Shown in pieces: positions 1-64,000 of a DNA stretch of 64,000 nt (position 1 is its first letter; the number at the start of each line of letters is the position of its first letter). Source of the stretch: Coriolopsis trogii (Eukaryota; Basidiomycota; Agaricomycetes; Polyporales; Polyporaceae); NCBI GenBank assembly GCA_020543525.1, contig JAHYIO010000033.1:496001-560000 (forward strand), given 5' to 3'. The notes beneath the pieces are model-generated. The model saw nothing but the letters and a program-made list of their open reading frames with translations. It was not told where the DNA came from and made no database searches. Both the position numbers and the translations under genes were made by a program.

Positions 1-2557
1 GACGTCGGGAGAACCTGTTCAAAATACTCACAAGAAATCGCAGGTCCGAAACGGGATGTCGCGATAAGACCACCTTCAGATTGCCGTGATAAACAGGGGT
101 GAATGTCAAGTCACCCACTGAACGGAGTCGAGTGAATACCCTGCCAGACGAGAAGTACGGTCGGCCGTTGACACCAGATGTACAGCGAGGATGGCCTTGG
201 AGGCCGACAGCCGTAGCGGAGACGTCCCAACAGCGTAGGCGTGAGCTGCATAAGGCGTGGCAACTGCGGGATTAATTCATCAGAAATTGGACCCTGTGAT
301 TAAGTGATCAACATACCAGACGGCAGGCCGGTCTGCTTGCTCGGCTGTTTATGCGCACAACGGCAGCAATACTCTTACGGAAATCTGAATATAAGTGATG
401 CGACATGGCTGAGTGTCTAGTTGGATAAGAGCTCGAATTGCTGGAGCTTATCGTGTCGGGGCCTCATGGCTTGCGCATTGTCTCAGGAGCGATTTTGGGG
501 AACCTATGAGAAGGGTATATCACACTACCAAGGGTCGAAACCGGGTCGATGTGTGTCCTGCTGTAAGAGCCACGTTGGAGATATCTAGTGCGGCAGACAT
601 GCAATCAGACACAGATGCTGGGGGAATGTGGATACTGTACCAATTTCGGCCTGCAGCATACTGAGAGTATTCTCAATTCTTCAACGAGAGCTCGATGCAA
701 GATGCAAGATAGGGAATCTCTTATTGTACTCATTAGGCTTCAAGTTGTTGGGTCTGGGAGGTCGTTTCTAACTTCTTGCTGTAAGCTTCCCGTCGTCGGT
801 GCAGATTTATCATAGAGTTCCTAGGCTATGGTGAGTTGCATGCCCCTTGGATAAGCAGAACAAATTGCACAGCGAGGACGCGTAGGTTATATTCTATATG
901 GCGGGGTACATACGATTATCACTCAATGTTTGGTCCATGGCCAAGCAGGGTTGCGCCAGTACGTAGCCGAAGAGAAAAGCACCGCACAGAGTCGATCGGG
1001 GCTGGTGACGTTCTGTGACGCCGTTTGAGGAGATGTGGGAAGGACCCAAGGAGCCGGTGCATGGAAGCTTCGGCTTCCCTGAAACGTGATGTGGAGAGCA
1101 GAAAGGCTTCTGGAAGTCGAGAAGGTTTGCGCGCAGATCACGGGCGTCTGCAGCCTTTGACCTTTCCCTGTGCGGCGACTCCTTCGCCTCCCCCTGCCTA
1201 TCGAATATCGGGCGCGTCGACAGGAAGCAGAGAAGCGGCGTATGTCAAGGTATATGTCAGAAATGTTCTCGCCGGAATTCTGTGCGTTCGGACGTCAGGC
1301 GATGTGGGCAGGAATCGGAGTGCCACAGGATTCGTCTGCACGCTCGTTTCCCTGAGCGGCGTGTCTGACACTGGCGGGCTCCATGACTCGCAGAGGGAAG
1401 AAAAGCCTGGATGGGGCAGTGAAGCCTATATATTCCACGTACGTTTCCGCATCGTCCCCGGGCCCTCCTCCCGGGAACGTCTTCTGGGCCGTTTATCACC
1501 GAAACATGCTTCGAATAGCCGACCTCACCTAGAATGCACGCCGTCCGGTGAGTGACTATAACATTGCATCGCGTGCAGTGTGCATCGATAACACAGATAT
1601 TCACAGGAGACCCTGTGGCGAGAATCGAGATAGCGTGCCGCTGTCCCTACAGTATTCAACGCCTTGGTCGTTCGATGCCAGCCATCGGCCCGAAAGGCAG
1701 CGTCCATTTCTCCCACCAGGATGCAGACACGACGCGCATCTGCTCCTTGCTCCAACAGTGCGGTAATACTCTTCATCATCTCATCGTTGGTCTGACATAA
1801 TCGTATATACAACTCTCGACCTTTCCAACTTGCGCCTGATCTTCCGCGTAGCGACAGCCATCCCACCCAGTACAGACTGACTATGTCTATGTATGTAGTA
1901 CTGTGCGGTGCGGTGCTCCCCCACGCAGTCTATCAAACTCCCTTGCGACCTTCTCATACTGACACGCTGCGCAACAGATGAAGACACTGGTTCTCTAGTG
2001 GCTTCCTTTACACCGGAGACTCCGCCATTCTCTATTCGATCACAAGCAACTCCCAGGCAACCAATGACACGGCCGTAACTCGGACGAGCGTCGCCAGGCC
2101 AGTTTCACCGTAGCGCCTGATCAGCGCTAGCCTCAAGACATGACTGCCCACCCTTGCCCAACACTCAACGCACAGCGGACTTGGAGTCTGAGTGTACAAC
2201 CACAAAGTGAGTGCCTTCCAAGGCGTGAGTCCCAGAATTCACTCACATTCTCTCGATAAATCTTCTACTTGTGACCTCGTCTGCCTACACTTCGTGCTTA
2301 TTGTCTCATGCTGTCTTCTCTTCCCAGCCCGTCCTGCTCCGTCTTCTCTTCGCCGCTCACGCTCGAGTCACGCGCATCGCTTACCGGTAAGCGTCCTCTC
2401 ATTACTGCCCTTTGTGGTTATTGCTTTCCCTCCCCTCACAAACCTTCCTCATGTATTGTGTGGTGATCTCCATTCCGCGTTCGCCATTACTCCTTATTTA
2501 CTCTTACTAAACGCGGTGCTACATTATAGTCGGGCCCAGTCATTCAGCCATCGACAG
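1..2557. other. No gene recognised
   Basis: Mixed-composition sequence with only short overlapping open frames in all directions. No conserved protein motif, RNA gene or repeat was seen. The part after 2.2 kb becomes pyrimidine-rich on the plus strand, which could be a leader for the coding-like segment that follows. Confidence 0.5.
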
Positions 2558-2904
2558 GAGATTGGGACAAGCCTGAACTGTCCGATATGCATGAACTCGA
2601 GACGCCGAAATTCCGTCACCCCATCTTCCGCTGCCTGGCTTCGATTCGGAAATCGCGACGGCGCACGTCTTCCGGACATGCATGTCTTCGCCTTCGTGGC
2701 GCGAGAAATATACAGCCTTTTCTGCTCCCCCGTGCCTTCCGACCACCGACCGTCGACCTCTTCTTCGTGGACCCCGACATCCATTTTTGCGATCCGCCGC
2801 GGCGATATTTTTCAGTTTGCGTTCTCGTCTTCCATGACTGCGTCTGCACCTGCGAGGACGGACTGGGCCACAGTTTGGGGCATCGCTCGGAACCCAAGAC
2901 ATGA
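2558..2904 (+). other. Coding-like exon candidate, unidentified
   Basis: After an acceptor-like ATCGACAG (ending 2557) the sequence reads DWDKPELSDMHELETPKF and continues with a charged, protein-like stretch to a stop at 2904. About 100 bases in, another frame also looks protein-like. I cannot join it to further exons and recognise no family. It may be part of a plus-strand gene whose upstream region (2.2-2.55 kb) is pyrimidine-rich like a fungal 5' leader, or a decayed gene. Confidence 0.25.
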
Positions 2905-4008
2905 AATTCGAACTTACGGTGGCCGTCGACGGACTGCACGTCTTCTCAGATGCATGCAACATGTCGCATACCCGACCATCCACGCATTCACATCACGCGA
3001 TCGCAATAGCTACGAGGGTACGCCGGATGATTATCGCGAAAGGACACCGCTCATGCAACCATTTTCTTTACAACCTCAGCGTGCGGCGTGGTGACAGTGA
3101 CGTATGAGTCGCGCTGATCTGCCCAAACGCTCTGGTACGGTGGTATGACCCTGCCCTGTTTGAAACATTGCTGACATGTAGCACAGAAAGTCTACGTTAC
3201 AGACCCGCAGGGTGCCGACTCTCCTGTAGCATTCATCTGAACGCATCAAGAGCTCACGCGCGGTACCCGATGACTGCTTTCCGGCGAGTCTCTCCGGGAT
3301 GCAGACCTCGAGTGTCGCGCTGATGACGTCGATGCGCGTGCGACCAGTGGGTGGGTATATTGGTGAGAAATTACTGCATTCGCGCGACACGCTCTCACAC
3401 TTTGAGCTTCGCGGGGTCTTTCGCGCTCATATCTGCGCAAAATTTTAGAGTTTCTGCATAACGCAGGGCGGGTCTGCCTGCCGCAAGAACAGAGTGCGCG
3501 AGGGTGGCTTCGCGCCCGAGACCGCGGTGCTTTGAGGTTTCCTCTTCTCCCACAAGGGTGTATTCCGGCTCTTTATCCTCTCAGCTGAGTTGCTGTCCGT
3601 CTTCTCCCGCTTGGACGTTCACTCTGACCCTGCCTTCTCTCGCATCCAGCTCGCTCCATACTCTGATCATCTGCGCCCACGCCTCGTCCCTACTCTCGCG
3701 TCCGCGCCGGGCTCCCTGTTTCCTCCCAGCGCGAGCGTCGGACTGGTCCCAGGACGCGTGCGCACGAGCCTCGCGTGACCCATTCCCCAGCTACGTTCAC
3801 GCAGATCTTGTCCTCCTCGCGACACCTTCAAAGTCCCTTCTATCTCCCACTGCGCGTATCGGTCCTAATAGACGAGGAAGCGAAGGTCGACTCTTTGAGT
3901 CCCAGCACATTCTCTCTGCCAGCCAAGCTACCCTCGCACGCGCTCACGCTTCTCGCCTTCCCCTCCCCGCGTCCAGCATTCAGTGCTCGCCGTTCTCACC
4001 GAGCCGGT
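2905..4008. other. No gene recognised; possible promoter region
   Basis: No convincing coding sequence. Positions 3540-3980 are strongly C/T-rich on the plus strand, as in fungal core promoters and 5' leaders. Confidence 0.4.
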
Positions 4009-4939
4009 ATGGACACGTCCGGAAGCGTACCGTCTCGAACGTCCAAGGATTCGAAGTCGCGAACCCCTTTACTCCCATCGCAGCCGGAGTCAAGTAAAGC
4101 TCGTCGTGCCCACGCCCACGCCCCCGCGCGAACACGTGTGCAGGTGTGGATGCGTATGTAAACGCGAACCTTGTTGTCCGCCGCGTCTCTTGCCACTGCG
4201 CCGGTTCGCGGCTGGGATCGGGCTTTGGACTTTGGTTGACGTTGACGTTGACTTGTGTCCGTCGCGCCTTGCCCGGGTACGCCTCCGAAATCTGAGGGTG
4301 CACTCGTCAGTCTTCTCCCGAATGCCCGAATGCCCGAATCCCGAACGTCGTGATCAGTATCCTTCGTCTTTACCTCCGAGTCCAAGTACCAGCGATTCCA
4401 ACCCCCAAAGTTCAAACTCTCGCGCGCCCACATTCAACATTCCGTCGATGGTGGCCCGGCTCGCCGACGCCCCGCGCGCGTGATTTGTCGTCTGGGGCTC
4501 GCGCTACGCGCAGAGCGCAGCAGTACAGTCGGAGGCCCGCAACCACGTGTTCCAAGGCCGAACCTTGTGAACCCTGCCACGGGCTGTGGAGCGAGCACGA
4601 AACTGGGGGCCCTCAGTCACTGTGGCTTTCCGTCAGCCAAGACTGGTCCGGATGCGAGCACGGATCACGATCGTCGACGACTTACTCCAGTACAATGTGC
4701 CCCCCCTCCCCCCCTTGAGCTCGAGGATCTCAGCCGAATCGTGGGGAAAGCCCTACCTGAGACCTGGGGCCCGAAGCCGAGCTCATGGGGTTGGAGCGTC
4801 GGTATCCTTGGCCGCAACCGACCAGACACGGATGGGGGCCATGCTCGAGCAGGCTGGTTCCCCCGCAGAGTGGGAGGAGTGGGTCCCGACCGGCGCGCAA
4901 CACTGGAGACTCGGCGCCCACAAGTACACACATCGCTGA
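4009..4939 (+). CDS. Possible hypothetical protein, exon structure unresolved
   Basis: A pyrimidine-rich stretch (3.54-3.98 kb) leads to a Met at 4009 followed by a Ser/Thr/Pro-rich frame (MDTSGSVPSRTSKDSKS). A second protein-like segment, 4322-4480, is Ser/Pro-rich and ends FNIPSMVARLADAPRA. A third, about 4655-4939, contains ITIVDDLLQYNVPPLPPL and ends AEWEEWVPTGAQHWRLG. The segments look like one low-complexity fungal protein, but I could not place all splice sites with consistent phase, so a frameshifted gene is possible. No domain is recognised. Confidence 0.35.
4316..4342 (+). repeat. Short tandem repeat CCCGAATG x3
   Basis: Three tandem copies of about 8 bp (CCCGAATG, last copy imperfect) at the start of a coding-like segment. 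Confidence 0.6.
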
Positions 4940-6288
4940 ACTCGTCCGGGCTAGCGTCTGTCATACGTAGGGATCGAGCATCCCGAGTTGACTCCGACTC
5001 CGGGGAGCTCCCTTCTGGACATACCCAGCTAGCTTGTTGCCTGTTCCAGACTGGAAAGTGGGGTATGTTCGCGCGCGGCCGTATACGGAGACTTCGCGCC
5101 ACGAAACGCGCCAATATAAAAGTCCAAGACGATATCCGATTGCCGAACCACAAACTCATAACAGAATAAACAGGGTTGCGAGTTGGTGATGATACACTAT
5201 GTACATATCGGAACTTTGCCGAACAACAAAAAAGACCTGTGTGTGGTACAGTAACAGTAAAAACCAAGCATTGTGTGGTACGGGGTACGGGTACGTGAAG
5301 CAGGGTCGCGTGATCGCGAAACGCGCGGAAAACGAAGGCGCGAAGCGAATTCGGGGAAGGATAGGGAGAAGGGATGCAGGTAATAAAGAGCGAGACAGAT
5401 ATGTACAACGGCGGCAAAGAATACAAAGAGGAGCCGGTCTGGCGGGGTGAGGGCAGGCGCATCGAAACACAAATAGGGCATGTACTACATGTAAAAGGAT
5501 TCGAAACAAACATTCGGAAGCGCAACGCTCGGGGGTTCACGTTCCCCCGGCGGCGAAGCGGTGTGCGGTGGTGCTATATAGTCCACGCAAGTGACATCGA
5601 AGAATCACAAACGGTATGGGTCAAAGATGGAGGAACGCACGCACGCGCGGAAACGGGGCTTTGAGGAGAAGCGGATAGGAAAGAAGAGAGTTATGGGATT
5701 GGGATGGATGAAGGAGGATGACAGGAATCCAAGAGAGATTGTAACCAAAGATAGGCGTGAGCTATGTATACCAAAAATGACTAGAGGTATATACTACCGT
5801 ACAGGTACACAATAAACCGACTATACACTGTCCGTACCATAGTAGATTCGGGACGGGACGGGGTTTGTAGACTTCAGAGACTTGGGAAGAGAGTTGCCAT
5901 TGACTGCGGTGTTGTGCTAGTCAAGAGGAGAGGAGAGAGAGGTAGAGATGGAGCAACAAGGAGAGGCAGGGCGATGGAGGATAGAGAGGAGCGCATGGGG
6001 CGGGTAGTGTGGAGATAAGTCGGGCGTCAGTGCTTAATGCACCGATGGGCCCTCGAAGCTCGCGCGGAGCTGCGCAGGAGGCGACAAACAGACGCAAAAG
6101 AGCGCTTCCGGGACCGCGTGGCGGCCGCAATGCGTGGAAGATGCCCAAGGATCGCCCAGAGAAGATTCTTGTGGATGCGTGGATGCGCCGGGCAATCAAC
6201 GACCTTCGCAGCGGAGTCCGTCGAGAAGGTCGAAGCAGGTGCGGACATACCTTTGGCGGAGCGGTAAGCGTGTGAGACAGCGTTTCGC
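4940..6288. other. Intergenic, 3' of CON7-like gene
   Basis: A/G-rich sequence on the plus strand between the unresolved gene ending near 4.94 kb and the stop codon of the Con7-like gene at 6289. It probably holds converging 3' untranslated regions. No coding signal is supported. Confidence 0.5.
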
Positions 6289-8892
6289 CTACTCGTACTG
6301 CTGGTCTCGACCGCCGCTCAGTCCGTTGCCCGCATACCACCTGTCGCGCTGTTCGCATGCGGCCCTATCTCCCCAGCGTTCCGCCCGCTCACGTAGATAC
6401 TCGTCGCGCTCACGAGAGTGTCCACGGCGCATGTCCAGCTGCTCGCCCTCAGGCTCGTACCCAGGCAAAGGCGTGAGGAGCGTCGAGTTGGGCGGCAACC
6501 GGTTGGACCCCAGCGACACATGTGCGGCAAGCTCGGGGGTCGGAGAGCCGCTGTCGCCTCCTGCAGTGACCGCGTCGGCTAGGGCGTGGGTACCGTCACC
6601 TGTCCCGCTGAGAGCGGATCCCGAGGCAGCGCTCGCGCCGAGAACGGGGAAGGCAGAGGTCGTAAGCGGACTAGGATTCGGAGCCGAGACCGAAAGCGCG
6701 TTCATGGGTTGCGGAGGAGGCAAAGTCACGCCGCCAGCGCTGTAGAAATGCTGAGGGGCGCGCATGCCATGCGGAGTGCTGGGCTGGTGCTGAGACGCAT
6801 GGGCGTTCGCCCATCCGGAATGTGCAAGTTCGACCTGCTGCTGAGCAACCTGTCCTTGACGATAGAACACTTCTTCCTCCGTAGACTGTTGCGGGATCGT
6901 CAGGGAAGGGAGGCCCTGACCGGTGTGGTGTCCCCCAGGATAGCGGAACGGCTGCATCTCGTCAACAGGCGACGGAAGACCGTACCTCGCATCCATACCC
7001 ATCGCAGGGCCCTGCAGCGAGCCATATGCAGGTGCGCTCTGGGGACCGCTGTTGAACGATTGGACTTGCTGAGCAGGTGCTTGGCTTTGTCGCTGCATCG
7101 CGCCATGGAGGAAGGAAGGGTTGGGAAGAGAATGAGGGCCGGCGTGGACGTGCTGATCCGGGTACGGTTCGATCATACTCATTCGCCGACGCGCGAAGCT
7201 GTGATGCTCGTAATCGATCTGTGAGTGCGTGTGTGGGAATTGGTGCATCTCGCGCATCGTCATCATTTGCGCTTCGCGTTCCCGCTCGCGCTCGCGCTCC
7301 TGTTCCTCGGCCTCCTTCTTTTCCTGTCGCCACTTCTTACGAAGTTCTTTGAACTCTGCAAGCGTATGCAGTGCATTGACAGGGAAGGCGGACGGGAGAT
7401 TGCAAATTGGCCGAGATCAGCATGAGAGCTTGCAGGACGTGGACGCAAGGCACATACCGTTGGGGCTGCGCTTCGATCCGTGCCGCTGCATAGTGACATG
7501 CGCGTTGAGGTGGTTCAGCGTCCCGTACGCCTTGGTGCAGTTCGGCCAACTGTCGAAAGCGGAGGCCAAGTCTCAGTAAGATATTTCCATCGGCGACGAA
7601 TCACGGAAATAGCAGAACAGATAACGTAAGAAATGTACGGTGCGATTGAGCGGTCGAAAGTCCACCAAAGCGGTTGATGTTGACGCGCGCACGGCAGCCG
7701 ATTGTGGTTTACAAAAGTAAAACTGACAGGAAAATGAGACGCACTTGCACTGGTACAGTCTCTCGATCTCGTCGTACCTCCGGCGGGGCCGCTTCTTCAC
7801 CGCGTTCCCAGGCAATGACACAAACGAGTACGTCTTGCTGTTGTTTCCACTCGGGCGTGGAGGGCCAGCCGCGCTCGACCCAGTCTGCGCTGACTGCGGT
7901 AATCGCGCGCCAGAGATGACTGCAGATTGCTTCGGGGGAGACGGGCGAGACGCGACAGGCGGAGAAGGGAGGCCTGTGGCCGAAGCGTCCGACCCGCTCG
8001 CGACACTGGCGGCGTAGAGAGGTGAGAGCGGAGAACTTGCCATGGCTGGCTCCGAGTCAAGCTCGGCTTGTTTCACGCCCGAGCTCCAGCTTCCTGGGAT
8101 GGGCTGACCGTAGGCGTCTGGGATGCTGGCGGAGCCGATAGACGCACCGCTACTATCGCGTTGGTGCTCGGGATACGCTCCATAAGACGAGTAGGACGAA
8201 GATGGGCGAGGAGATAGCGGAGAGGGCTGTATTGTTGTAGATCCCGTCGCGTAGGCGAAAGTATCGTGATGGGAGGGAGGCGGCTGGGCGTATGTTTGGC
8301 GACCGGCACCGAGTACGGGCTCGGACATGCGGCGATCGAGGGTGGGGTTGGAGAAAGGAAGGCGGGACAGACCAGGATCGTTGTTGTACCGGGGCGGGAA
8401 CGCGTTCTGAGTATGGGGCGCGCTCATGGGCTGGGGGAAAGAGAACTGGCGCGAGTGCGTGGCCATGGAGGTGTCTGCCGGAGAGTCGTTCGGCGAGGGA
8501 GTGTAATTGTGGTCGGACGGATAAAGGAGGTTGTCGGTGTGGATGTTGGGCGGTTGCTGGCGGGTGTGGACATCATAGTCTGTGTTTGGCTGGGGAGGAT
8601 TAGAGGGGGTATTGTGGTGGTGGTCATCGTATAAGTGGGAGTGTACATTGTGTTGATACATAGCTTCCGGGCTGGGCGAATGACCGCGGGGGACATAGCT
8701 GTAGGAGGGTGAGGGCTCCAGGGGGGAGTCGTTGAGGGGGTGCTCGTCGGGGCTCTGGGGGTCGAGAGTGGGGAGCGGGAGCCTGTCCACGGTGCCGAGG
8801 GCGCGAGGGGTGTGTCGGGCGGGGAAGGTAGCGTGGGCGGGGTGGTAGTCGTAGTGGGCGAGGGAGGAGGGCTGAGGAGGATGGAGGAGCAT
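6289..8892 (-). CDS. CON7: Con7-like C2H2 zinc-finger transcription factor
   Basis: Three exons, complement(6289..7355, 7458..7549, 7745..8892), 768 aa. The core runs PRRRYDEIERLYQCNW across the first intron, then PNCTKAYGTLNHLNAHV. It gives a finger C382-x4-C387-x12-H400-x5-H406, followed by a basic/acidic helix rich in Lys, Arg and Glu after the second intron. The Pro/Ser/His-rich N-terminal half and the Gln/Pro-rich C-terminal third look like disordered activation regions. The block around the finger matches fungal Con7 proteins, nuclear regulators known in ascomycetes to control morphogenesis and cell-wall genes; the role here is inferred from the family. The reading frame stays open upstream to 9105, but that part reads like untranslated sequence, so I start at the Met at 8892. 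The upstream 9.1-9.6 kb is purine-rich on the coding strand. Confidence 0.9.
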
Positions 8893-9756
8893 TGACGGAG
8901 GACGGATCGGGGGACGAAAGAAGATTAGGTGGTTGGGGACATCAATATTATCACGGCCGGGGCCATGGACCCAGCTGCGAGTCCGGGTGACGGTGAGTGT
9001 GCTGAGCGAGGCAGCGGTGCGCGTCAAGAGGCAGCAGCTGTCCTGGCCATTGCCGCCCACCCCGCTCCGCCTCCTCTGCCGCTCCCTCAGCTCTTCTGCG
9101 CTCACTCAGGGTCCTTCAAGATCGCCTCCTGGCGGATCTGGAATCGCCCTCTTCTGCCATCACCCATCTTCCCCATTCATTCCTCTTTCAATCTCCGCAG
9201 CCCAGATTCCCACCTCGATCCCTCCCATCGCTTTTAATTTGTCCCCTCATTCGCCCTTTTCCGGCTCTTTCAACGCAATCTGTCCATTTCCGGCCCCCAT
9301 CCCCTCCCGAACGAGCCCTGCCCGACCCTCCCCTCTATCCGCGTCTCTCGGACGATAACGCCTCCTCCTCCCTCTCTTCCCAACCCCCCGCCCGCCGCGC
9401 CTCCTTATTGTCTGTCCTCGACGCCACCACCTGCCACCGTTCTGGCCGCGTCGTTCACCCTCCTTCTCATTCCAATCTCCTTCTCCTATCCTCCCCGTCT
9501 TCTCTTCGCCCCCTTCGTCCGTGTCTTCTCTGCACGCTCGCCTGATCGTCCCCTCTTCGCGCAATTACATCACTGCGAACCCTCCCCTCCTGGCGCCCGC
9601 CGCTCGCGTGGTCATCGCGTGATCATCCGGCCGTCCACGCTACAATCTTCCGGCTCCTCTTTTCCTTTCCTCCCCCGCTTTCTCCTCGCCTTCTTTTTCG
9701 CAGATATCGGCAGATACCTCCCGCTCGACGCACAACCCCTGCGTCATGTATCGTAC

Positions 9757-11020
9757 ATGTCCTCGATGCTCTTCCAAGCCCCCTCGTCGCGTCCCGCAAC
9801 GCGCCAGACGCGTCTCCGCTGCGCAAGAGCGCGTCCAACGCCGCATCTACTCCGCTGATCGGTCCCGCCGAACCGTGTCTTCCTCGTTCTCCTGCCGAAA
9901 CGGTGCATGGGATTGTTGAGCCGAACACCTCCCGCGCTTCCCTTGCAGCTGGAGCTCCCACATGTCGTCTTCCATCGCCCAGGCGACGGACATCTGCCAC
10001 CGTCGACGTCAAATTCTTTGGCCACGGCGCTCGTTCCAAGCTACGTTGCGCCCTCCGTGTTCGGAGTCGGACTTCGCACGCGTCTCTCCGCGCTCGCCGA
10101 ACATCTCCCCGACGAGATGTTCCAGCCTCGACCGCGTGTATTACATCTCTTGGGGCTCAAGAGCTTCCCAGTCAAGTCAGGCGCACCCAAGGTGAGGCAC
10201 CTTCGCACATGATCGCTTGATATATCAGCCACAGTCTATGGCGAACAAATGAGTCCCAGACATGATGTCTATCGGACCCATCTGTTCGCCATCCCTCAGT
10301 TTATTTTCTCTCTCTGCGGTCTGTCATTTGAGCCGACCGCTGGACTCGGTCCACATGTCAATCGATGTGTTTAACGCGCATGTTCGCAACATTGGTATGT
10401 GCGGATATCGAGGATGGACGCGGAATGGCTGAACGTTCTCGTACGTGACGTACACATATCCTGCGCCGTGCTTCGAATCCTTCTTTGACATGGGCGGCGC
10501 CGATCCTCAGTGCGGTCGACTGCTGTGTATCTCTGCGCTCGCCGTGGGTGGTGCCTGCAATGGTGATCAGTACGTACGAGCGACCGAGCACAAGATGGGG
10601 GAAATGCAAATCATCTGGCGACGGCAGGACGCTGCTCATCGCGCCGGGGCGGCGGCTACGACGCTTTTCGGTTGCGGCGGGTGGTCTTCGCCGGGTCGGT
10701 CCTGCTTCTTGCGGCCCATGAGAGGCGTATTACTTCCACCACGATCGCCCTCTTTCTGACACCTCGTTTCGGAAGATCGAAGTGCATTCTCTTCGCGCTC
10801 CTGTCGACATCCTCCTTCCGGACGAGCGTGTCACCGTGTGAACGCGTCGGCGCACCGATGCGCCCCCGCCTCGTTGGAGCGTTCTGTGGACTGCCGTCGG
10901 CGACGATGACGTGTCGACAGAAATATTGGCAGTGACATCTTCAACTACAGTCAGGCCGATGAGTGCGTTTCTAGAATGACGTTCCTTCACATCCTGAAGC
11001 TGGACCAACAAATGACCAAA
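9757..11020 (+). CDS. Possible multi-exon gene of unknown function
   Basis: The region follows a pyrimidine-rich leader-like stretch (9.1-9.7 kb). The best piece is 9949..10191 (LELPHVVFHRPGDG to KSFPVKSGAPK), 81 codons between a TTGCAG acceptor and a GTGAGG donor. A 46-bp intron (9903..9948) joins it in phase to an upstream frame ending ...PRSPAET. Other coding-like pieces are 10741-10827 (DTSFRKIEVHSLRAPVDILL) and 10921..11020 (NIGSDIFNYSQADECV to LKLDQQMTK, ended by a GTGAGT donor). I could not connect all pieces in phase, and I recognise no family. It may be a real gene with unusual exons or a decaying copy. Confidence 0.35.
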
Positions 11021-14000
11021 GTGAGTCCAGGGGCCCGGTCACTGTACGTACAAATGGGGGAGTACGACTTCATGCCATGCACAACCCCCATGCTGTGCCG
11101 TTTTCTCGGAGTCTGCTCTTCCCCAGACGGCTGCTGGGGAGGTTGGCATGCCGCCACGTTGTCCGCGTCCTTACGTGGGGAGAGGTGGGGAGGGTGTAGT
11201 CATCGTCCGAGCTCTGTTCTGCTCCGTCGCGCTTGGCGTCTTCCTTGCGATCCTCTGCCGTCCTCGCTGAGAAATCGAAGTGACTCTACCGAATCCGGCG
11301 GGTTCGTCTCGCACTTCGAACGCAGCTCTCTTCCTGCCAGTGTTACAGTTAACCTCCGACTTTTCGCGCGGCTGGCTTCCCTGTGCTGTCATGGACCTGT
11401 CCTTCATCGGGCACAGAGGAGACGAACGGAGCTCCGGCGCCACTTTGCTTCAGTTCGGTACGTGAAGCGCGGGGCGCTGCGAGTCTACGATTGGCGGAGG
11501 ACTTGTGCCCCGAGCGAGCCCTCCGCTTCTAGCGCTGACGAGGCCACCATCAGATTCGAAGCTCGACGCGTCCAGCAAACACTGATATATTCCAGCAGCA
11601 GACGACGACGTTCCTTGCGAGAAATATTTGCGATGAACGCTCTGTGTTCCTACTCGATTGGCGACATTCCCCGTTGCCAGTCACGGCAGCCATGGCGAGT
11701 TTCCTGGACGCGCCGGACAGAAACCACCCGAGCGGGCTGCGATCGGGAGCGGGTGCGCATGCACTGCCGTCCGCTCCCCCTTTCCGCCGCCGTGACAAAT
11801 ACTCGGTCCCTGGTTCTCCTGGCAGACAGGCAGGCGGCTATCCGGCTTGCCGGCGAGACTTTCCCGCCGGGCCGGCAGTGCAGTGGTGGCTGGCAGTGTG
11901 TTTCGGAACCGCAGGAGTGGGAAGAGTCGGGACTGGTGGGATCCCGCAACAGATGGGCCGCATCAGTTCGCGCGGGTTCGCAGCCGCCTGTTCAATGTCG
12001 GCCAGGCTGCCATCGATCCGCCTCGGACGATGCGGATGTGCGGTTCTCTCTCTTATCCGATTTTGATGTTGCGTTCGACGAATATGACCATTGAAGGCTC
12101 ACCAGGCTGAGCACGCTCGGGGCTGATTTCTCGACTTGAAGATCGTCTTGGGGGTGCCACACGTGTTCTCTTGTCCGAGGCTTCGTCGCGACAGAGATAG
12201 CCACGGGTGATGGCCCAACGACGGCACCTGCGTACTGCTGCAGGCGACGCAGCGCAAGCAAGCTGAGATACGCACCTCGTATCATGCACGTATGTACAAT
12301 GTACGTCCTGATGTCAGCACCCGCGCCTCGATATCTGACGTTTTCGCCATCCTGACAGGCTGTTACGTTGCCGGCGCCTGGCGGCCCACATCCTACGTGC
12401 GAGCGTCGAGCACCGTTCTCTTTCCTGCAGGGATGCGGGCCTTGTGAGGATCCGAACCTGTCTCACTGTCTTGAACCCTCTCCGTGATTTTAGGCTTTTC
12501 GCACTCGCCCCCAGCGCGGGGCATCCGTCGTGGACCACAGCTTCCATTCCATCGCTCCCCAGTGATGTGGACTGATGATGCGCCTCTCTGTCACCGAACC
12601 AACTTGCCGATCCGTGCTCAGGCAGCGCTCAGGGATTGTCTGGGAGACGTCATCCGGCCGACCAACGACGGCGCGCTCACCGTTCCTCCTCGTCTCTCTC
12701 GTGTTACATGTTGGCGTGCAGACTGCGATGCATCGACGCCCTCTGTGCGCTCGACGCTCAGTCGTGCGTTACCATGTCTCGGGCCCCGTTGTGTTTCCCC
12801 CAACGGTGTCCCGGTCTTTGGATGCACAACGCGCAGAGTTCCGGTGCGCCGCTTCCGTCCCCGTCCTTCCCTGCCTCGATGCTCATCACTCTCAACAGTT
12901 CGAATCGCGAGCTGCGCAGGCGTACAGCTGATTCGAAGCCCTCGAGCTTCCATGATGATCATCCCTCGCGAGTGCGCGCCCGTTCAGTCAGTGTAACTGC
13001 GGTCTGTCGTGATAGAAGACGAAGACTGGAGACGGGAAGACGGAAGACGACAGACGGGCCCACACCGCCTTGCCCTCCTTCCTCGACTCCGGATTCGGTG
13101 AGAACCGCGATACCGACCACGACTTCCCGTGTGAGAATCCGCGCAGGGTTCAAGGGTCTCCGCACCCCACACCATCCCCTGTTCCCGTGCGCCGCGCACG
13201 TGGTGGTTCATGTCCACCGTCAGTGTCACTGTGTCGCTGTCCAGTGTCCACACTCAAGCTCTCCTGCCATTCGTCCGCTCTCGCGGCGCCTCAATAAGCA
13301 GAAGGGCTGAGGTCCTCACACGCTGTGGCAAATTGCAGTCGGTCGGGCAAGCGACCGCCAAAGAGGCGACAGATGTCGGGATGCCGTCAGCCTTCGCGGG
13401 AGTCGTCCTCTACCGTATGCGCGACCCTTGCTATCTCGCCTCTCGACGCCTAGGTTGCATCACACATACGTAGATGCCCGGATCGATGAGCCCAACCCCC
13501 CTGCGAACGAACTCTGCGCACCCCAATTGCAAGCCTTGGCACGTCACCGCTCAACGCCCGACGTCTGCGGGAGCGCGGCGGCAGCCACTCGCACGAATCG
13601 AGGACACAACCTCGTCCCGTCCCGTCCGTCATACTGATACTGTAACGACTCGGCGAGATCACGAGACGGAGGTTACATACTGTCCCACATTCCTGAATCC
13701 TGCCCGCCCATCGAAACCCGCACCGGACGCCGCAGTCGCGGGTACGGGCGCGCATCGCAGAACGCAAACAACCCTGGAGGGAGGAGGGTCAACCCAGGCC
13801 CTGACGACCCCACTTGGATAGCTCCACCCACGGCCGCACTGTCTCCGAGTGTGCGTGGACGTGGATGGGAGGAGCTCGAGCAGGCCCGTTCCTTGATGTC
13901 CGTGTTTTCGTCGCCGCGACACTGACGCAGTGAGGCCATATACGCAAGAGCAAGAGCGATACATGGGCGCCCGTTACTTGCGCCCGCCCGCACGCGATCG

Positions 14001-17000
14001 ACGCCGGAACGTAGACGTGGAGCACGCACGCAACAGAAAATGCTCGCCAATCCCGTATGGACAGAACCAAAAAAAAGAGACATCCGCGACTCGTACGAGC
14101 GGTGTTGGCGGGTTTGGAACTTGCGGGCTGCCTCGTTTCGCGCGCGCGCGTGCGTCGCGCGTCTGGGCCATCCGAGTAAAGGCCGTGCGAGTACCACGAG
14201 AGATGTGCGGTCGACTGCGCGGTTCCTGGCACTGGCACCGGTGGCGGCAGGCCTGCCTTTTGACATATTTATCGTTCCGGTTCGAGAACTCCGCTTGTCC
14301 TTCTGTTCTGAAATAAGATATCAGTACACAGCGTCGGCGTCGTGGATATTCATAGGCCCATTGGATAAATCATAAATGTGAGCGATATTCGCGGTCCAGT
14401 TGGAGGCGCGAGCATCTTCCCCGCTTGTTCTTCGGGTCCACTGTATCTTGTTAACGGTTGCTATTACACCCCTTGCCCTCCTCAAATCGGTAGGTGCGCA
14501 CAACACTGACCTGTGGGTCGAAAGATAATTTCCTAGATGCGCCCACAAATCTGGGTTCATTGACAGAGACTGCACAACCGTGCAACCTCCCGTCAGACAA
14601 CCTCCAGCGTCATCGTCCAACCGTTGATACACACATCTTCGCCAAGGCGATAGATAACCACGAGCGTTTGCTATCGCCGTGCGCATACCGAATCCGATCT
14701 GCCGTCCTGGGCGCGCGCAACGCATGGGCCGAACTCGGAGCCGGTGATCATGCGAATGACTACACACGACCCGCCCGACACCAGTTCCGCTCGCAACAGG
14801 CAGTGCCACGCCAGCTCCAGACCCACCCTGCTCTGTTCTTAGACACACAGAGAGGCGCGACATATCATAGCGCCCAAGCATGTCATTCCTCCAGCCAGAT
14901 CCACATTCACCCTCGGGAGCCGACTCTGCAGTGTGTTGTCTTACGTTCGACTTCGACTCCGTCGGACTCCAGTCACGCTCGCCGGCCTCTGACGCCCCTC
15001 GGCTGACCTGCGCTCTCGGCGGGGAGGAACTGCCAACCACCCACTCACGCAATCCGCCACATACACGTTTGCACACTCCGACCAAAGGCGCGCTCCTATG
15101 CCACAGGGTCAATCAGAGGTCTCGCCAGGCCTGCGGGCCCCTGTAAACCTGAGGCTGCGTCTGAACAAAACATTGACACAAAAAATGTCAGACACGCCAC
15201 CACCACCTCCATGCCGTCCCTGCGACAGTCTCCGGCTGGCACGGAGACGGCGACATGTCTCCTTGTTGGTTCCTGCCACGCTCTGCGCCCCGAGTAAGGT
15301 GCGTCTTGTCCTCCCGTTGCTCTGGGGTCTGTGGGAAATCCCTCCGCTGTGGATCAATACAATTCGGTCGCTTCGCGATACTTATTTCTGATCTTCCTCG
15401 TCTCTGTGCTGAAACGTCATTTTGTTCAATCAGCCGTTTCAACATCCGAATATCCCCCCCCCCCGATCAGGGTCACCTCCCTCTGTGTATTCACGGTCGC
15501 AGCGCGGGGCGCAACCGAGACATTCGATCTGGTACGCGACCTGCGGCCGGGGGAAGGGGGGGGGGTGCCTCGACACACTACGTTACTGGAGCGTAGCGCA
15601 GGCCAGCAGATGACGGTACGACCGCAAATAAAATACTTACATCAATCGCAGGCAGTACCCGGAGCGCAACCTCGAACGCTGATTCGAACCGTACGCGAGC
15701 GAGCGTACTTCTTGGTCGCCGACCGGGCTTCGCGTTTACGCAATCGCAATCAATCGCTGGTGGCCATCGCGTCGCGCGTTTTGCGGTGCTCGCGGACGCG
15801 GCAGCCCTGAGCGAGGGCTTCTAAGCGAGCACACGTGCCACCGAGCGTCCGAGATCAAGACAAATGTCGTCGGCCAAGATGGCGCCTTGCAGTGTCCAAA
15901 ACTTCCGGGCATGTTCTGATGCTGGGCGTTCAGAGAGTGTGTGTCTCCATCTGAGTGGTGGACAAGACGTACGTGAATCACCAAGTCTGGGATCTTGCTC
16001 CACGGCGACAGTCTGTGATCGAAGGTTTCGATAATGCCCATAGCGCACATCACTGCTTGACTCAAGGCGACAACCTGAATGTCTAGGACGATGTCGCCGG
16101 TAGGTTCCAGTATCGCTCTGGTCAATATGTATGGGCATGCTCCTGGTAACCATGGAGCGCCGCTATTCATGTGGAAAACCTGAAGTAAGAGCAGCAAGAT
16201 CAAGGTCGCAGCGGTCGACGGACGTCAAGAAAACGTGTATCGAGAACCGCGGCGTCCTCGTCTTTGGGTCCAAGCAGGACCAGTCGTTCGCCTCGGTATC
16301 GAAGCTTGCGTACGTATTCGGCGCACTCTGCGGGTGGGTCAGCATGCCTACCCTATGCACGGCATCGGGCTTACTCGGGACGCGGAGCTCAGCGCGCATA
16401 TGTCTCGATTCCACAAACGATGGTAACGGGGCCGCCTCGTTGTCGACACGCGATCTGTGTCGGGTGGTCCTCCTTATCCGTTTCCTTTGCTGTACACAAG
16501 TCCGCGGGACGAGACGGTGAACGCTCCGCGGACACAACGGGAAGTACAGTCTCCCCGTAAAAACAGGACAACCTGTGCAAGCGCACTGGCAGTGAGCACA
16601 TGGAAGTGTAGTAGAGACGCCATATCGGTACATGATGAACGATGTCGTGAACAGCTTGCACTCGAGGAGGATGTCGCGTGTCGCGCTCTCGGGTGACGGC
16701 TCTAGGCTCGAGTCTTGTCGCTGCAAGTGACCTCGCGTTCCCGACAACATCAAGCTGTGGATCAGTGTGAGCAGATGACAACCTCCAGCTCGTCGCAGAA
16801 TCGAATTCGAGCACATCCAGAGCGAGAATGAAACCCCCACATCACATTTGGTGCACAACAGAAGACCAGGGCTCATGTCGTCTTGTGTTGGAGACTACGT
16901 CATCGTACTCGGCCATACACAAGTGCACCCGTCCATGACGCGATAAAAACCTACAGTCTGTCAACCTCACATACACGGATCTCTTCCGCTCCAACTCAGT

Positions 17001-19702
17001 AGACAGCTTAGCAAAAACAGCAAGGGTCGAGTTAGCCGCCTCGGTCAGGTTAGGGGTTATCAGCACATACCCAATGACATCTTCAGACTTCTGCCCGATG
17101 ATGGCTTCCGAATCTCCGCAGTCTCAGCGACTCGGATCCCACATACCAATAGAAGGTCTCTGCGTGGAAGAAGCGAGAGCTAGCTGAGATAGATATCATC
17201 GTCATCGGAAGACTGAGGACCGAACATGCATTCAGCATGCAGCAATAGACGCTCAGAGATGCCGTATCTGAGCATCCCCGCCATACCGTTCTCTCGACTC
17301 TTACGGCTGCACAGGCACAGTGGGTGCTGGTGGGTCCGAAATGTCCGGAAGCAGCGGCCAGAGCAGCCAAAACACCACCGTTTGGCGATGAGTTGGTTCA
17401 GAGAGCGATGCCCGCTATGTAGTCAGATGGGTGAGGGTCGACAAGCGACCGCCGGAGCGTCTCAGGCTGGTCAGGGCGCGCTACATGTCAACGAAGCCTC
17501 GTCGGAGTCGATTCTGCGCGTTGACACATCCTGATGCGGGGTGAGCTGCGGCGTCGCGCGCGCGTCCTGCAGAGCGCGCGAGGAGAGTACGCATGACCGG
17601 CCGTGTGTCGCGATGGTGTTGGCTCCGTGCGGGAGAAGGCATCGAGGGTCGTCCGCAACTATCTGCGAGAGCAGTTGCCGCGCGCTTCCACGTGTTGGGG
17701 TACGATGGCGGAAGAGCATGCACACGTAATGTGACGGAGAAAAGGCTGGCGGGTGGAGTTGCAGATGGGCGAGTCTTGGGACGGTGGAAACGGTTCAAGT
17801 GTCGCTGTCCCTGTCAGCGACGAGTGCGCGCTAGAAGCTCGAACCGGGGCTTCGTTCAATGACATCGCAGACAACATATGTGCGACATCAACTTCACCTC
17901 ATGCAGCACGCGGAGGCAATCCTGTCCATAGATTGATTTGACATTCACCGTTGAGCGAAGCATGGGGAGATGACGAACCTCGTGATCACAACTCGCAGCG
18001 AGGGTCGGTACGTGCTTTGATGCTGGAAGAGTGTACCAGGTTCAGGTGTCTCATTACCGTTCGACGATGAGCTAGGTCGACAGGGCTTCCGTGGCCTCTT
18101 GCGAGCTACTCAGCAGATTCCATACACATTGCATACATCTGCGTGTTTCATACATGCAAGTGGCACTTTCGTCGACAGACGCCATGCGTGTGAGGCCTGT
18201 CTTTGGGGTTAGAATTATGAGCGCAGGACGACGGGAAAGCCTACTGCGACGTACCAAATGGAATAATGTCAATACGAGAGACATCTTGCAAATATCATGG
18301 GATTCATGGACCAAAAATCGGACGTGCGTCGAAAATGTCAGGCCACCGTGGGCGGCCGATGATCACTCAATGCGTTGGGCGTGTGGCGGGGAGAGCCAGT
18401 GCGGAGATGATCTGCCACACAACGCCCTGATGAGCATGAAAAAGAATGGACGGACGACCCTGATACGTGCCGTCGTTCGCGTCCGCATATTCTCCTGCCA
18501 TGGCCCTAGGAAGTATAATGATTTTGCCATATGTCCCGATGGATGTTATACGGGACATCGGTTAAAATACGTCGATCGCGGGCGTGCTAGGCAAAAAGTC
18601 ATCCTTTGTGTGTGGTGTGCGGTGTTGGGCTTCTGAGGCACATTATGTGGCGTTCGGCGAGCCGAGTTCACGTCCCGAACTCTACACAACAGAAGGGTAG
18701 ATGCCACCGAACGAGTCGGCTGTGATCAAATCAATGGAAGCCTATAGCCTCTGCATACAGTAGCATGAGTTCTCACCAGCGGAGATGCATGCCAACGATG
18801 CATGGAAGAGCCGAGAAAACGCATGGGTGCTTCAATTGTGGGGCTAAGGATTCGGGCCTCGGCATCGGGGTTCAATTGAGAAGACAACACAGTATCTTCG
18901 GTCCTCTGACGACGGTATACTTCTACGCCAATCCAGGGTATGAGTCAACGAAGGGGGGCACTTCGATCAACTCGACTCGCCTTGTGCATGTCGAGCGCTC
19001 AAGTTGACCAGAACGAGTTATGAGGAGACGGTGGACATGACTCATGAGAACATACGGAGGCGCGATTTGGGTATTGGATGCGACAGAAGAGCAGGATGAA
19101 CGCAATGAGTACGTCCCAATATTGGCTGGTACAAGGCCTGACGCCACCGGGACGCCTGCGCGGCGGCCGCTGTCAGACTGACCGCCTGCGCAGACAGCGT
19201 GAGCGTCACAACGGGTGAGGTGTAAACGCTTGCATCGGCATAACCACGCTGCTTGTACGGCGTAAAGCTGGAAGAGGCTGGAAGGCACCTAATCGGACAG
19301 CGAAGTTCGAGGTAGAAGCGTCGAGATGGGCCCTGGAATAGCCGATGTTTCGTTGTTTCCTGCTATGGGCGGCCGTGGGAGGTGTGGGGGGGATCGACGG
19401 TCATGTGAGAGTAACGAGAAGTCGGACATTCATCCGTCGGAATGTCGTCCGCTACGTAGTCAATGCCGTCAGTTACACTGTGAACGAAGACGAGAGCCTG
19501 ATACGCACCGACGAAGACCTACGAGTGCAGCACCCAACTGTCACATCCCCCGATTCGTTCGTAGCTATGACCGTATGGGTTTTGGCATTTCGGACACGAT
19601 TTATGCATGAGAAAAGATGCAGACAGCCACGCATCCGCTTCATGCCACAGCCGGACGGTTGGCAGGAGTATACGGAACATTGGTCATGAATTCCGGTACG
19701 TA
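11021..19702. other. Long stretch without a supported gene
   Basis: GC-rich to about 15 kb, then mixed. Many long but mutually overlapping frames occur on both strands, as expected in GC-rich DNA, and none carries a recognisable domain. A weakly coding-like frame around 11.62-12.0 kb (RNICDERSVFLLDW and a following Pro/Gly/Arg-rich part) might be another exon of the unresolved gene upstream. The C11/G10 homopolymer pair lies here. Confidence 0.45.
15454..15565. repeat. C11 and G10 homopolymers about 90 bp apart
   Basis: A run of 11 C at 15454-15464 and a run of 10 G at 15556-15565 are complementary and could pair or form G-quadruplex/i-motif structures. No gene is recognised here. Confidence 0.7.
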
Positions 19703-20135
19703 CAGTCGAAACCCTCTTATCCCATACCTCCGATAACCCATAACCTCTAATATCCCATAGATTTTGCCGGGTCCCGAGTTGGTTCTATGGGGCAAATCCC
19801 ATAACCTCCCATAACCCTTAACCCATAGCCTTTGCCGGCCAAAAACCCATAGGTTTTATCATTTTGTATCCGGAAAGTGTGCCTTGAGCTAGGTTTATGG
19901 GGCTCAAAATCTTCGTCTGCTTACAGTTTACAGGTATACAACGCTGTTCTAGGTGATTGGAAGCAAGACTGAACGTTGAGAATTCGTGGACCCTGGTGTT
20001 ATCGGGCGCTTGAGTCATGATAACAGGTTATAGGATCGAGCGCTCGACGAGCGCCTCCTCTCGTAGCCCATAACCTCCGAAAACCCATAGTTTTGGGCTT
20101 CTCCCGAGAGGTATGGGATAAGAGGGTTTCGACTG
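19703..20135. mobile_element. Non-autonomous Tc1/mariner (pogo/Fot1-like) element
   Basis: The ends 19703-19730 and 20108-20135 are perfect 28-bp inverted repeats beginning CAGTCGAAACCC. A TA dinucleotide flanks each end (19701-19702 and 20136-20137), as expected from target-site duplication by Tc1/mariner transposases. Inside, the motif CCCATAACCT and close variants recur near both ends, like subterminal transposase sites. There is no transposase reading frame, so it is a MITE that would need a transposase from elsewhere. The perfect repeats suggest recent movement. Confidence 0.9.
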
Positions 20136-21531
20136 TATATGATCCCTATGTTGATTCAAAAGAGACAGAGGAAGGATGGGCCGAGATGCCGCACAGTCAG
20201 AAGTGATTTCGTACCACGTGTGACCATTCTAAGAGAGACGAAGGGACGGGTATGTAGAATGGCTCGCCGACAGGCAACCTCTTGGCCGACGAGTGATAAC
20301 CCATGATGCTGGCGTGGGTCGTGCCTGCAGCCTGCCGCCAAGTCCAGGTGACGGCACCGATAGAGTTTCGCAGGGGCTCCGCAACATCTGTCGTTTATCG
20401 GAGACTCGGTAGCGGGGCGGCCGTTCTCTGTTCCTGAACAAGGGCGCAGTCAGAAGAGACAGTCGTATCGGTGCCTTATGGACTCACGATAAAGTTTTCG
20501 CCACCATTGTGAGTGGCATGCTCAGTGATACCACAAACAACTTCGAACTGATGTCCAGTTCTAGGGACATAAGCTGAGATTGCATGTCTGCTCTGAACTG
20601 CAACCACAACGATGAAGTACGATCTGTTAGGATCACGATCGAGGGAACTGTCGCTACCATTCGCCGACGTGCGATAGCGGTCGTCAGGTTCGGAAGAGGC
20701 AAGAGTGTTCGGACATATGGATGAACTAGCCTGAACTGGAAAGTCGTCGCCAGGTTGAAATGGAAAAATTTCCCGGGCCAGCAGGGACCAGCTCGAGCGA
20801 AGCAGCTGCAGCCAACCGCCGTCTATAGGTACAGGCACGGCCCTGTCAAAACACATGAGCCTCATGACCAGCGAACGGCTGAACGCTGGGTGTTGTGCTA
20901 TGCGCTCGTACTTGCCTGCAGTGTGTCATGCACTTGTGACTTCGTCAGATGCGAGGGTTGCATCCTCCCGACAAGAGAACACCACCGCTCATAATGCACT
21001 GGGAATGCGATGGAGTGCCCCAAAACCTTCATGACGCTCTTGGAAGCAGACAACCATGACGCATGGAATACCGAATTGTTTGTCACACACCGTGCATGTC
21101 TGTAGATCATACGTTGGGCCGTGCTCGACCGCGTGCAATGACCTTGACTTCTCCATGCTACAGGTAGGTTTTGTACTCCTCCCAGGCCTTCCGATATCGA
21201 AGTCGTGGTGTGCTCCGCGCAAGCGTAAAAACGGCCGTAAAGCATGCATCAGATGAATGTGAAGGTTCAGAATTGAGTCCGAGTGCAGTAGCCTCGGTCA
21301 TGAAGATCGTGCGTGGACGATGAAAGAAAGCAGTGGTCGCTCGCCACGGCGGGATGGGCGGGCGTGACGGTTGGAACGGGCACGTGATTGCTGTCACAGT
21401 TCGGCAGGTCCCCCATATCGGGCGGATTCGCAACAGTAGACGGCCTTCGTTCAACGTTGTAACTTGTGAACCACCAACATTCCTTAGACTCTCTTTCTCA
21501 TTTCCTATTCTACCCCCTTTACCTCTCAGCA
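20136..21531. other. Intergenic, no gene recognised
   Basis: Sequence between the MITE and the RING gene. Only short frames without recognisable motifs. The last 50 bp before the RING-gene start are C/T-rich. Confidence 0.5.
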
Positions 21532-23023
21532 ATGGTATCTACACGTTCAGCAACCCGACCAGCGACCAGGTCACGAACGGCCAAGCAGCATCCGATCGAC
21601 CTCGGAAGCGTGCCCAAGAAGAGAAGAGCCACTGCAGGAAGGAGCAAAAGTACGCTGCATGTGTCTGAGGGGATAGACGGACGGTGACTCAGGAGACTTG
21701 AACAGTGGTCAAACAAGCTGTGAAGCCATCGGCATCATCTGCACGCGTGCAGACCCTTCTTCAGACGACTTTGACCTCTCGTGCCACCCGGGCTTCCATA
21801 GCAAGGGGCTCAAAGAGTGAACAGGTATCGAATCCAGCCTCTTCTTCATCCTCCTCCTCCTCCGAGGTCGATCTTCCCTTGAACCTTCGTCGCTCTTCTC
21901 GTCGTACATCCATCGCGACACCAACGAAGACTCTGTCCAAGAAAAGGAAGGCCGATGAGTCTCCCAGCGACATAGGCTTGACGAGGGCCTCTAAGAGAAC
22001 GCGTATGCACAGTTCTATGGAGGCCGCGGAGGCACTTCACGTGGTCGAGGAGGAGGCTGAGCGTGTTGAAAGCTCACAAACACGTGTGGAGCGTCTGAAA
22101 CGCGACCTCGACGAGAAAAAGAGGCAGTTTCAAGCCATGGAAGCTAGTTATGCGAAGCTGGATGACAAGGTCAAAGCGTTGACGGCTGAGCGAGACAACT
22201 ATGCCAAGATGGTTGAAGAGTGCGATGCCAAGCTTGCCGAAACGTACGCCATTGCTGCTACTCCGGGACCCAACCTGCAATGGGTCCTGGGGCATCTCGA
22301 GGACCAATATTCATGTTCGCTGTACGTCTAATTACTCTCGTGCATATCATTGCGCCGCTAAACATTGCTACCGCCCTTCAGATGCTTTGAAATCAGGTAC
22401 GTTACTTGTCTTGTATATGTTGCGATGTCTCACTTCCCATCAATAGGGCGAACCCATACTGCTTGAGCAATGGAGGCTGTGGGCATACGTTCTGTGCCAT
22501 GTGTATCCTCAAATGGGCCTTCGCGCCCCTCCATTACTATTGCGGGGGTTGGCACAACGCGCTTGAGTGTCCACTATGTCGTGCGAAGTTGTTGATTCGT
22601 CTGGAAGCCCCACCTCGAAGCGATTTCACTTTCCCCTTCGTCCCCGCTCGTCTCGCGGATTCGAGCATCAAGTCTTTTCTGCAGATCCTCAAGGACGCCG
22701 CCGATGCCAACGTGGACCATGACGGTCAACCTAGTGCATGTGCTGGAGGCGATGGAGATGCGCGTTGGTGTGGTATCATTGACGAGAAGGTCATGGAGTG
22801 GGGTACGGGCAAGAATGCGCGACTCGAGTGGGAAACTCGCGACAGGTGAGCCTTCTCTTCTATATGCGGCCACTACAACTGACTGTATGTTCTCGATTCA
22901 TCGCCTCGAAACCTTGCCCTCCACAGGATGGGCAGGACGGAAATGTCTGCATTCTTGCGGGAATGGCCCAATCTCGGTGCAGACGACTTGCGCGCCATCA
23001 AAAATCGCCTCCGGACAATCTAG
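21532..23023 (+). CDS. Coiled-coil RING-finger protein (probable E3 ubiquitin ligase)
   Basis: Five exons, 21532..21649, 21706..22321, 22382..22396, 22447..22845 and 22927..23023, giving 414 aa. The N-terminus is basic, Ser/Thr-rich and carries PKKRR- and KKRK-type putative nuclear signals. About residues 145-220 form a charged heptad-rich coiled coil. The RING uses C243/C246, C261/H263, C266/C269 and C291/C294, with the C-G-H-T-F-C core typical of a common agaricomycete RING family. A 15-nt exon encodes the second zinc-binding cysteine, so skipping it would destroy the domain. The C-terminus after the RING has no recognised domain. Ubiquitin ligase activity is inferred from the RING; the substrate is unknown. 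Confidence 0.85.
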
Positions 23024-24784
23024 GGATGGAGTTCCTCTGGATCTGCGCCTGGTCGCCCAGGTCTCACCTGATCTGCGCTCAAACCTTACCCTTGCATCGT
23101 TGCTGTCTCCCTCGCCCAGGACTCTATGAGCCGGCACTGTACGTGTGATCAATTTGCGCTTGGGACTTTCTGTAGCCCTGTATATCTCGCATCCGACGTC
23201 GTAAACCCGAAAACCTCAGCCAGCTTCTTCAATTGTCTCTTTGATGTATCATAGTGTTCTTCTCTCTCGCCTTTGTTTCGTCCGTCCAAGATGCCTCGCT
23301 CCCTCAGTCTCGCACTTCCCCCTCACTGTACATCTGTCACTTGTACGCAATCACCACCTCGCGTTTTGTTCTGACCTGGCATATCCCGGCCATACATACG
23401 AACAGACACGTACTCGCTCCTTCACCGTCATTGACATCGATCTTCCATTCAGACCCGGTTCTTTGTGTATTACATCCGTTCCCCGCCCTCTAGCCGTACA
23501 TTCCAGGTCTGGATTCGCCACTCATCGCCCAACTCTATTCATCCTGGCGAAAAGTTCCGACCTATTCAATCCTCGGCAGCTGTTCTGTACGAAGCGTCTG
23601 CATGACCTTCCTACCCCACTTCGCAAGTAATACTTGTGCCCTTGTTCAGCATGTGGGTCCCGAGCGCGATTGCTCCAGCTCCAGCTGTCGACTATTCGTT
23701 GACTGACTTGTCAGTTCCGTTGTCTCGCCAGTTCGGTGAGCAGTCTTGGGATAGACAAAAGTGACAGGAGGATTATCCTGCCGACAACCCATTCCATATA
23801 CATTACCAGACCGGTCGCACGTCTAGGCGGCGCCGGCCACTGGCCACGACCACTGGCCACAACCACAACCTTTGACGTACAGAGTAGTGTGCTTCGCTCC
23901 GTCTCGCCATATACATTGCACGTCACCGTCGTCAGCTCGGCGCCCCGGCATAGCCTAGAGATAGCACATCCCGGCATAAACGGTTTGTGAGGCTGCAGGC
24001 TGGCATGCTGGGGATGCAAGGTCCATAGAGATTTCGATTCTGTGACCATGTCGTTCCCCAAGCTCAAATCGGCGATGCACGAATAACGCGTGTCTTCGCC
24101 TCCGGATCGCTGTCGCCGCCTTCCAAGCGGTGAAGCGGTCGCCCTAGCACGGCATCGGGCTTGGGCTCGGGCTCTCGGGTGAGTGCTCAGCGTGTCATAT
24201 GCATGCAAAGGATCTGAATCACGAACACGTTCTCCAGCATCACACACCGGTACGTCCGGACGCCGCACGCTAGGCCTCTCTGCTCTTCTTCGAACAAGTA
24301 TGCGCTCGCACCGACGACCCGAGCTCGAGCCGATCATCTCTTCAAGAAGTCGCTCCCTGCGTGATTGTGAACTCTTCGGGACCATCTCTGCAGCGCAACA
24401 TCCTGCAGGGTCCGAGCGTTCCAAAGAAGTGCAGCTCGTGCGGTGCGCCTTGGCCTTATCTAGTCCTCGACGTTCTACCGCTCGACCCAGGCACGATGTC
24501 CCGTCCACGTACTGAACTGGCGGTACTTGACCATTACTGCACCCCTGCGGCTGTAGCAAGCATGGTTCGAATGAACAAAGTTGATCATCTGTCATTCCGT
24601 GGTGGCACCGTGCCGATTGAACCCTGGAGAACGTCACGAGGTCTTCCGGCGGATTGCACATGGGTAATATGAGGTACAGAGGGACCAATATAAAGGATAC
24701 TGCAAGCCAGACAAAGCACAGTCGAGGCAGGACGGCTCGGGATCGCGTGCATCAGGCCGGGCATAACTGCCTAGAATAGCACGC
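23024..24784. other. Intergenic between RING gene and arp8
   Basis: The two genes converge here. A long minus-strand frame spans 23711-24688 but has no domain, no start context and atypical composition, so I do not call it. Confidence 0.5.
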
Positions 24785-27700
24785 TCAAAGGAAGAAGCAA
24801 CGTTCCTTGAGGGCGCGGAACCCAAATACCTCCTGCGATAGTGATGACGCACATGGTTAGCACACGTGGACCAAAAGAGCTGGAGACTGAGAGATTTGAA
24901 AAAAAATAGAGAAGCCGAGAGGCCCGGAAATAAGGGGCGATGCAAGGGACACGAGGAACACAAGGGATCATCAAGGCGAGAGGACGCGTGACGAAATGAG
25001 GAGGGGAAAACACGAGTCGAAGAGATCGATCAAATTCACAACGTGTCCAGAGGGCATCATGACGTTGGAAGGACAAAAGTGTAAGCAAAGAGAGATAATT
25101 CAGGCACTCACCCAGTCCGCTGCAGTCACCCACAAGTCCGCAACTCCGTCCATCTTCCCAAGGACCGCAGCGCCCTTCCACGCGAGCACGCGTGGATCGA
25201 CGTCCTTGGGCGGTGGAATAATCTGCACCTTCTCCATGTTGGGTACAAGCGGCGTGGCGATGGCCTGCAGCCTATATTTGATCGTTGTCAATGTGCCTGA
25301 AGGAAAAACGAACGACATAGACATGCCTGCTCTCGAGGGCATGCGCCATGCCCGGCACCAGCGCAGTCCCGCCAATGATAAGAACAGCTTGGAGGTATTT
25401 GCGTATCTTCTCGTCCCCACCGGCTGCTCGCGCACTGTTGAAAATCGCGACGTCGAGAGGGAGCTTGCTGGCCTCGAAACTGACGTCGATATTGAATGCA
25501 CTAAATGGCCCGGCGATCGGCACAGGTGGGGGAAGCTGGACTACCGGTGTTGGTGCAACAGTCGCCTTGCTGTCTAGCTCGTCGACGTCGATGACTTCCA
25601 CAGGTTTGTCTGTGCCTGTCTCCTTGCCCTTGCTCTTCTCGACCGTTTGCTTGTCATCATCGGCCTTCTCGCTCCCCTTCTCGTCTTTCGGGGCGTTCGC
25701 ATCCGGCATCTCGACATCTTCGTCTTTGATTTCCTTGGAATCGTCCGCGACTGTGGGAGCGTCCTCTCCCGCTGGGGTCACTGGGCTAGTAGCGGATGCT
25801 GTGCGACGCGTCATTACGATGGATATATACCAGGAGAAACATCTCGCCCTCACCACTTGCAACCGGCTGAGGAGTCACCGCCAGCGAATTGCTTTCGGTC
25901 GCCGCGGGGGTCTGCACGGCGGGTGTAACGACTGGTGGAGCATGATCAAGAGTGATGGGCGGGGGTATCACGGGGAAGAGGTGCTGTGTCGAGATCATCA
26001 TTGCTTGTGTCTACAGGGGAGAGACATCAGTCAAGTGTAATATTCGACAGTATCCCAACCATACGCACATATCGTTCTGCGAGCTTGTCCGCGTGTTGAT
26101 CGACCATCTCTTCTGCCATGTCGGGAGCGCGAGTCAGGAAGCGCATTCCGGCTCTCTTCTGCTCGAACTCGATGACACGCGGTTCGAAAAGACACTGCGA
26201 TGCGAGTGAGCATGACAGACAACTTGATTGAACAGCGTGGCTCATACCATTGGCGCAAGTATGATCTCGTCGTATGCACGAAGGCCGTACTTCTCCGTCG
26301 CTTTCCCGGGTCGTCTCACGGAGAAATCATACAGGTTGAGCGCGACATCACCCTGTGGAGTCAGTTAGCGATATATCTACGGAGATGTCAAGAAGCACCC
26401 ACCTCTGCCAGGGTACACAACCGCGCCTTCAGATCTTCCATGACACTCCAGTCGTAAGCACGAACGAGGTCCATATCGCGATATGGAAAGCCGATCTTTT
26501 CCAGCAATACGTAGAGGAACTCCGTGATATCGTTGCCACCCATGCTCAGTACCATCCTGCGGTGTTCTGTCGTCAGCGAAGAGAGAAAAACGACATATGT
26601 GCCCAATACCTAGTGTCGGCTATCACAAGCCCGTCGTCTACGCATGCAATGCTCGTCTTGACAGCACCCATGTCGACCACACACGCATTGGAGATCCCGG
26701 CACCATATGTGGCCGCCAGAGATTCCTATAAGTGACGCGGCAAAGTTAGCACTAATCAGACATTTACTCGCAGATCTCAGTACTTGCTGAGCACATATTT
26801 GCTTGAAGCCCATGTCGATGAGCAATACTCTTGACCAGGCTTCGACGTAATACCGGTCGTAATAGTCAGGAATGACTAGCACCACGGAATAGTCCTGAGC
26901 GACTGAGTTTAGTACGACGTGGTACGGAGGAGCCGCAACTGACCTTGTATGCACTGGGCTCGATCTCCTTGCGTTTTAATGACTCACGGACAATAGTTTC
27001 GATGTCGCTCAGGATGAGCTGGAATGACGGGTAATCGCGCGTGTTGAAATTTCCACCATATATTGGCCATCTTACGGCGTAACCTAGTTTCTCTGGTTCC
27101 GCCAGGCGGAGCGCGTCCTCTCCCACATAATATGGCTCATCCGACGAGGTTATCCAGTCGACATGGTATGGATCATTGATTTCTGGGATTATTTCTGGCT
27201 TGAATTGCTCGTTGAACGTGGTCGCTATGCCGGCCGCGTTCGTCGTGACACGCAGTTTGTAGAACCGCATTCGATCACGCAACGACACGGTGATGGCTGC
27301 TACTTTGGCATCGAACTGGAGAATACCGAATTCAATGCTGGGGGCACGAAGAGAATGGATACTGCGCGTACGTACGGGGTCATCCGAAGCCACCAACACT
27401 CCATACTCGTCTCCACTAGGAGCGGAGGTAGAGGGCGTTGACCTCCTCCTGTCCTCGCGTGGTCTGGATATGCCTGCAGTGTACTTTCGAGGAGGGACCG
27501 GACTTGACTGCTTCCGGGCGATCACGTTGGGGACAGTGAGGGGAGTAACGTCTGAGGCGCGTCCTATTCGGAGAGAACTGGAGCCTGGATGAATGACGAC
27601 AACTTTGGCACCTCGACGAGTCTTCGAGACGCGTCAGGGATCGTGACTGAGCACATGTACCCCAGCAACGTACCTCTGAAGGAGTAGTAGCCCCCGTTTC

Positions 27701-27929
27701 ATCTGGGGCGGTCCTGATCCTGTGTGCACGGACGGCATTCCTCGCCCACAGAGTCTGAGTATCAGATTTCAGATAGGTTGAGCCTACATGTTTCGGGTTG
27801 GGTCTAGCGGCGATGTAAGCTCATGCGGGCGGTAGAGAGTAATGAGGAGACATACGCGAGGGGGACATGGAACGACGTATACCGAAGTGCTGAGTCGTCC
27901 CTTTTAGCGTTGGGTACCCCGCGAGGCAT
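24785..27929 (-). CDS. arp8: Actin-related protein Arp8, INO80 complex subunit
   Basis: Twelve exons: complement(24785..24832, 25112..25271, 25327..25780, 25854..26010, 26069..26194, 26248..26352, 26403..26556, 26610..26725, 26784..26894, 26944..27621, 27674..27803, 27856..27929), 770 aa, all phases consistent. Diagnostic Arp8 stretches include TYLKSDTQTLWARN near the N-terminus, VVVIHPGS (phosphate-1-like), LVIPDYYDRYYV, ACVVDMGA, SMGGNDITEFLY, APMCLFEPRVI and the C-terminal GFRALKERCF. A Ser/Thr/Pro- and acid-rich insertion fills the exons at 25.5-26.0 kb, as is usual in Arp8. The family protein sits in the INO80 actin/Arp module and binds nucleosomal DNA. The intron 25272..25326 starts with GC instead of GT, and the last intron (24833..25111, 279 bp) is far longer than the others (50-73 bp). 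Confidence 0.95.
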
Positions 27930-28127
27930 CTTGTCCCTCCAGAACCGAGCGAAGATGAGGGGGTAGAGGACAAGAAAGGGCGGATGGTACGGAGGATAGG
28001 AAGACTGGCATTCTCACGTAGACGCTACTCGACAGTTTCAAGTTCTGGGTGGCGGTCATTCCATGAGTTTGAGATCGTTTGAAGAGCCCATGCATCGTGT
28101 ATATGTTTTAAGCCCTCCTTGTTCAGT

Positions 28128-28211
28128 GGCCTGGTGGTCTAGTAGTATGATTCCTTCTTAGGGTTTCAAACCATTTGGAGGAGGTCCCGGGTTCAATTCC
28201 CGGCCAGGCCC
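28128..28211 (+). tRNA. tRNA-Pro (anticodon AGG) with intron
   Basis: The acceptor stem GGCCTGG (28128-28134) pairs with CCAGGCC (28204-28210). The T arm reads CCGGG-TTCAATT-CCCGG. The anticodon stem CCTTC (28153-28157) pairs with GGAGG (28177-28181) around a TTAGGGT loop, which puts the anticodon AGG at 28160-28162. Twelve extra bases (28164-28175) lie one base 3' of the anticodon, the canonical position of nuclear tRNA introns. The internal A and B box regions are intact. A TTTT run at 28217-28220 is a likely Pol III terminator. Confidence 0.93.
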
Positions 28212-28216
28212 TCTGG

Positions 28217-28220
28217 TTTT
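28217..28220 (+). terminator. Pol III T-run terminator of tRNA-Pro
   Basis: Four T residues lie six bases after the discriminator base of the tRNA, the usual minimal Pol III stop signal. Confidence 0.6.
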
Positions 28221-28560
28221 GCATCGCTTTTCTACTTGTCATACGCAGCTGCATTCTCTTTCTCTCAAGTAGTTTCATGTACTTCTGTGTAGACGTATTG
28301 CTTGCAGCTGATACAACGCCGTATTGAGGCTAGCGACGGGTTGCGAGTGTAGACTGTATCGAGCCTATGCAGAGTCCCGCCACTATTTTACGGTACGTGT
28401 CGGTGAATGCGCTACACACGACATGTCCAACGTTGCGGGCAGAAGAACCGCATATTGGACGACCAAAGGACAAGTAACTAGCTGCCGATATGACGCATTT
28501 TTACATGCTGCTAGAAGTCATGACGAGTGACCCGCACCTTGACCACACCAATGAAACGTG

Positions 28561-28835
28561 ACACGACGGGCAATGGCCAAAGCCGCCCTCCTGAACAGGC
28601 CGGGGAAATTGCCGATATTGGTCTCCTGTTCTGGTCCAGGATATCTTCGGAGATCGTGCCGGAATCTGGGTAAGTCCGATAAGCAGCTGGGACTAATGGG
28701 CCTTTCGGAGTTCGAATCCTTTTTATTCGGCGCTCCGGTGATGTCACGACAGTATTCTGGCCCGGAACAGGAGACCAATCCCGGCAATCTTCCTGGCCTG
28801 TTCTGGGGGGTGGCATACGCCGTTGCCCGTCGTGT
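28561..28835. mobile_element. MITE-like imperfect inverted-repeat element
   Basis: The left arm 28561-28643 and the reverse complement of the right arm (about 28753-28835) match over about 83 bases at roughly 80 percent, both starting ACACGACGGGCAA. About 110 bp of unrelated sequence lie between. No reading frame of interest and no clear target-site duplication are seen, so the class is unknown. A transcript would fold into a long hairpin. It starts 350 bp downstream of the tRNA-Pro gene. Confidence 0.6.
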
Positions 28836-31800
28836 GAGTGACCTTAGAGCTGGCCAGACGTCTATAACATGGGAGCATTACTGAAGAACCTCGGTGATGA
28901 CGATTGGTGTGTGTTAGCCCCAAAGCCAACTCTCGACCCCGGACAAAAGGAAGGAGGTCAGAGTTCGTTTGACGGCGACAAACCTCTCACTCACGTTGCG
29001 CTGGAGCATTTCGAAAACTCTTGTGTAAACAGGTACGAGAGCAGTCCACAGATGTCCAGCTGCTAGTGCCTCAACGTTGAATCTCCGACTTGGGTTCTGC
29101 CTTTCGAGAAGCATAACGTGCAACTTGGTTCGGTTCAACGTTAACCTTGCATCGTGCATAAGCAATATTCGTAGGCAATCAGTGCTCTGAGTCATCCTAG
29201 GTCATCCCCACGAAACGTTAGCCAAGGGGATATGACATCGCTATGCAAAAAACGCACCCGCCATCACGTCTCCGCGAGAGCATCGGATCTGCTTGTCCTT
29301 CATTGTCGCCAGGATGTGGAGTCAGTCTAACCTGGCGACTTTGCAGCGTCGTTGGGCTTGCGCCTCCTCGGACGCAGCCCTGTGCGAGACCGCGGAATGC
29401 CTGCGTAGCGATAGATTCGGTTTCGTCGGGGGCTCTGCCGCCGGATTGATCAGATTCAAAACCGGAGACATCAGGACCGGGTTCACTCACGGTTATCATT
29501 CTGTTGGGTGCAGTCGCGTGGGGTCCAAGAGCATGGGAGCGGCCTCTGGCTTTGTAACTGCGTATAGTGGACGGAGGAATGGCGTATAATCAAGTGCACT
29601 ATACTGTTTCAATAGGAATAGACTGGCACCTTTCAGCATCGGCTATATGGGTACTATTGAGCTCTGCCGAGTCGCAATGGTACAAAAAGAGTGCACCTAT
29701 ACCCAGCGACTGAGACGAGACTTCAGCTCTGACTGTGCAGGCTACTATAAGTCACGGGCCGCGGTGATGCAACTGACTCAGTGGTCAAATGTGTGACAAT
29801 TAGCACCGCTCCGCGTGGAATGACTTTCTACCTGGAGAATTGTACGCGCTGTACCGACAGCAACGTTCCAGGACATTCCAAAAAACCTCATGGGGAGTGT
29901 TCAGTTATTCATCCCTGTGTGTAGTAAGTCGATGGAATAACGGGCGAAGGAAGGACATGATGTTGTATATGATCGTCACTTGCTGCGTCGGATGGTTAGC
30001 TAATACCGCCTACATCTCGGATCGTGAATATCTAGGGCCACGTCTGGCCACATTTGCCATCGTGACGTCTTCGTATCATGATGGAATAGCCTGCATATCG
30101 TACTGAGGGCAGGCATCCTGGTTTTCGGGACGGTCGTCAGCATTGCAGAAATCACACGCGCGGCATAGCCCAACACGAGTCCCTAGGTATACACGCGCGC
30201 TCACCGAGTACTAGCATCGCCGTCTGTTTTCTCTCATGACCATCCTCCTCCGTTCTGTCGTGTAGTCCGGTCTCATGCTTCGGCTGATGGGCTCTGACAT
30301 ACGTTGCGGAAACAACTTATGGCGGTATCGGTGCCGTCGTGTGGGGCCGTGTCCTTGATTCGGTCTCGTCTATCGTTAGGCGAAGCTGTTTCCTATAGCG
30401 CTTGAGAGTCACGAAACTGTTAGTGCTGGAAAAGGCATCACTGTAATCGGCGCAATAGCTGGTACGATGGTCACTGACTTGGTTTGACGTGTATCGTTCT
30501 GGGTAGGTGGCAAGATACTCAGGTAGCACGGTACATGAGCCCGAGTTGCGGAGTATCCGTCTCACAGACTACTGCAGCCTGCCACCACAAAGGCAGCTCA
30601 TCGTGGCGCCACCGCAATGCATGTAGCAACGATCTGTTGGAGGGCATATTGAAGGCTCACAATTGCTTTGCCGAGACTTGCACGTCGCTTCAACCGCTTG
30701 TTTTGAGACGTGGGTTGGCACACGGTAACTGCATGTTATAGTGGGTTAGACGTAACATCAGGGTTGCTCAGCAGCTCAACGATGATCTATCTGACGGAGG
30801 TGCAAGCTCCGATGATGCTGCCCGGTGAACAGTCCGTATAGTTCGTTCCATGGAATTGCATCCTAAGACTCATATGGAATTTTGCAGCAACCTAAGTTCG
30901 CCAGGGTCCTGAGCCGCCATTGTGGGGTGGGTTCGAGCTCCCTGTGCGCAAAGGGCCCATTAAACTGCATAGACGCAATGGTCAGCTTGCAAAACGCTAC
31001 ATGCTCGGCTGTGAAACACACCGGATGAGGCTAGGCGTGTCTACCCCCGCGGTATCAGTGACTCTCGTAGGGAAAAGATTGGTGTAGAATAGAGGCTTGT
31101 CGAACTATAGATCAGTGCATCAGCGCGCCTCAGAATCTTTCGTGAGGCCCAGAATTCCCTCGACCCTCAGCTGGGGAACGAAGAACGCAGACATAGCAGG
31201 CTTGGGAGTCTGCATAACACCTAGCCCCATCTGGACTGGTAGGCAAACTGTGCGTGACATGGCATGAATGGTAGGTGCCACAGCGGGCAATCTACTGCTT
31301 CTCACCGAGTGTCCCATGGTTCGTCGTAGGACAAGCGAGGCCATAAGAATGACGTGTACGTGAGTACGCGAGCATTGCTTGGAGGTGGAGCGCGAAGAGT
31401 CAAGTGTCAATGACCTCACTTGAAGAGGTTGAGAGCACCCACGATACCTCTATCGCCGCTGGCATTGTCAACCTCGGACGGCCTGGACGTGCCTCATCTG
31501 GTCAGTCTTGCCAAGCTTGTACAGTCGACGGTATATGACACAGTGACCGCGTCACCTTGGCCACTGATAACCACTGACTAGTCGAGAGAAAATTGTTCGG
31601 GGTTCTGCGACGGGAATCAAGTAAGTAGCCGGGAGAAACCGCACTACATAGACTAGACTGCGTCCATGGCAGCCATCCGAAGCAGTAAACGAAGCGCAGC
31701 AAGGAATTCGCAACACACACCTGATTTACGAGTGTACGCCTTCATCCGAGGTGAGAACAAAGTGCGAGCGATGAGCGGCCCTGCTATCACCGATAGCAGG

Positions 31801-33505
31801 TGATTCGGCCTCGACGGAGGCTCAGCGCGGGGGTGGTTACATCTGTGCCCTTGTCATGTCAATATGAAACGGCTTGTACGATGCTGGGCACGGAGATGAG
31901 GGACGAGGAGAGAGTCGTGGGCAGTCCGCAACGGCCACGCGGCCGAGGAATGCGTTCCAGATCTGAGATCGGGGACACCCGGAGCGCGCGCCCTTGTTCG
32001 TGCTGAATTCTCTCTCAACCACCACCACCACCCCTCCCTCTCTCCTCCCCGGTCCCATGCATGGGCGTGTGTCTCCAAACATTACCTGCGCATGCAGTCC
32101 TTTTACGAACAAAGCCAACACACACCCTGTGTCTCGCTAGCCACATTTTCCACGATTCCGCAGACGGCGTGAGCGAGCTCGGGGCGTGGTCTCACGTTCC
32201 CACAAGATGTCCAGTTGGCAAGATGCCCGTCCTGGTGCTATAGCCTTGATTTCATGGGTCGGAGTGTTGTCTTGCTGTCAGGGTACGCAGCTTTGCAGAC
32301 ATCTACACGACCAACGCGCTGATGTTCCGACGTTATAGCCTGACTCGTCCCAGGGACGGCCGCTATACTAAGTCATATGGCAGTCTTCTCCCGTGAGGCT
32401 TAGCCCTATACTACAGCACCGGACTATCCGGGCCTCGTCGACCGTGCGGTCGTTAACCATGGCCGTCTCACCGCCACTGAAGTGATCCGATCTGCATCGT
32501 GCGTCACTCGCTTCTAAATTGCCTTCGTACCTCCCCCGCAGTCGAAGGAGACTTGCTCGAATGTTTCCCAATGGTTCCATTGTGCCTTGTTCTTCAAGTG
32601 AGCCTCGAGCTGGTGAAACCCCCAGCATGTCTGTGATGACTCATCGCTGCGCGCACCAGTGACTATACGACGACGTCAGACTGTTGTCGCGTCCCGTGCA
32701 GCCACGGCGGTTATTCGAGCATCCGGTGAGGCGATGAGAGAACAACACCGAGTCATACAACGTGAACTCGTACACGGAATTCAAGTCTCCTGCCGTGTCA
32801 TACTGCAGGAAGCCGTTCCGGATGTCTCATGCTCGCGGCCACGAAGGCATTGAATGTCTTTAGACACTTCCTAAGGGGCCATACGGCTCTGCATCGCATT
32901 CGATGCGTGCCTGCCTGATGGTGCCGGTGATGGCTAGACGCGCTCGTGTCAGCCTGGGTTGATTCCCTGGTCCCTGGGCTTGCACAGACACCTTATGTAT
33001 TTCGAACCTCAATCAATGTGTATTGTGATAATCCCGCAAATTCTACCTTGGCTTTGCAGTCCATTGATTGTATGGGCAGTCAGCTATATGTCCCGTTTAC
33101 GGGCTTGCTGCGGACACAATAGTCGCGAGCCCTTGCTCAATACGTACAAGAACTACAGCGGTATCATCCCCGAGTGCAGCCACACAGCTTGCAGGTTCAG
33201 ACGCGGACTGCGTTTGTTCTTCTTGTAGTACAATGCTGATGCACAGAGTGGCCTGACGCTTTGCGTACGGTGAGGGTTCATACGGCTTACGCTGGGTGGT
33301 TGACATCTACATGAGGAAGGAATGACACAAGCAGACATTGACGCAGTCGACTCTCAAGGATGTCACAGCCCAGTCTGTTCGGGAAACACTCTCCGTCTGA
33401 CGGCGTAGTTTACCTGCAATACCCGTGAGTCAAACGGGTCCAGCTCACACGATCGCACCCCTTCTTGGTACTGATAGCCTCTCTACGCACAGCCGTCATC
33501 CTTCC
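28836..33505. other. Gene-poor region
   Basis: Nearly 5 kb with no frame above about 100 codons, no recognisable exon and no RNA gene. A short CAC-rich microsatellite-like tract lies near 32.02 kb. It may be decayed transposon or accessory sequence. Confidence 0.5.
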
Positions 33506-33512
33506 TATATAA
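33506..33512 (+). promoter_or_regulatory. TATA box of the Zn2Cys6 factor
   Basis: TATATAA lies about 105 bp upstream of the start codon at 33615 in an otherwise mixed-composition region. Position and sequence fit a core promoter element. Confidence 0.45.
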
Positions 33513-33614
33513 CCTAAGTCATTGGCGTAGATTGGCAGCAGGAACCACTTTCAACCAAGTCACTGCAAACCCATCTCACCAACCACTACACAGTCTCCTT
33601 CTCACTACTCAGCG

Positions 33615-35685
33615 ATGCAAGCACCATTGGAACGCGGCAGGGCATGCGCTCGATGCAGGTGTGTTTCTTTATTCATGCCCTGTATGTGTATCAGCAATAC
33701 TCATAGTTGTGTATCAGACGCCGTAAGATGGTGTGTCCGAGACGAATTGTATGCACGCACGATGACTCACTCATCTTGCTCGTCGACAGCGATGCGACGG
33801 GCAGCGTCCTGCTTGTGGGCAATGTATCCGGGCTGAACGCGGGGAAGACTGCGAGTATCTGGACGGACCCGGTCCCACTCAGAACCAGCTCCTAGAAGGG
33901 GAAATTGCCCGCTTGGAAGGACGCATAGCTCAGTTGACGGCCGGATCGGCACCGTTGACACTGCACGATCCCTATGCTACCTGGCGTCAACAGCAACGAA
34001 CCGCCCAAGAGGCAAACAACGATCCCAACCGTGTCTGGTGAGCATGTCGACAGGCTCGTCTGATTATGTGCGCTGATTCCTTCTCTCTGGTACCACGACA
34101 ACAGGATCCGTCCTTTTGTACAGAACGCAACTGAGTTTGGCTTCTTCATGGACATCAATCGCTTCTTAGACAGAGTTTTCAACCAACCCTCCAGCAGCGA
34201 CCACAGTCTTCGGATCTTGCTAAACGTGGTGTACCTCCTGGGTGCGAAGCTATCCAACGATCATGCCCGCGAACAATCCTTCCTAGCCGATGCCCTGCGA
34301 CACATTCCAACTGCGACCGCCCTCCGTGACAACCCCGGGAGCGCCATCTACGTCATGCAAGCGGAAGTACTCCTGGCAAATTATTTCTTCAACAGCAATC
34401 GACAGCTCGAGGGAGTGTACCACACCAACGCGGCCGTCTCGATTGCGATGGCATCCAGGTTGAATATGATACGCAGCGCCCGGCGCAGCAGATCGGCTGC
34501 AGATACGACCACCTACCGCCTCCCGCCTCCTGCTGACGCGCTCGAAGAGGGTGAGCGTATCAACGGGTTCTGGACAGTCTTCGTTCTCGATCGTTGTTGG
34601 GCAATTGCTTCCGGCCAGGCCCCCGCCTTTACGGACGATGAAACCACCGGGACCCAGATAGACACTCCTTGGCCAATGGACTTGACGAGCTACGTGAATG
34701 TGGGTCACCGAGAATCCTCTCCGTGCGTGTCGATCGCTGAGACATCCCTTCTTAGCATCCTTTCGCCGGGGACTTCCGCACCATGCGCACAGTCAGGTCC
34801 TTCATCGCGGGTGCGGACGGCGATGCGAATATGGCAAGTCAGAGCATGCTGGCGATGCACGCCAAGGCCGCCATACTCTACGAGGGTGCCACACGCCTGG
34901 CCTCCCGATACAATCCCTGTGAGGCATCCATGCCGCTCTACTCTCACGGAGGTTGGCAACTGATCTTGGTTGAGTCGAATTAGCTTCCCAAGCGAACTTC
35001 TTGTCCCTGGACAATCGCATCGAACAGTTCAAGCGGGCGCTGCCGCCGATCGAACGCTTCGACCAGACCCGCGCCGACATGGTGCGCTCGGCGGTTCTGA
35101 TCCACGCCCTCGCACACTGCGCGACCATCCAACTCCACACGTCCGTCGCGCAGAACCAGGCAGTGGGCGCGAACAGCCGCACCTACCTTGCCGCGCACGC
35201 GGCGGTGAGGAACCTGCGGCACCTCAGAGATGTCCGCGTGCTCAGCTGCGTGAACCCGTTCATGGGGGTGAGTATCACCCGCTGTTCTCGCACCCAATGG
35301 ACATTGCACAGGGGGGTCTGCCACACTCTCCGACGGCAGGCTGTGCGACGGAATAGGAACATATGCTGATATGTGGCTGTGTTACAGATCCTGTGGGCAT
35401 CCATAGCAAAGGTGATCTCGCAAGAAATCGCGACCGGGCGTCGTCTGCGTGCGGCGGGCGCGACTGCTCAAGGTCAAGCTCTCCCGGACGAGAACACGCT
35501 CCGCACGGAGTTTGGGCATCTCCTGCATGCGATGGACCAGAACGCGGCGCTGTCTCCGTTGATGAGTACGTGCTTCTTGATGCCATCGTGATGCAGGACA
35601 TTCATGGGCCCATTCTATCCACTGTGTTCTCTGTACAGCTGCTCAGATCGGAACGTTCCGCGCCTCCCCGCCCCGCGGTGCCTGA
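33615..35685 (+). CDS. Zn2Cys6 fungal-specific transcription factor
   Basis: Eight exons, 33615..33658, 33718..33730, 33790..34037, 34105..34699 (or ..34693), 34756..34918, 34984..35267, 35388..35565 and 35639..35685, about 523 aa. Joining the first three exons gives an N-terminal binuclear zinc cluster, CARCRRRKMRCDGQRPACGQC, ending in a further Cys before Glu-Tyr; exon 2 is only 13 nt and encodes the linker. A short coiled coil follows (QNQLLEGEIARLEGRI). The middle of the protein matches the fungal-specific TF domain: LRILLNVVYLLGA, then HTNAAVSIAMASRLNM and INGFWTVFVLDRCWA. The product should be a nuclear DNA-binding regulator; its targets are not visible. It lies 10 kb from the terpenoid genes, so a cluster-regulator role is only a possibility. 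Confidence 0.87.
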
Positions 35686-36471
35686 GAGGAGAACAACGCT
35701 TCGTTCTCTCACTGTTCCTTTGCTGCCATCGAGTCGTCGAACATCGGCTTCGGGATGCCTGGCAATATCGAGCTGGCTGATGCAACCGCCTTGGACCATG
35801 CTTTCTCTTGGATTTCCTCTTCTCTAATGTATTGGATTTGTTTTCTCTCGTTCATCGTAATAAGCCCTAATTCTGCTGCCTCATTGTTTCTTGCTCTCCT
35901 GACCTCTATAGATGCTCTCGTCCACTGGCTCTGTCCAGATTTATCTAACATCTTTTCTCTCCCTGTATGATGACGGTCTCGATCGTGGATTGGATCGCCC
36001 CTCGTAACTTAGAGTAATCTACTCATATAGAACACCTGTATCACTACCCTCGTCTGTGCTCTTATTTCGTGTCGTTATCGACCGTTGTCTCTCTTCGTGT
36101 ACCAATACTTACGCATCTAATGCATGTTGGATTATTATCAGAACCAGACACTGCTGTGATCTATCATCCATCCCGGGATTTGGTATGGCAGAGTATCGCC
36201 CGCTGTCCCGCTGAACAGATTGGCCATCGATGGCCTGTCCCGAAGCCGGGAAAGTTCCAACACGCAATACGGGAGGGAAAACTCAAGTCATGCATTCTCA
36301 TCCCCATAATACATCCAGTTCCTATAGCATACAGCACTGGCGACCTGTATGCAGCACATGGGTCGGTCGGTGCAAGTCCGTCCGTGTCACACAAGCACAG
36401 GTTGCAACATATGGTAAACGATACCGGTCAGAACGGCTCCGCTCGAGGAGACTGCGCTGTCACTGTCCATG
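35686..36471. other. Convergent intergenic region
   Basis: T-rich sequence between the 3' ends of the Zn2Cys6 gene (+) and the PP1-motif gene (-). No coding signal. Confidence 0.55.
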
Positions 36472-38913
36472 TCAGGTCCGGAGTTTGGTCAAGATGCTCC
36501 GCAACGGCACAGGCATCCTGCTTCCGGTACTCCCGTGCTTCTGCCCGCCCGCGCCCGCGCCCATGCCAGACAATCCGGGCGCCTTCCCGCGAGCCTCGGT
36601 CTTGTGGGCTGCAGACACGTTGTTCTCCGACCGTCTCTTGGGGGTGCCCGCGGCAGCTGCACTCCGTGCTGAGAGCGGAGATGCGGCTACCGAGGCCGCC
36701 GTCCGCTGAGCGCGCTGATGGACGTCCCCTATGACGTTCTCCTTCACGTTGACACACGCACCAGGGTCTAGAGCCGCCTGCTTGCTCGGGGAGCTCGTCC
36801 TGACAGGTATGGGAATGAGCGGCTCCTTGCGCTCGACGGGCATGTTCAGCCGCGCGTTGATCGACCTTAGTGGTGCACGGCGTTGCGCCTCTAGAAGCGC
36901 GGACGTCGGGGCCTTGGGTGAATAAGGCTGCTGCTGCCCGGATGGGATGAACACTCCTGGGGCCAGGAGGCTCGGGCGCGGTTGCGGGCGTCGAGCCATG
37001 GCGCGCACGGCAGGGTGTTTCGCCATCGTGTTTCCGGGCATGAAGGTATGGGCCGCTATGCGGGTTGGCGATGCTCTCAAGGTCTCGTCCTGGTTGTCCG
37101 CAGAGGAGCATACATTGCGTAGTGGTGAGCTCCTGTGCGGCGTTGCTGTCGGGGGGCGGAGGCTACTGACAGGAGAGGCCGTGGGCTCTGAGTATTGGGG
37201 GGACATACCCGGAGCCGGGTTCATGGGGCGAGGAGGGATCTCGTCGGTCTCGTGCTCAGCAGAATGCTCCTGTTTGTCGACCGTGTCGCCGGTGAACTCG
37301 TGAAGGCTGGGCACGGACGAGAACCGGACACTCTTCTTCTCCTTGAGGATGCCTCGAACGGGCGTCTTCCCACTGGCAGTGCTTGAAGGACGCGGACTGG
37401 CTAAGGACAATGCAGAGCTAGGCGCGGGTAGACTGGAGGGCGTCTCAAATGGAACCGGTTCATGAAACTCGTCAGACAAGAGGTCGGTGCGTTCAGCTGC
37501 AGGAGAGCGTTTCCCCGGCTTCTCCAATGATGGAAGTTCAACGGACGTTGCCCGAAAGGCTGGCGCTTGAATGATGACGGTCTTGCGGCGCGTGTGCTTG
37601 ACGCTGTCCGAGGTGGGAGGTTGCACATACGCATCTTCCTCGTCAACGTTATCTTGAGAAGAGTCCGAAGGAGGGGAAGGCAGCAATTGTGCGAATACGT
37701 CTGTTACTGAAGGAGTGTCTCCAGCGTACGGTAGTTCACCAGCCGGCGAGGGAGGAGGGGAGATCTCGGCGCTAATACCTCTACTCGCATGCCAGTCGAC
37801 GACAAGCTCCTGAGTGAAGGCCCATTCTTCCTCGTCAACTTCGGGGAGCTGTGCGGACACAACCATCCCCCAGCGAGGCTCCGTTCCCCGCCTGGGCCTG
37901 GGTGGCAACTGGCCGTCCGTAGGGGTCAACGGGGGCACGAGCGCCTTGAGGCTGTTGCACATCGCAGAGAGCCCCATGTTGAACTTCGATGGATCATCAC
38001 TCGAGAAGTCGAATGTCGGGGATTGACATGTGGGAGAGCCGCCAAGGAAGGCCGATGGTATGTCGGGATACGGATCGTCATCGCGAGAAGCCTGTTGGGA
38101 TTTGCTCAGAGTCAGGGATGGAGGTGGCTTCTTTCCTCGGCGGGCCGCAATAGAACCGTCGTGTTGTATGTTGTGTGACGAGTCGAGAGACGGTAGGGCC
38201 GCAGACGAGTTGGACACCGTGATAGTCGGAACAAGGAGTGGGGCCGATGGTGGTGTAAAATCCTCGTAAGCAATGTCCGAGGAGCTGGAGGCACTGGTAG
38301 AGACACAGGGTGACACATAGTCGAGAGCAACAGAGTCATGAATCATGTTTTCCGCGGAAGGGTTGCCAGCATCCAGAGGAAGGCGAGTCGCGGCTCCATA
38401 GACTTTGGTCTGTGTGGCTTCTGAGAATGTAGACGATCCCGGGTTGCCATTGCGTGCAGATGATACCACGGTTTCGACCGCAGCGTTATGAGCAACCCCG
38501 TCTAGCGACGCGGGAGATCCGGAGGATACAGGGAGTGATGTCTACCACAAGCTCAGCATGCAGTAAGCATGGAGTCGGATAGAAGCACTTACTGCCCAAG
38601 CATGGACTGAAAGCTTCTCCATCATCATCTTCTTGAGACGCGGACCAGTCGGCGAAGTGACGAGAGGCCGAGGGGCTCGGCCAGCAACCGGGATGAAAGG
38701 CGCAGACGGCCCGAAGTGATTCAAGATGAGGGGGTGAGACTGTTGCTGAAAGGGAGGGGAATTGTCAAAAGAGTGTGAACTATCCAAGGAGGAGGACAAG
38801 CTGAGCCGAGTCGAGAGGAGAGTGTCGGCAGAGACAGACGAGAGGATGTCGTGAATGTCGAGGGTCGCAGTTGAAGACGCCGTCGAGATCTGGCGTTGCG
38901 TGTTCGTAGCCAT
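36472..38913 (-). CDS. Low-complexity protein with PP1-docking-like motif
   Basis: Two exons, complement(36472..38541, 38593..38913), 796 aa. I do not recognise a named domain. The protein is Ser/Pro-rich and probably disordered over most of its length. Around residues 500-514 it reads GKTPVRGILKEKKSVRF. The segment KSVRF fits the RVxF consensus ([K/R]-x-[V/I]-x-[F/W]) of protein phosphatase 1 regulators. The very C-terminus repeats a similar pattern (PLRSILTKLRT). The start Met at 38913 (MATNTQRQ) is the first one followed by uninterrupted low-complexity coding sequence. The gene is divergent from the ELMO gene across 1.1 kb. A PP1-regulatory or scaffold role is inferred from the motif alone. 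Confidence 0.75.
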
Positions 38914-40043
38914 CGTCGTCGTCGGGTCGCGGAGACAAGCTGTTTGTACCAACGTTGAGAGTGAACAGGCGGGACTTACTGGACAGGGAGGCGGCGGGGC
39001 ACAACCCAGAGGCTGACAACCTCACCCGGAGGCTGACAATATCGTCCGGATGTCGTTCGCGACGTTGGCCTGATACCTTCGCGGTTGTATGCGTGTATTC
39101 AGAGCTTAGATGCATACAAGACATGATGAGTACGACCACAAAGCATGTAGCGGGACGCGATATCCTGCATCGTGATGAACGAGACGGAGGTCGATGAGCA
39201 CTGAGCAGAGGCGTTGTGGCGTGCATGACTGTGGGCGTCAGTGACGCGGCCGTCGGGCATCCGGCCCTTGAGCTCGAGCTTGCTGCTTGCCCGCCAACGC
39301 ATCTGCCGACCTCGACCTCGTCGTTGTCGTCGCTGACGCCTTCTGGACCAACGCCCCGGCCCTCCTGTCATATTCCTCGTGCCTCCCTTTGGCTTGCCGA
39401 TTGAGCGGACTGGGGCTTGTATCGTATCCTCTGGAAAATTGACAACGCTCTGCAGTGCAACCCCCTCTACGCAGGCTACCGTATCCTTATTTCTCCATAC
39501 CCCTCCGAGCCCGCTCTCGCTATACCTTCAATCTGTCCTGTACCCTTTCTCTGACTTGGAATAACTTATTCCTCTCTTCATACCAAGTGTTGCCTCAGGT
39601 GAGTTCCAAGCCGACTTTGTTCACTCTGATGAACCTTTCGAATATATTTGCACGTCAGTCTGAGTGCCTCTCGAGGTGCGCTGGATGCCACTTCGCATAT
39701 CTGATCCATCATGCCCCATGCGCAGCTTTGAATACGTCTCGATGCTGATACGCACCTTCACAGAGTCCCCAACTTCAGGAAACCTGGACATAATTCAAAC
39801 ATCATGTGAGTCTCCTTGATTCTCTCAATTGCAGACAGAGCGAGTGTGTTGCCCTCCAGTTGGGTCGTAGGACGCAATTTCACTCTCCCTGCCCCCTGCG
39901 TTCTGGCTGTATACGCATCATCTTCTATCCTGTCCCCCTGGAAATCTTCTCCGCTACTGTCATGCATCGCTTTCGTACCGTCAACCGTTTCACAGGAAAG
40001 CTTATAACACATCTCATAACAGACACGCTAATTGCACCCGCCC
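38914..40043. promoter_or_regulatory. Divergent promoter region
   Basis: The interval separates the start codons of the PP1-motif gene (-) and the ELMO gene (+), so both promoters must lie here. A pyrimidine-rich stretch on the plus strand (39.45-39.6 kb) precedes the ELMO gene. No clear TATA box was seen. Confidence 0.55.
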
Positions 40044-43013
40044 ATGTCCTCGTATCTCTCCTATGACGGCGATGCCCCCCTCCCGCCAACCCCTACGCTC
40101 CCCAGCAGCCCTACGACGAACGGCAAAGGGCAGGCCAAAGGTGGCCTCGTCCCAACGAACAATGTCACTACGAAGGAGGGCATCACCGTGCGGACACGGA
40201 TAGAGCCTAGCTTGGCTGTGGAGGATGTCATCCGCCAGCTATGTATCAGCCTAAAGCTCAAGGACCCGCCTGGCGTGTATGCGCTGCGTGACGAGAACGA
40301 TGAGCTGGTGACGAACGACAATATGCGAAAGAAGATCAAGGCGAAGATGAACCTCAAGTGAGTCCCCTACTCCTGTATTCCTCCTTCCTTCCGGTTTCAC
40401 CTTTCGTCCCTTCTCCAGACTAGTGAATGCACCCGCCATTGAGGCTGCGGAAATCGTTGAGAAGCTTAACATACAGGATGGGAAGCTAGGTCTAGCCCTA
40501 ACATCCTTGCGCAAGCTTATACGTGTACGTAATCGCCGGGAGTTGCAATAGCCCCAGGATGGCCTCCTCACCATACTTACAGGAAGAGCAATTTGCCAGC
40601 GAGTTCCTCTCGCGCGATGGTCTCCAAGAGCTGATTGATGTTATCAACTCCTCGCACGGCAACATACTCGCTGTTGGTCGCTCCGTTGTCACATTGTGCA
40701 CATCGCCGCTGACGTTCCAGGCTTAGTATGCTTTGACTGCGATGCAGAACCTCATGGAGCTCGATTACGGCTGGGCGAATCTCGACAGTAACTTCATTTT
40801 CAGGGTTGTCCAAATTCTGTCCGCCGAGTCCCCCATAAACGTTTGTCGACCGGCGACGGCCATCCTCAAGAGGTTGGTTGAGGCCGATCCAAGTAGCGCG
40901 ACCGGAGTCCATGCACCGAGCTCGAGCAGGGGACCGCCATCCCCACCGCCAGGCTCCGTATATAGGTATGGCTTCGACGTGGTGTTCGAGCAGATGCGGA
41001 AGGAGAAGAGGTTGCTGGAGACAGTCGTGAGCCGGCTCGGGAGCGCGGATACGACTATGGCATTGTATAGGTGCGTTGTCCATGCTCGCCCATATGCGAC
41101 ATACAGGCTTAGTGGAGATGTAGTATGATGTTGATCAACTCGCTCATGGCGCACGCGAGCGACCCGCGATGGGACGAGTTCATCGACGAGCTCGAGCGGT
41201 TGAACGTGCGGAAAGCGGTCATAGTAAGTCATGCGGTCATGGCTCTGTGTCGACTGTCACCGACAAGAGAACATGCAGCGATTGATGTCGTCCCACACGA
41301 TCGAAGATCTCACATCGTGCATCCTCGATTTCCAAGCGAACATGGTCCGAGTCACGTTCCGAAAGAAGACGACGCTCGTGGAGCCCGACTTCGAGCCCTT
41401 GCACAGCGCCGCGCTTCAGTTTATTTGGGAGAAGAGTAGGCTGCAGGAAGAGCGCGAAGACGCTATGACGCTCATCAAGTGGCGCAAGCTCGGGTTTGAG
41501 ACAGAGGACATCGGACACGAGTTCAGGGAAGTCGGCGTGCTCGGGCTGGACTGCCTGGTATGTTGTTCGTCCGCGCCGCGATCTGCGGGGATGGCGCTAA
41601 CGCGCTCGGGTAGAAATACTTTGTGGAGAAGGACCCGGACTACTGGGCAAAGGTCGTCCAGGAGCAGCTCAGCAGGCCCGAGGAACGGCGGTGTCCAATC
41701 GCGAAGGCGTCGAACGAGGTGACGGACTTGCTGTCCGAACACTGGGCCATCTACGCCCCAGGATGTGGGTTACATGCTGCCGCATCTGGCGTTGCACGTA
41801 CTCACCGCCTACTCGGTTGACAGACTCGACATCGACAACGTTCCAGCCGTTCTTCCTCAACTTCTACAAGGTCCACTCCCTCGCGCTTCACTTCTTCCTC
41901 CGAATGTGGAACGAGAGTGGGTCCTCGACCGGGGACTTCCCAAGACTCGTCGCATTGACTCGGAGCCAGTATGTCCCCCGCCCTTTGTGCCTCTCTCAAG
42001 CTCACTCCCGTCGTCTTACAGAGTAAAGGTAGCGCTGAAGAGGGAGAACATCAGACCATGGCACGAAGTCGAGCAAGAGTTCCTCGAGTGCGAATATCGC
42101 GCCGTTCGAGACCGGCAGATGCAGGAGCTGGAAATGGAGGACGACATAATGAGCAAAATTCCTATTCGGTGCGTTGAAGTGTCTCTATCATGCCCGCGGC
42201 CCTGTTGACGGACGGCGCAATCTCCAGGAACTTGCGAGCGAAGCTCTACAAAGAGTCGTATGAATTTGTCCGTCAGCAGCGCATTCATTGCTTGCTTGAA
42301 GGTGCTTGGTTCATGAACGGCATCCCACTTGCCACCACCGTCCCTCGAGATACCCTGAAACAGCCAACGCGCCCATGGCGTTTCCTCCGACTGGTGCGTG
42401 TCCCTGTCTCGATCATACGCCGTAGTGCTCACCCACGGCAATCTTCCAGGATGCTGGCCTGAAGTACCTCCACTACGTCGACAGCGCCGTCAAGTTCCCA
42501 GTTCGCAAAGGGCTCGAAGACCTCCCGGAGCGCATCGAGGTGTCCACCATTAGCGAAGTTGCTACCGGAACGTGCGCACCTTTCCCGCACATCCGAGGTG
42601 ACCGGACCGATGTCCCGCTTGGATCGAGCTCGCCGCTGCTTGCCTCGAGCCTCTCGTTTTCCCTCCTCAGCACCAGCGGAGGGTCCCTCGCGGATCAGAT
42701 CGCACCAGACCAGGCGCGCTGGGCGGACTGGACCGACGGGCTCAACATGCTTCGACGAGACGGCGGTCACGTTGCATCGCAGGAGACGGAGTTGTTCGTG
42801 CAGGCGCTGACAGAGATTGGCTTGAAGATCAAACTGCTGGGTGCGTACTTGGACTTTGGACTTTGTTGTGGGGTAGAAGCTGAAGGGCAGGTTCGTTCGT
42901 GTGCAGATCTTTCTGGAGAGAAGGTCGAAATTCCAAGTGGACTCGTGGCTGGCCCGCCCCCGTCGAACAGCGATTTCTTCTTCTCGGACTTGGCGTATGA
43001 CCAGCCTGCATAG
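40044..43013 (+). CDS. ELMO-domain protein with C-terminal PH-like region
   Basis: Twelve exons: 40044..40357, 40419..40524, 40583..40672, 40727..41070, 41124..41223, 41279..41557 (or from 41270), 41614..41764, 41824..41968, 42022..42168, 42228..42393, 42450..42840, 42907..43013. About 779 aa. The N-terminus is ubiquitin/RBD-like (ITVRTRIEPSLAVEDVIRQL) followed by armadillo-like helices. The ELMO signature is HWAIYAPG, TTFQPFFLNFYKVHSLA, FFLRMWNESGS and TGDFPRLVAL. The exon at 42228-42393 with the next one (RLDAGLKYLHYVDSA, VSTISEVATG) resembles the ELMO PH domain, and a Pro-rich C-terminus ends the protein. ELMO proteins partner DOCK-type GEFs to activate Rac; a polarity/actin role is inferred. 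It converges on the metalloprotease gene, with 292 bp between stop codons. Confidence 0.9.
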
Positions 43014-43305
43014 TCTGGTGTCTATTGACCGCTCGTGTTCGCCGTACTTTTGTCGTTCTTGCTCTTCGAACCTTCAAGCTCCGACGTTCGTGATCCATGC
43101 TCTTCCTATCTGTAATTTGCGTTGTGCTCAGTGCTGTATCCACATTCGTCGCTCCTGCTGGGATTGTAAATACCTGCGGCTGGCTGCCGCAGTAAGTGTC
43201 GAAGATGGCGATATATCCCCCTGTATGTAGGAACGCGCGTAATATTCGCCCTCTGTCCAGATACCATTACCCTCGAAATATATCGTACTCTACTCACGAC
43301 TCTGT

Positions 43306-44860
43306 CTACCACAGACCCAAGCGAGCGAGCAACAACGCCGTGCCCTCTCTGAAGCCCCTGAAACCCTCCACGGGTCCACTCCAAGTAGCCCACGAAGGGA
43401 CGATGACGGTCTGCCGGCCTCCGCGGACGTTGGACCGCTGCGAATAAGCATCGACAGCGAAAAACTCGTGGCTGGCGGCGTTCATGACCGCTTCGGCGGG
43501 GGAGGTCCTCGCGAGCTGTTCCATCGTCTGTACGGTGTATGCGTAGTCCCCCGTCCCGCCGTTCAGCACGAAGTGGGTGGACTGTCGGAGATGCAGCAGG
43601 CAGTGAGTACGCCAGATGCGATTGGGAGAAGAGCCTTGAGCGCGGGCAGGGCAGGGCTCGAACGCACCTCGTGCACGATGGTGGACCCGCCGGACTTGTA
43701 GCCGTAGAGAGGGGTCCTCGCCCGGTCAAAGTACCTCGGGCACAACGTCACGTTTCCGAATCTATTATTGGGGGCGTATGATCAGCACACGGAGGTATGA
43801 ATGCGCCTAGGCAGAAATGGGAGGAGCACGTACGCCGTGGCGTCCACATAGGCGATGTAGCGAGTGTCGGCATCGCATATCCAGCTGCCGCAAAAGTAGT
43901 TGTACTCGGAGTAGTCGTTCGCGACGATGTTCTCGAAGTGTGACAGCGTCGTGGAGAGCCTCTCGGCACTGCGGGATCCGAACCAGCGTCGGTAGAGGTA
44001 GCCGCGATCACCTTCATCTTTGAGCTCCCTATGGGCAGCAAAGGCGAGGATCGGTTGTCAGCTGCTGTCCGAGTGCACAGAAGGATAAGGGAGGCGACGC
44101 ACTGTAGACCAGCATGAGCGTACTCTTGGGCGACCGAGATCGCTTGGTGGATGGCGACTTTTTGCCAGTCGAGACAGAAACCTTCATCGTCCGCCATGGC
44201 GAGTTCAGTCTTGCGGGCTGAGACCACCGTCTCTGCGACGTCAAAGTGGTGGACGGCCACGTGCACGGGTGCGACTTGAGTGATCTGTCCTGCGACGAGG
44301 ACGTGCAGAGGTCGGGCATCCCGCATCATAACGTTGTATGGCCCAGAGCCGGACGGGGAGAAGTCGTATGCCTGGAGAACTGGGGAGAGCTTAGGATATG
44401 TAGAGGAGTGGTACACTCTACACCAGACGTACGAAGATGGTGCGTCTTGACCGACTGACCCGGGACCAGGACTATGATGGCAGGGTCGTCTGCGTCGTCG
44501 ACGGACTCGACGGATACGTCGTCCGCGTAGCTGATCTGGGGGGAGAAACCTACATAAGTCACGACCAGATGGATTGACAATGGAAGGCCAATACACCTCG
44601 ACACCGACGAAACGCGGACTTTGGTCGTTCAGAGAGTTCCAGATGTTAAACATGTTCGTCGGGGCCGTAGACAGCGGACTGCGAGGATGTCTTAGTAACT
44701 GCACGACATCGGGGCCAATATTGGTGATGGTGGTATCGAGATTGAGGTCGTGCGATCGCTGGACCACCCTGGGACCCGAAATGTGGAGAAGGAGTTGTGG
44801 GGCTGCAGAGGCGAGAGCGAAGAAGGCGAAGAGAAACAAGAGGGAGGAGTGTTGCGCCAT
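43306..44860 (-). CDS. Secreted M35 metalloprotease (peptidyl-Lys type)
   Basis: Six exons: complement(43306..43581, 43668..43761, 43834..44028, 44103..44379, 44433..44535, 44597..44860), 402 aa. A signal peptide is visible (LLFLFAFFALASA-A). The N-terminal half is the propeptide-like beta domain of deuterolysin-type enzymes (VLVPGQSV, then AYDFSPSGSGPY). The catalytic part has the zinc motif HESTH at residues 310-314, created by splicing at 43668/43581, and the aspzincin motif GTGDYAY at 320-326, where Asp323 would be the third zinc ligand. These features fit M35 enzymes such as peptidyl-Lys endopeptidases of mushrooms. The C-terminal about 50 residues after HEFFAVDAY are longer than I expect, so the last exon end is less sure. 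Confidence 0.87.
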
Positions 44861-44907
44861 GGTCTACGAAGTTCAATACTCTGGGTTTGGATACACTCGC
44901 TCGGAAT

Positions 44908-44913
44908 TATATA
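44908..44913 (-). promoter_or_regulatory. TATA box of the M35 protease
   Basis: GATATATAATT on the minus strand, with its TATATA core here, lies about 50 bp upstream of the start codon at 44860. Confidence 0.5.
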
Positions 44914-45549
44914 TCCCATGGAGGCGAGAGTTCGGGGTTTCGGAAGTCCGAGCAGGTTGTTCATGCCACGTCCTTGCGATACCAACTCTTCGGCTCCCGA
45001 GCGCATCCATTGTTCTGCGATGCAGACTCCCGTCATGCTGAAACGACACTGGAGCACAGTAAGGTATGCAAGCTGTCAGTGTGTCAGTAAAGGCATGACG
45101 CATCTTGGTTCCGCTGTTATGGAACTTTTCGCACAACACTTTGCTTGCCCAAGCTTGATTCCACATTCATGTTGTATATGGAGGCCCTCGTCGAACAGCT
45201 GGAAGTACTAGTCGTGACGTATGTGTGGAGTCTCCAGAAGGAGCAGCGAGATCACTTCGTACCTAAAAGGGAGTAGTGGGCACCGACAGCCGAGCAAGGC
45301 ACCTAACTCAGAAGTCGGCAGAACGGGGCTCCTAGTAGAATGTTAGTACACAACGCGGCCGTTTCGCAGAGCGTACAGAGGCTCTGGCACGGCCACCCGT
45401 GGGGGCTGGGCCAGGTCTTCGCTTGAGGAGATTCAAGGACGGAAACGTAAGAGAACCTGTGAGGAGGGGTCTATGCCGTCTCATCATCTCGTCAACGCAA
45501 GTACTGTCATATCGAATTGATCAGCGGTATGCAACGCGACAGGGGGGCG

Positions 45550-47625
45550 TCAAGCTTCATCAATCGCATGCACTAATTTCTCTGCGGCAGGAGACCTGAA
45601 GGAGATCTGGCAACTGAACGGGACCGGATGACTACGGTGGTAATACAGCTTGTCAAACATGCGAAGAAGTAAGCTTCCAGGAAAGTGAGTCTCACCAAAC
45701 TAGAGAGGACGTGACCTCTACTACGGGCCACACCGGCCGTCCAATTTCGTCCTTCTCAGGCTTGATGTCAAAGACATGCAAAATGGAGGCTACGCAGATG
45801 AAGATTGTCGCATTGCTGATGTCGCGTCCTGGACATATTCTTGTCATGTACGATCAACACATAAGTTGTGTCGACTTCATCATTCCATGCACGCACCTCC
45901 GTCCAAAGCCAAATGCTATGGTATTAGGGTCCCTCACCTCGGAGTTCAGAGACCCATCTTTGAGGAATCGATCCGGGTTGAACGTCCCCGGGTCAGGATA
46001 CTCGACGGGGTCATGGAGCATTGCCCTGATATGACATGCAGTGTTGTAAGCGATTGGGTGAGTACTGACAAGATATATTCCTACCACTGGTTGGCGAAGA
46101 CGATTGATCCCTTCGGGATATAGTATCCAGCGTATACGTCTTCCTCGCTAGTTGCATGAAATGCACCCAGAGGCGTCACGGGCAGCCAGCGCGTGCATTC
46201 CCTTACAAGTGCCTCGATGTAAGGGAGCGAGGGACGGTCCGCAAATTCGGGCAGTCTACCATGTCCGACGACTGAGGCCAATTCTGCTTGTGCGCGTTTC
46301 TGCACATCGGGATAGAGGATCATAGCCAAGTAAAAAGTCATCAACGTTGAGATAGTCTTGCAGCAAGAAGTCAATTCGGTATCTCTTGAGCATACTGGAT
46401 AGAATGCGACGCACCGTATCGCTCCCGGCTGTCCAATTGGATCCTATGAGAGCATGATCGACTGAGTATGAAATGAGACCACTCACCACCGTATACAACA
46501 GAAGCACAATTCTTGGCTATTGTCTCCTGCTCGTCGTAATCCGCACCTTTCAGATGGCCTATCTCGTCCAGCATCTCCGTTAGAAACGAGGATTGTGCGT
46601 CACCCTTCCTCTGTTTCGCTCGCATAAGACAGACTCGATAGGTAACATACTATGACATACCATCGCATTCACAACGTCGTTGAACGGTTCATTGACGGAT
46701 GCATCGAGACTGTCCTGCCAGGATTGAATTTGACTTTTGAAGTGCGCTCCAGGAAACCAGGAGGGGAGGTAACGCAGGAACGGGATGTATTGGACGAGCA
46801 GGGACCCCGGAAGAAACATTTGTGCCAGGGTGTCCGCAGCCTTCTGGGCGAGTTGGACGTATCGCTGGGTAGTCTTCCTGTCATGGGTGCCGTATGTGAG
46901 ATCCAGAAGAACCGTAGCGACAGCACTAAATATGAGAGTGTTAGGACTGTCTAGTTGACGCGAGAGAATCAACCCACTGTGCGCTATGTTGAGCAAGTCG
47001 GGTCGGCTCGTCACGGAGATTACGTAGCAGCTCTCGAGCTTTCTGCTGTTGGACTGGTTCGTATGTTCTCGCTGCTGAGGCATTACAGTATTTGTGAAGC
47101 ATGCGACGATGCTTTCGCCACCGAGATCCGTAAGGCATGAGTGGAATGACCCAACTCAAGTCCAGCCTGTGAGTGAAGCCAAGATAAGCATACCAAATCA
47201 CATGAAACGATGTTGGACCCGGCGAAACACACATTGAAAGCATAGTGAGACTTGGTCGGTCACTGTACATGGCCGAACGCGTATCGAGAAGATCGAAAGC
47301 AACCGTTGGCGAACTCAAAATCACGATGGAGTACCGGAAGGCTTGGAGATGCATGATGGGGCCTATGGCCGAACGGAAGCACTGTCAGCACTGGTTCAAA
47401 GTATGTGAGGATAGTCGTGTGATGCATACCATATATCTTCGCCCATGCAGTGAACTGCTTCCACGGATGAGAGGTCGCAAGATGCGGCACGTTCCCAATG
47501 ATAGGCAAAGGAAACGGACCGGGAGGGAGATTGCGAGCAGCTTGGCGCTTGCATTGGTACGCCCAAGCAAGTGCGCATCCAACGATGCAAACCAGCGCGA
47601 TGCTAAATGGAGTCGTCGGCAGCAT
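45550..47625 (-). CDS. Cytochrome P450 monooxygenase
   Basis: Ten exons: complement(45550..45631, 45696..45839, 45897..46025, 46085..46356, 46415..46443, 46487..46610, 46661..46925, 46978..47166, 47233..47362, 47430..47625), 519 aa, the usual length of a microsomal P450. An N-terminal membrane anchor (SIALVCIVGCALAWAY) is followed by the proline hinge NLPPGPFPLPIIGNVP. Oxygen-binding I-helix: AGSDTT, straddling a splice junction. K-helix: ECTR. PERF-like segment: FNPDRF. Heme loop: FGFGRRICPG, with Cys447 as thiolate ligand. All catalytic motifs are intact. The substrate is probably the terpene scaffold made by the neighbouring synthase (inference from position). Sequence style recalls the CYP clans expanded in wood-decay basidiomycetes. 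One exon is only 29 nt. Confidence 0.93.
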
Positions 47626-48045
47626 AGTGGTGTAAGAGTTGCATCCGCTGCTTGCTCCGCTATTCCATACCTGAATCCTATATGCGCGCGCGCGGTATTC
47701 GCGGTCTACGCCCGGGCGCAGTTCGACGGTTACCGGAGAAGACTCGATGAGCGGCTCGTGTGGTAACGCGCGCGCCAGAACGCGGTGATGCTCTCAGAAC
47801 TTCTCTGAACCCTAGATACTGAGACAAGAGGAGGACGTCATAGAAGGTCCTGAGCACAGTCAGAAAGTCCGTAGCGGCCGCAGAAAGGATATTAGATGCT
47901 GATGAACGTCAAGATCCGGAATGCAGAATAACATAAGAAGCGCGAGCTCGAGAGTAATAACTTCCTACTGGATGACAATAGGGCGGAGCGTCCATGAATA
48001 GGGACGACAAATCAAACCCTATGAAGGGGTGTCCGGTGAGCGGCA
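47626..48045. other. Spacer between P450 and esterase genes
   Basis: This 420-bp spacer holds the P450 promoter and the esterase 3' end, both on the minus strand. No gene is seen. Confidence 0.55.
47677..47683 (-). promoter_or_regulatory. Possible TATA box of the P450 gene
   Basis: ATATAGG on the coding strand lies about 55 bp upstream of the start codon at 47625. Confidence 0.35.
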
Positions 48046-49339
48046 CTACAAGGTCTGCACCCATACACCAAGCTCCTTCAACACATCAGTTCTCTCAGGA
48101 TCGTGCCAGTCTACCATCAAGAAGTCATGAAGAGCATCTGGAGGCTCGGAGAACATTATCTGCTCCTTCCCGTTGTCCGCGATCAACCGATCTCGCACGG
48201 TATGCATGGGGTCAAGGGTATACTCCGCACCGCCTGCCACGATGAAGGTGGAAGGGAACCCAGAGAACATGCCCGGTACCCAGTCTGCCTGCAAGGATCC
48301 GGGAGAGAGCCACGAACTTTTCGCTGCCATCTCCTCTGGGAGCTTGCCTACAAGGGCACGTCTCGTGTAACCACTCTCCAAGATAGCATGCACGACGTCC
48401 GAGCGAGAGTTGCGCTTCATAGACGAATCTGACCCCGTGTGAGTCTGAGCCCAGTCCATCGTTGGCGAAAGCAGGATGACCCCGCCCGGCTTCGGCAGCT
48501 GGGCAAGACCGGCGGACATGATGTATCGTACCAAATTGAATGCGATGCCACCGCCTGCGGAGTCACCGGAGATGATGATGTTGCGCGGGTCAAACCCAAC
48601 GTCGTGCACGAGGTAGCGGTAGCCGGCAATGGCGTCAAGGAGTGAAGCGGGGAAGGGGTTTGCGGGTTCAAAAGGAGGCGCAGAGGATATGCGGTATTCC
48701 AGTGCAAACATGCGCAGGTTGGGCCCAAGATGTTCCAAGTAACCTTTGCACAGCACCATGATCCCAGACTTGGGGTGCGCGGAGCCCATCTGTAAGATGT
48801 TCATTCCAGCTCCTGCAAGTGTCAGAGATCGGGAAAGGCTCACCACATGCCCACCACCTAGATAGATGGATCATCAGCATAGGGTGCGGAGCACGTAATG
48901 TTTGACACTCACCGTGCAAATGATACACGACTTTTTGCCCCGGAGACGCGCGTTGTCCAACGTTGCCGCTAGCGTCCCGAGGACCATACCAAAACCCGGC
49001 CGTACGCTGGGCTACGACGCCGTTCTTCTCGGCGAGCTCCCTGATCTCGCCCACAACAAGGTCCGGGGTCGCGTCCACCCATACGAACCCGAGCTCCTTT
49101 GCATCGCGCTCGTACCGTGACAGGGGAGTCGGCGGGGAGAGAGACGTTTGAAACATCAGGTCGATGTACGTTCGCGCGACCCGAGCAATAAGAGCGCGTT
49201 TGAGAGGCCATGTTTTGCGAGGACGAGCTGGAGGAAAGGCGTCGATAACCAACCACACCGGAAGTGCAGCCAGCATGTAGACCACACCACACAGGGTGTA
49301 GAGAGTGTTGAACGGCTGGTGTCTGAAGGCGAAAGGCAT
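48046..49339 (-). CDS. HSL-type alpha/beta hydrolase (esterase)
   Basis: Two exons, complement(48046..48857, 48913..49339), 412 aa. The N-terminus has a hydrophobic stretch (TLCGVVYMLAALPVWLVI), probably a membrane anchor. The oxyanion motif HGGG (residues 142-145) is completed by splicing. The nucleophile elbow is GDSAGG with Ser242, and a C-terminal PDALHDF supplies the likely catalytic His. These are the hallmarks of hormone-sensitive-lipase-type carboxylesterases. An in-frame Met 16 codons upstream (49387) is possible; I prefer 49339 (MPFAFRHQP) because related fungal proteins begin this way. It is codirectional with the P450 (420 bp) and the terpene synthase (827 bp). It could remove or rearrange acyl groups during terpenoid tailoring, but a general lipid esterase role cannot be excluded. 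Confidence 0.88.
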
Positions 49340-50166
49340 CGAGGAAACGGGAGGCACTAGGGCCACGAGTGAACTTTGAAAGGGCATTTAAGACTCACTG
49401 TGGGCTCGTCTGATGTTCTCATTCGCACGATCCAATGCTTCGAAGCCTCAAGGACCATAACGCCATGAGTGCGCGCCTCATCACCACAGTCAGAGGCCGA
49501 CCGGACACATTGGAGGCATAACTGAATCACATCCAACAAGTTGAGCATTGAGAAAAGATGGTGTATACTTGTTCGTGACGATGCGAACTCGCAGAGAGAA
49601 TAGTGGTCGTAAGGAGGACACGACCATGGACAAGTCGGCGGGAAAGACTGTCGCCGCAACAGCGCCGGAGCTGAGTCAGCAGGTCCCACGCCTTCCGGCC
49701 ATGCCTGGATCATGAGAATCTATAGTCTCCGCTCCTATTGTGTGTGAGGACGGAATGCGACCAGACCGTCCTTTGCCGTCCCTTGTGGCCACGAGAAGAC
49801 GGTCCGCGGATAATCCTATGCTACAGCAGCGGACCAAGCAGCGGACCAGCCAATCTCTGAAAATGTGACGACTACGCCTCGGGCTTCTTCTCTACAGCCG
49901 CTTCCGCCGCGCACGAGCAGCGTCTTCTCGAAACCGCGGAGCAAGCTATGTACTCCTTTCGAGTCCTCCATAACGACGTGACTTGGACTAGTCCCGCCTT
50001 CACGCCCCATTCAGCGGCCCAGTCAAGGTCGAGGAAGTGGTCGAGGATGGTGTACGTGCGGGCACGTCCTACCACACTTGCTCGCAGCTGTGCGACTACT
50101 AGTAATGACGGACTGGTGAGTACTCAAACACGCACACTCGGCTCATACGCTATTTCTGAACGGATG
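49340..50166. other. Spacer between esterase and terpene synthase genes
   Basis: It contains the esterase promoter and the terpene synthase 3' end. I see no additional gene. Confidence 0.5.
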
Positions 50167-51417
50167 CTACAGCTTGACAGTCGGTCGTGTCTGAGGTAGA
50201 AGTTCCACCACTCTCTCCCGTTGTATCCGTGATCCCTGAATCCCGAAGTATCTCCCACTTTCAAAGTTCCAGCAATCATTGGCACGAGGCCAATTCATGA
50301 GGTGATCGAGATAGAACCTCAAGTCCTCGTCCACCTCAGGTGAAAATGTCAGAATGAGAGCCTGAGACCACAGCGCCAGGACGTGATCAACGCGTTCCTT
50401 GTGCTGTGCCGCAATCCATCTCAGGGCCCCGTCGAGGTCCAGTTCATACTCGTACATTGCGATCGTAACAATGTTATGAGCACTGTCCCCAGCTGCCTGT
50501 TCCTTGTTGTACGACGCGAGGTCCTGTCAAGTGTCAGATCATTATATGGTGAGCTCAGTAATAAATCGGGATCCACTTGAAACTCACATTGTCGTAGATT
50601 ATTATGTCGGCGATATCCTTCCGCAGACTCAGGACCAGCGGATGTTCGAGAACCTCTTGGGGTAGGTTCAATCCCAACTCCGCTATTGCGTACGAAGGCT
50701 CTGCGCCTATGGTGAACCTCCGAAGTGACATGTGCTCGTCTATCGTGCGCAGGCGTCTTTGATCTCGATCCTGGGCCTGCTCCACAACAGAATCCGTGTA
50801 GTCTTCCCATGCCCGCTCAAACCGGGGGCGACCTATAGGTGTGGCGTGCTGAATAGCGCGATTCCAGAGCCTAACATGACGACGTGACTCTTGTGAGTAT
50901 GGACGATTGGATGACCAAAGAGTAACATGCAGCTTACTGCCTGGTGATCTCCCCTATCAGGGACTCTCCTTCAGGTCGTGGATCGCATGGATTTCTGATC
51001 GCATCCATGGAGATGTCGGCAAGCACCCTCGTTTGCGCCTCATCCAGAGCGTCAGTGTACTCGTCGAATACGAAGAATAGATGCATAATATCGCATGCGG
51101 TTCTGTATTGTTCTTCTTTGGCATTAGTGTTGCTTAAGTAGCGATCGTGACAGGGCTCACCTCTGCTTAGAGTGGGATACGCAAGACCTGCTAGCAGGCC
51201 TACACTCAGGTAAGAAAGCAATTCATCGACTTTTAGTAGGTGGTGTTGACTTACCAAAATTGCACAAGTCGTGCGCCCTTTGTGCTGCAGGATCGAACGC
51301 ATGGAAGTCTCTGAACCACTGCGCAGACTCCTCCGCTACCTCGCCATAGTATGGGGATATGCGGCGAGGTAGAGGCCAATTGGCCATGGTCTTAGGCAGA
51401 TGTAACACTCCAGTCAT
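50167..51417 (-). CDS. Class I sesquiterpene synthase
   Basis: Five exons: complement(50167..50523, 50588..50870, 50938..51115, 51161..51199, 51255..51417), 339 aa, normal for fungal sesquiterpene cyclases. The family start TMANWPLPRRISPYY is clear. Metal-binding site 1 is D85-E-Y-T-D89, the usual basidiomycete variant of DDxxD. Site 2 is the NSE triad N221-D-L-A-S225-Y-N-K-E229, assembled across an intron. A C-terminal RY pair (NFESGRYFG) would contact the diphosphate. The enzyme should ionise farnesyl diphosphate with Mg2+ and cyclise it in the cytosol; the product cannot be predicted from sequence by eye. A second in-frame Met 22 codons upstream (51483) is an alternative start. The 45-nt intron 51116..51160 has a textbook CTAAT branch site. 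Confidence 0.93.
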
Positions 51418-52343
51418 TACCGGCGTGTTGGGTGAGTGTTGTGTTTTGTTCCTGCTCGGTATGGCGCAATCCGTACAGCTCATGGGAGCTTTATTCGCTG
51501 ACCCAGGCGCTTTCAGGATAGCCCCTCATCGGACGGTGCCCCCATAGTAGTAGCAGGCGCAGTCACCGATTGGCTAAGGGCACAGTTCGTACTGCTCTAT
51601 ACTTGGTTGTTCTTTAGTCCGTATCAGATTCAGGTGGCCATGGACCGACGAACCTGTATTTGTGCTATGCTCTCGCACTGCGCCCGTCATCACGCTTCGG
51701 TGCGGATATCACGGCGGCAGTATCCTGGGTTTGCCTTTGAAATGTGAGTCTTACCACTGTGCGCTTCCATTCGTAGACATAGGAGCGCAGCGAACTGTTG
51801 TGTTTGGCAGATGTCCGTCTATCATCGTCTTGGTTCGCGCTCAAGAAGTCGAAGTCCGCAAGAGATGTGGACCCAGACGGTTCGTGCGTGTCAGCATGCA
51901 ATCTCCGTTTCATCGGAGGAAGTTGGGTATGTGATTCATGAGTACGTCACTACAACGCCCACCGTTCCGAACATGTTCTTTCTATGCCGCTGTGGGCGAG
52001 TGCATCCCGCAGAGGGATCTTCCCGGCACATCGAATGCCGATGATAGCACGGAGGGAGTTCTCATTCCTACCCTGATGTTCACCTGTGGTGTGATACTTC
52101 ACGTTGCGCTCGAGAAGCTCGTAGAATTCATGCGGCGTGCGGCGATAGCAGGTCTCGGATAAATTTCCCCGGCCGAGCGCGTAAGCTGCGGTGAAACAGA
52201 GCGCGCCTTCAGCGCGCAGTTGCACAAACTATCACTGACGCATAGTCTGCTGTCCGGTCGCATATCTCACTTCACGCCCCGCCTGACACACGACGAGTAA
52301 TTACGACCATGTAGTGGACAACATCCATGATATTCTGACTCAT
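51418..52343. other. Spacer between terpene synthase and acyltransferase
   Basis: It contains the terpene synthase promoter (TATA-like CTATACTT near 51.6 kb) and the acyltransferase 3' end. Short frames here show no known domain. Confidence 0.45.
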
Positions 52344-54226
52344 TTACTGTCGCCCGACCATGAGAATCAAGCGCACAATTTCTCGCATGTAATCCTGGAG
52401 AATATCCTCGTCCCAGTTATCCGTTGCCTAGTAATCGCAGATGAGCAGCACTGAAGGATGCTTCAGACAGACCGGACGCACCTGCATCTGCACGACCAAT
52501 TGCCCGTGCATCGTCCATATATGTATCATCCTAAGTCGCTGTGAGTCAGATGTGGAAGATGCAATGACGTGAATGTACGCACGGCGTTGGCAGCGTTATG
52601 CGGTGCCCAAAGTGCAATCCTCCGACTCTGAAGAGCGGCGGCAGGTCCTGTCGAGCACCTCCAGCAGTATGTTCTGGCCATAGAACCGGGAGAACGCCCT
52701 CGACGTTGCCAAGGTTCGAAACGGTTGATACGTAGGGGTTGGCCATGGGCATACCCTCTCGTGGAGGGGCGAGACGCATTTGTTCTGCCATCAGCTGGGG
52801 TGTGCACGGATTTCCAAGATACTCGGCATATTGTTCCTTCAGGCTTTCCATCGCTACTTGGAGTCGCGCGTTTTCGTCAACGAGGTGTGAGACGTCCCTC
52901 CATCGCACAGTCACTGGAACGAGCACCATGCGAGATACGAATCCGCTCTTCTCGCGATGCGGGGAGACGACATTTCGAGCGATGGAGATTCTGAAATATC
53001 ATCTGCTCAGTTGAATGGAAGGAAACAGATAGAATCGCTCGTGCTTACACGCTACTTCCATATGTGATATGAGCCTCGTTGCTGTCGTCCGGGGCCACCG
53101 GGTTGAGGTTGTACGTTGCAATAGCAACCGCTGCGTGCATGAGATGGGTAAATGTATAGCCTTGCTTCTTGAGCACCTCTTGTATGGCACCTGTCTCGCC
53201 TCTGGTGAGTTCTACGATAACTCTTCTAGGTCGGCCACGGCATGTTACATCGCCGAGGTTAATTCGCAGACTATGAGGAGGCTATATAGGCATGTCAGTG
53301 ACTATCCGTATGCGTCCAGGGCATTGAACTACCGTTGGATTCCCATACGTGGCAGCAATCTTGGCCAACAGAATCTTGCCGTCGACATCCCACTCAGGGC
53401 GGGCCCCTCCTGTCGACGTGATCGGTCCTGCAGGTAGATTTTCCCATTCAGATCCCCATGGAAGGTCCATGACGTCGGGGAGTTCGGTAGAAGACATGTA
53501 TTGGAGGAGCAGCTTGAGAGCGACCATCGTTGGATGCGCATCCATGAGTGCATGAGTACCGTGCATGAAGATGCCAAAGGCGTTCAACGCGCTGGTCGGA
53601 CGAATGAGGTAGACACGAAGATGTTGAGAACGGCCATCCGGGAGGGTGTAAGGGAGCTTCGATGCATTCATGTTCTGAATGAACTGAGAAGGATCGACAG
53701 GGTCGTCCAGGACAATCAACGTTTCGGACACCCAGGTTTGCAACTCTTCGGAGTTGTGAACGGGAGAGTAAACCCACGAACGGAGCTGGGGGTCATGGAT
53801 GCCTTGCTGAAGCGAAGCGGCTGTCAGAGGGGCAAAGAACCTTCACAACCTTGAGATTCTTCTGTTGCACCGCACCAGAAAAGAAGACGTACCTCAGGCG
53901 AGCGAGGGCTAGCCTTACTGCGACGCAGACCGCTCCTCTAGTCAAGGTAGAAGTGAACGTGATGCCCATACAACACTCTCCAAACCTGCATGGAATGAAC
54001 ATCTCGTACACACCGGAGAAATATGCGTGGCTCGAACTCACCCATCTCCCGAAAGCATGACCTGATCCGCAAATAGTTCTGAGCCAAGCAGCGGCCTGCG
54101 CGTATGACTCGGATATGAAAAGAGATGCAATGTGTTGGCATGTGAAACCCGTACTGACCTGCTGTAGAACATTTTGGATGGTTCACCTGTAGGAGATTCG
54201 TGGAGAGTCCACTGCGCTTCCTCCAT
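52344..54226 (-). CDS. HxxxD acyltransferase, probable CoA-dependent
   Basis: Eight exons: complement(52344..52427, 52482..52530, 52583..52990, 53049..53281, 53333..53840, 53893..53985, 54042..54095, 54159..54226), 498 aa. The catalytic motif is H168-A-L-M-D172 (in FMHGTHALMDAHP), the HxxxD of condensation-type and BAHD-like acyltransferases. The N-terminal RPLLGSELF and ALARLRF segments and the C-terminal HFGHRITLP with WTMHGQLV match a fungal family related to trichothecene-type O-acetyltransferases. The DFGW motif of plant BAHD enzymes is not seen. Expected reaction: acyl transfer from acyl-CoA to a hydroxyl, here plausibly one introduced by the P450. It is the upstream-most of four codirectional genes; its promoter lies in the 2.2-kb gap to the 7-TM gene. 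Confidence 0.86.
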
Positions 54227-56484
54227 TGTCAACGACGGGCAACGGATTCACACTTCGAATTATTGGGGGAAAGAGACAACGTCCAGGGAGATTTCTCTTG
54301 GAGATCTAATGAGTCTATGTGTGCAGCAGGAACCGACGGTTCAGTGAAGGACAATCGGTGACTGGGATCTTATGATCAGTATGGAACGACTCAGAAACAA
54401 GGGACGCTGCCTGCGGACGGGGCTGCAATCAAGATTCCAGACCCACAATAGAGCGGTTCCTGTCGGGTAGTATAGGAAGTTCGCTGGGTTACCGTGTGTA
54501 CCCGCCAGAAGTCAGGCCCTTGATCATCTGCACACTTCCATATACTGGTCCCCATCTTATGTTTTCGAATGTCGAGTAAAATTCAACAACCAACTTCCAT
54601 TTTTGCGCTACTATAGAACCTGAGTACATCTGTCTCTCATGAAAACAAGACCCCCGAAGGTTACTGGAGTATCAGAACTTACCTATACTTGGCATTTTTG
54701 CTCCGTTGACCATAGTGAGAGAAGGGACGGTGGCTTCCAACTTACGAGTCAGCAAATTGGCTGGCAGCACGACTTTCAGCACCAGACACCGGGTCTGATT
54801 GCATCACTGCGGACAGCCGTAATGCACATACGCAGAAGCTGTTCTACCGTCCGGAGTCAGAGAGATGGACGTAGAGTGGTGCCATTGCATGCGGACCTAT
54901 GCGGACGATTCCTCAGAGTCTCCGACCCGCCACGGGGCGATGCCATTGAGTTATCAAGCGCTAGACAAATGTAAGTACAGAATATTGATAGTCATTAAAT
55001 AATAACAGGAAGTCGGAGCGCCCATGAGGCGAGCTGCTTGTTGCACTGAACCAACTCCTCTGGCTTTGCCGGAAATGGCTCCCTCCGCGACTATCTTCTA
55101 CAGTGACCATCATCTCCATGTATTGCATACCGCCACTGACTCGGACATTAGAGTTCTTCAGCCACCTCTGACCAGAAATTCAATGATAGTGACCGAGCAA
55201 CTTGACCTTGAATGCTTAGGCACGAGCCAGCCGGTGAGAACAAAAGGAGGGTTCATTTCGCGATGTCGTTGCGAGCAGCTGCTAAGCGGACGCCGCCCGT
55301 AATCCCTTGATCGCATGTGCGAACGAACCACAAGATGAGACATCTGCAAAGGCATGGCAGAAGTGGGAGATGACGAGTAGATGAGCGACTGGTCAACCCG
55401 CGGGAAGCGACACGGCAGCACGGTAGGCATGTGTATTGGCTCATACGTGACCTGCAACTCTCGTGAGCAATAGCAACAACCAATTGAAGCTTTGCGCTCT
55501 CCGAGAACGTGAGTGGCTATATTGTGTAGGGGCTAAAGCACATCGAGAACGGAGACGCAAAGCACACTCATGCTATTGACCAGGTGCGTCATCAGACTTA
55601 GTCCCTTGCGCTTATCGTCAACTGGCACATGCTGAAATGCCTTTTGAGTTCAGGATGACAGATAGCAGGCGTATCGCTCCGATGCTACTGCTTCCTCACG
55701 CCGACACCAGCCACTGTTATGGTGGCAGTGGCATGTCTCTCACCTCGCGTTTTGCGTTAGAAGGGTCAACCTCAGGAGTCAGACCAAACACACCCTAACG
55801 ACCATGTCAATCAGCGGCCGGACTTCAATTCTTCCCCCCTTCTACTGAGATACCTCGAACTCTATTGGGCGTGCAGGGACAACTTCTGTGAGACCTGCTC
55901 CAGATGTAGAATGTCCGGCAGTGAGACCGCAGGTACGTCAGACTCTCAAAGGGGACACCTCCGCTGAAATCAGAACTTCCCAATCATTCGTCTAGCTCTT
56001 CTCTTCTCATCATCTCACCCGCTCATGCGCAAGGTCAGCGGTTCTTATCGCAAGCGATGGAAGGGGGTATGTATCCGGACGACGCCGTGGGCGGGCGCGG
56101 TGAGAATACCTGAGTTGAAGACCGAAGAATGGGAGATTGCACCCACAATATTGCGCTCCGCAGCGGTAGCCATGCTCGAGATATGCCCCTCACAGGCAAT
56201 TAAAGGTCTGTGCCGTGTACAAGTTGATCCAGTGACCTAAATTTCACTATCCTTTCTGTGAGAATTGTCATGATAACCATCAAGTCTAGTACTAAAAGGT
56301 ACCGGATAGGCTCCTGCTCATGTGTCCGCCTTGCCGGCGCGCCAACACCACAAAACGTCGCGCTCAAGCCAAAGTTTTATCAACGCGCAGACAGCCCGAG
56401 GGAAGTCAGGAGCGCCCCGTCATATACGGTCATTGGCTTCGTGAATCTTAACGCATCCTCCCATTCGACCCCACGATCGCAGGA
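54227..56484. other. 2.2-kb divergent intergenic region
   Basis: It separates the acyltransferase start (-) from the 7-TM gene start (+) and so should hold both promoters. Only short frames occur, the longest under 130 codons and without known motifs. Confidence 0.5.
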
Positions 56485-58038
56485 ATGGCCTCCACTGTCA
56501 CGATTCCACCATTGAACAAGGTTTTCCTCGTTGGTCTCTGGACTGAGACTGCTCTATGGGGTACGTTCCACCGTCCCTAGGCTGTAGCAACACGACTCAC
56601 TTCATAACATAGGCGTCAAGTATGGATGTCACTGCTAATTAGCGACACTGATGATACTGACATAACTATTGGCCTTTAGTAACGTGGTGTTCATAGCCGT
56701 GTGCTACGTACTCTTCTGGAGGCCCAACTCGAGGACCAGCCGATGGTGCGTTCAATGCGACTATCTGCCGAAACACATGTCTCACCGCCGCACTACTCAG
56801 GGTCCTTGGTATCACCTCCCTTTTGTTGTATCTGTGCGCTACTTTGCACGTCGCCGCTGCTTTACGGCAGGGGCTAGAGGCATTCATATATGTCCCATCG
56901 GATGCCCCTCCTCAATACGCATCGCTCTACTACGCACAAGAAGGTTCGAGTCTCGCCTCAATGAAGAACTCCCTTTACACCACTGCGGTCTGTACTACTC
57001 ATCCGTTCCTTCGCCGAATCTCCGAGTGCATGAACTCATACTGTATCTCTAGGTTTTCATTCAGGACCTTGTTCTGGTGCATTTGCAGCATGCCATTCTA
57101 TCAAGTGGTCATGTATCTAACTCACACTCAGATATGGCGGATGTACATGGTGTGGGGACGTGACTGGAGAATCATTGTCATTCCGGTAAGCATTGTATCC
57201 GGCAACTTAGTCTATATATGAATCCACTTACGTTCTCGTTCTCTCAGCTAACTGTTGAGCTGGTGCACATTGGTGAGAGTGTCCGCTCTTGGCCTAGGCT
57301 ATCTCGCTTCTAATTGCTGTGTACTCCATTCGACAAGGGTGCGCGTACGCTGCGGTCATCCTCCTTACGAAGCCCGATGCAGGCATATATTCCCCTGCCC
57401 TCAGCAGGTTGGGCTCGCTGGGATGGCCTCTCGAACTGGTGGTGAACATATGCGCGACAAGTGCTATCGCCTCGCGACTCTGGTACATGGGTCGCAGATT
57501 GTCAAAGGCGGGTTCAACCAACTCGACAACTGTCGTGTCCCAGCGAAACGCATATGTTGCGCCAATCTTCACCATTGTCGAGTCGGGAGCGATTCTTGTC
57601 GTCTTCACCATCGTCATGCTAATACTCTACAAGACGGGAAATCCAGCGGCCCTCATGTGCACCGACATCGCTATTCAAATCGCGGTACGCCCCTCATATG
57701 ACTATGAGTACAGTGGCTGATCCTTTCGTGATACAATTTAGGCCCTCGTCCCATATCTCATCATCGTCAGAGTTGGTCTCGGGCTCACTCATGGTCTTCC
57801 CTCTGCGTACAAGTCCTATGTCGATAACCTCGCTACCACGACGGCATCCGGGGGTGGCATGAACTTTGCACCAAACCGTATTTTCTGGAGATCGATAGAT
57901 AGACAACACTCGCATGCCAAGGTCAATGTGTCGGAGACGGTGATCTCCACCGCCTCTACGGACCGCATTGCGTTGTCCGAGTTTGAGGCCCGCATGGGAT
58001 CGAGGGAGACAGTCAAATGGTCCGGCCCTACTGTTTAA
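56485..58038 (+). CDS. Seven-transmembrane protein of a basidiomycete family
   Basis: Nine exons: 56485..56560, 56613..56619, 56680..56745, 56801..56987, 57053..57076, 57132..57185, 57248..57272, 57338..57684, 57742..58038, about 360 aa. About seven hydrophobic helices are visible, among them NNVVFIAVCYVLFW, VLGITSLLLYLCATLHVAAA, VFIQDLVLIWRMYMVW and FTIVESGAILVVFTIVML. The pattern, including IWRMYMVW and a TxAIASRLWYMGRR loop, matches a large uncharacterised basidiomycete membrane family. The C-terminal tail is hydrophilic. Exon 2 has only 7 nt and supplies Gly-Val-Asn. Function is unknown: a receptor-like or transporter-like role is possible. It lies between the terpenoid genes and the adenylation gene. 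Confidence 0.8.
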
Positions 58039-59453
58039 CTGGAGCATAGCCAATGGAGCGGCTTCGGTCTACGATGGTAGTCTTAAATTGGTCCTCCGAG
58101 TCGAACTAAGTCGGTCATGTAGAATCGATGTCCACTTCGAATGTCATATCCGGCATGGTGAAGACGAACGACTGGGATCTCGGTGCGTTCACGAGGCAGG
58201 GACACCATGGAGAGGTGAAATTGAAGGTGGACACTGGCGCAGGCCCGTTCTTCACCGGCTGCGCTTGAGCGCTGAGCAGAGGTCGATGCACCATTGCACG
58301 CCGAATTACGCGTCTTGAACTTACTAGTATCTACACCAGTTTCTCCTCGGGTGACTCCAAGTTCGTGGCTACTGAGGGTCGTGATAGTTTGGCATTCAAA
58401 CTCTCGCTGTTCAACGTTTTCTATCCGTCATTCCCCATTGGCCTGTCGAAATTCGCTACGTCCTCGCCCCGATCCCACCTGTCGAATGTCAATATTGGTC
58501 TGTTACGCATCTACTTTCTACCCGTCCCCTCGTCCCCTCGTCCCCTCGTCCCCTCGTCATGCTTTGTCTTCGTACTTCTCAATATCAGTCACTGGCAGTA
58601 CTCGTCCTTCTCCCCGTGCCAGTGTGTGTCCTCAACTGCAGTCACCGAGGAACTGGATGCATGTACGTATATGAGCTCAGCACAACGTTACTCATGTAAA
58701 CGCACACAGGAGAGCAACATGCGAACGATGCAATACTCGGAGCAGCCAGGTCGTCGAGAGAATGTACCTGAAGCCGCCTGATAAGACGCAGAATCAACGG
58801 TTAGCCCAGGGCTAACAGAGGGGAGAGAAGACGTGCGAAGCGAAGCATAAAATGATTATGACGGGCACTCAGACATGGGTATGATAGACAAACACGGGAG
58901 TCGCTCTGAACATCAGCGGGCCGAATAGCGAGAAGACCGGAGAGGGAAGACGAGACCCTCGTAAGAAAGCGGCGTGGTCGGGAGCGAGACATGACAGCGA
59001 ACAGTAGTAGCGGACAGTAGTAGCGCTACCATGGGAGGACGGGGAATGCACATGTATACCGTGACCGCAATGCATATGTTTCGACAAACTTGAATGGTGG
59101 TCACGGTAGGGGTAATGGGAGACCTAGACCGTTGCTTGAGTACTAGTGGGAGCAGCACAGCTAGTGCCTCTTTCCATACGTCCATTTTCGCTGCCTTGTG
59201 ATACGCCTGCGATGCTTGCGGTTGCCATTGGTGCATGAGAAGAGCGAGGAAGAGTTCGCCTTATCGCACAGGGCAACAATTGCCGCACGCAGAACGACCT
59301 GTACGCGTGTGAACATAGCCGCACATTGCGAGCGCTGGGCGCTTCGCGTTGAACATTCAGGATCGGAACTCCCTTTCTTCACGCCAGAACCTGATACTGT
59401 CCTGCTTCTCGGAGATTTGGCATCTGCCTTATAATTCCGGCTCCTCAAGATTT
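58039..59453. other. Intergenic with possible relic coding sequence
   Basis: Between the 7-TM gene and the adenylation gene. Fragments such as SGMVKTNDWDLG (about 58.15 kb) and KFVATEGRDSLAFKLSLF (about 58.36 kb) look faintly protein-like but join to nothing recognisable. The (CGTCCCCT)n tract lies here. Confidence 0.4.
58525..58558 (+). repeat. 8-bp minisatellite (CGTCCCCT)n
   Basis: About four consecutive copies of CGTCCCCT. The tract lies 3' of the 7-TM gene in sequence where I find no gene. Confidence 0.8.
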
Positions 59454-61859
59454 ATGCGCGTGGGTATGAATAGAACCGCCCGCACGGCCTCCGAGTCAGC
59501 TTCAGCAACAAATGTTCCGAGCAACCTCGTTCGCATGCTAAGTCAAATCACCTTCTCGATGTCTCAGATGGCCGCAGTACTAGATGTGAGTGTCTGTGGT
59601 TCCCACTGATCTGATGATGATTGCAGAGTGCATCGGAAGACTGCTCAGCGCTGCTCACAACGTCACGCCGCACTCCTTGGAAATATGCATGGCCAAAGAC
59701 CTGCGGGCTTCTACCCAGCAGCATAACACCGTCTTGGGCTACTGTCGCCAACCCCTCTACCTCGATCGCTTTGACTGCAATACTCGCCATGAACTCCATC
59801 CTGTCATGCGCCATCTCCGTCACTTTGGACAATGTGCGCAAACTGGCGTACGATCTAGCTTCTCGTATTTTCCTCTATGCATTCCAAATCTTCGACAGTC
59901 TCAACGTGAGACACAATCATCCACCACTCCGCCATGGTGCTGCCAGTGCTAGCAAGCCGTCCCTCTCCCATGTCAACACTTTGAGCTTCAATCCACGAGC
60001 TCTCTCAATCACTCATGGCACCGACACCCATCTCGAGACCCGTCTTTGTATTCACGCCTATTTAGGACTCCACGCATCGACGCACCCTACCGTGCTCGCA
60101 GTTCAAGATACGTATGGCCAGCAAATGACCTATGGCGAGCTCCAAGACAGGTCTACCGTCCTTGCGCGGAGTCTACACACCCTCGGAGCACGTCGTGGTA
60201 CCCGGATTGTCCTGATTATCGAGAGATCCATCCCTCAAATTATTGCCATCTTTGCTATCTTACAACTTGGAGCTGCATACATTCCGCTGGATGGCGCGTT
60301 GTGTCCCGAGTCGTCGCTATCGGAGGTAATCGATGACGCTCACCCCGTTCTCATCTTGAGGTCGAGAGCTCACTCGCCTCGCATGAATACCTCGAAGCAT
60401 GTATGGCTGTGTATCGAGGATTTGCTTGAATGCTCCACCGCGACTTCTGTCTACCAGGGCGATATAGAGACAGCGTCATCGCAGGATCCGGCGTACATCA
60501 TTTACACTTCAGGTGAGTAGTTGCCACATAAACTGCGTAGCTCAAGAACGCAGCTGACTTCGAACACGTTAGGGACTACAGGAAAGAGCAAAGGTGTAGT
60601 TGTCTCTCACGCGAATGTGACCAATCGTACGTCCCATGCGCGCCCCTCTTTTATAGTGGGAGAACTCTGATAATTTGCCAATACAGTTGTGTGCCAGACC
60701 CCCGGCAATCTAGGGGTCACACTCGGGACGAGAGTAGCGCAGCTATTGAACGTCGCATTCGATATGTGCGCATGGGAGATCTTCAGTTGTCTTCTCAATG
60801 GCGGCACACTTTACCTTCGAGGACCTCGACGTGCGGACTGGATAAAAGTGATGAAAACGGTGCACGTCATCATTGCTACCCCGTCAATTCTGGAAAGCCA
60901 TGATCCCGTCGACTATCCCAATGTCCAAGTCGTGGCAACAGCCGGGGAGCCATGCTCTCAACAACTCGCTGATCGATGGGCAAAGCAAGTTCAATTCTAC
61001 AACTGCTGCGGTCCAACCGAGGTATGTTCTGAACCGTTGACCGGGCGTTGACAGTCTGAGGTAACTTGTCAGGTAACTATCGTGAACACGATGCATCAAC
61101 ATATGTCTGGGGCTAAGAACAACATCGGAAAGCCGACACCGAACAACTCAGTATATGTCTTGGACAGCAACCTTAAGCCTCTACCTCGCGGACAGATTGG
61201 CCTAATGTGGGCAGGAGGAGCCGGTGTTAGCTTAGGATATCTGAACCAGCCTGGCCTCACAAATGAACGCTTCAAGCCTGACGTGTTCCGAGGAACAGGG
61301 TAAGTGAGCTTATCACGCCACATGGATACATTGTCTGACCTGGTACGATACCAGCATGATGTACAACACCGGTGACCTCGGACGAGTTCGGGACGACGGA
61401 AGTCTCGAACACCTGGGTCGCATCGACGACCAAGTGAAAGTTAAGGTGCGGGTCGCGCTACGTCTCAAAGCCGAGCGTCAGGCTATATGTTTCTCAGGGC
61501 TTCCGGGTCGAACTCGACGGCGTAGCCGCTGCTATGCGAACTTGTCCCGGAGTACTGTCAGCGTGTGCGCTACTCATCGGCACGGAGCTCTGCGGTTTCT
61601 ACACCCCAGTCGCCATACCCGATTTGAAAGTCAAAGAAGCCACAGCCCTATCGCAGCCGTTCTACGCAGTACCATCGAAACTCATCACCCTCGAAACTCT
61701 ACCGCTGACAAGGTGACCCACCTGTCCATCCATTGTTAATAATATGCTCATGGCACGCTTCCATGTCCCTTTTTCAGTAACGGCAAGATTGACAAGCGCG
61801 CTTTGCGGGGCATCATTACAGGTGATACAGTGGGGCACCGGGGCGGCAGTTCGATTTGA
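59454..61859 (+). CDS. Stand-alone NRPS-like adenylation (AMP-binding) protein
   Basis: Eight exons: 59454..59585, 59627..60512, 60573..60626, 60687..61021, 61073..61299, 61355..61445, 61498..61712, 61778..61859, 673 aa. A weakly conserved 180-residue N-terminal part precedes a complete adenylation domain. Motifs: MTYGEL (A1/A2 region), TSGTTGKSKG at 338-347 (A3), NCCGPTE at 463-469 (A5), YNTGDLGR at 548-555 (A7), a GRIDDQVKV/GFRVEL core (A8) across an intron, and NGKIDKR at 648-654 with the catalytic Lys (A10). The domain should activate a carboxylic or amino acid as acyl-AMP. The frame stops 19 residues after A10, with no carrier, condensation or thioesterase domain. Either the protein is A-only, or the coding continues from a donor-like GTGATA at 61822 into exons I could not find. 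Confidence 0.88.
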
Positions 61860-62343
61860 TGCTCGCTTGCGTTCCAGAATGTGCTTACCTGTCGTGCATA
61901 GATATCAGAGGGCTGTACAAATCACAGCAATGTAGCTCCGAATGCACCTATCTGGACCATGTGGTCGAGTAGAATTGGTTTGCCCGGGTGCAGTCTAACA
62001 CCAGAACCTCAGAGTTTAATACGGGTACCCTATTTCTGTCAATCAAGCCCCACATCGATGCGAACCATCCGACTGGGATCGAGCAGACCGGTGAAATCCA
62101 GTACAGCGGTGAGTCCGCTCCAATTTTACAACACCTTGGCCTTATACTCTGATGCATGGACAACAATGCACCCGCCCGCCTGGGTATCACGACGTTGTGA
62201 GGTGACGCGTCTAGAAATCTCTCCTGTAGGTAGGCGGTAGTGAGTTGGGCGTGGCGCACAGTGCGGTGCTTCGCAGCATATGTCAGGTACATAGAGTTCT
62301 CCCTTCACAAACCCGGCAGCTGACTCCTCTTTCCAGTGCTAGT
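61860..62343. other. Spacer between adenylation and fucosyltransferase-like genes
   Basis: About 480 bp. A short frame near 62.0-62.1 kb (FLSIKPHIDANHPTGIEQ) ends at a GTGAGT donor-like site and could be an extra exon of either neighbour. I could not confirm a join. Confidence 0.4.
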
Positions 62344-64000
62344 ATGTTTTTGGCAGCTTGCCAAGAATTCTGCGCGTCCTGTACGCGCAGAACGCACTTC
62401 GTTTCCGCCCTCAAACGCCTCTCTGCTTACTATGCAGCTTCGTTCGGTATCTTCGTTGCGCTTGCCAGTTGGCTTTTGCTATCGAAGGCATGGTTCGCCG
62501 ACTGCTGTCACAATGACCGACAACATGGGGAGCATCGAGTCGGAGAGACGGGTTTGTGGTCTCGATCTTTGCAACTTGAAGACCCCCCGCTGTACTCGAA
62601 TTGGCACTCCTGTCTACTACAGCTACCTCAACATGATTGGCGACAGCATCGTCCTCGGCCCAATGAGAAGTTCTTTTATGTTGCAGGGCACAATCGAGGT
62701 ATGTCCTACCTGTAGAATACGTCTACGGTCTTGGTTCAAACAACTTACTCTTCGTGCCAGGTGCAGGCTGGGGAAATGCGTTGGAAGACCTGATTATGAA
62801 CGCATATCTCACGTACAAAGCTGGAAGATCGTGTGTTCATCATTTCAAGTCATCCCAGTGGGTCACGGCACTTACTGAGATTCAGGTTCGTCTTCGCCAA
62901 CTACAGCTGGAATGACGATGGTTCACAATACTCGGAATATAACGGAAAACGCATCCCTTCTCAAATACCATACACCGCGATGAATAGAGGTCCGTTCTTG
63001 GTTTCCATCGAGGTCACAGTAACTAATAGTATGACCCGGCCCTAGGACCCATTGTCGGCGATCCATACCCGGTGGGAGAGCCCTCGCCAGTCGCCGTTAG
63101 CTGGCAGTACTTCGACATGCTATGTCCGACGAAGTTCACTATTCAGCCAGACGTTGTGCAAGGGAACTCGAACGACGCTGAGCGAATCATCGACTTATGG
63201 ACCGCAGAGCTTAGGGACACACATGAAGAGCCTTGTGCACAGTCTGCACAGGCGTTTGGACAATTGTTCAACTACACGTACGTCTTGTCTGACAAATCAT
63301 CTGGATGTTGTCAGCTCATTCTCCTATCTTGCTCGGCATAGGGTATTCGGAGACAACCAAGCGATACTCAATCTCTGGCCTGCCCTCTCCACCTCCCCAA
63401 TCATCACGCACTTACGCTACTCCCCGCTCGTTGAACTCGCATTTGATATAAATCGCGCTGTCTTTCTGCCATCTTCCCCTACACGGGACTACGTCTCCGA
63501 ACCCTTCCTCTCCTCGCTTCGGACGGACCTCAATGCCGAACGCTACACTCGGATTCCAGGCCTACTGGTCGCCCACGTCCGCCGCGGTGACTTTGCAGAG
63601 TATTGCTACTTCTTCAAGGGTATCTCCATGAAATTTCTCACCTTCAACTCTTTCCCGGGCTTCTTGGACCAATTCGTTCCCCGCAAGGATGATCCAGCAT
63701 ACTTGGAGCACTGCTATCCCTCCATTGAGCATATCGCCATGTTCATAGGTGCAGTGCGCGAAGCATCCGGGGGGAGCATCTCAAGAGGTTGTACATCATG
63801 ACGAACGGGGACAACGAATACGCCACTGAGCTTAAAGACGCATTGCGTCGCGCTGCCCCATGGGAGAGCATCGCTACCAGCCGCGATCTTGTGCGAGACT
63901 GGGAGCAGCGGTACGTGAAGCAGACCGTCGACATGCTCGTAGGGCAGAGAGCCGAGATATTCATTGGCAACGGGGTACGTGTCTCTGCCACAGAGTGTGA
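62344..64000 (+). CDS. O-fucosyltransferase-like type II membrane protein, partial, frameshifted
   Basis: Exons 62344..62698, 62761..62830, 62886..62989, 63046..63277 and 63342..63974; the gene then splices with a GTACGT donor and runs past the window end. An N-terminal signal anchor (YYAASFGIFVALASWLLL) and a lumenal part with NEKFFYVAGHNRGAGWGNAL, FVFANYSW and the donor-binding-like HVRRGDF motif match a basidiomycete family related to GDP-fucose protein O-fucosyltransferases. The likely place is the Golgi or ER lumen. In the last visible exon the frame breaks at a run of six G (63769-63774). Upstream coding ends ...VREASGG, and the family-like sequence YIMTNGDNEYATEL resumes in another frame. 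One extra G would restore continuity, so this is either a sequencing error or a null allele. The acceptor substrate is unknown. Confidence 0.83.

What the first reader, a model, noticed from the sequence alone, without database searches (positions are those of the whole stretch)
45550..54226. Candidate sesquiterpenoid biosynthetic gene cluster
Four codirectional, apparently intact genes lie next to each other: P450 (Cys447 heme ligand), HSL-type hydrolase (GDSAGG), class I terpene synthase (DEYTD plus NSE) and HxxxD acyltransferase. The combination implies a hydroxylated, acylated sesquiterpenoid. I cannot tell by eye whether it has been described.
Basis: partly seen in the sequence, partly recalled or inferred. 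Interest (0 to 1): 0.85.

Follow-up and report, generated by a model that had tools for sequence, protein, structure and literature searches.

The report
Conserved polypore sesquiterpenoid gene cluster
A wood-decay fungus carries neighbouring genes that very likely build a hydroxylated and acylated terpene; three of the four appear to travel together in related fungi, so this looks like a real, apparently uncharacterised natural-product gene cluster of a familiar kind.

Summary
Four intact, intron-bearing minus-strand genes fill 45550-54226: a P450 (519 aa, heme Cys447), an alpha/beta-hydrolase (412 aa), a class I terpene synthase (339 aa) and an HxxxD acyltransferase (498 aa).

Two limits. 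The hydrolase is not shown to belong; in G. adspersum the tags leave no annotated gene between P450 and synthase. The scaffold is open: the synthase lies in clade III, in one clade with a protoilludene synthase (identified by motif) and a Ganoderma protein named linalool/nerolidol synthase.

Verdict: a conserved, apparently uncharacterised basidiomycete terpenoid cluster with a Tri3-like acyltransferase; a new member of a known kind.

The parts
45550..47625 (-). Cytochrome P450, 519 aa, 10 exons (47625-47430, 47362-47233, 47166-46978, 46925-46661, 46610-46487, 46443-46415, 46356-46085, 46025-45897, 45839-45696, 45631-45550); heme ligand Cys447; hydrophobic N-terminus; core cluster gene
   Evidence: homologues on contigs that carry a synthase; orthologue clade SH-aLRT 100
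48046..49339 (-). Alpha/beta-hydrolase (hormone-sensitive-lipase type; Abhydrolase_3, Say1_Mug180), 412 aa, 2 exons (49339-48913, 48857-48046); HGGG, GDSAGG; hydrophobic N-terminal segment; membership of the cluster unproven
   Evidence: six other matching places in the genome
50167..51417 (-). Class I terpene synthase, 339 aa, 5 exons (51417-51255, 51199-51161, 51115-50938, 50870-50588, 50523-50167); DEYTD, NDLASYNKE, RY; clade III of mushroom sesquiterpene synthases; core cluster gene
52344..54226 (-). HxxxD acyltransferase with Tri3-like fold, 498 aa, 8 exons (54226-54159, 54095-54042, 53985-53893, 53840-53333, 53281-53049, 52990-52583, 52530-52482, 52427-52344); core cluster gene
   Evidence: fold shown on the D. 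squalens homologue P0121

Best explanation
This is a small terpenoid biosynthetic gene cluster of a polypore fungus, with a conserved core of terpene synthase, P450 and acyltransferase. The synthase ionises farnesyl diphosphate (inferred) and makes a hydrocarbon or simple alcohol, most likely by the 1,11-cyclisation typical of clade III (humulyl cation to a protoilludene-like tricycle; inferred, about 60%). The P450, with a hydrophobic N-terminal anchor, adds a hydroxyl group (inferred from its family). The acyltransferase then esterifies that hydroxyl from acyl-CoA, most simply acetyl-CoA, using His168 and Asp172 as in Tri3 (fold and motif shown, reaction inferred). The hydrolase, probably membrane-anchored, would, if it is part of the pathway, remove the acyl group again, as Say1-type sterol or Tri8-type deacetylases do (recalled precedents; inferred, weak).
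Against: No expression or product data. 5 of 11 acyltransferase rows share no contig with a listed synthase: G. sinense, Galerina marginata, Gymnopilus junonius, and two rows on contigs of about 4 kb that cannot tell. No acyltransferase row was seen for G. adspersum or Mycena sanguinolenta. In Gelatoporia the linked synthase is a partial model outside the window's clade and its closest P450 is on another contig. In the careful tree the window synthase pairs with the C5 paralogue, which has no such cluster (98/90). The hydrolase has no linkage evidence.
Confidence: 0.8

Rival explanations
1. The core cluster is real but the synthase makes an acyclic alcohol (nerolidol or linalool), so the product is a hydroxylated, acylated linear terpenoid rather than a cyclised sesquiterpenoid.
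For: A Ganoderma lucidum protein at 63% identity is named linalool/nerolidol synthase (P0003); in the careful tree it groups with P0033, a G. leucocontextum synthase on the same contig as two acyltransferases and a P450. Two Auriscalpium clade III enzymes make nerolidol (PMC10608071 table).
Against: The name's experimental basis was not found. The closest solved enzyme is a protoilludene synthase (9.7e-92) ahead of the Agrocybe linalool synthase (8.1e-62). P0019, which carries the motif pair listed for Trametes TvSTS07 (protoilludene), lies in the same 100-supported clade, though in its other main branch. P0003 and the window protein are not one-to-one orthologues in that tree.
Confidence: 0.3
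2. Only three genes are a cluster; the hydrolase is an unrelated neighbour that came to lie between P450 and synthase in this lineage.
For: G. adspersum locus tags of P450 and synthase are consecutive. Six other places in this genome match the hydrolase, the nearest about 62% identical on C7.
Against: It is codirectional and tightly packed between two core genes, and a Say1/HSL-type esterase beside an acyltransferase makes chemical sense. A missed gene call in G. adspersum is possible.
Confidence: 0.5
3. The four genes are neighbours by chance and serve unrelated, partly housekeeping roles.
For: P450s, esterases and synthases have many other matches in this genome; flanking genes that could be named are ordinary (ELMO, TOR, Sos7, F-box).
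Against: Repeated linkage of three of them in five species, one contig being only 44,454 bases (Obba) and one 142,798 (Dichomitus); the acyltransferase is rare and single copy.
Confidence: 0.04

Closest known systems
Delta6-protoilludene synthases of Agaricomycetes (clade III; Dendrothele bispora K435DRAFT_659367, PDB 8H72; Trametes TvSTS07 by motif)
   Same: PF19086 family, DExxD, NSE and RY motifs; best solved relative (9.7e-92); P0019 lies in the same well-supported clade
   Different: The window synthase lies in another branch of that clade, with unknown product; P0019's identity with TvSTS07 rests on the motif pair alone
Fungal linalool/nerolidol synthases (Agrocybe Ap.LS, PDB 8GY0; PMC7890063, PMC11740858) and the named Ganoderma lucidum protein P0003
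   Same: Same enzyme class; P0003 is 63% identical and in the same clade
   Different: The characterised Agrocybe type is more distant; P0003's name could not be traced to an experiment
Tri3 trichothecene 15-O-acetyltransferase (PDB 3FOT, 3FP0)
   Different: Window protein misses the Pfam Tri3 cut-off (15.2 of 23.5 bits); 10 of the 11 listed relatives carry basidiomycete names and one has none (placing them is general knowledge); substrate unknown
Pleuromutilin cluster of Clitopilus passeckerianus (PMC4855138, passages)
   Same: A basidiomycete terpenoid cluster that joins a cyclase, P450s and an acetyltransferase, so the plan has a proven precedent
   Different: Diterpenoid; seven genes; its acetyltransferase has 377 aa and is described as TRI7-like, not Tri3-like; sequences were not compared here
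Basidiomycete sesquiterpene clusters with P450 (Cop6/Cox1/Cox2 lagopodin; omp1 with a P450; PMC8594250 and PMC5468996, passages)
   Same: Synthase beside P450
   Different: Those passages name no acyltransferase acting on the terpenoid

Membership tests
Class I fungal sesquiterpene synthase, clade III | PF19086 above cut-off with DExxD, NSE triad and RY | tested here: met
   168.9 bits against 23.7; DEYTD at 85, NDLASYNKE at 221, RY at 312
Class I fungal sesquiterpene synthase, clade III | Groups with clade III enzymes | tested here: met
   Best solved relative is a clade III protoilludene synthase; a 31-row clade, SH-aLRT 100, kept at 100/100 with 32 rows in the careful tree, holds P0019, TvSTS07 by motif. 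Beyond that, only two characterised sequences were put into the first tree, and clades I, II and IV were not sampled
Class I fungal sesquiterpene synthase, clade III | 1,11-cyclisation of FPP | not testable with these tools
   Needs product analysis; two relatives point to different products
Cytochrome P450 | PF00067 with FxxGxRxCxG heme motif, ExxR and I-helix AGxDTT | tested here: met
   E 1.9e-70; FGFGRRICPG at 440, ECTR at 364, AGSDTT at 307
Tri3 (PF07428) acetyltransferases | Pfam score above the curated cut-off | tested here: not met
   15.2 bits against 23.5 for the window protein; 9 of 12 aligned members match at E 0.01 or better, best 2.1e-9
Tri3 (PF07428) acetyltransferases | Tri3 fold and HxxxD catalytic motif | tested here: met
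Hormone-sensitive-lipase type hydrolase, Say1_Mug180-like | PF07859 and PF10340 above cut-offs, HGGG and GDSAGG | tested here: met
   63.7 against 25 and 41.1 against 21 bits; motifs at 142 and 240
Terpenoid biosynthetic gene cluster | Conserved linkage of synthase with tailoring genes | tested here: met
   Synthase, P450 and acyltransferase rows share contig lengths in five species; adjacency is shown by locus tags only for P450 and synthase in G. adspersum
Terpenoid biosynthetic gene cluster | The hydrolase is a conserved member | not tested
   No protein search was left for it; indirect sign against in G. adspersum
Terpenoid biosynthetic gene cluster | Coexpression and a shared product | not testable with these tools
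   No transcriptome or metabolite data

The most novel reading that the evidence does not exclude
Acyltransferase and membrane hydrolase form an acylation/deacylation switch on a clade III sesquiterpenoid alcohol: the ester is the masked, self-safe form and the Say1-like hydrolase releases the active alcohol, a basidiomycete counterpart, reached independently, of the acetyl protection logic of trichothecene pathways.
Probability: 0.12. Interest if true: 0.6.

Novelty: new member of a known kind. Interest (0 to 1): 0.42.

Why it matters
Mushroom genomes hold many terpene synthases without known end products. A small core that stays linked across several polypore genera, including Ganoderma, suggests that its ester product is worth keeping, and its rare Tri3-like acyltransferase gives a clean marker for finding the cluster elsewhere. 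It also makes the question of what these clade III synthases of Ganoderma and allies do testable with a three-gene expression experiment.

Tried and rejected
Chance neighbours: disfavoured because three genes recur on same-length contigs. Displaced heme cysteine: the unspliced reading shows RRCVHG and looks broken, but a 57-bp intron restores FGFGRRICPG. Neighbouring NRPS-like gene as a cluster member: an amino-acid adenylation domain lies on the plus strand at about 60-61.7 kb, divergent from the acyltransferase and with another frame between; its conservation was not tested, so it is left out. Product assignment by name: the entry P0003 'linalool/nerolidol synthase' could not be traced to a paper.

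In print: among the titles and abstract starts listed by nine searches of the held open-access library none describes this cluster; two searches returned nothing; most listed papers were not opened, and most subscription papers are not in that library. One paper may touch it: PMC12617850 reports 27 antiSMASH terpene clusters in G. adspersum and synthases that group with those of G. sinense, G. leucocontextum and D. squalens (passages), so the G. adspersum version may already have been predicted there. and one search were made to find a precedent (pleuromutilin). Papers seen: PMC10608071 abstract, outline, passages and the whole tables section; PMC7890063 and PMC11740858 abstract, outline and passages; PMC12617850, PMC5468996, PMC8594250 and PMC4855138 passages; all others only as search listings.

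Not pursued: the third and last protein search went to the P450, so the hydrolase's homologues were not sought. A fused query to cover both in one search was considered and not made, as it would go round the cap.
Full report
WHAT IS THERE. The four genes exist as described. Reading the minus strand in three frames and joining exons at GT-AG sites gave four complete proteins: P450 519 aa (47625..45550), alpha/beta-hydrolase 412 aa (49339..48046), terpene synthase 339 aa (51417..50167) and acyltransferase 498 aa (54226..52344). Introns are 43-67 bp. The unspliced P450 frame looks as if the heme cysteine were displaced; a 57-bp intron splits the motif.

FAMILIES. Pfam places the synthase in PF19086 (1.5e-49), the P450 in PF00067 (1.9e-70) and the hydrolase in PF07859 and PF10340 (steryl acetyl hydrolase); the acyltransferase reaches only Tri3, PF07428, at E 0.0086, under its cut-off. 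The synthase's best solved relative is a Delta6-protoilludene synthase (8H72, 9.7e-92), before 8GY0 (8.1e-62), which PMC11740858 names as the Agrocybe-type linalool synthase ApLS (passage).

LINKAGE. The protein search gives no genomic context, but lists the longest contig of each cluster. Synthase, acyltransferase and P450 rows agree in Dichomitus squalens (142,798), Ganoderma leucocontextum (258,181), Daedaleopsis nitida (3,641,072), Obba rivulosa (44,454) and Gelatoporia subvermispora (1,486,382). G. adspersum has P450 and synthase (320,351; consecutive locus tags V8D89_008915/008916), with no acyltransferase row seen; Mycena sanguinolenta has a synthase and two P450 rows (2,476,725), again with no acyltransferase row; G. 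sinense has a synthase (P0011) and a weaker P450 row (P0231, 39%) on one contig and its acyltransferase on another. In all, 6 of 11 acyltransferase rows and 12 of 120 P450 rows share a contig length with a listed synthase row; the first 7 P450 rows (6 species) all do, against 5 of the other 113 (the cut was chosen after seeing the list; one of the five, at 1,630 bases, is a likely coincidence). As a rough guide, a random gene would fall on a 258-kb contig of a 46.7-Mb genome (size from the listing of PMC10817607, for one strain) about once in 180. Against: the acyltransferase rows of G. sinense, Galerina and Gymnopilus share no contig with a listed synthase; the unnamed row P0127 and the partial D. 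squalens row P0129 are on contigs of about 4 kb and cannot tell; only 120 of 169 synthase hits and 120 of 3,902 P450 hits were listed.

IDENTITY PATTERN. Window against D. squalens: synthase 66, acyltransferase 66, P450 64%; G. leucocontextum 66, 60, 66; Daedaleopsis 65, 57, 56; Obba 64, 48, 51. Acyltransferase and P450 fall off together, while the synthase identity barely changes. The P450s of the first three species and of G. adspersum form a 100-supported clade with the window's; the Obba one lies in the neighbouring branch with Gelatoporia proteins.

WHAT THE SYNTHASE MAKES. A quick tree of 123 rows places it in a 31-row clade (SH-aLRT 100), kept in a careful tree of 43 rows (100/100); going by the names, which I know as Polyporales from general knowledge, its members are polypores and allies. 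In that clade P0019 of Trametes versicolor carries DEQTD and NDLLSYRKE, the pair tabulated for TvSTS07, a Delta6-protoilludene synthase (PMC10608071). P0003 of G. lucidum is named linalool/nerolidol synthase; in the careful tree it groups with P0008, P0025 and P0033, the last on the G. leucocontextum cluster contig. The table also lists clade III enzymes that make pentalenene, nerolidol, gleenol and iltremulanol, so clade alone does not fix the product. The window synthase's sister row is a paralogue on contig C5 of the same genome (98/90). Within the fetched 20 kb around it neither the acyltransferase nor the P450 search matched (83 of 328 P450 candidates were scored); of the frames there only two were scanned with Pfam, a HET-domain and a DUF6535 frame.

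THE HYDROLASE. It is intact, has a hydrophobic N-terminal stretch and its active-site motifs, and could deacylate the product. But six other places in the genome match it (best about 62% on C7), and the consecutive tags in G. adspersum leave no annotated gene between P450 and synthase. Its membership is a coin toss.

SURROUNDINGS. ELMO-domain frames lie to the left; TOR lies beyond the window's left end and Sos7 and F-box frames beyond its right end. Between acyltransferase and window end there are a membrane-protein-like frame and an amino-acid adenylation domain on the plus strand. The 23 PF19086 matches in the 38.8-Mb genome group into about 14 places, a lower bound.

PRECEDENT. A basidiomycete terpenoid cluster that combines cyclase, P450s and an acetyltransferase is established: pleuromutilin of Clitopilus passeckerianus, whose Pl-atf (377 aa) is described as TRI7-like (PMC4855138, passages). 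The plan seen here is therefore not new in kind.

VERDICT. A genuine, conserved terpenoid cluster with a three-gene core; a new member of a known kind. What stands out is the rare Tri3-like acyltransferase that appears to travel with a clade III synthase across polypore genera. No description of it was found in the searches named under Tried and rejected.

Noticed in passing
window 59621-61716, + strand: Frames of an amino-acid adenylation (NRPS-like) domain, TIGR01733 1.6e-24 and 2.1e-14, about 5.5 kb from the acyltransferase and divergent from it.
   Followed up: partly
window 56697-57720, + strand: Two overlapping hydrophobic frames that look like a multi-pass membrane protein, without Pfam match in the parts tested.
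   Followed up: no
window 43748-44863, - strand: Frame with a signal-peptide-like start; it recalls the N-terminus of M35 deuterolysins (from memory), but Pfam gave no match.
   Followed up: no
G000 C5:96353-97605 (L026): Closest paralogue of the window synthase (about 65%), with no P450 or acyltransferase match in the fetched 20 kb.
   Followed up: partly
Ganoderma leucocontextum contig of 258,181 bases (P0002, P0033, P0122, P0128, P0132): Two synthases and two acyltransferases on one contig suggest a duplicated cluster in Ganoderma, one synthase akin to the protein named linalool/nerolidol synthase.
   Followed up: partly
G000 C17:16272-17727 and C20:1053401-1054883: P450 matches with the same scores and identities on two contigs, as from a duplicated or haplotype-redundant stretch.
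   Followed up: no
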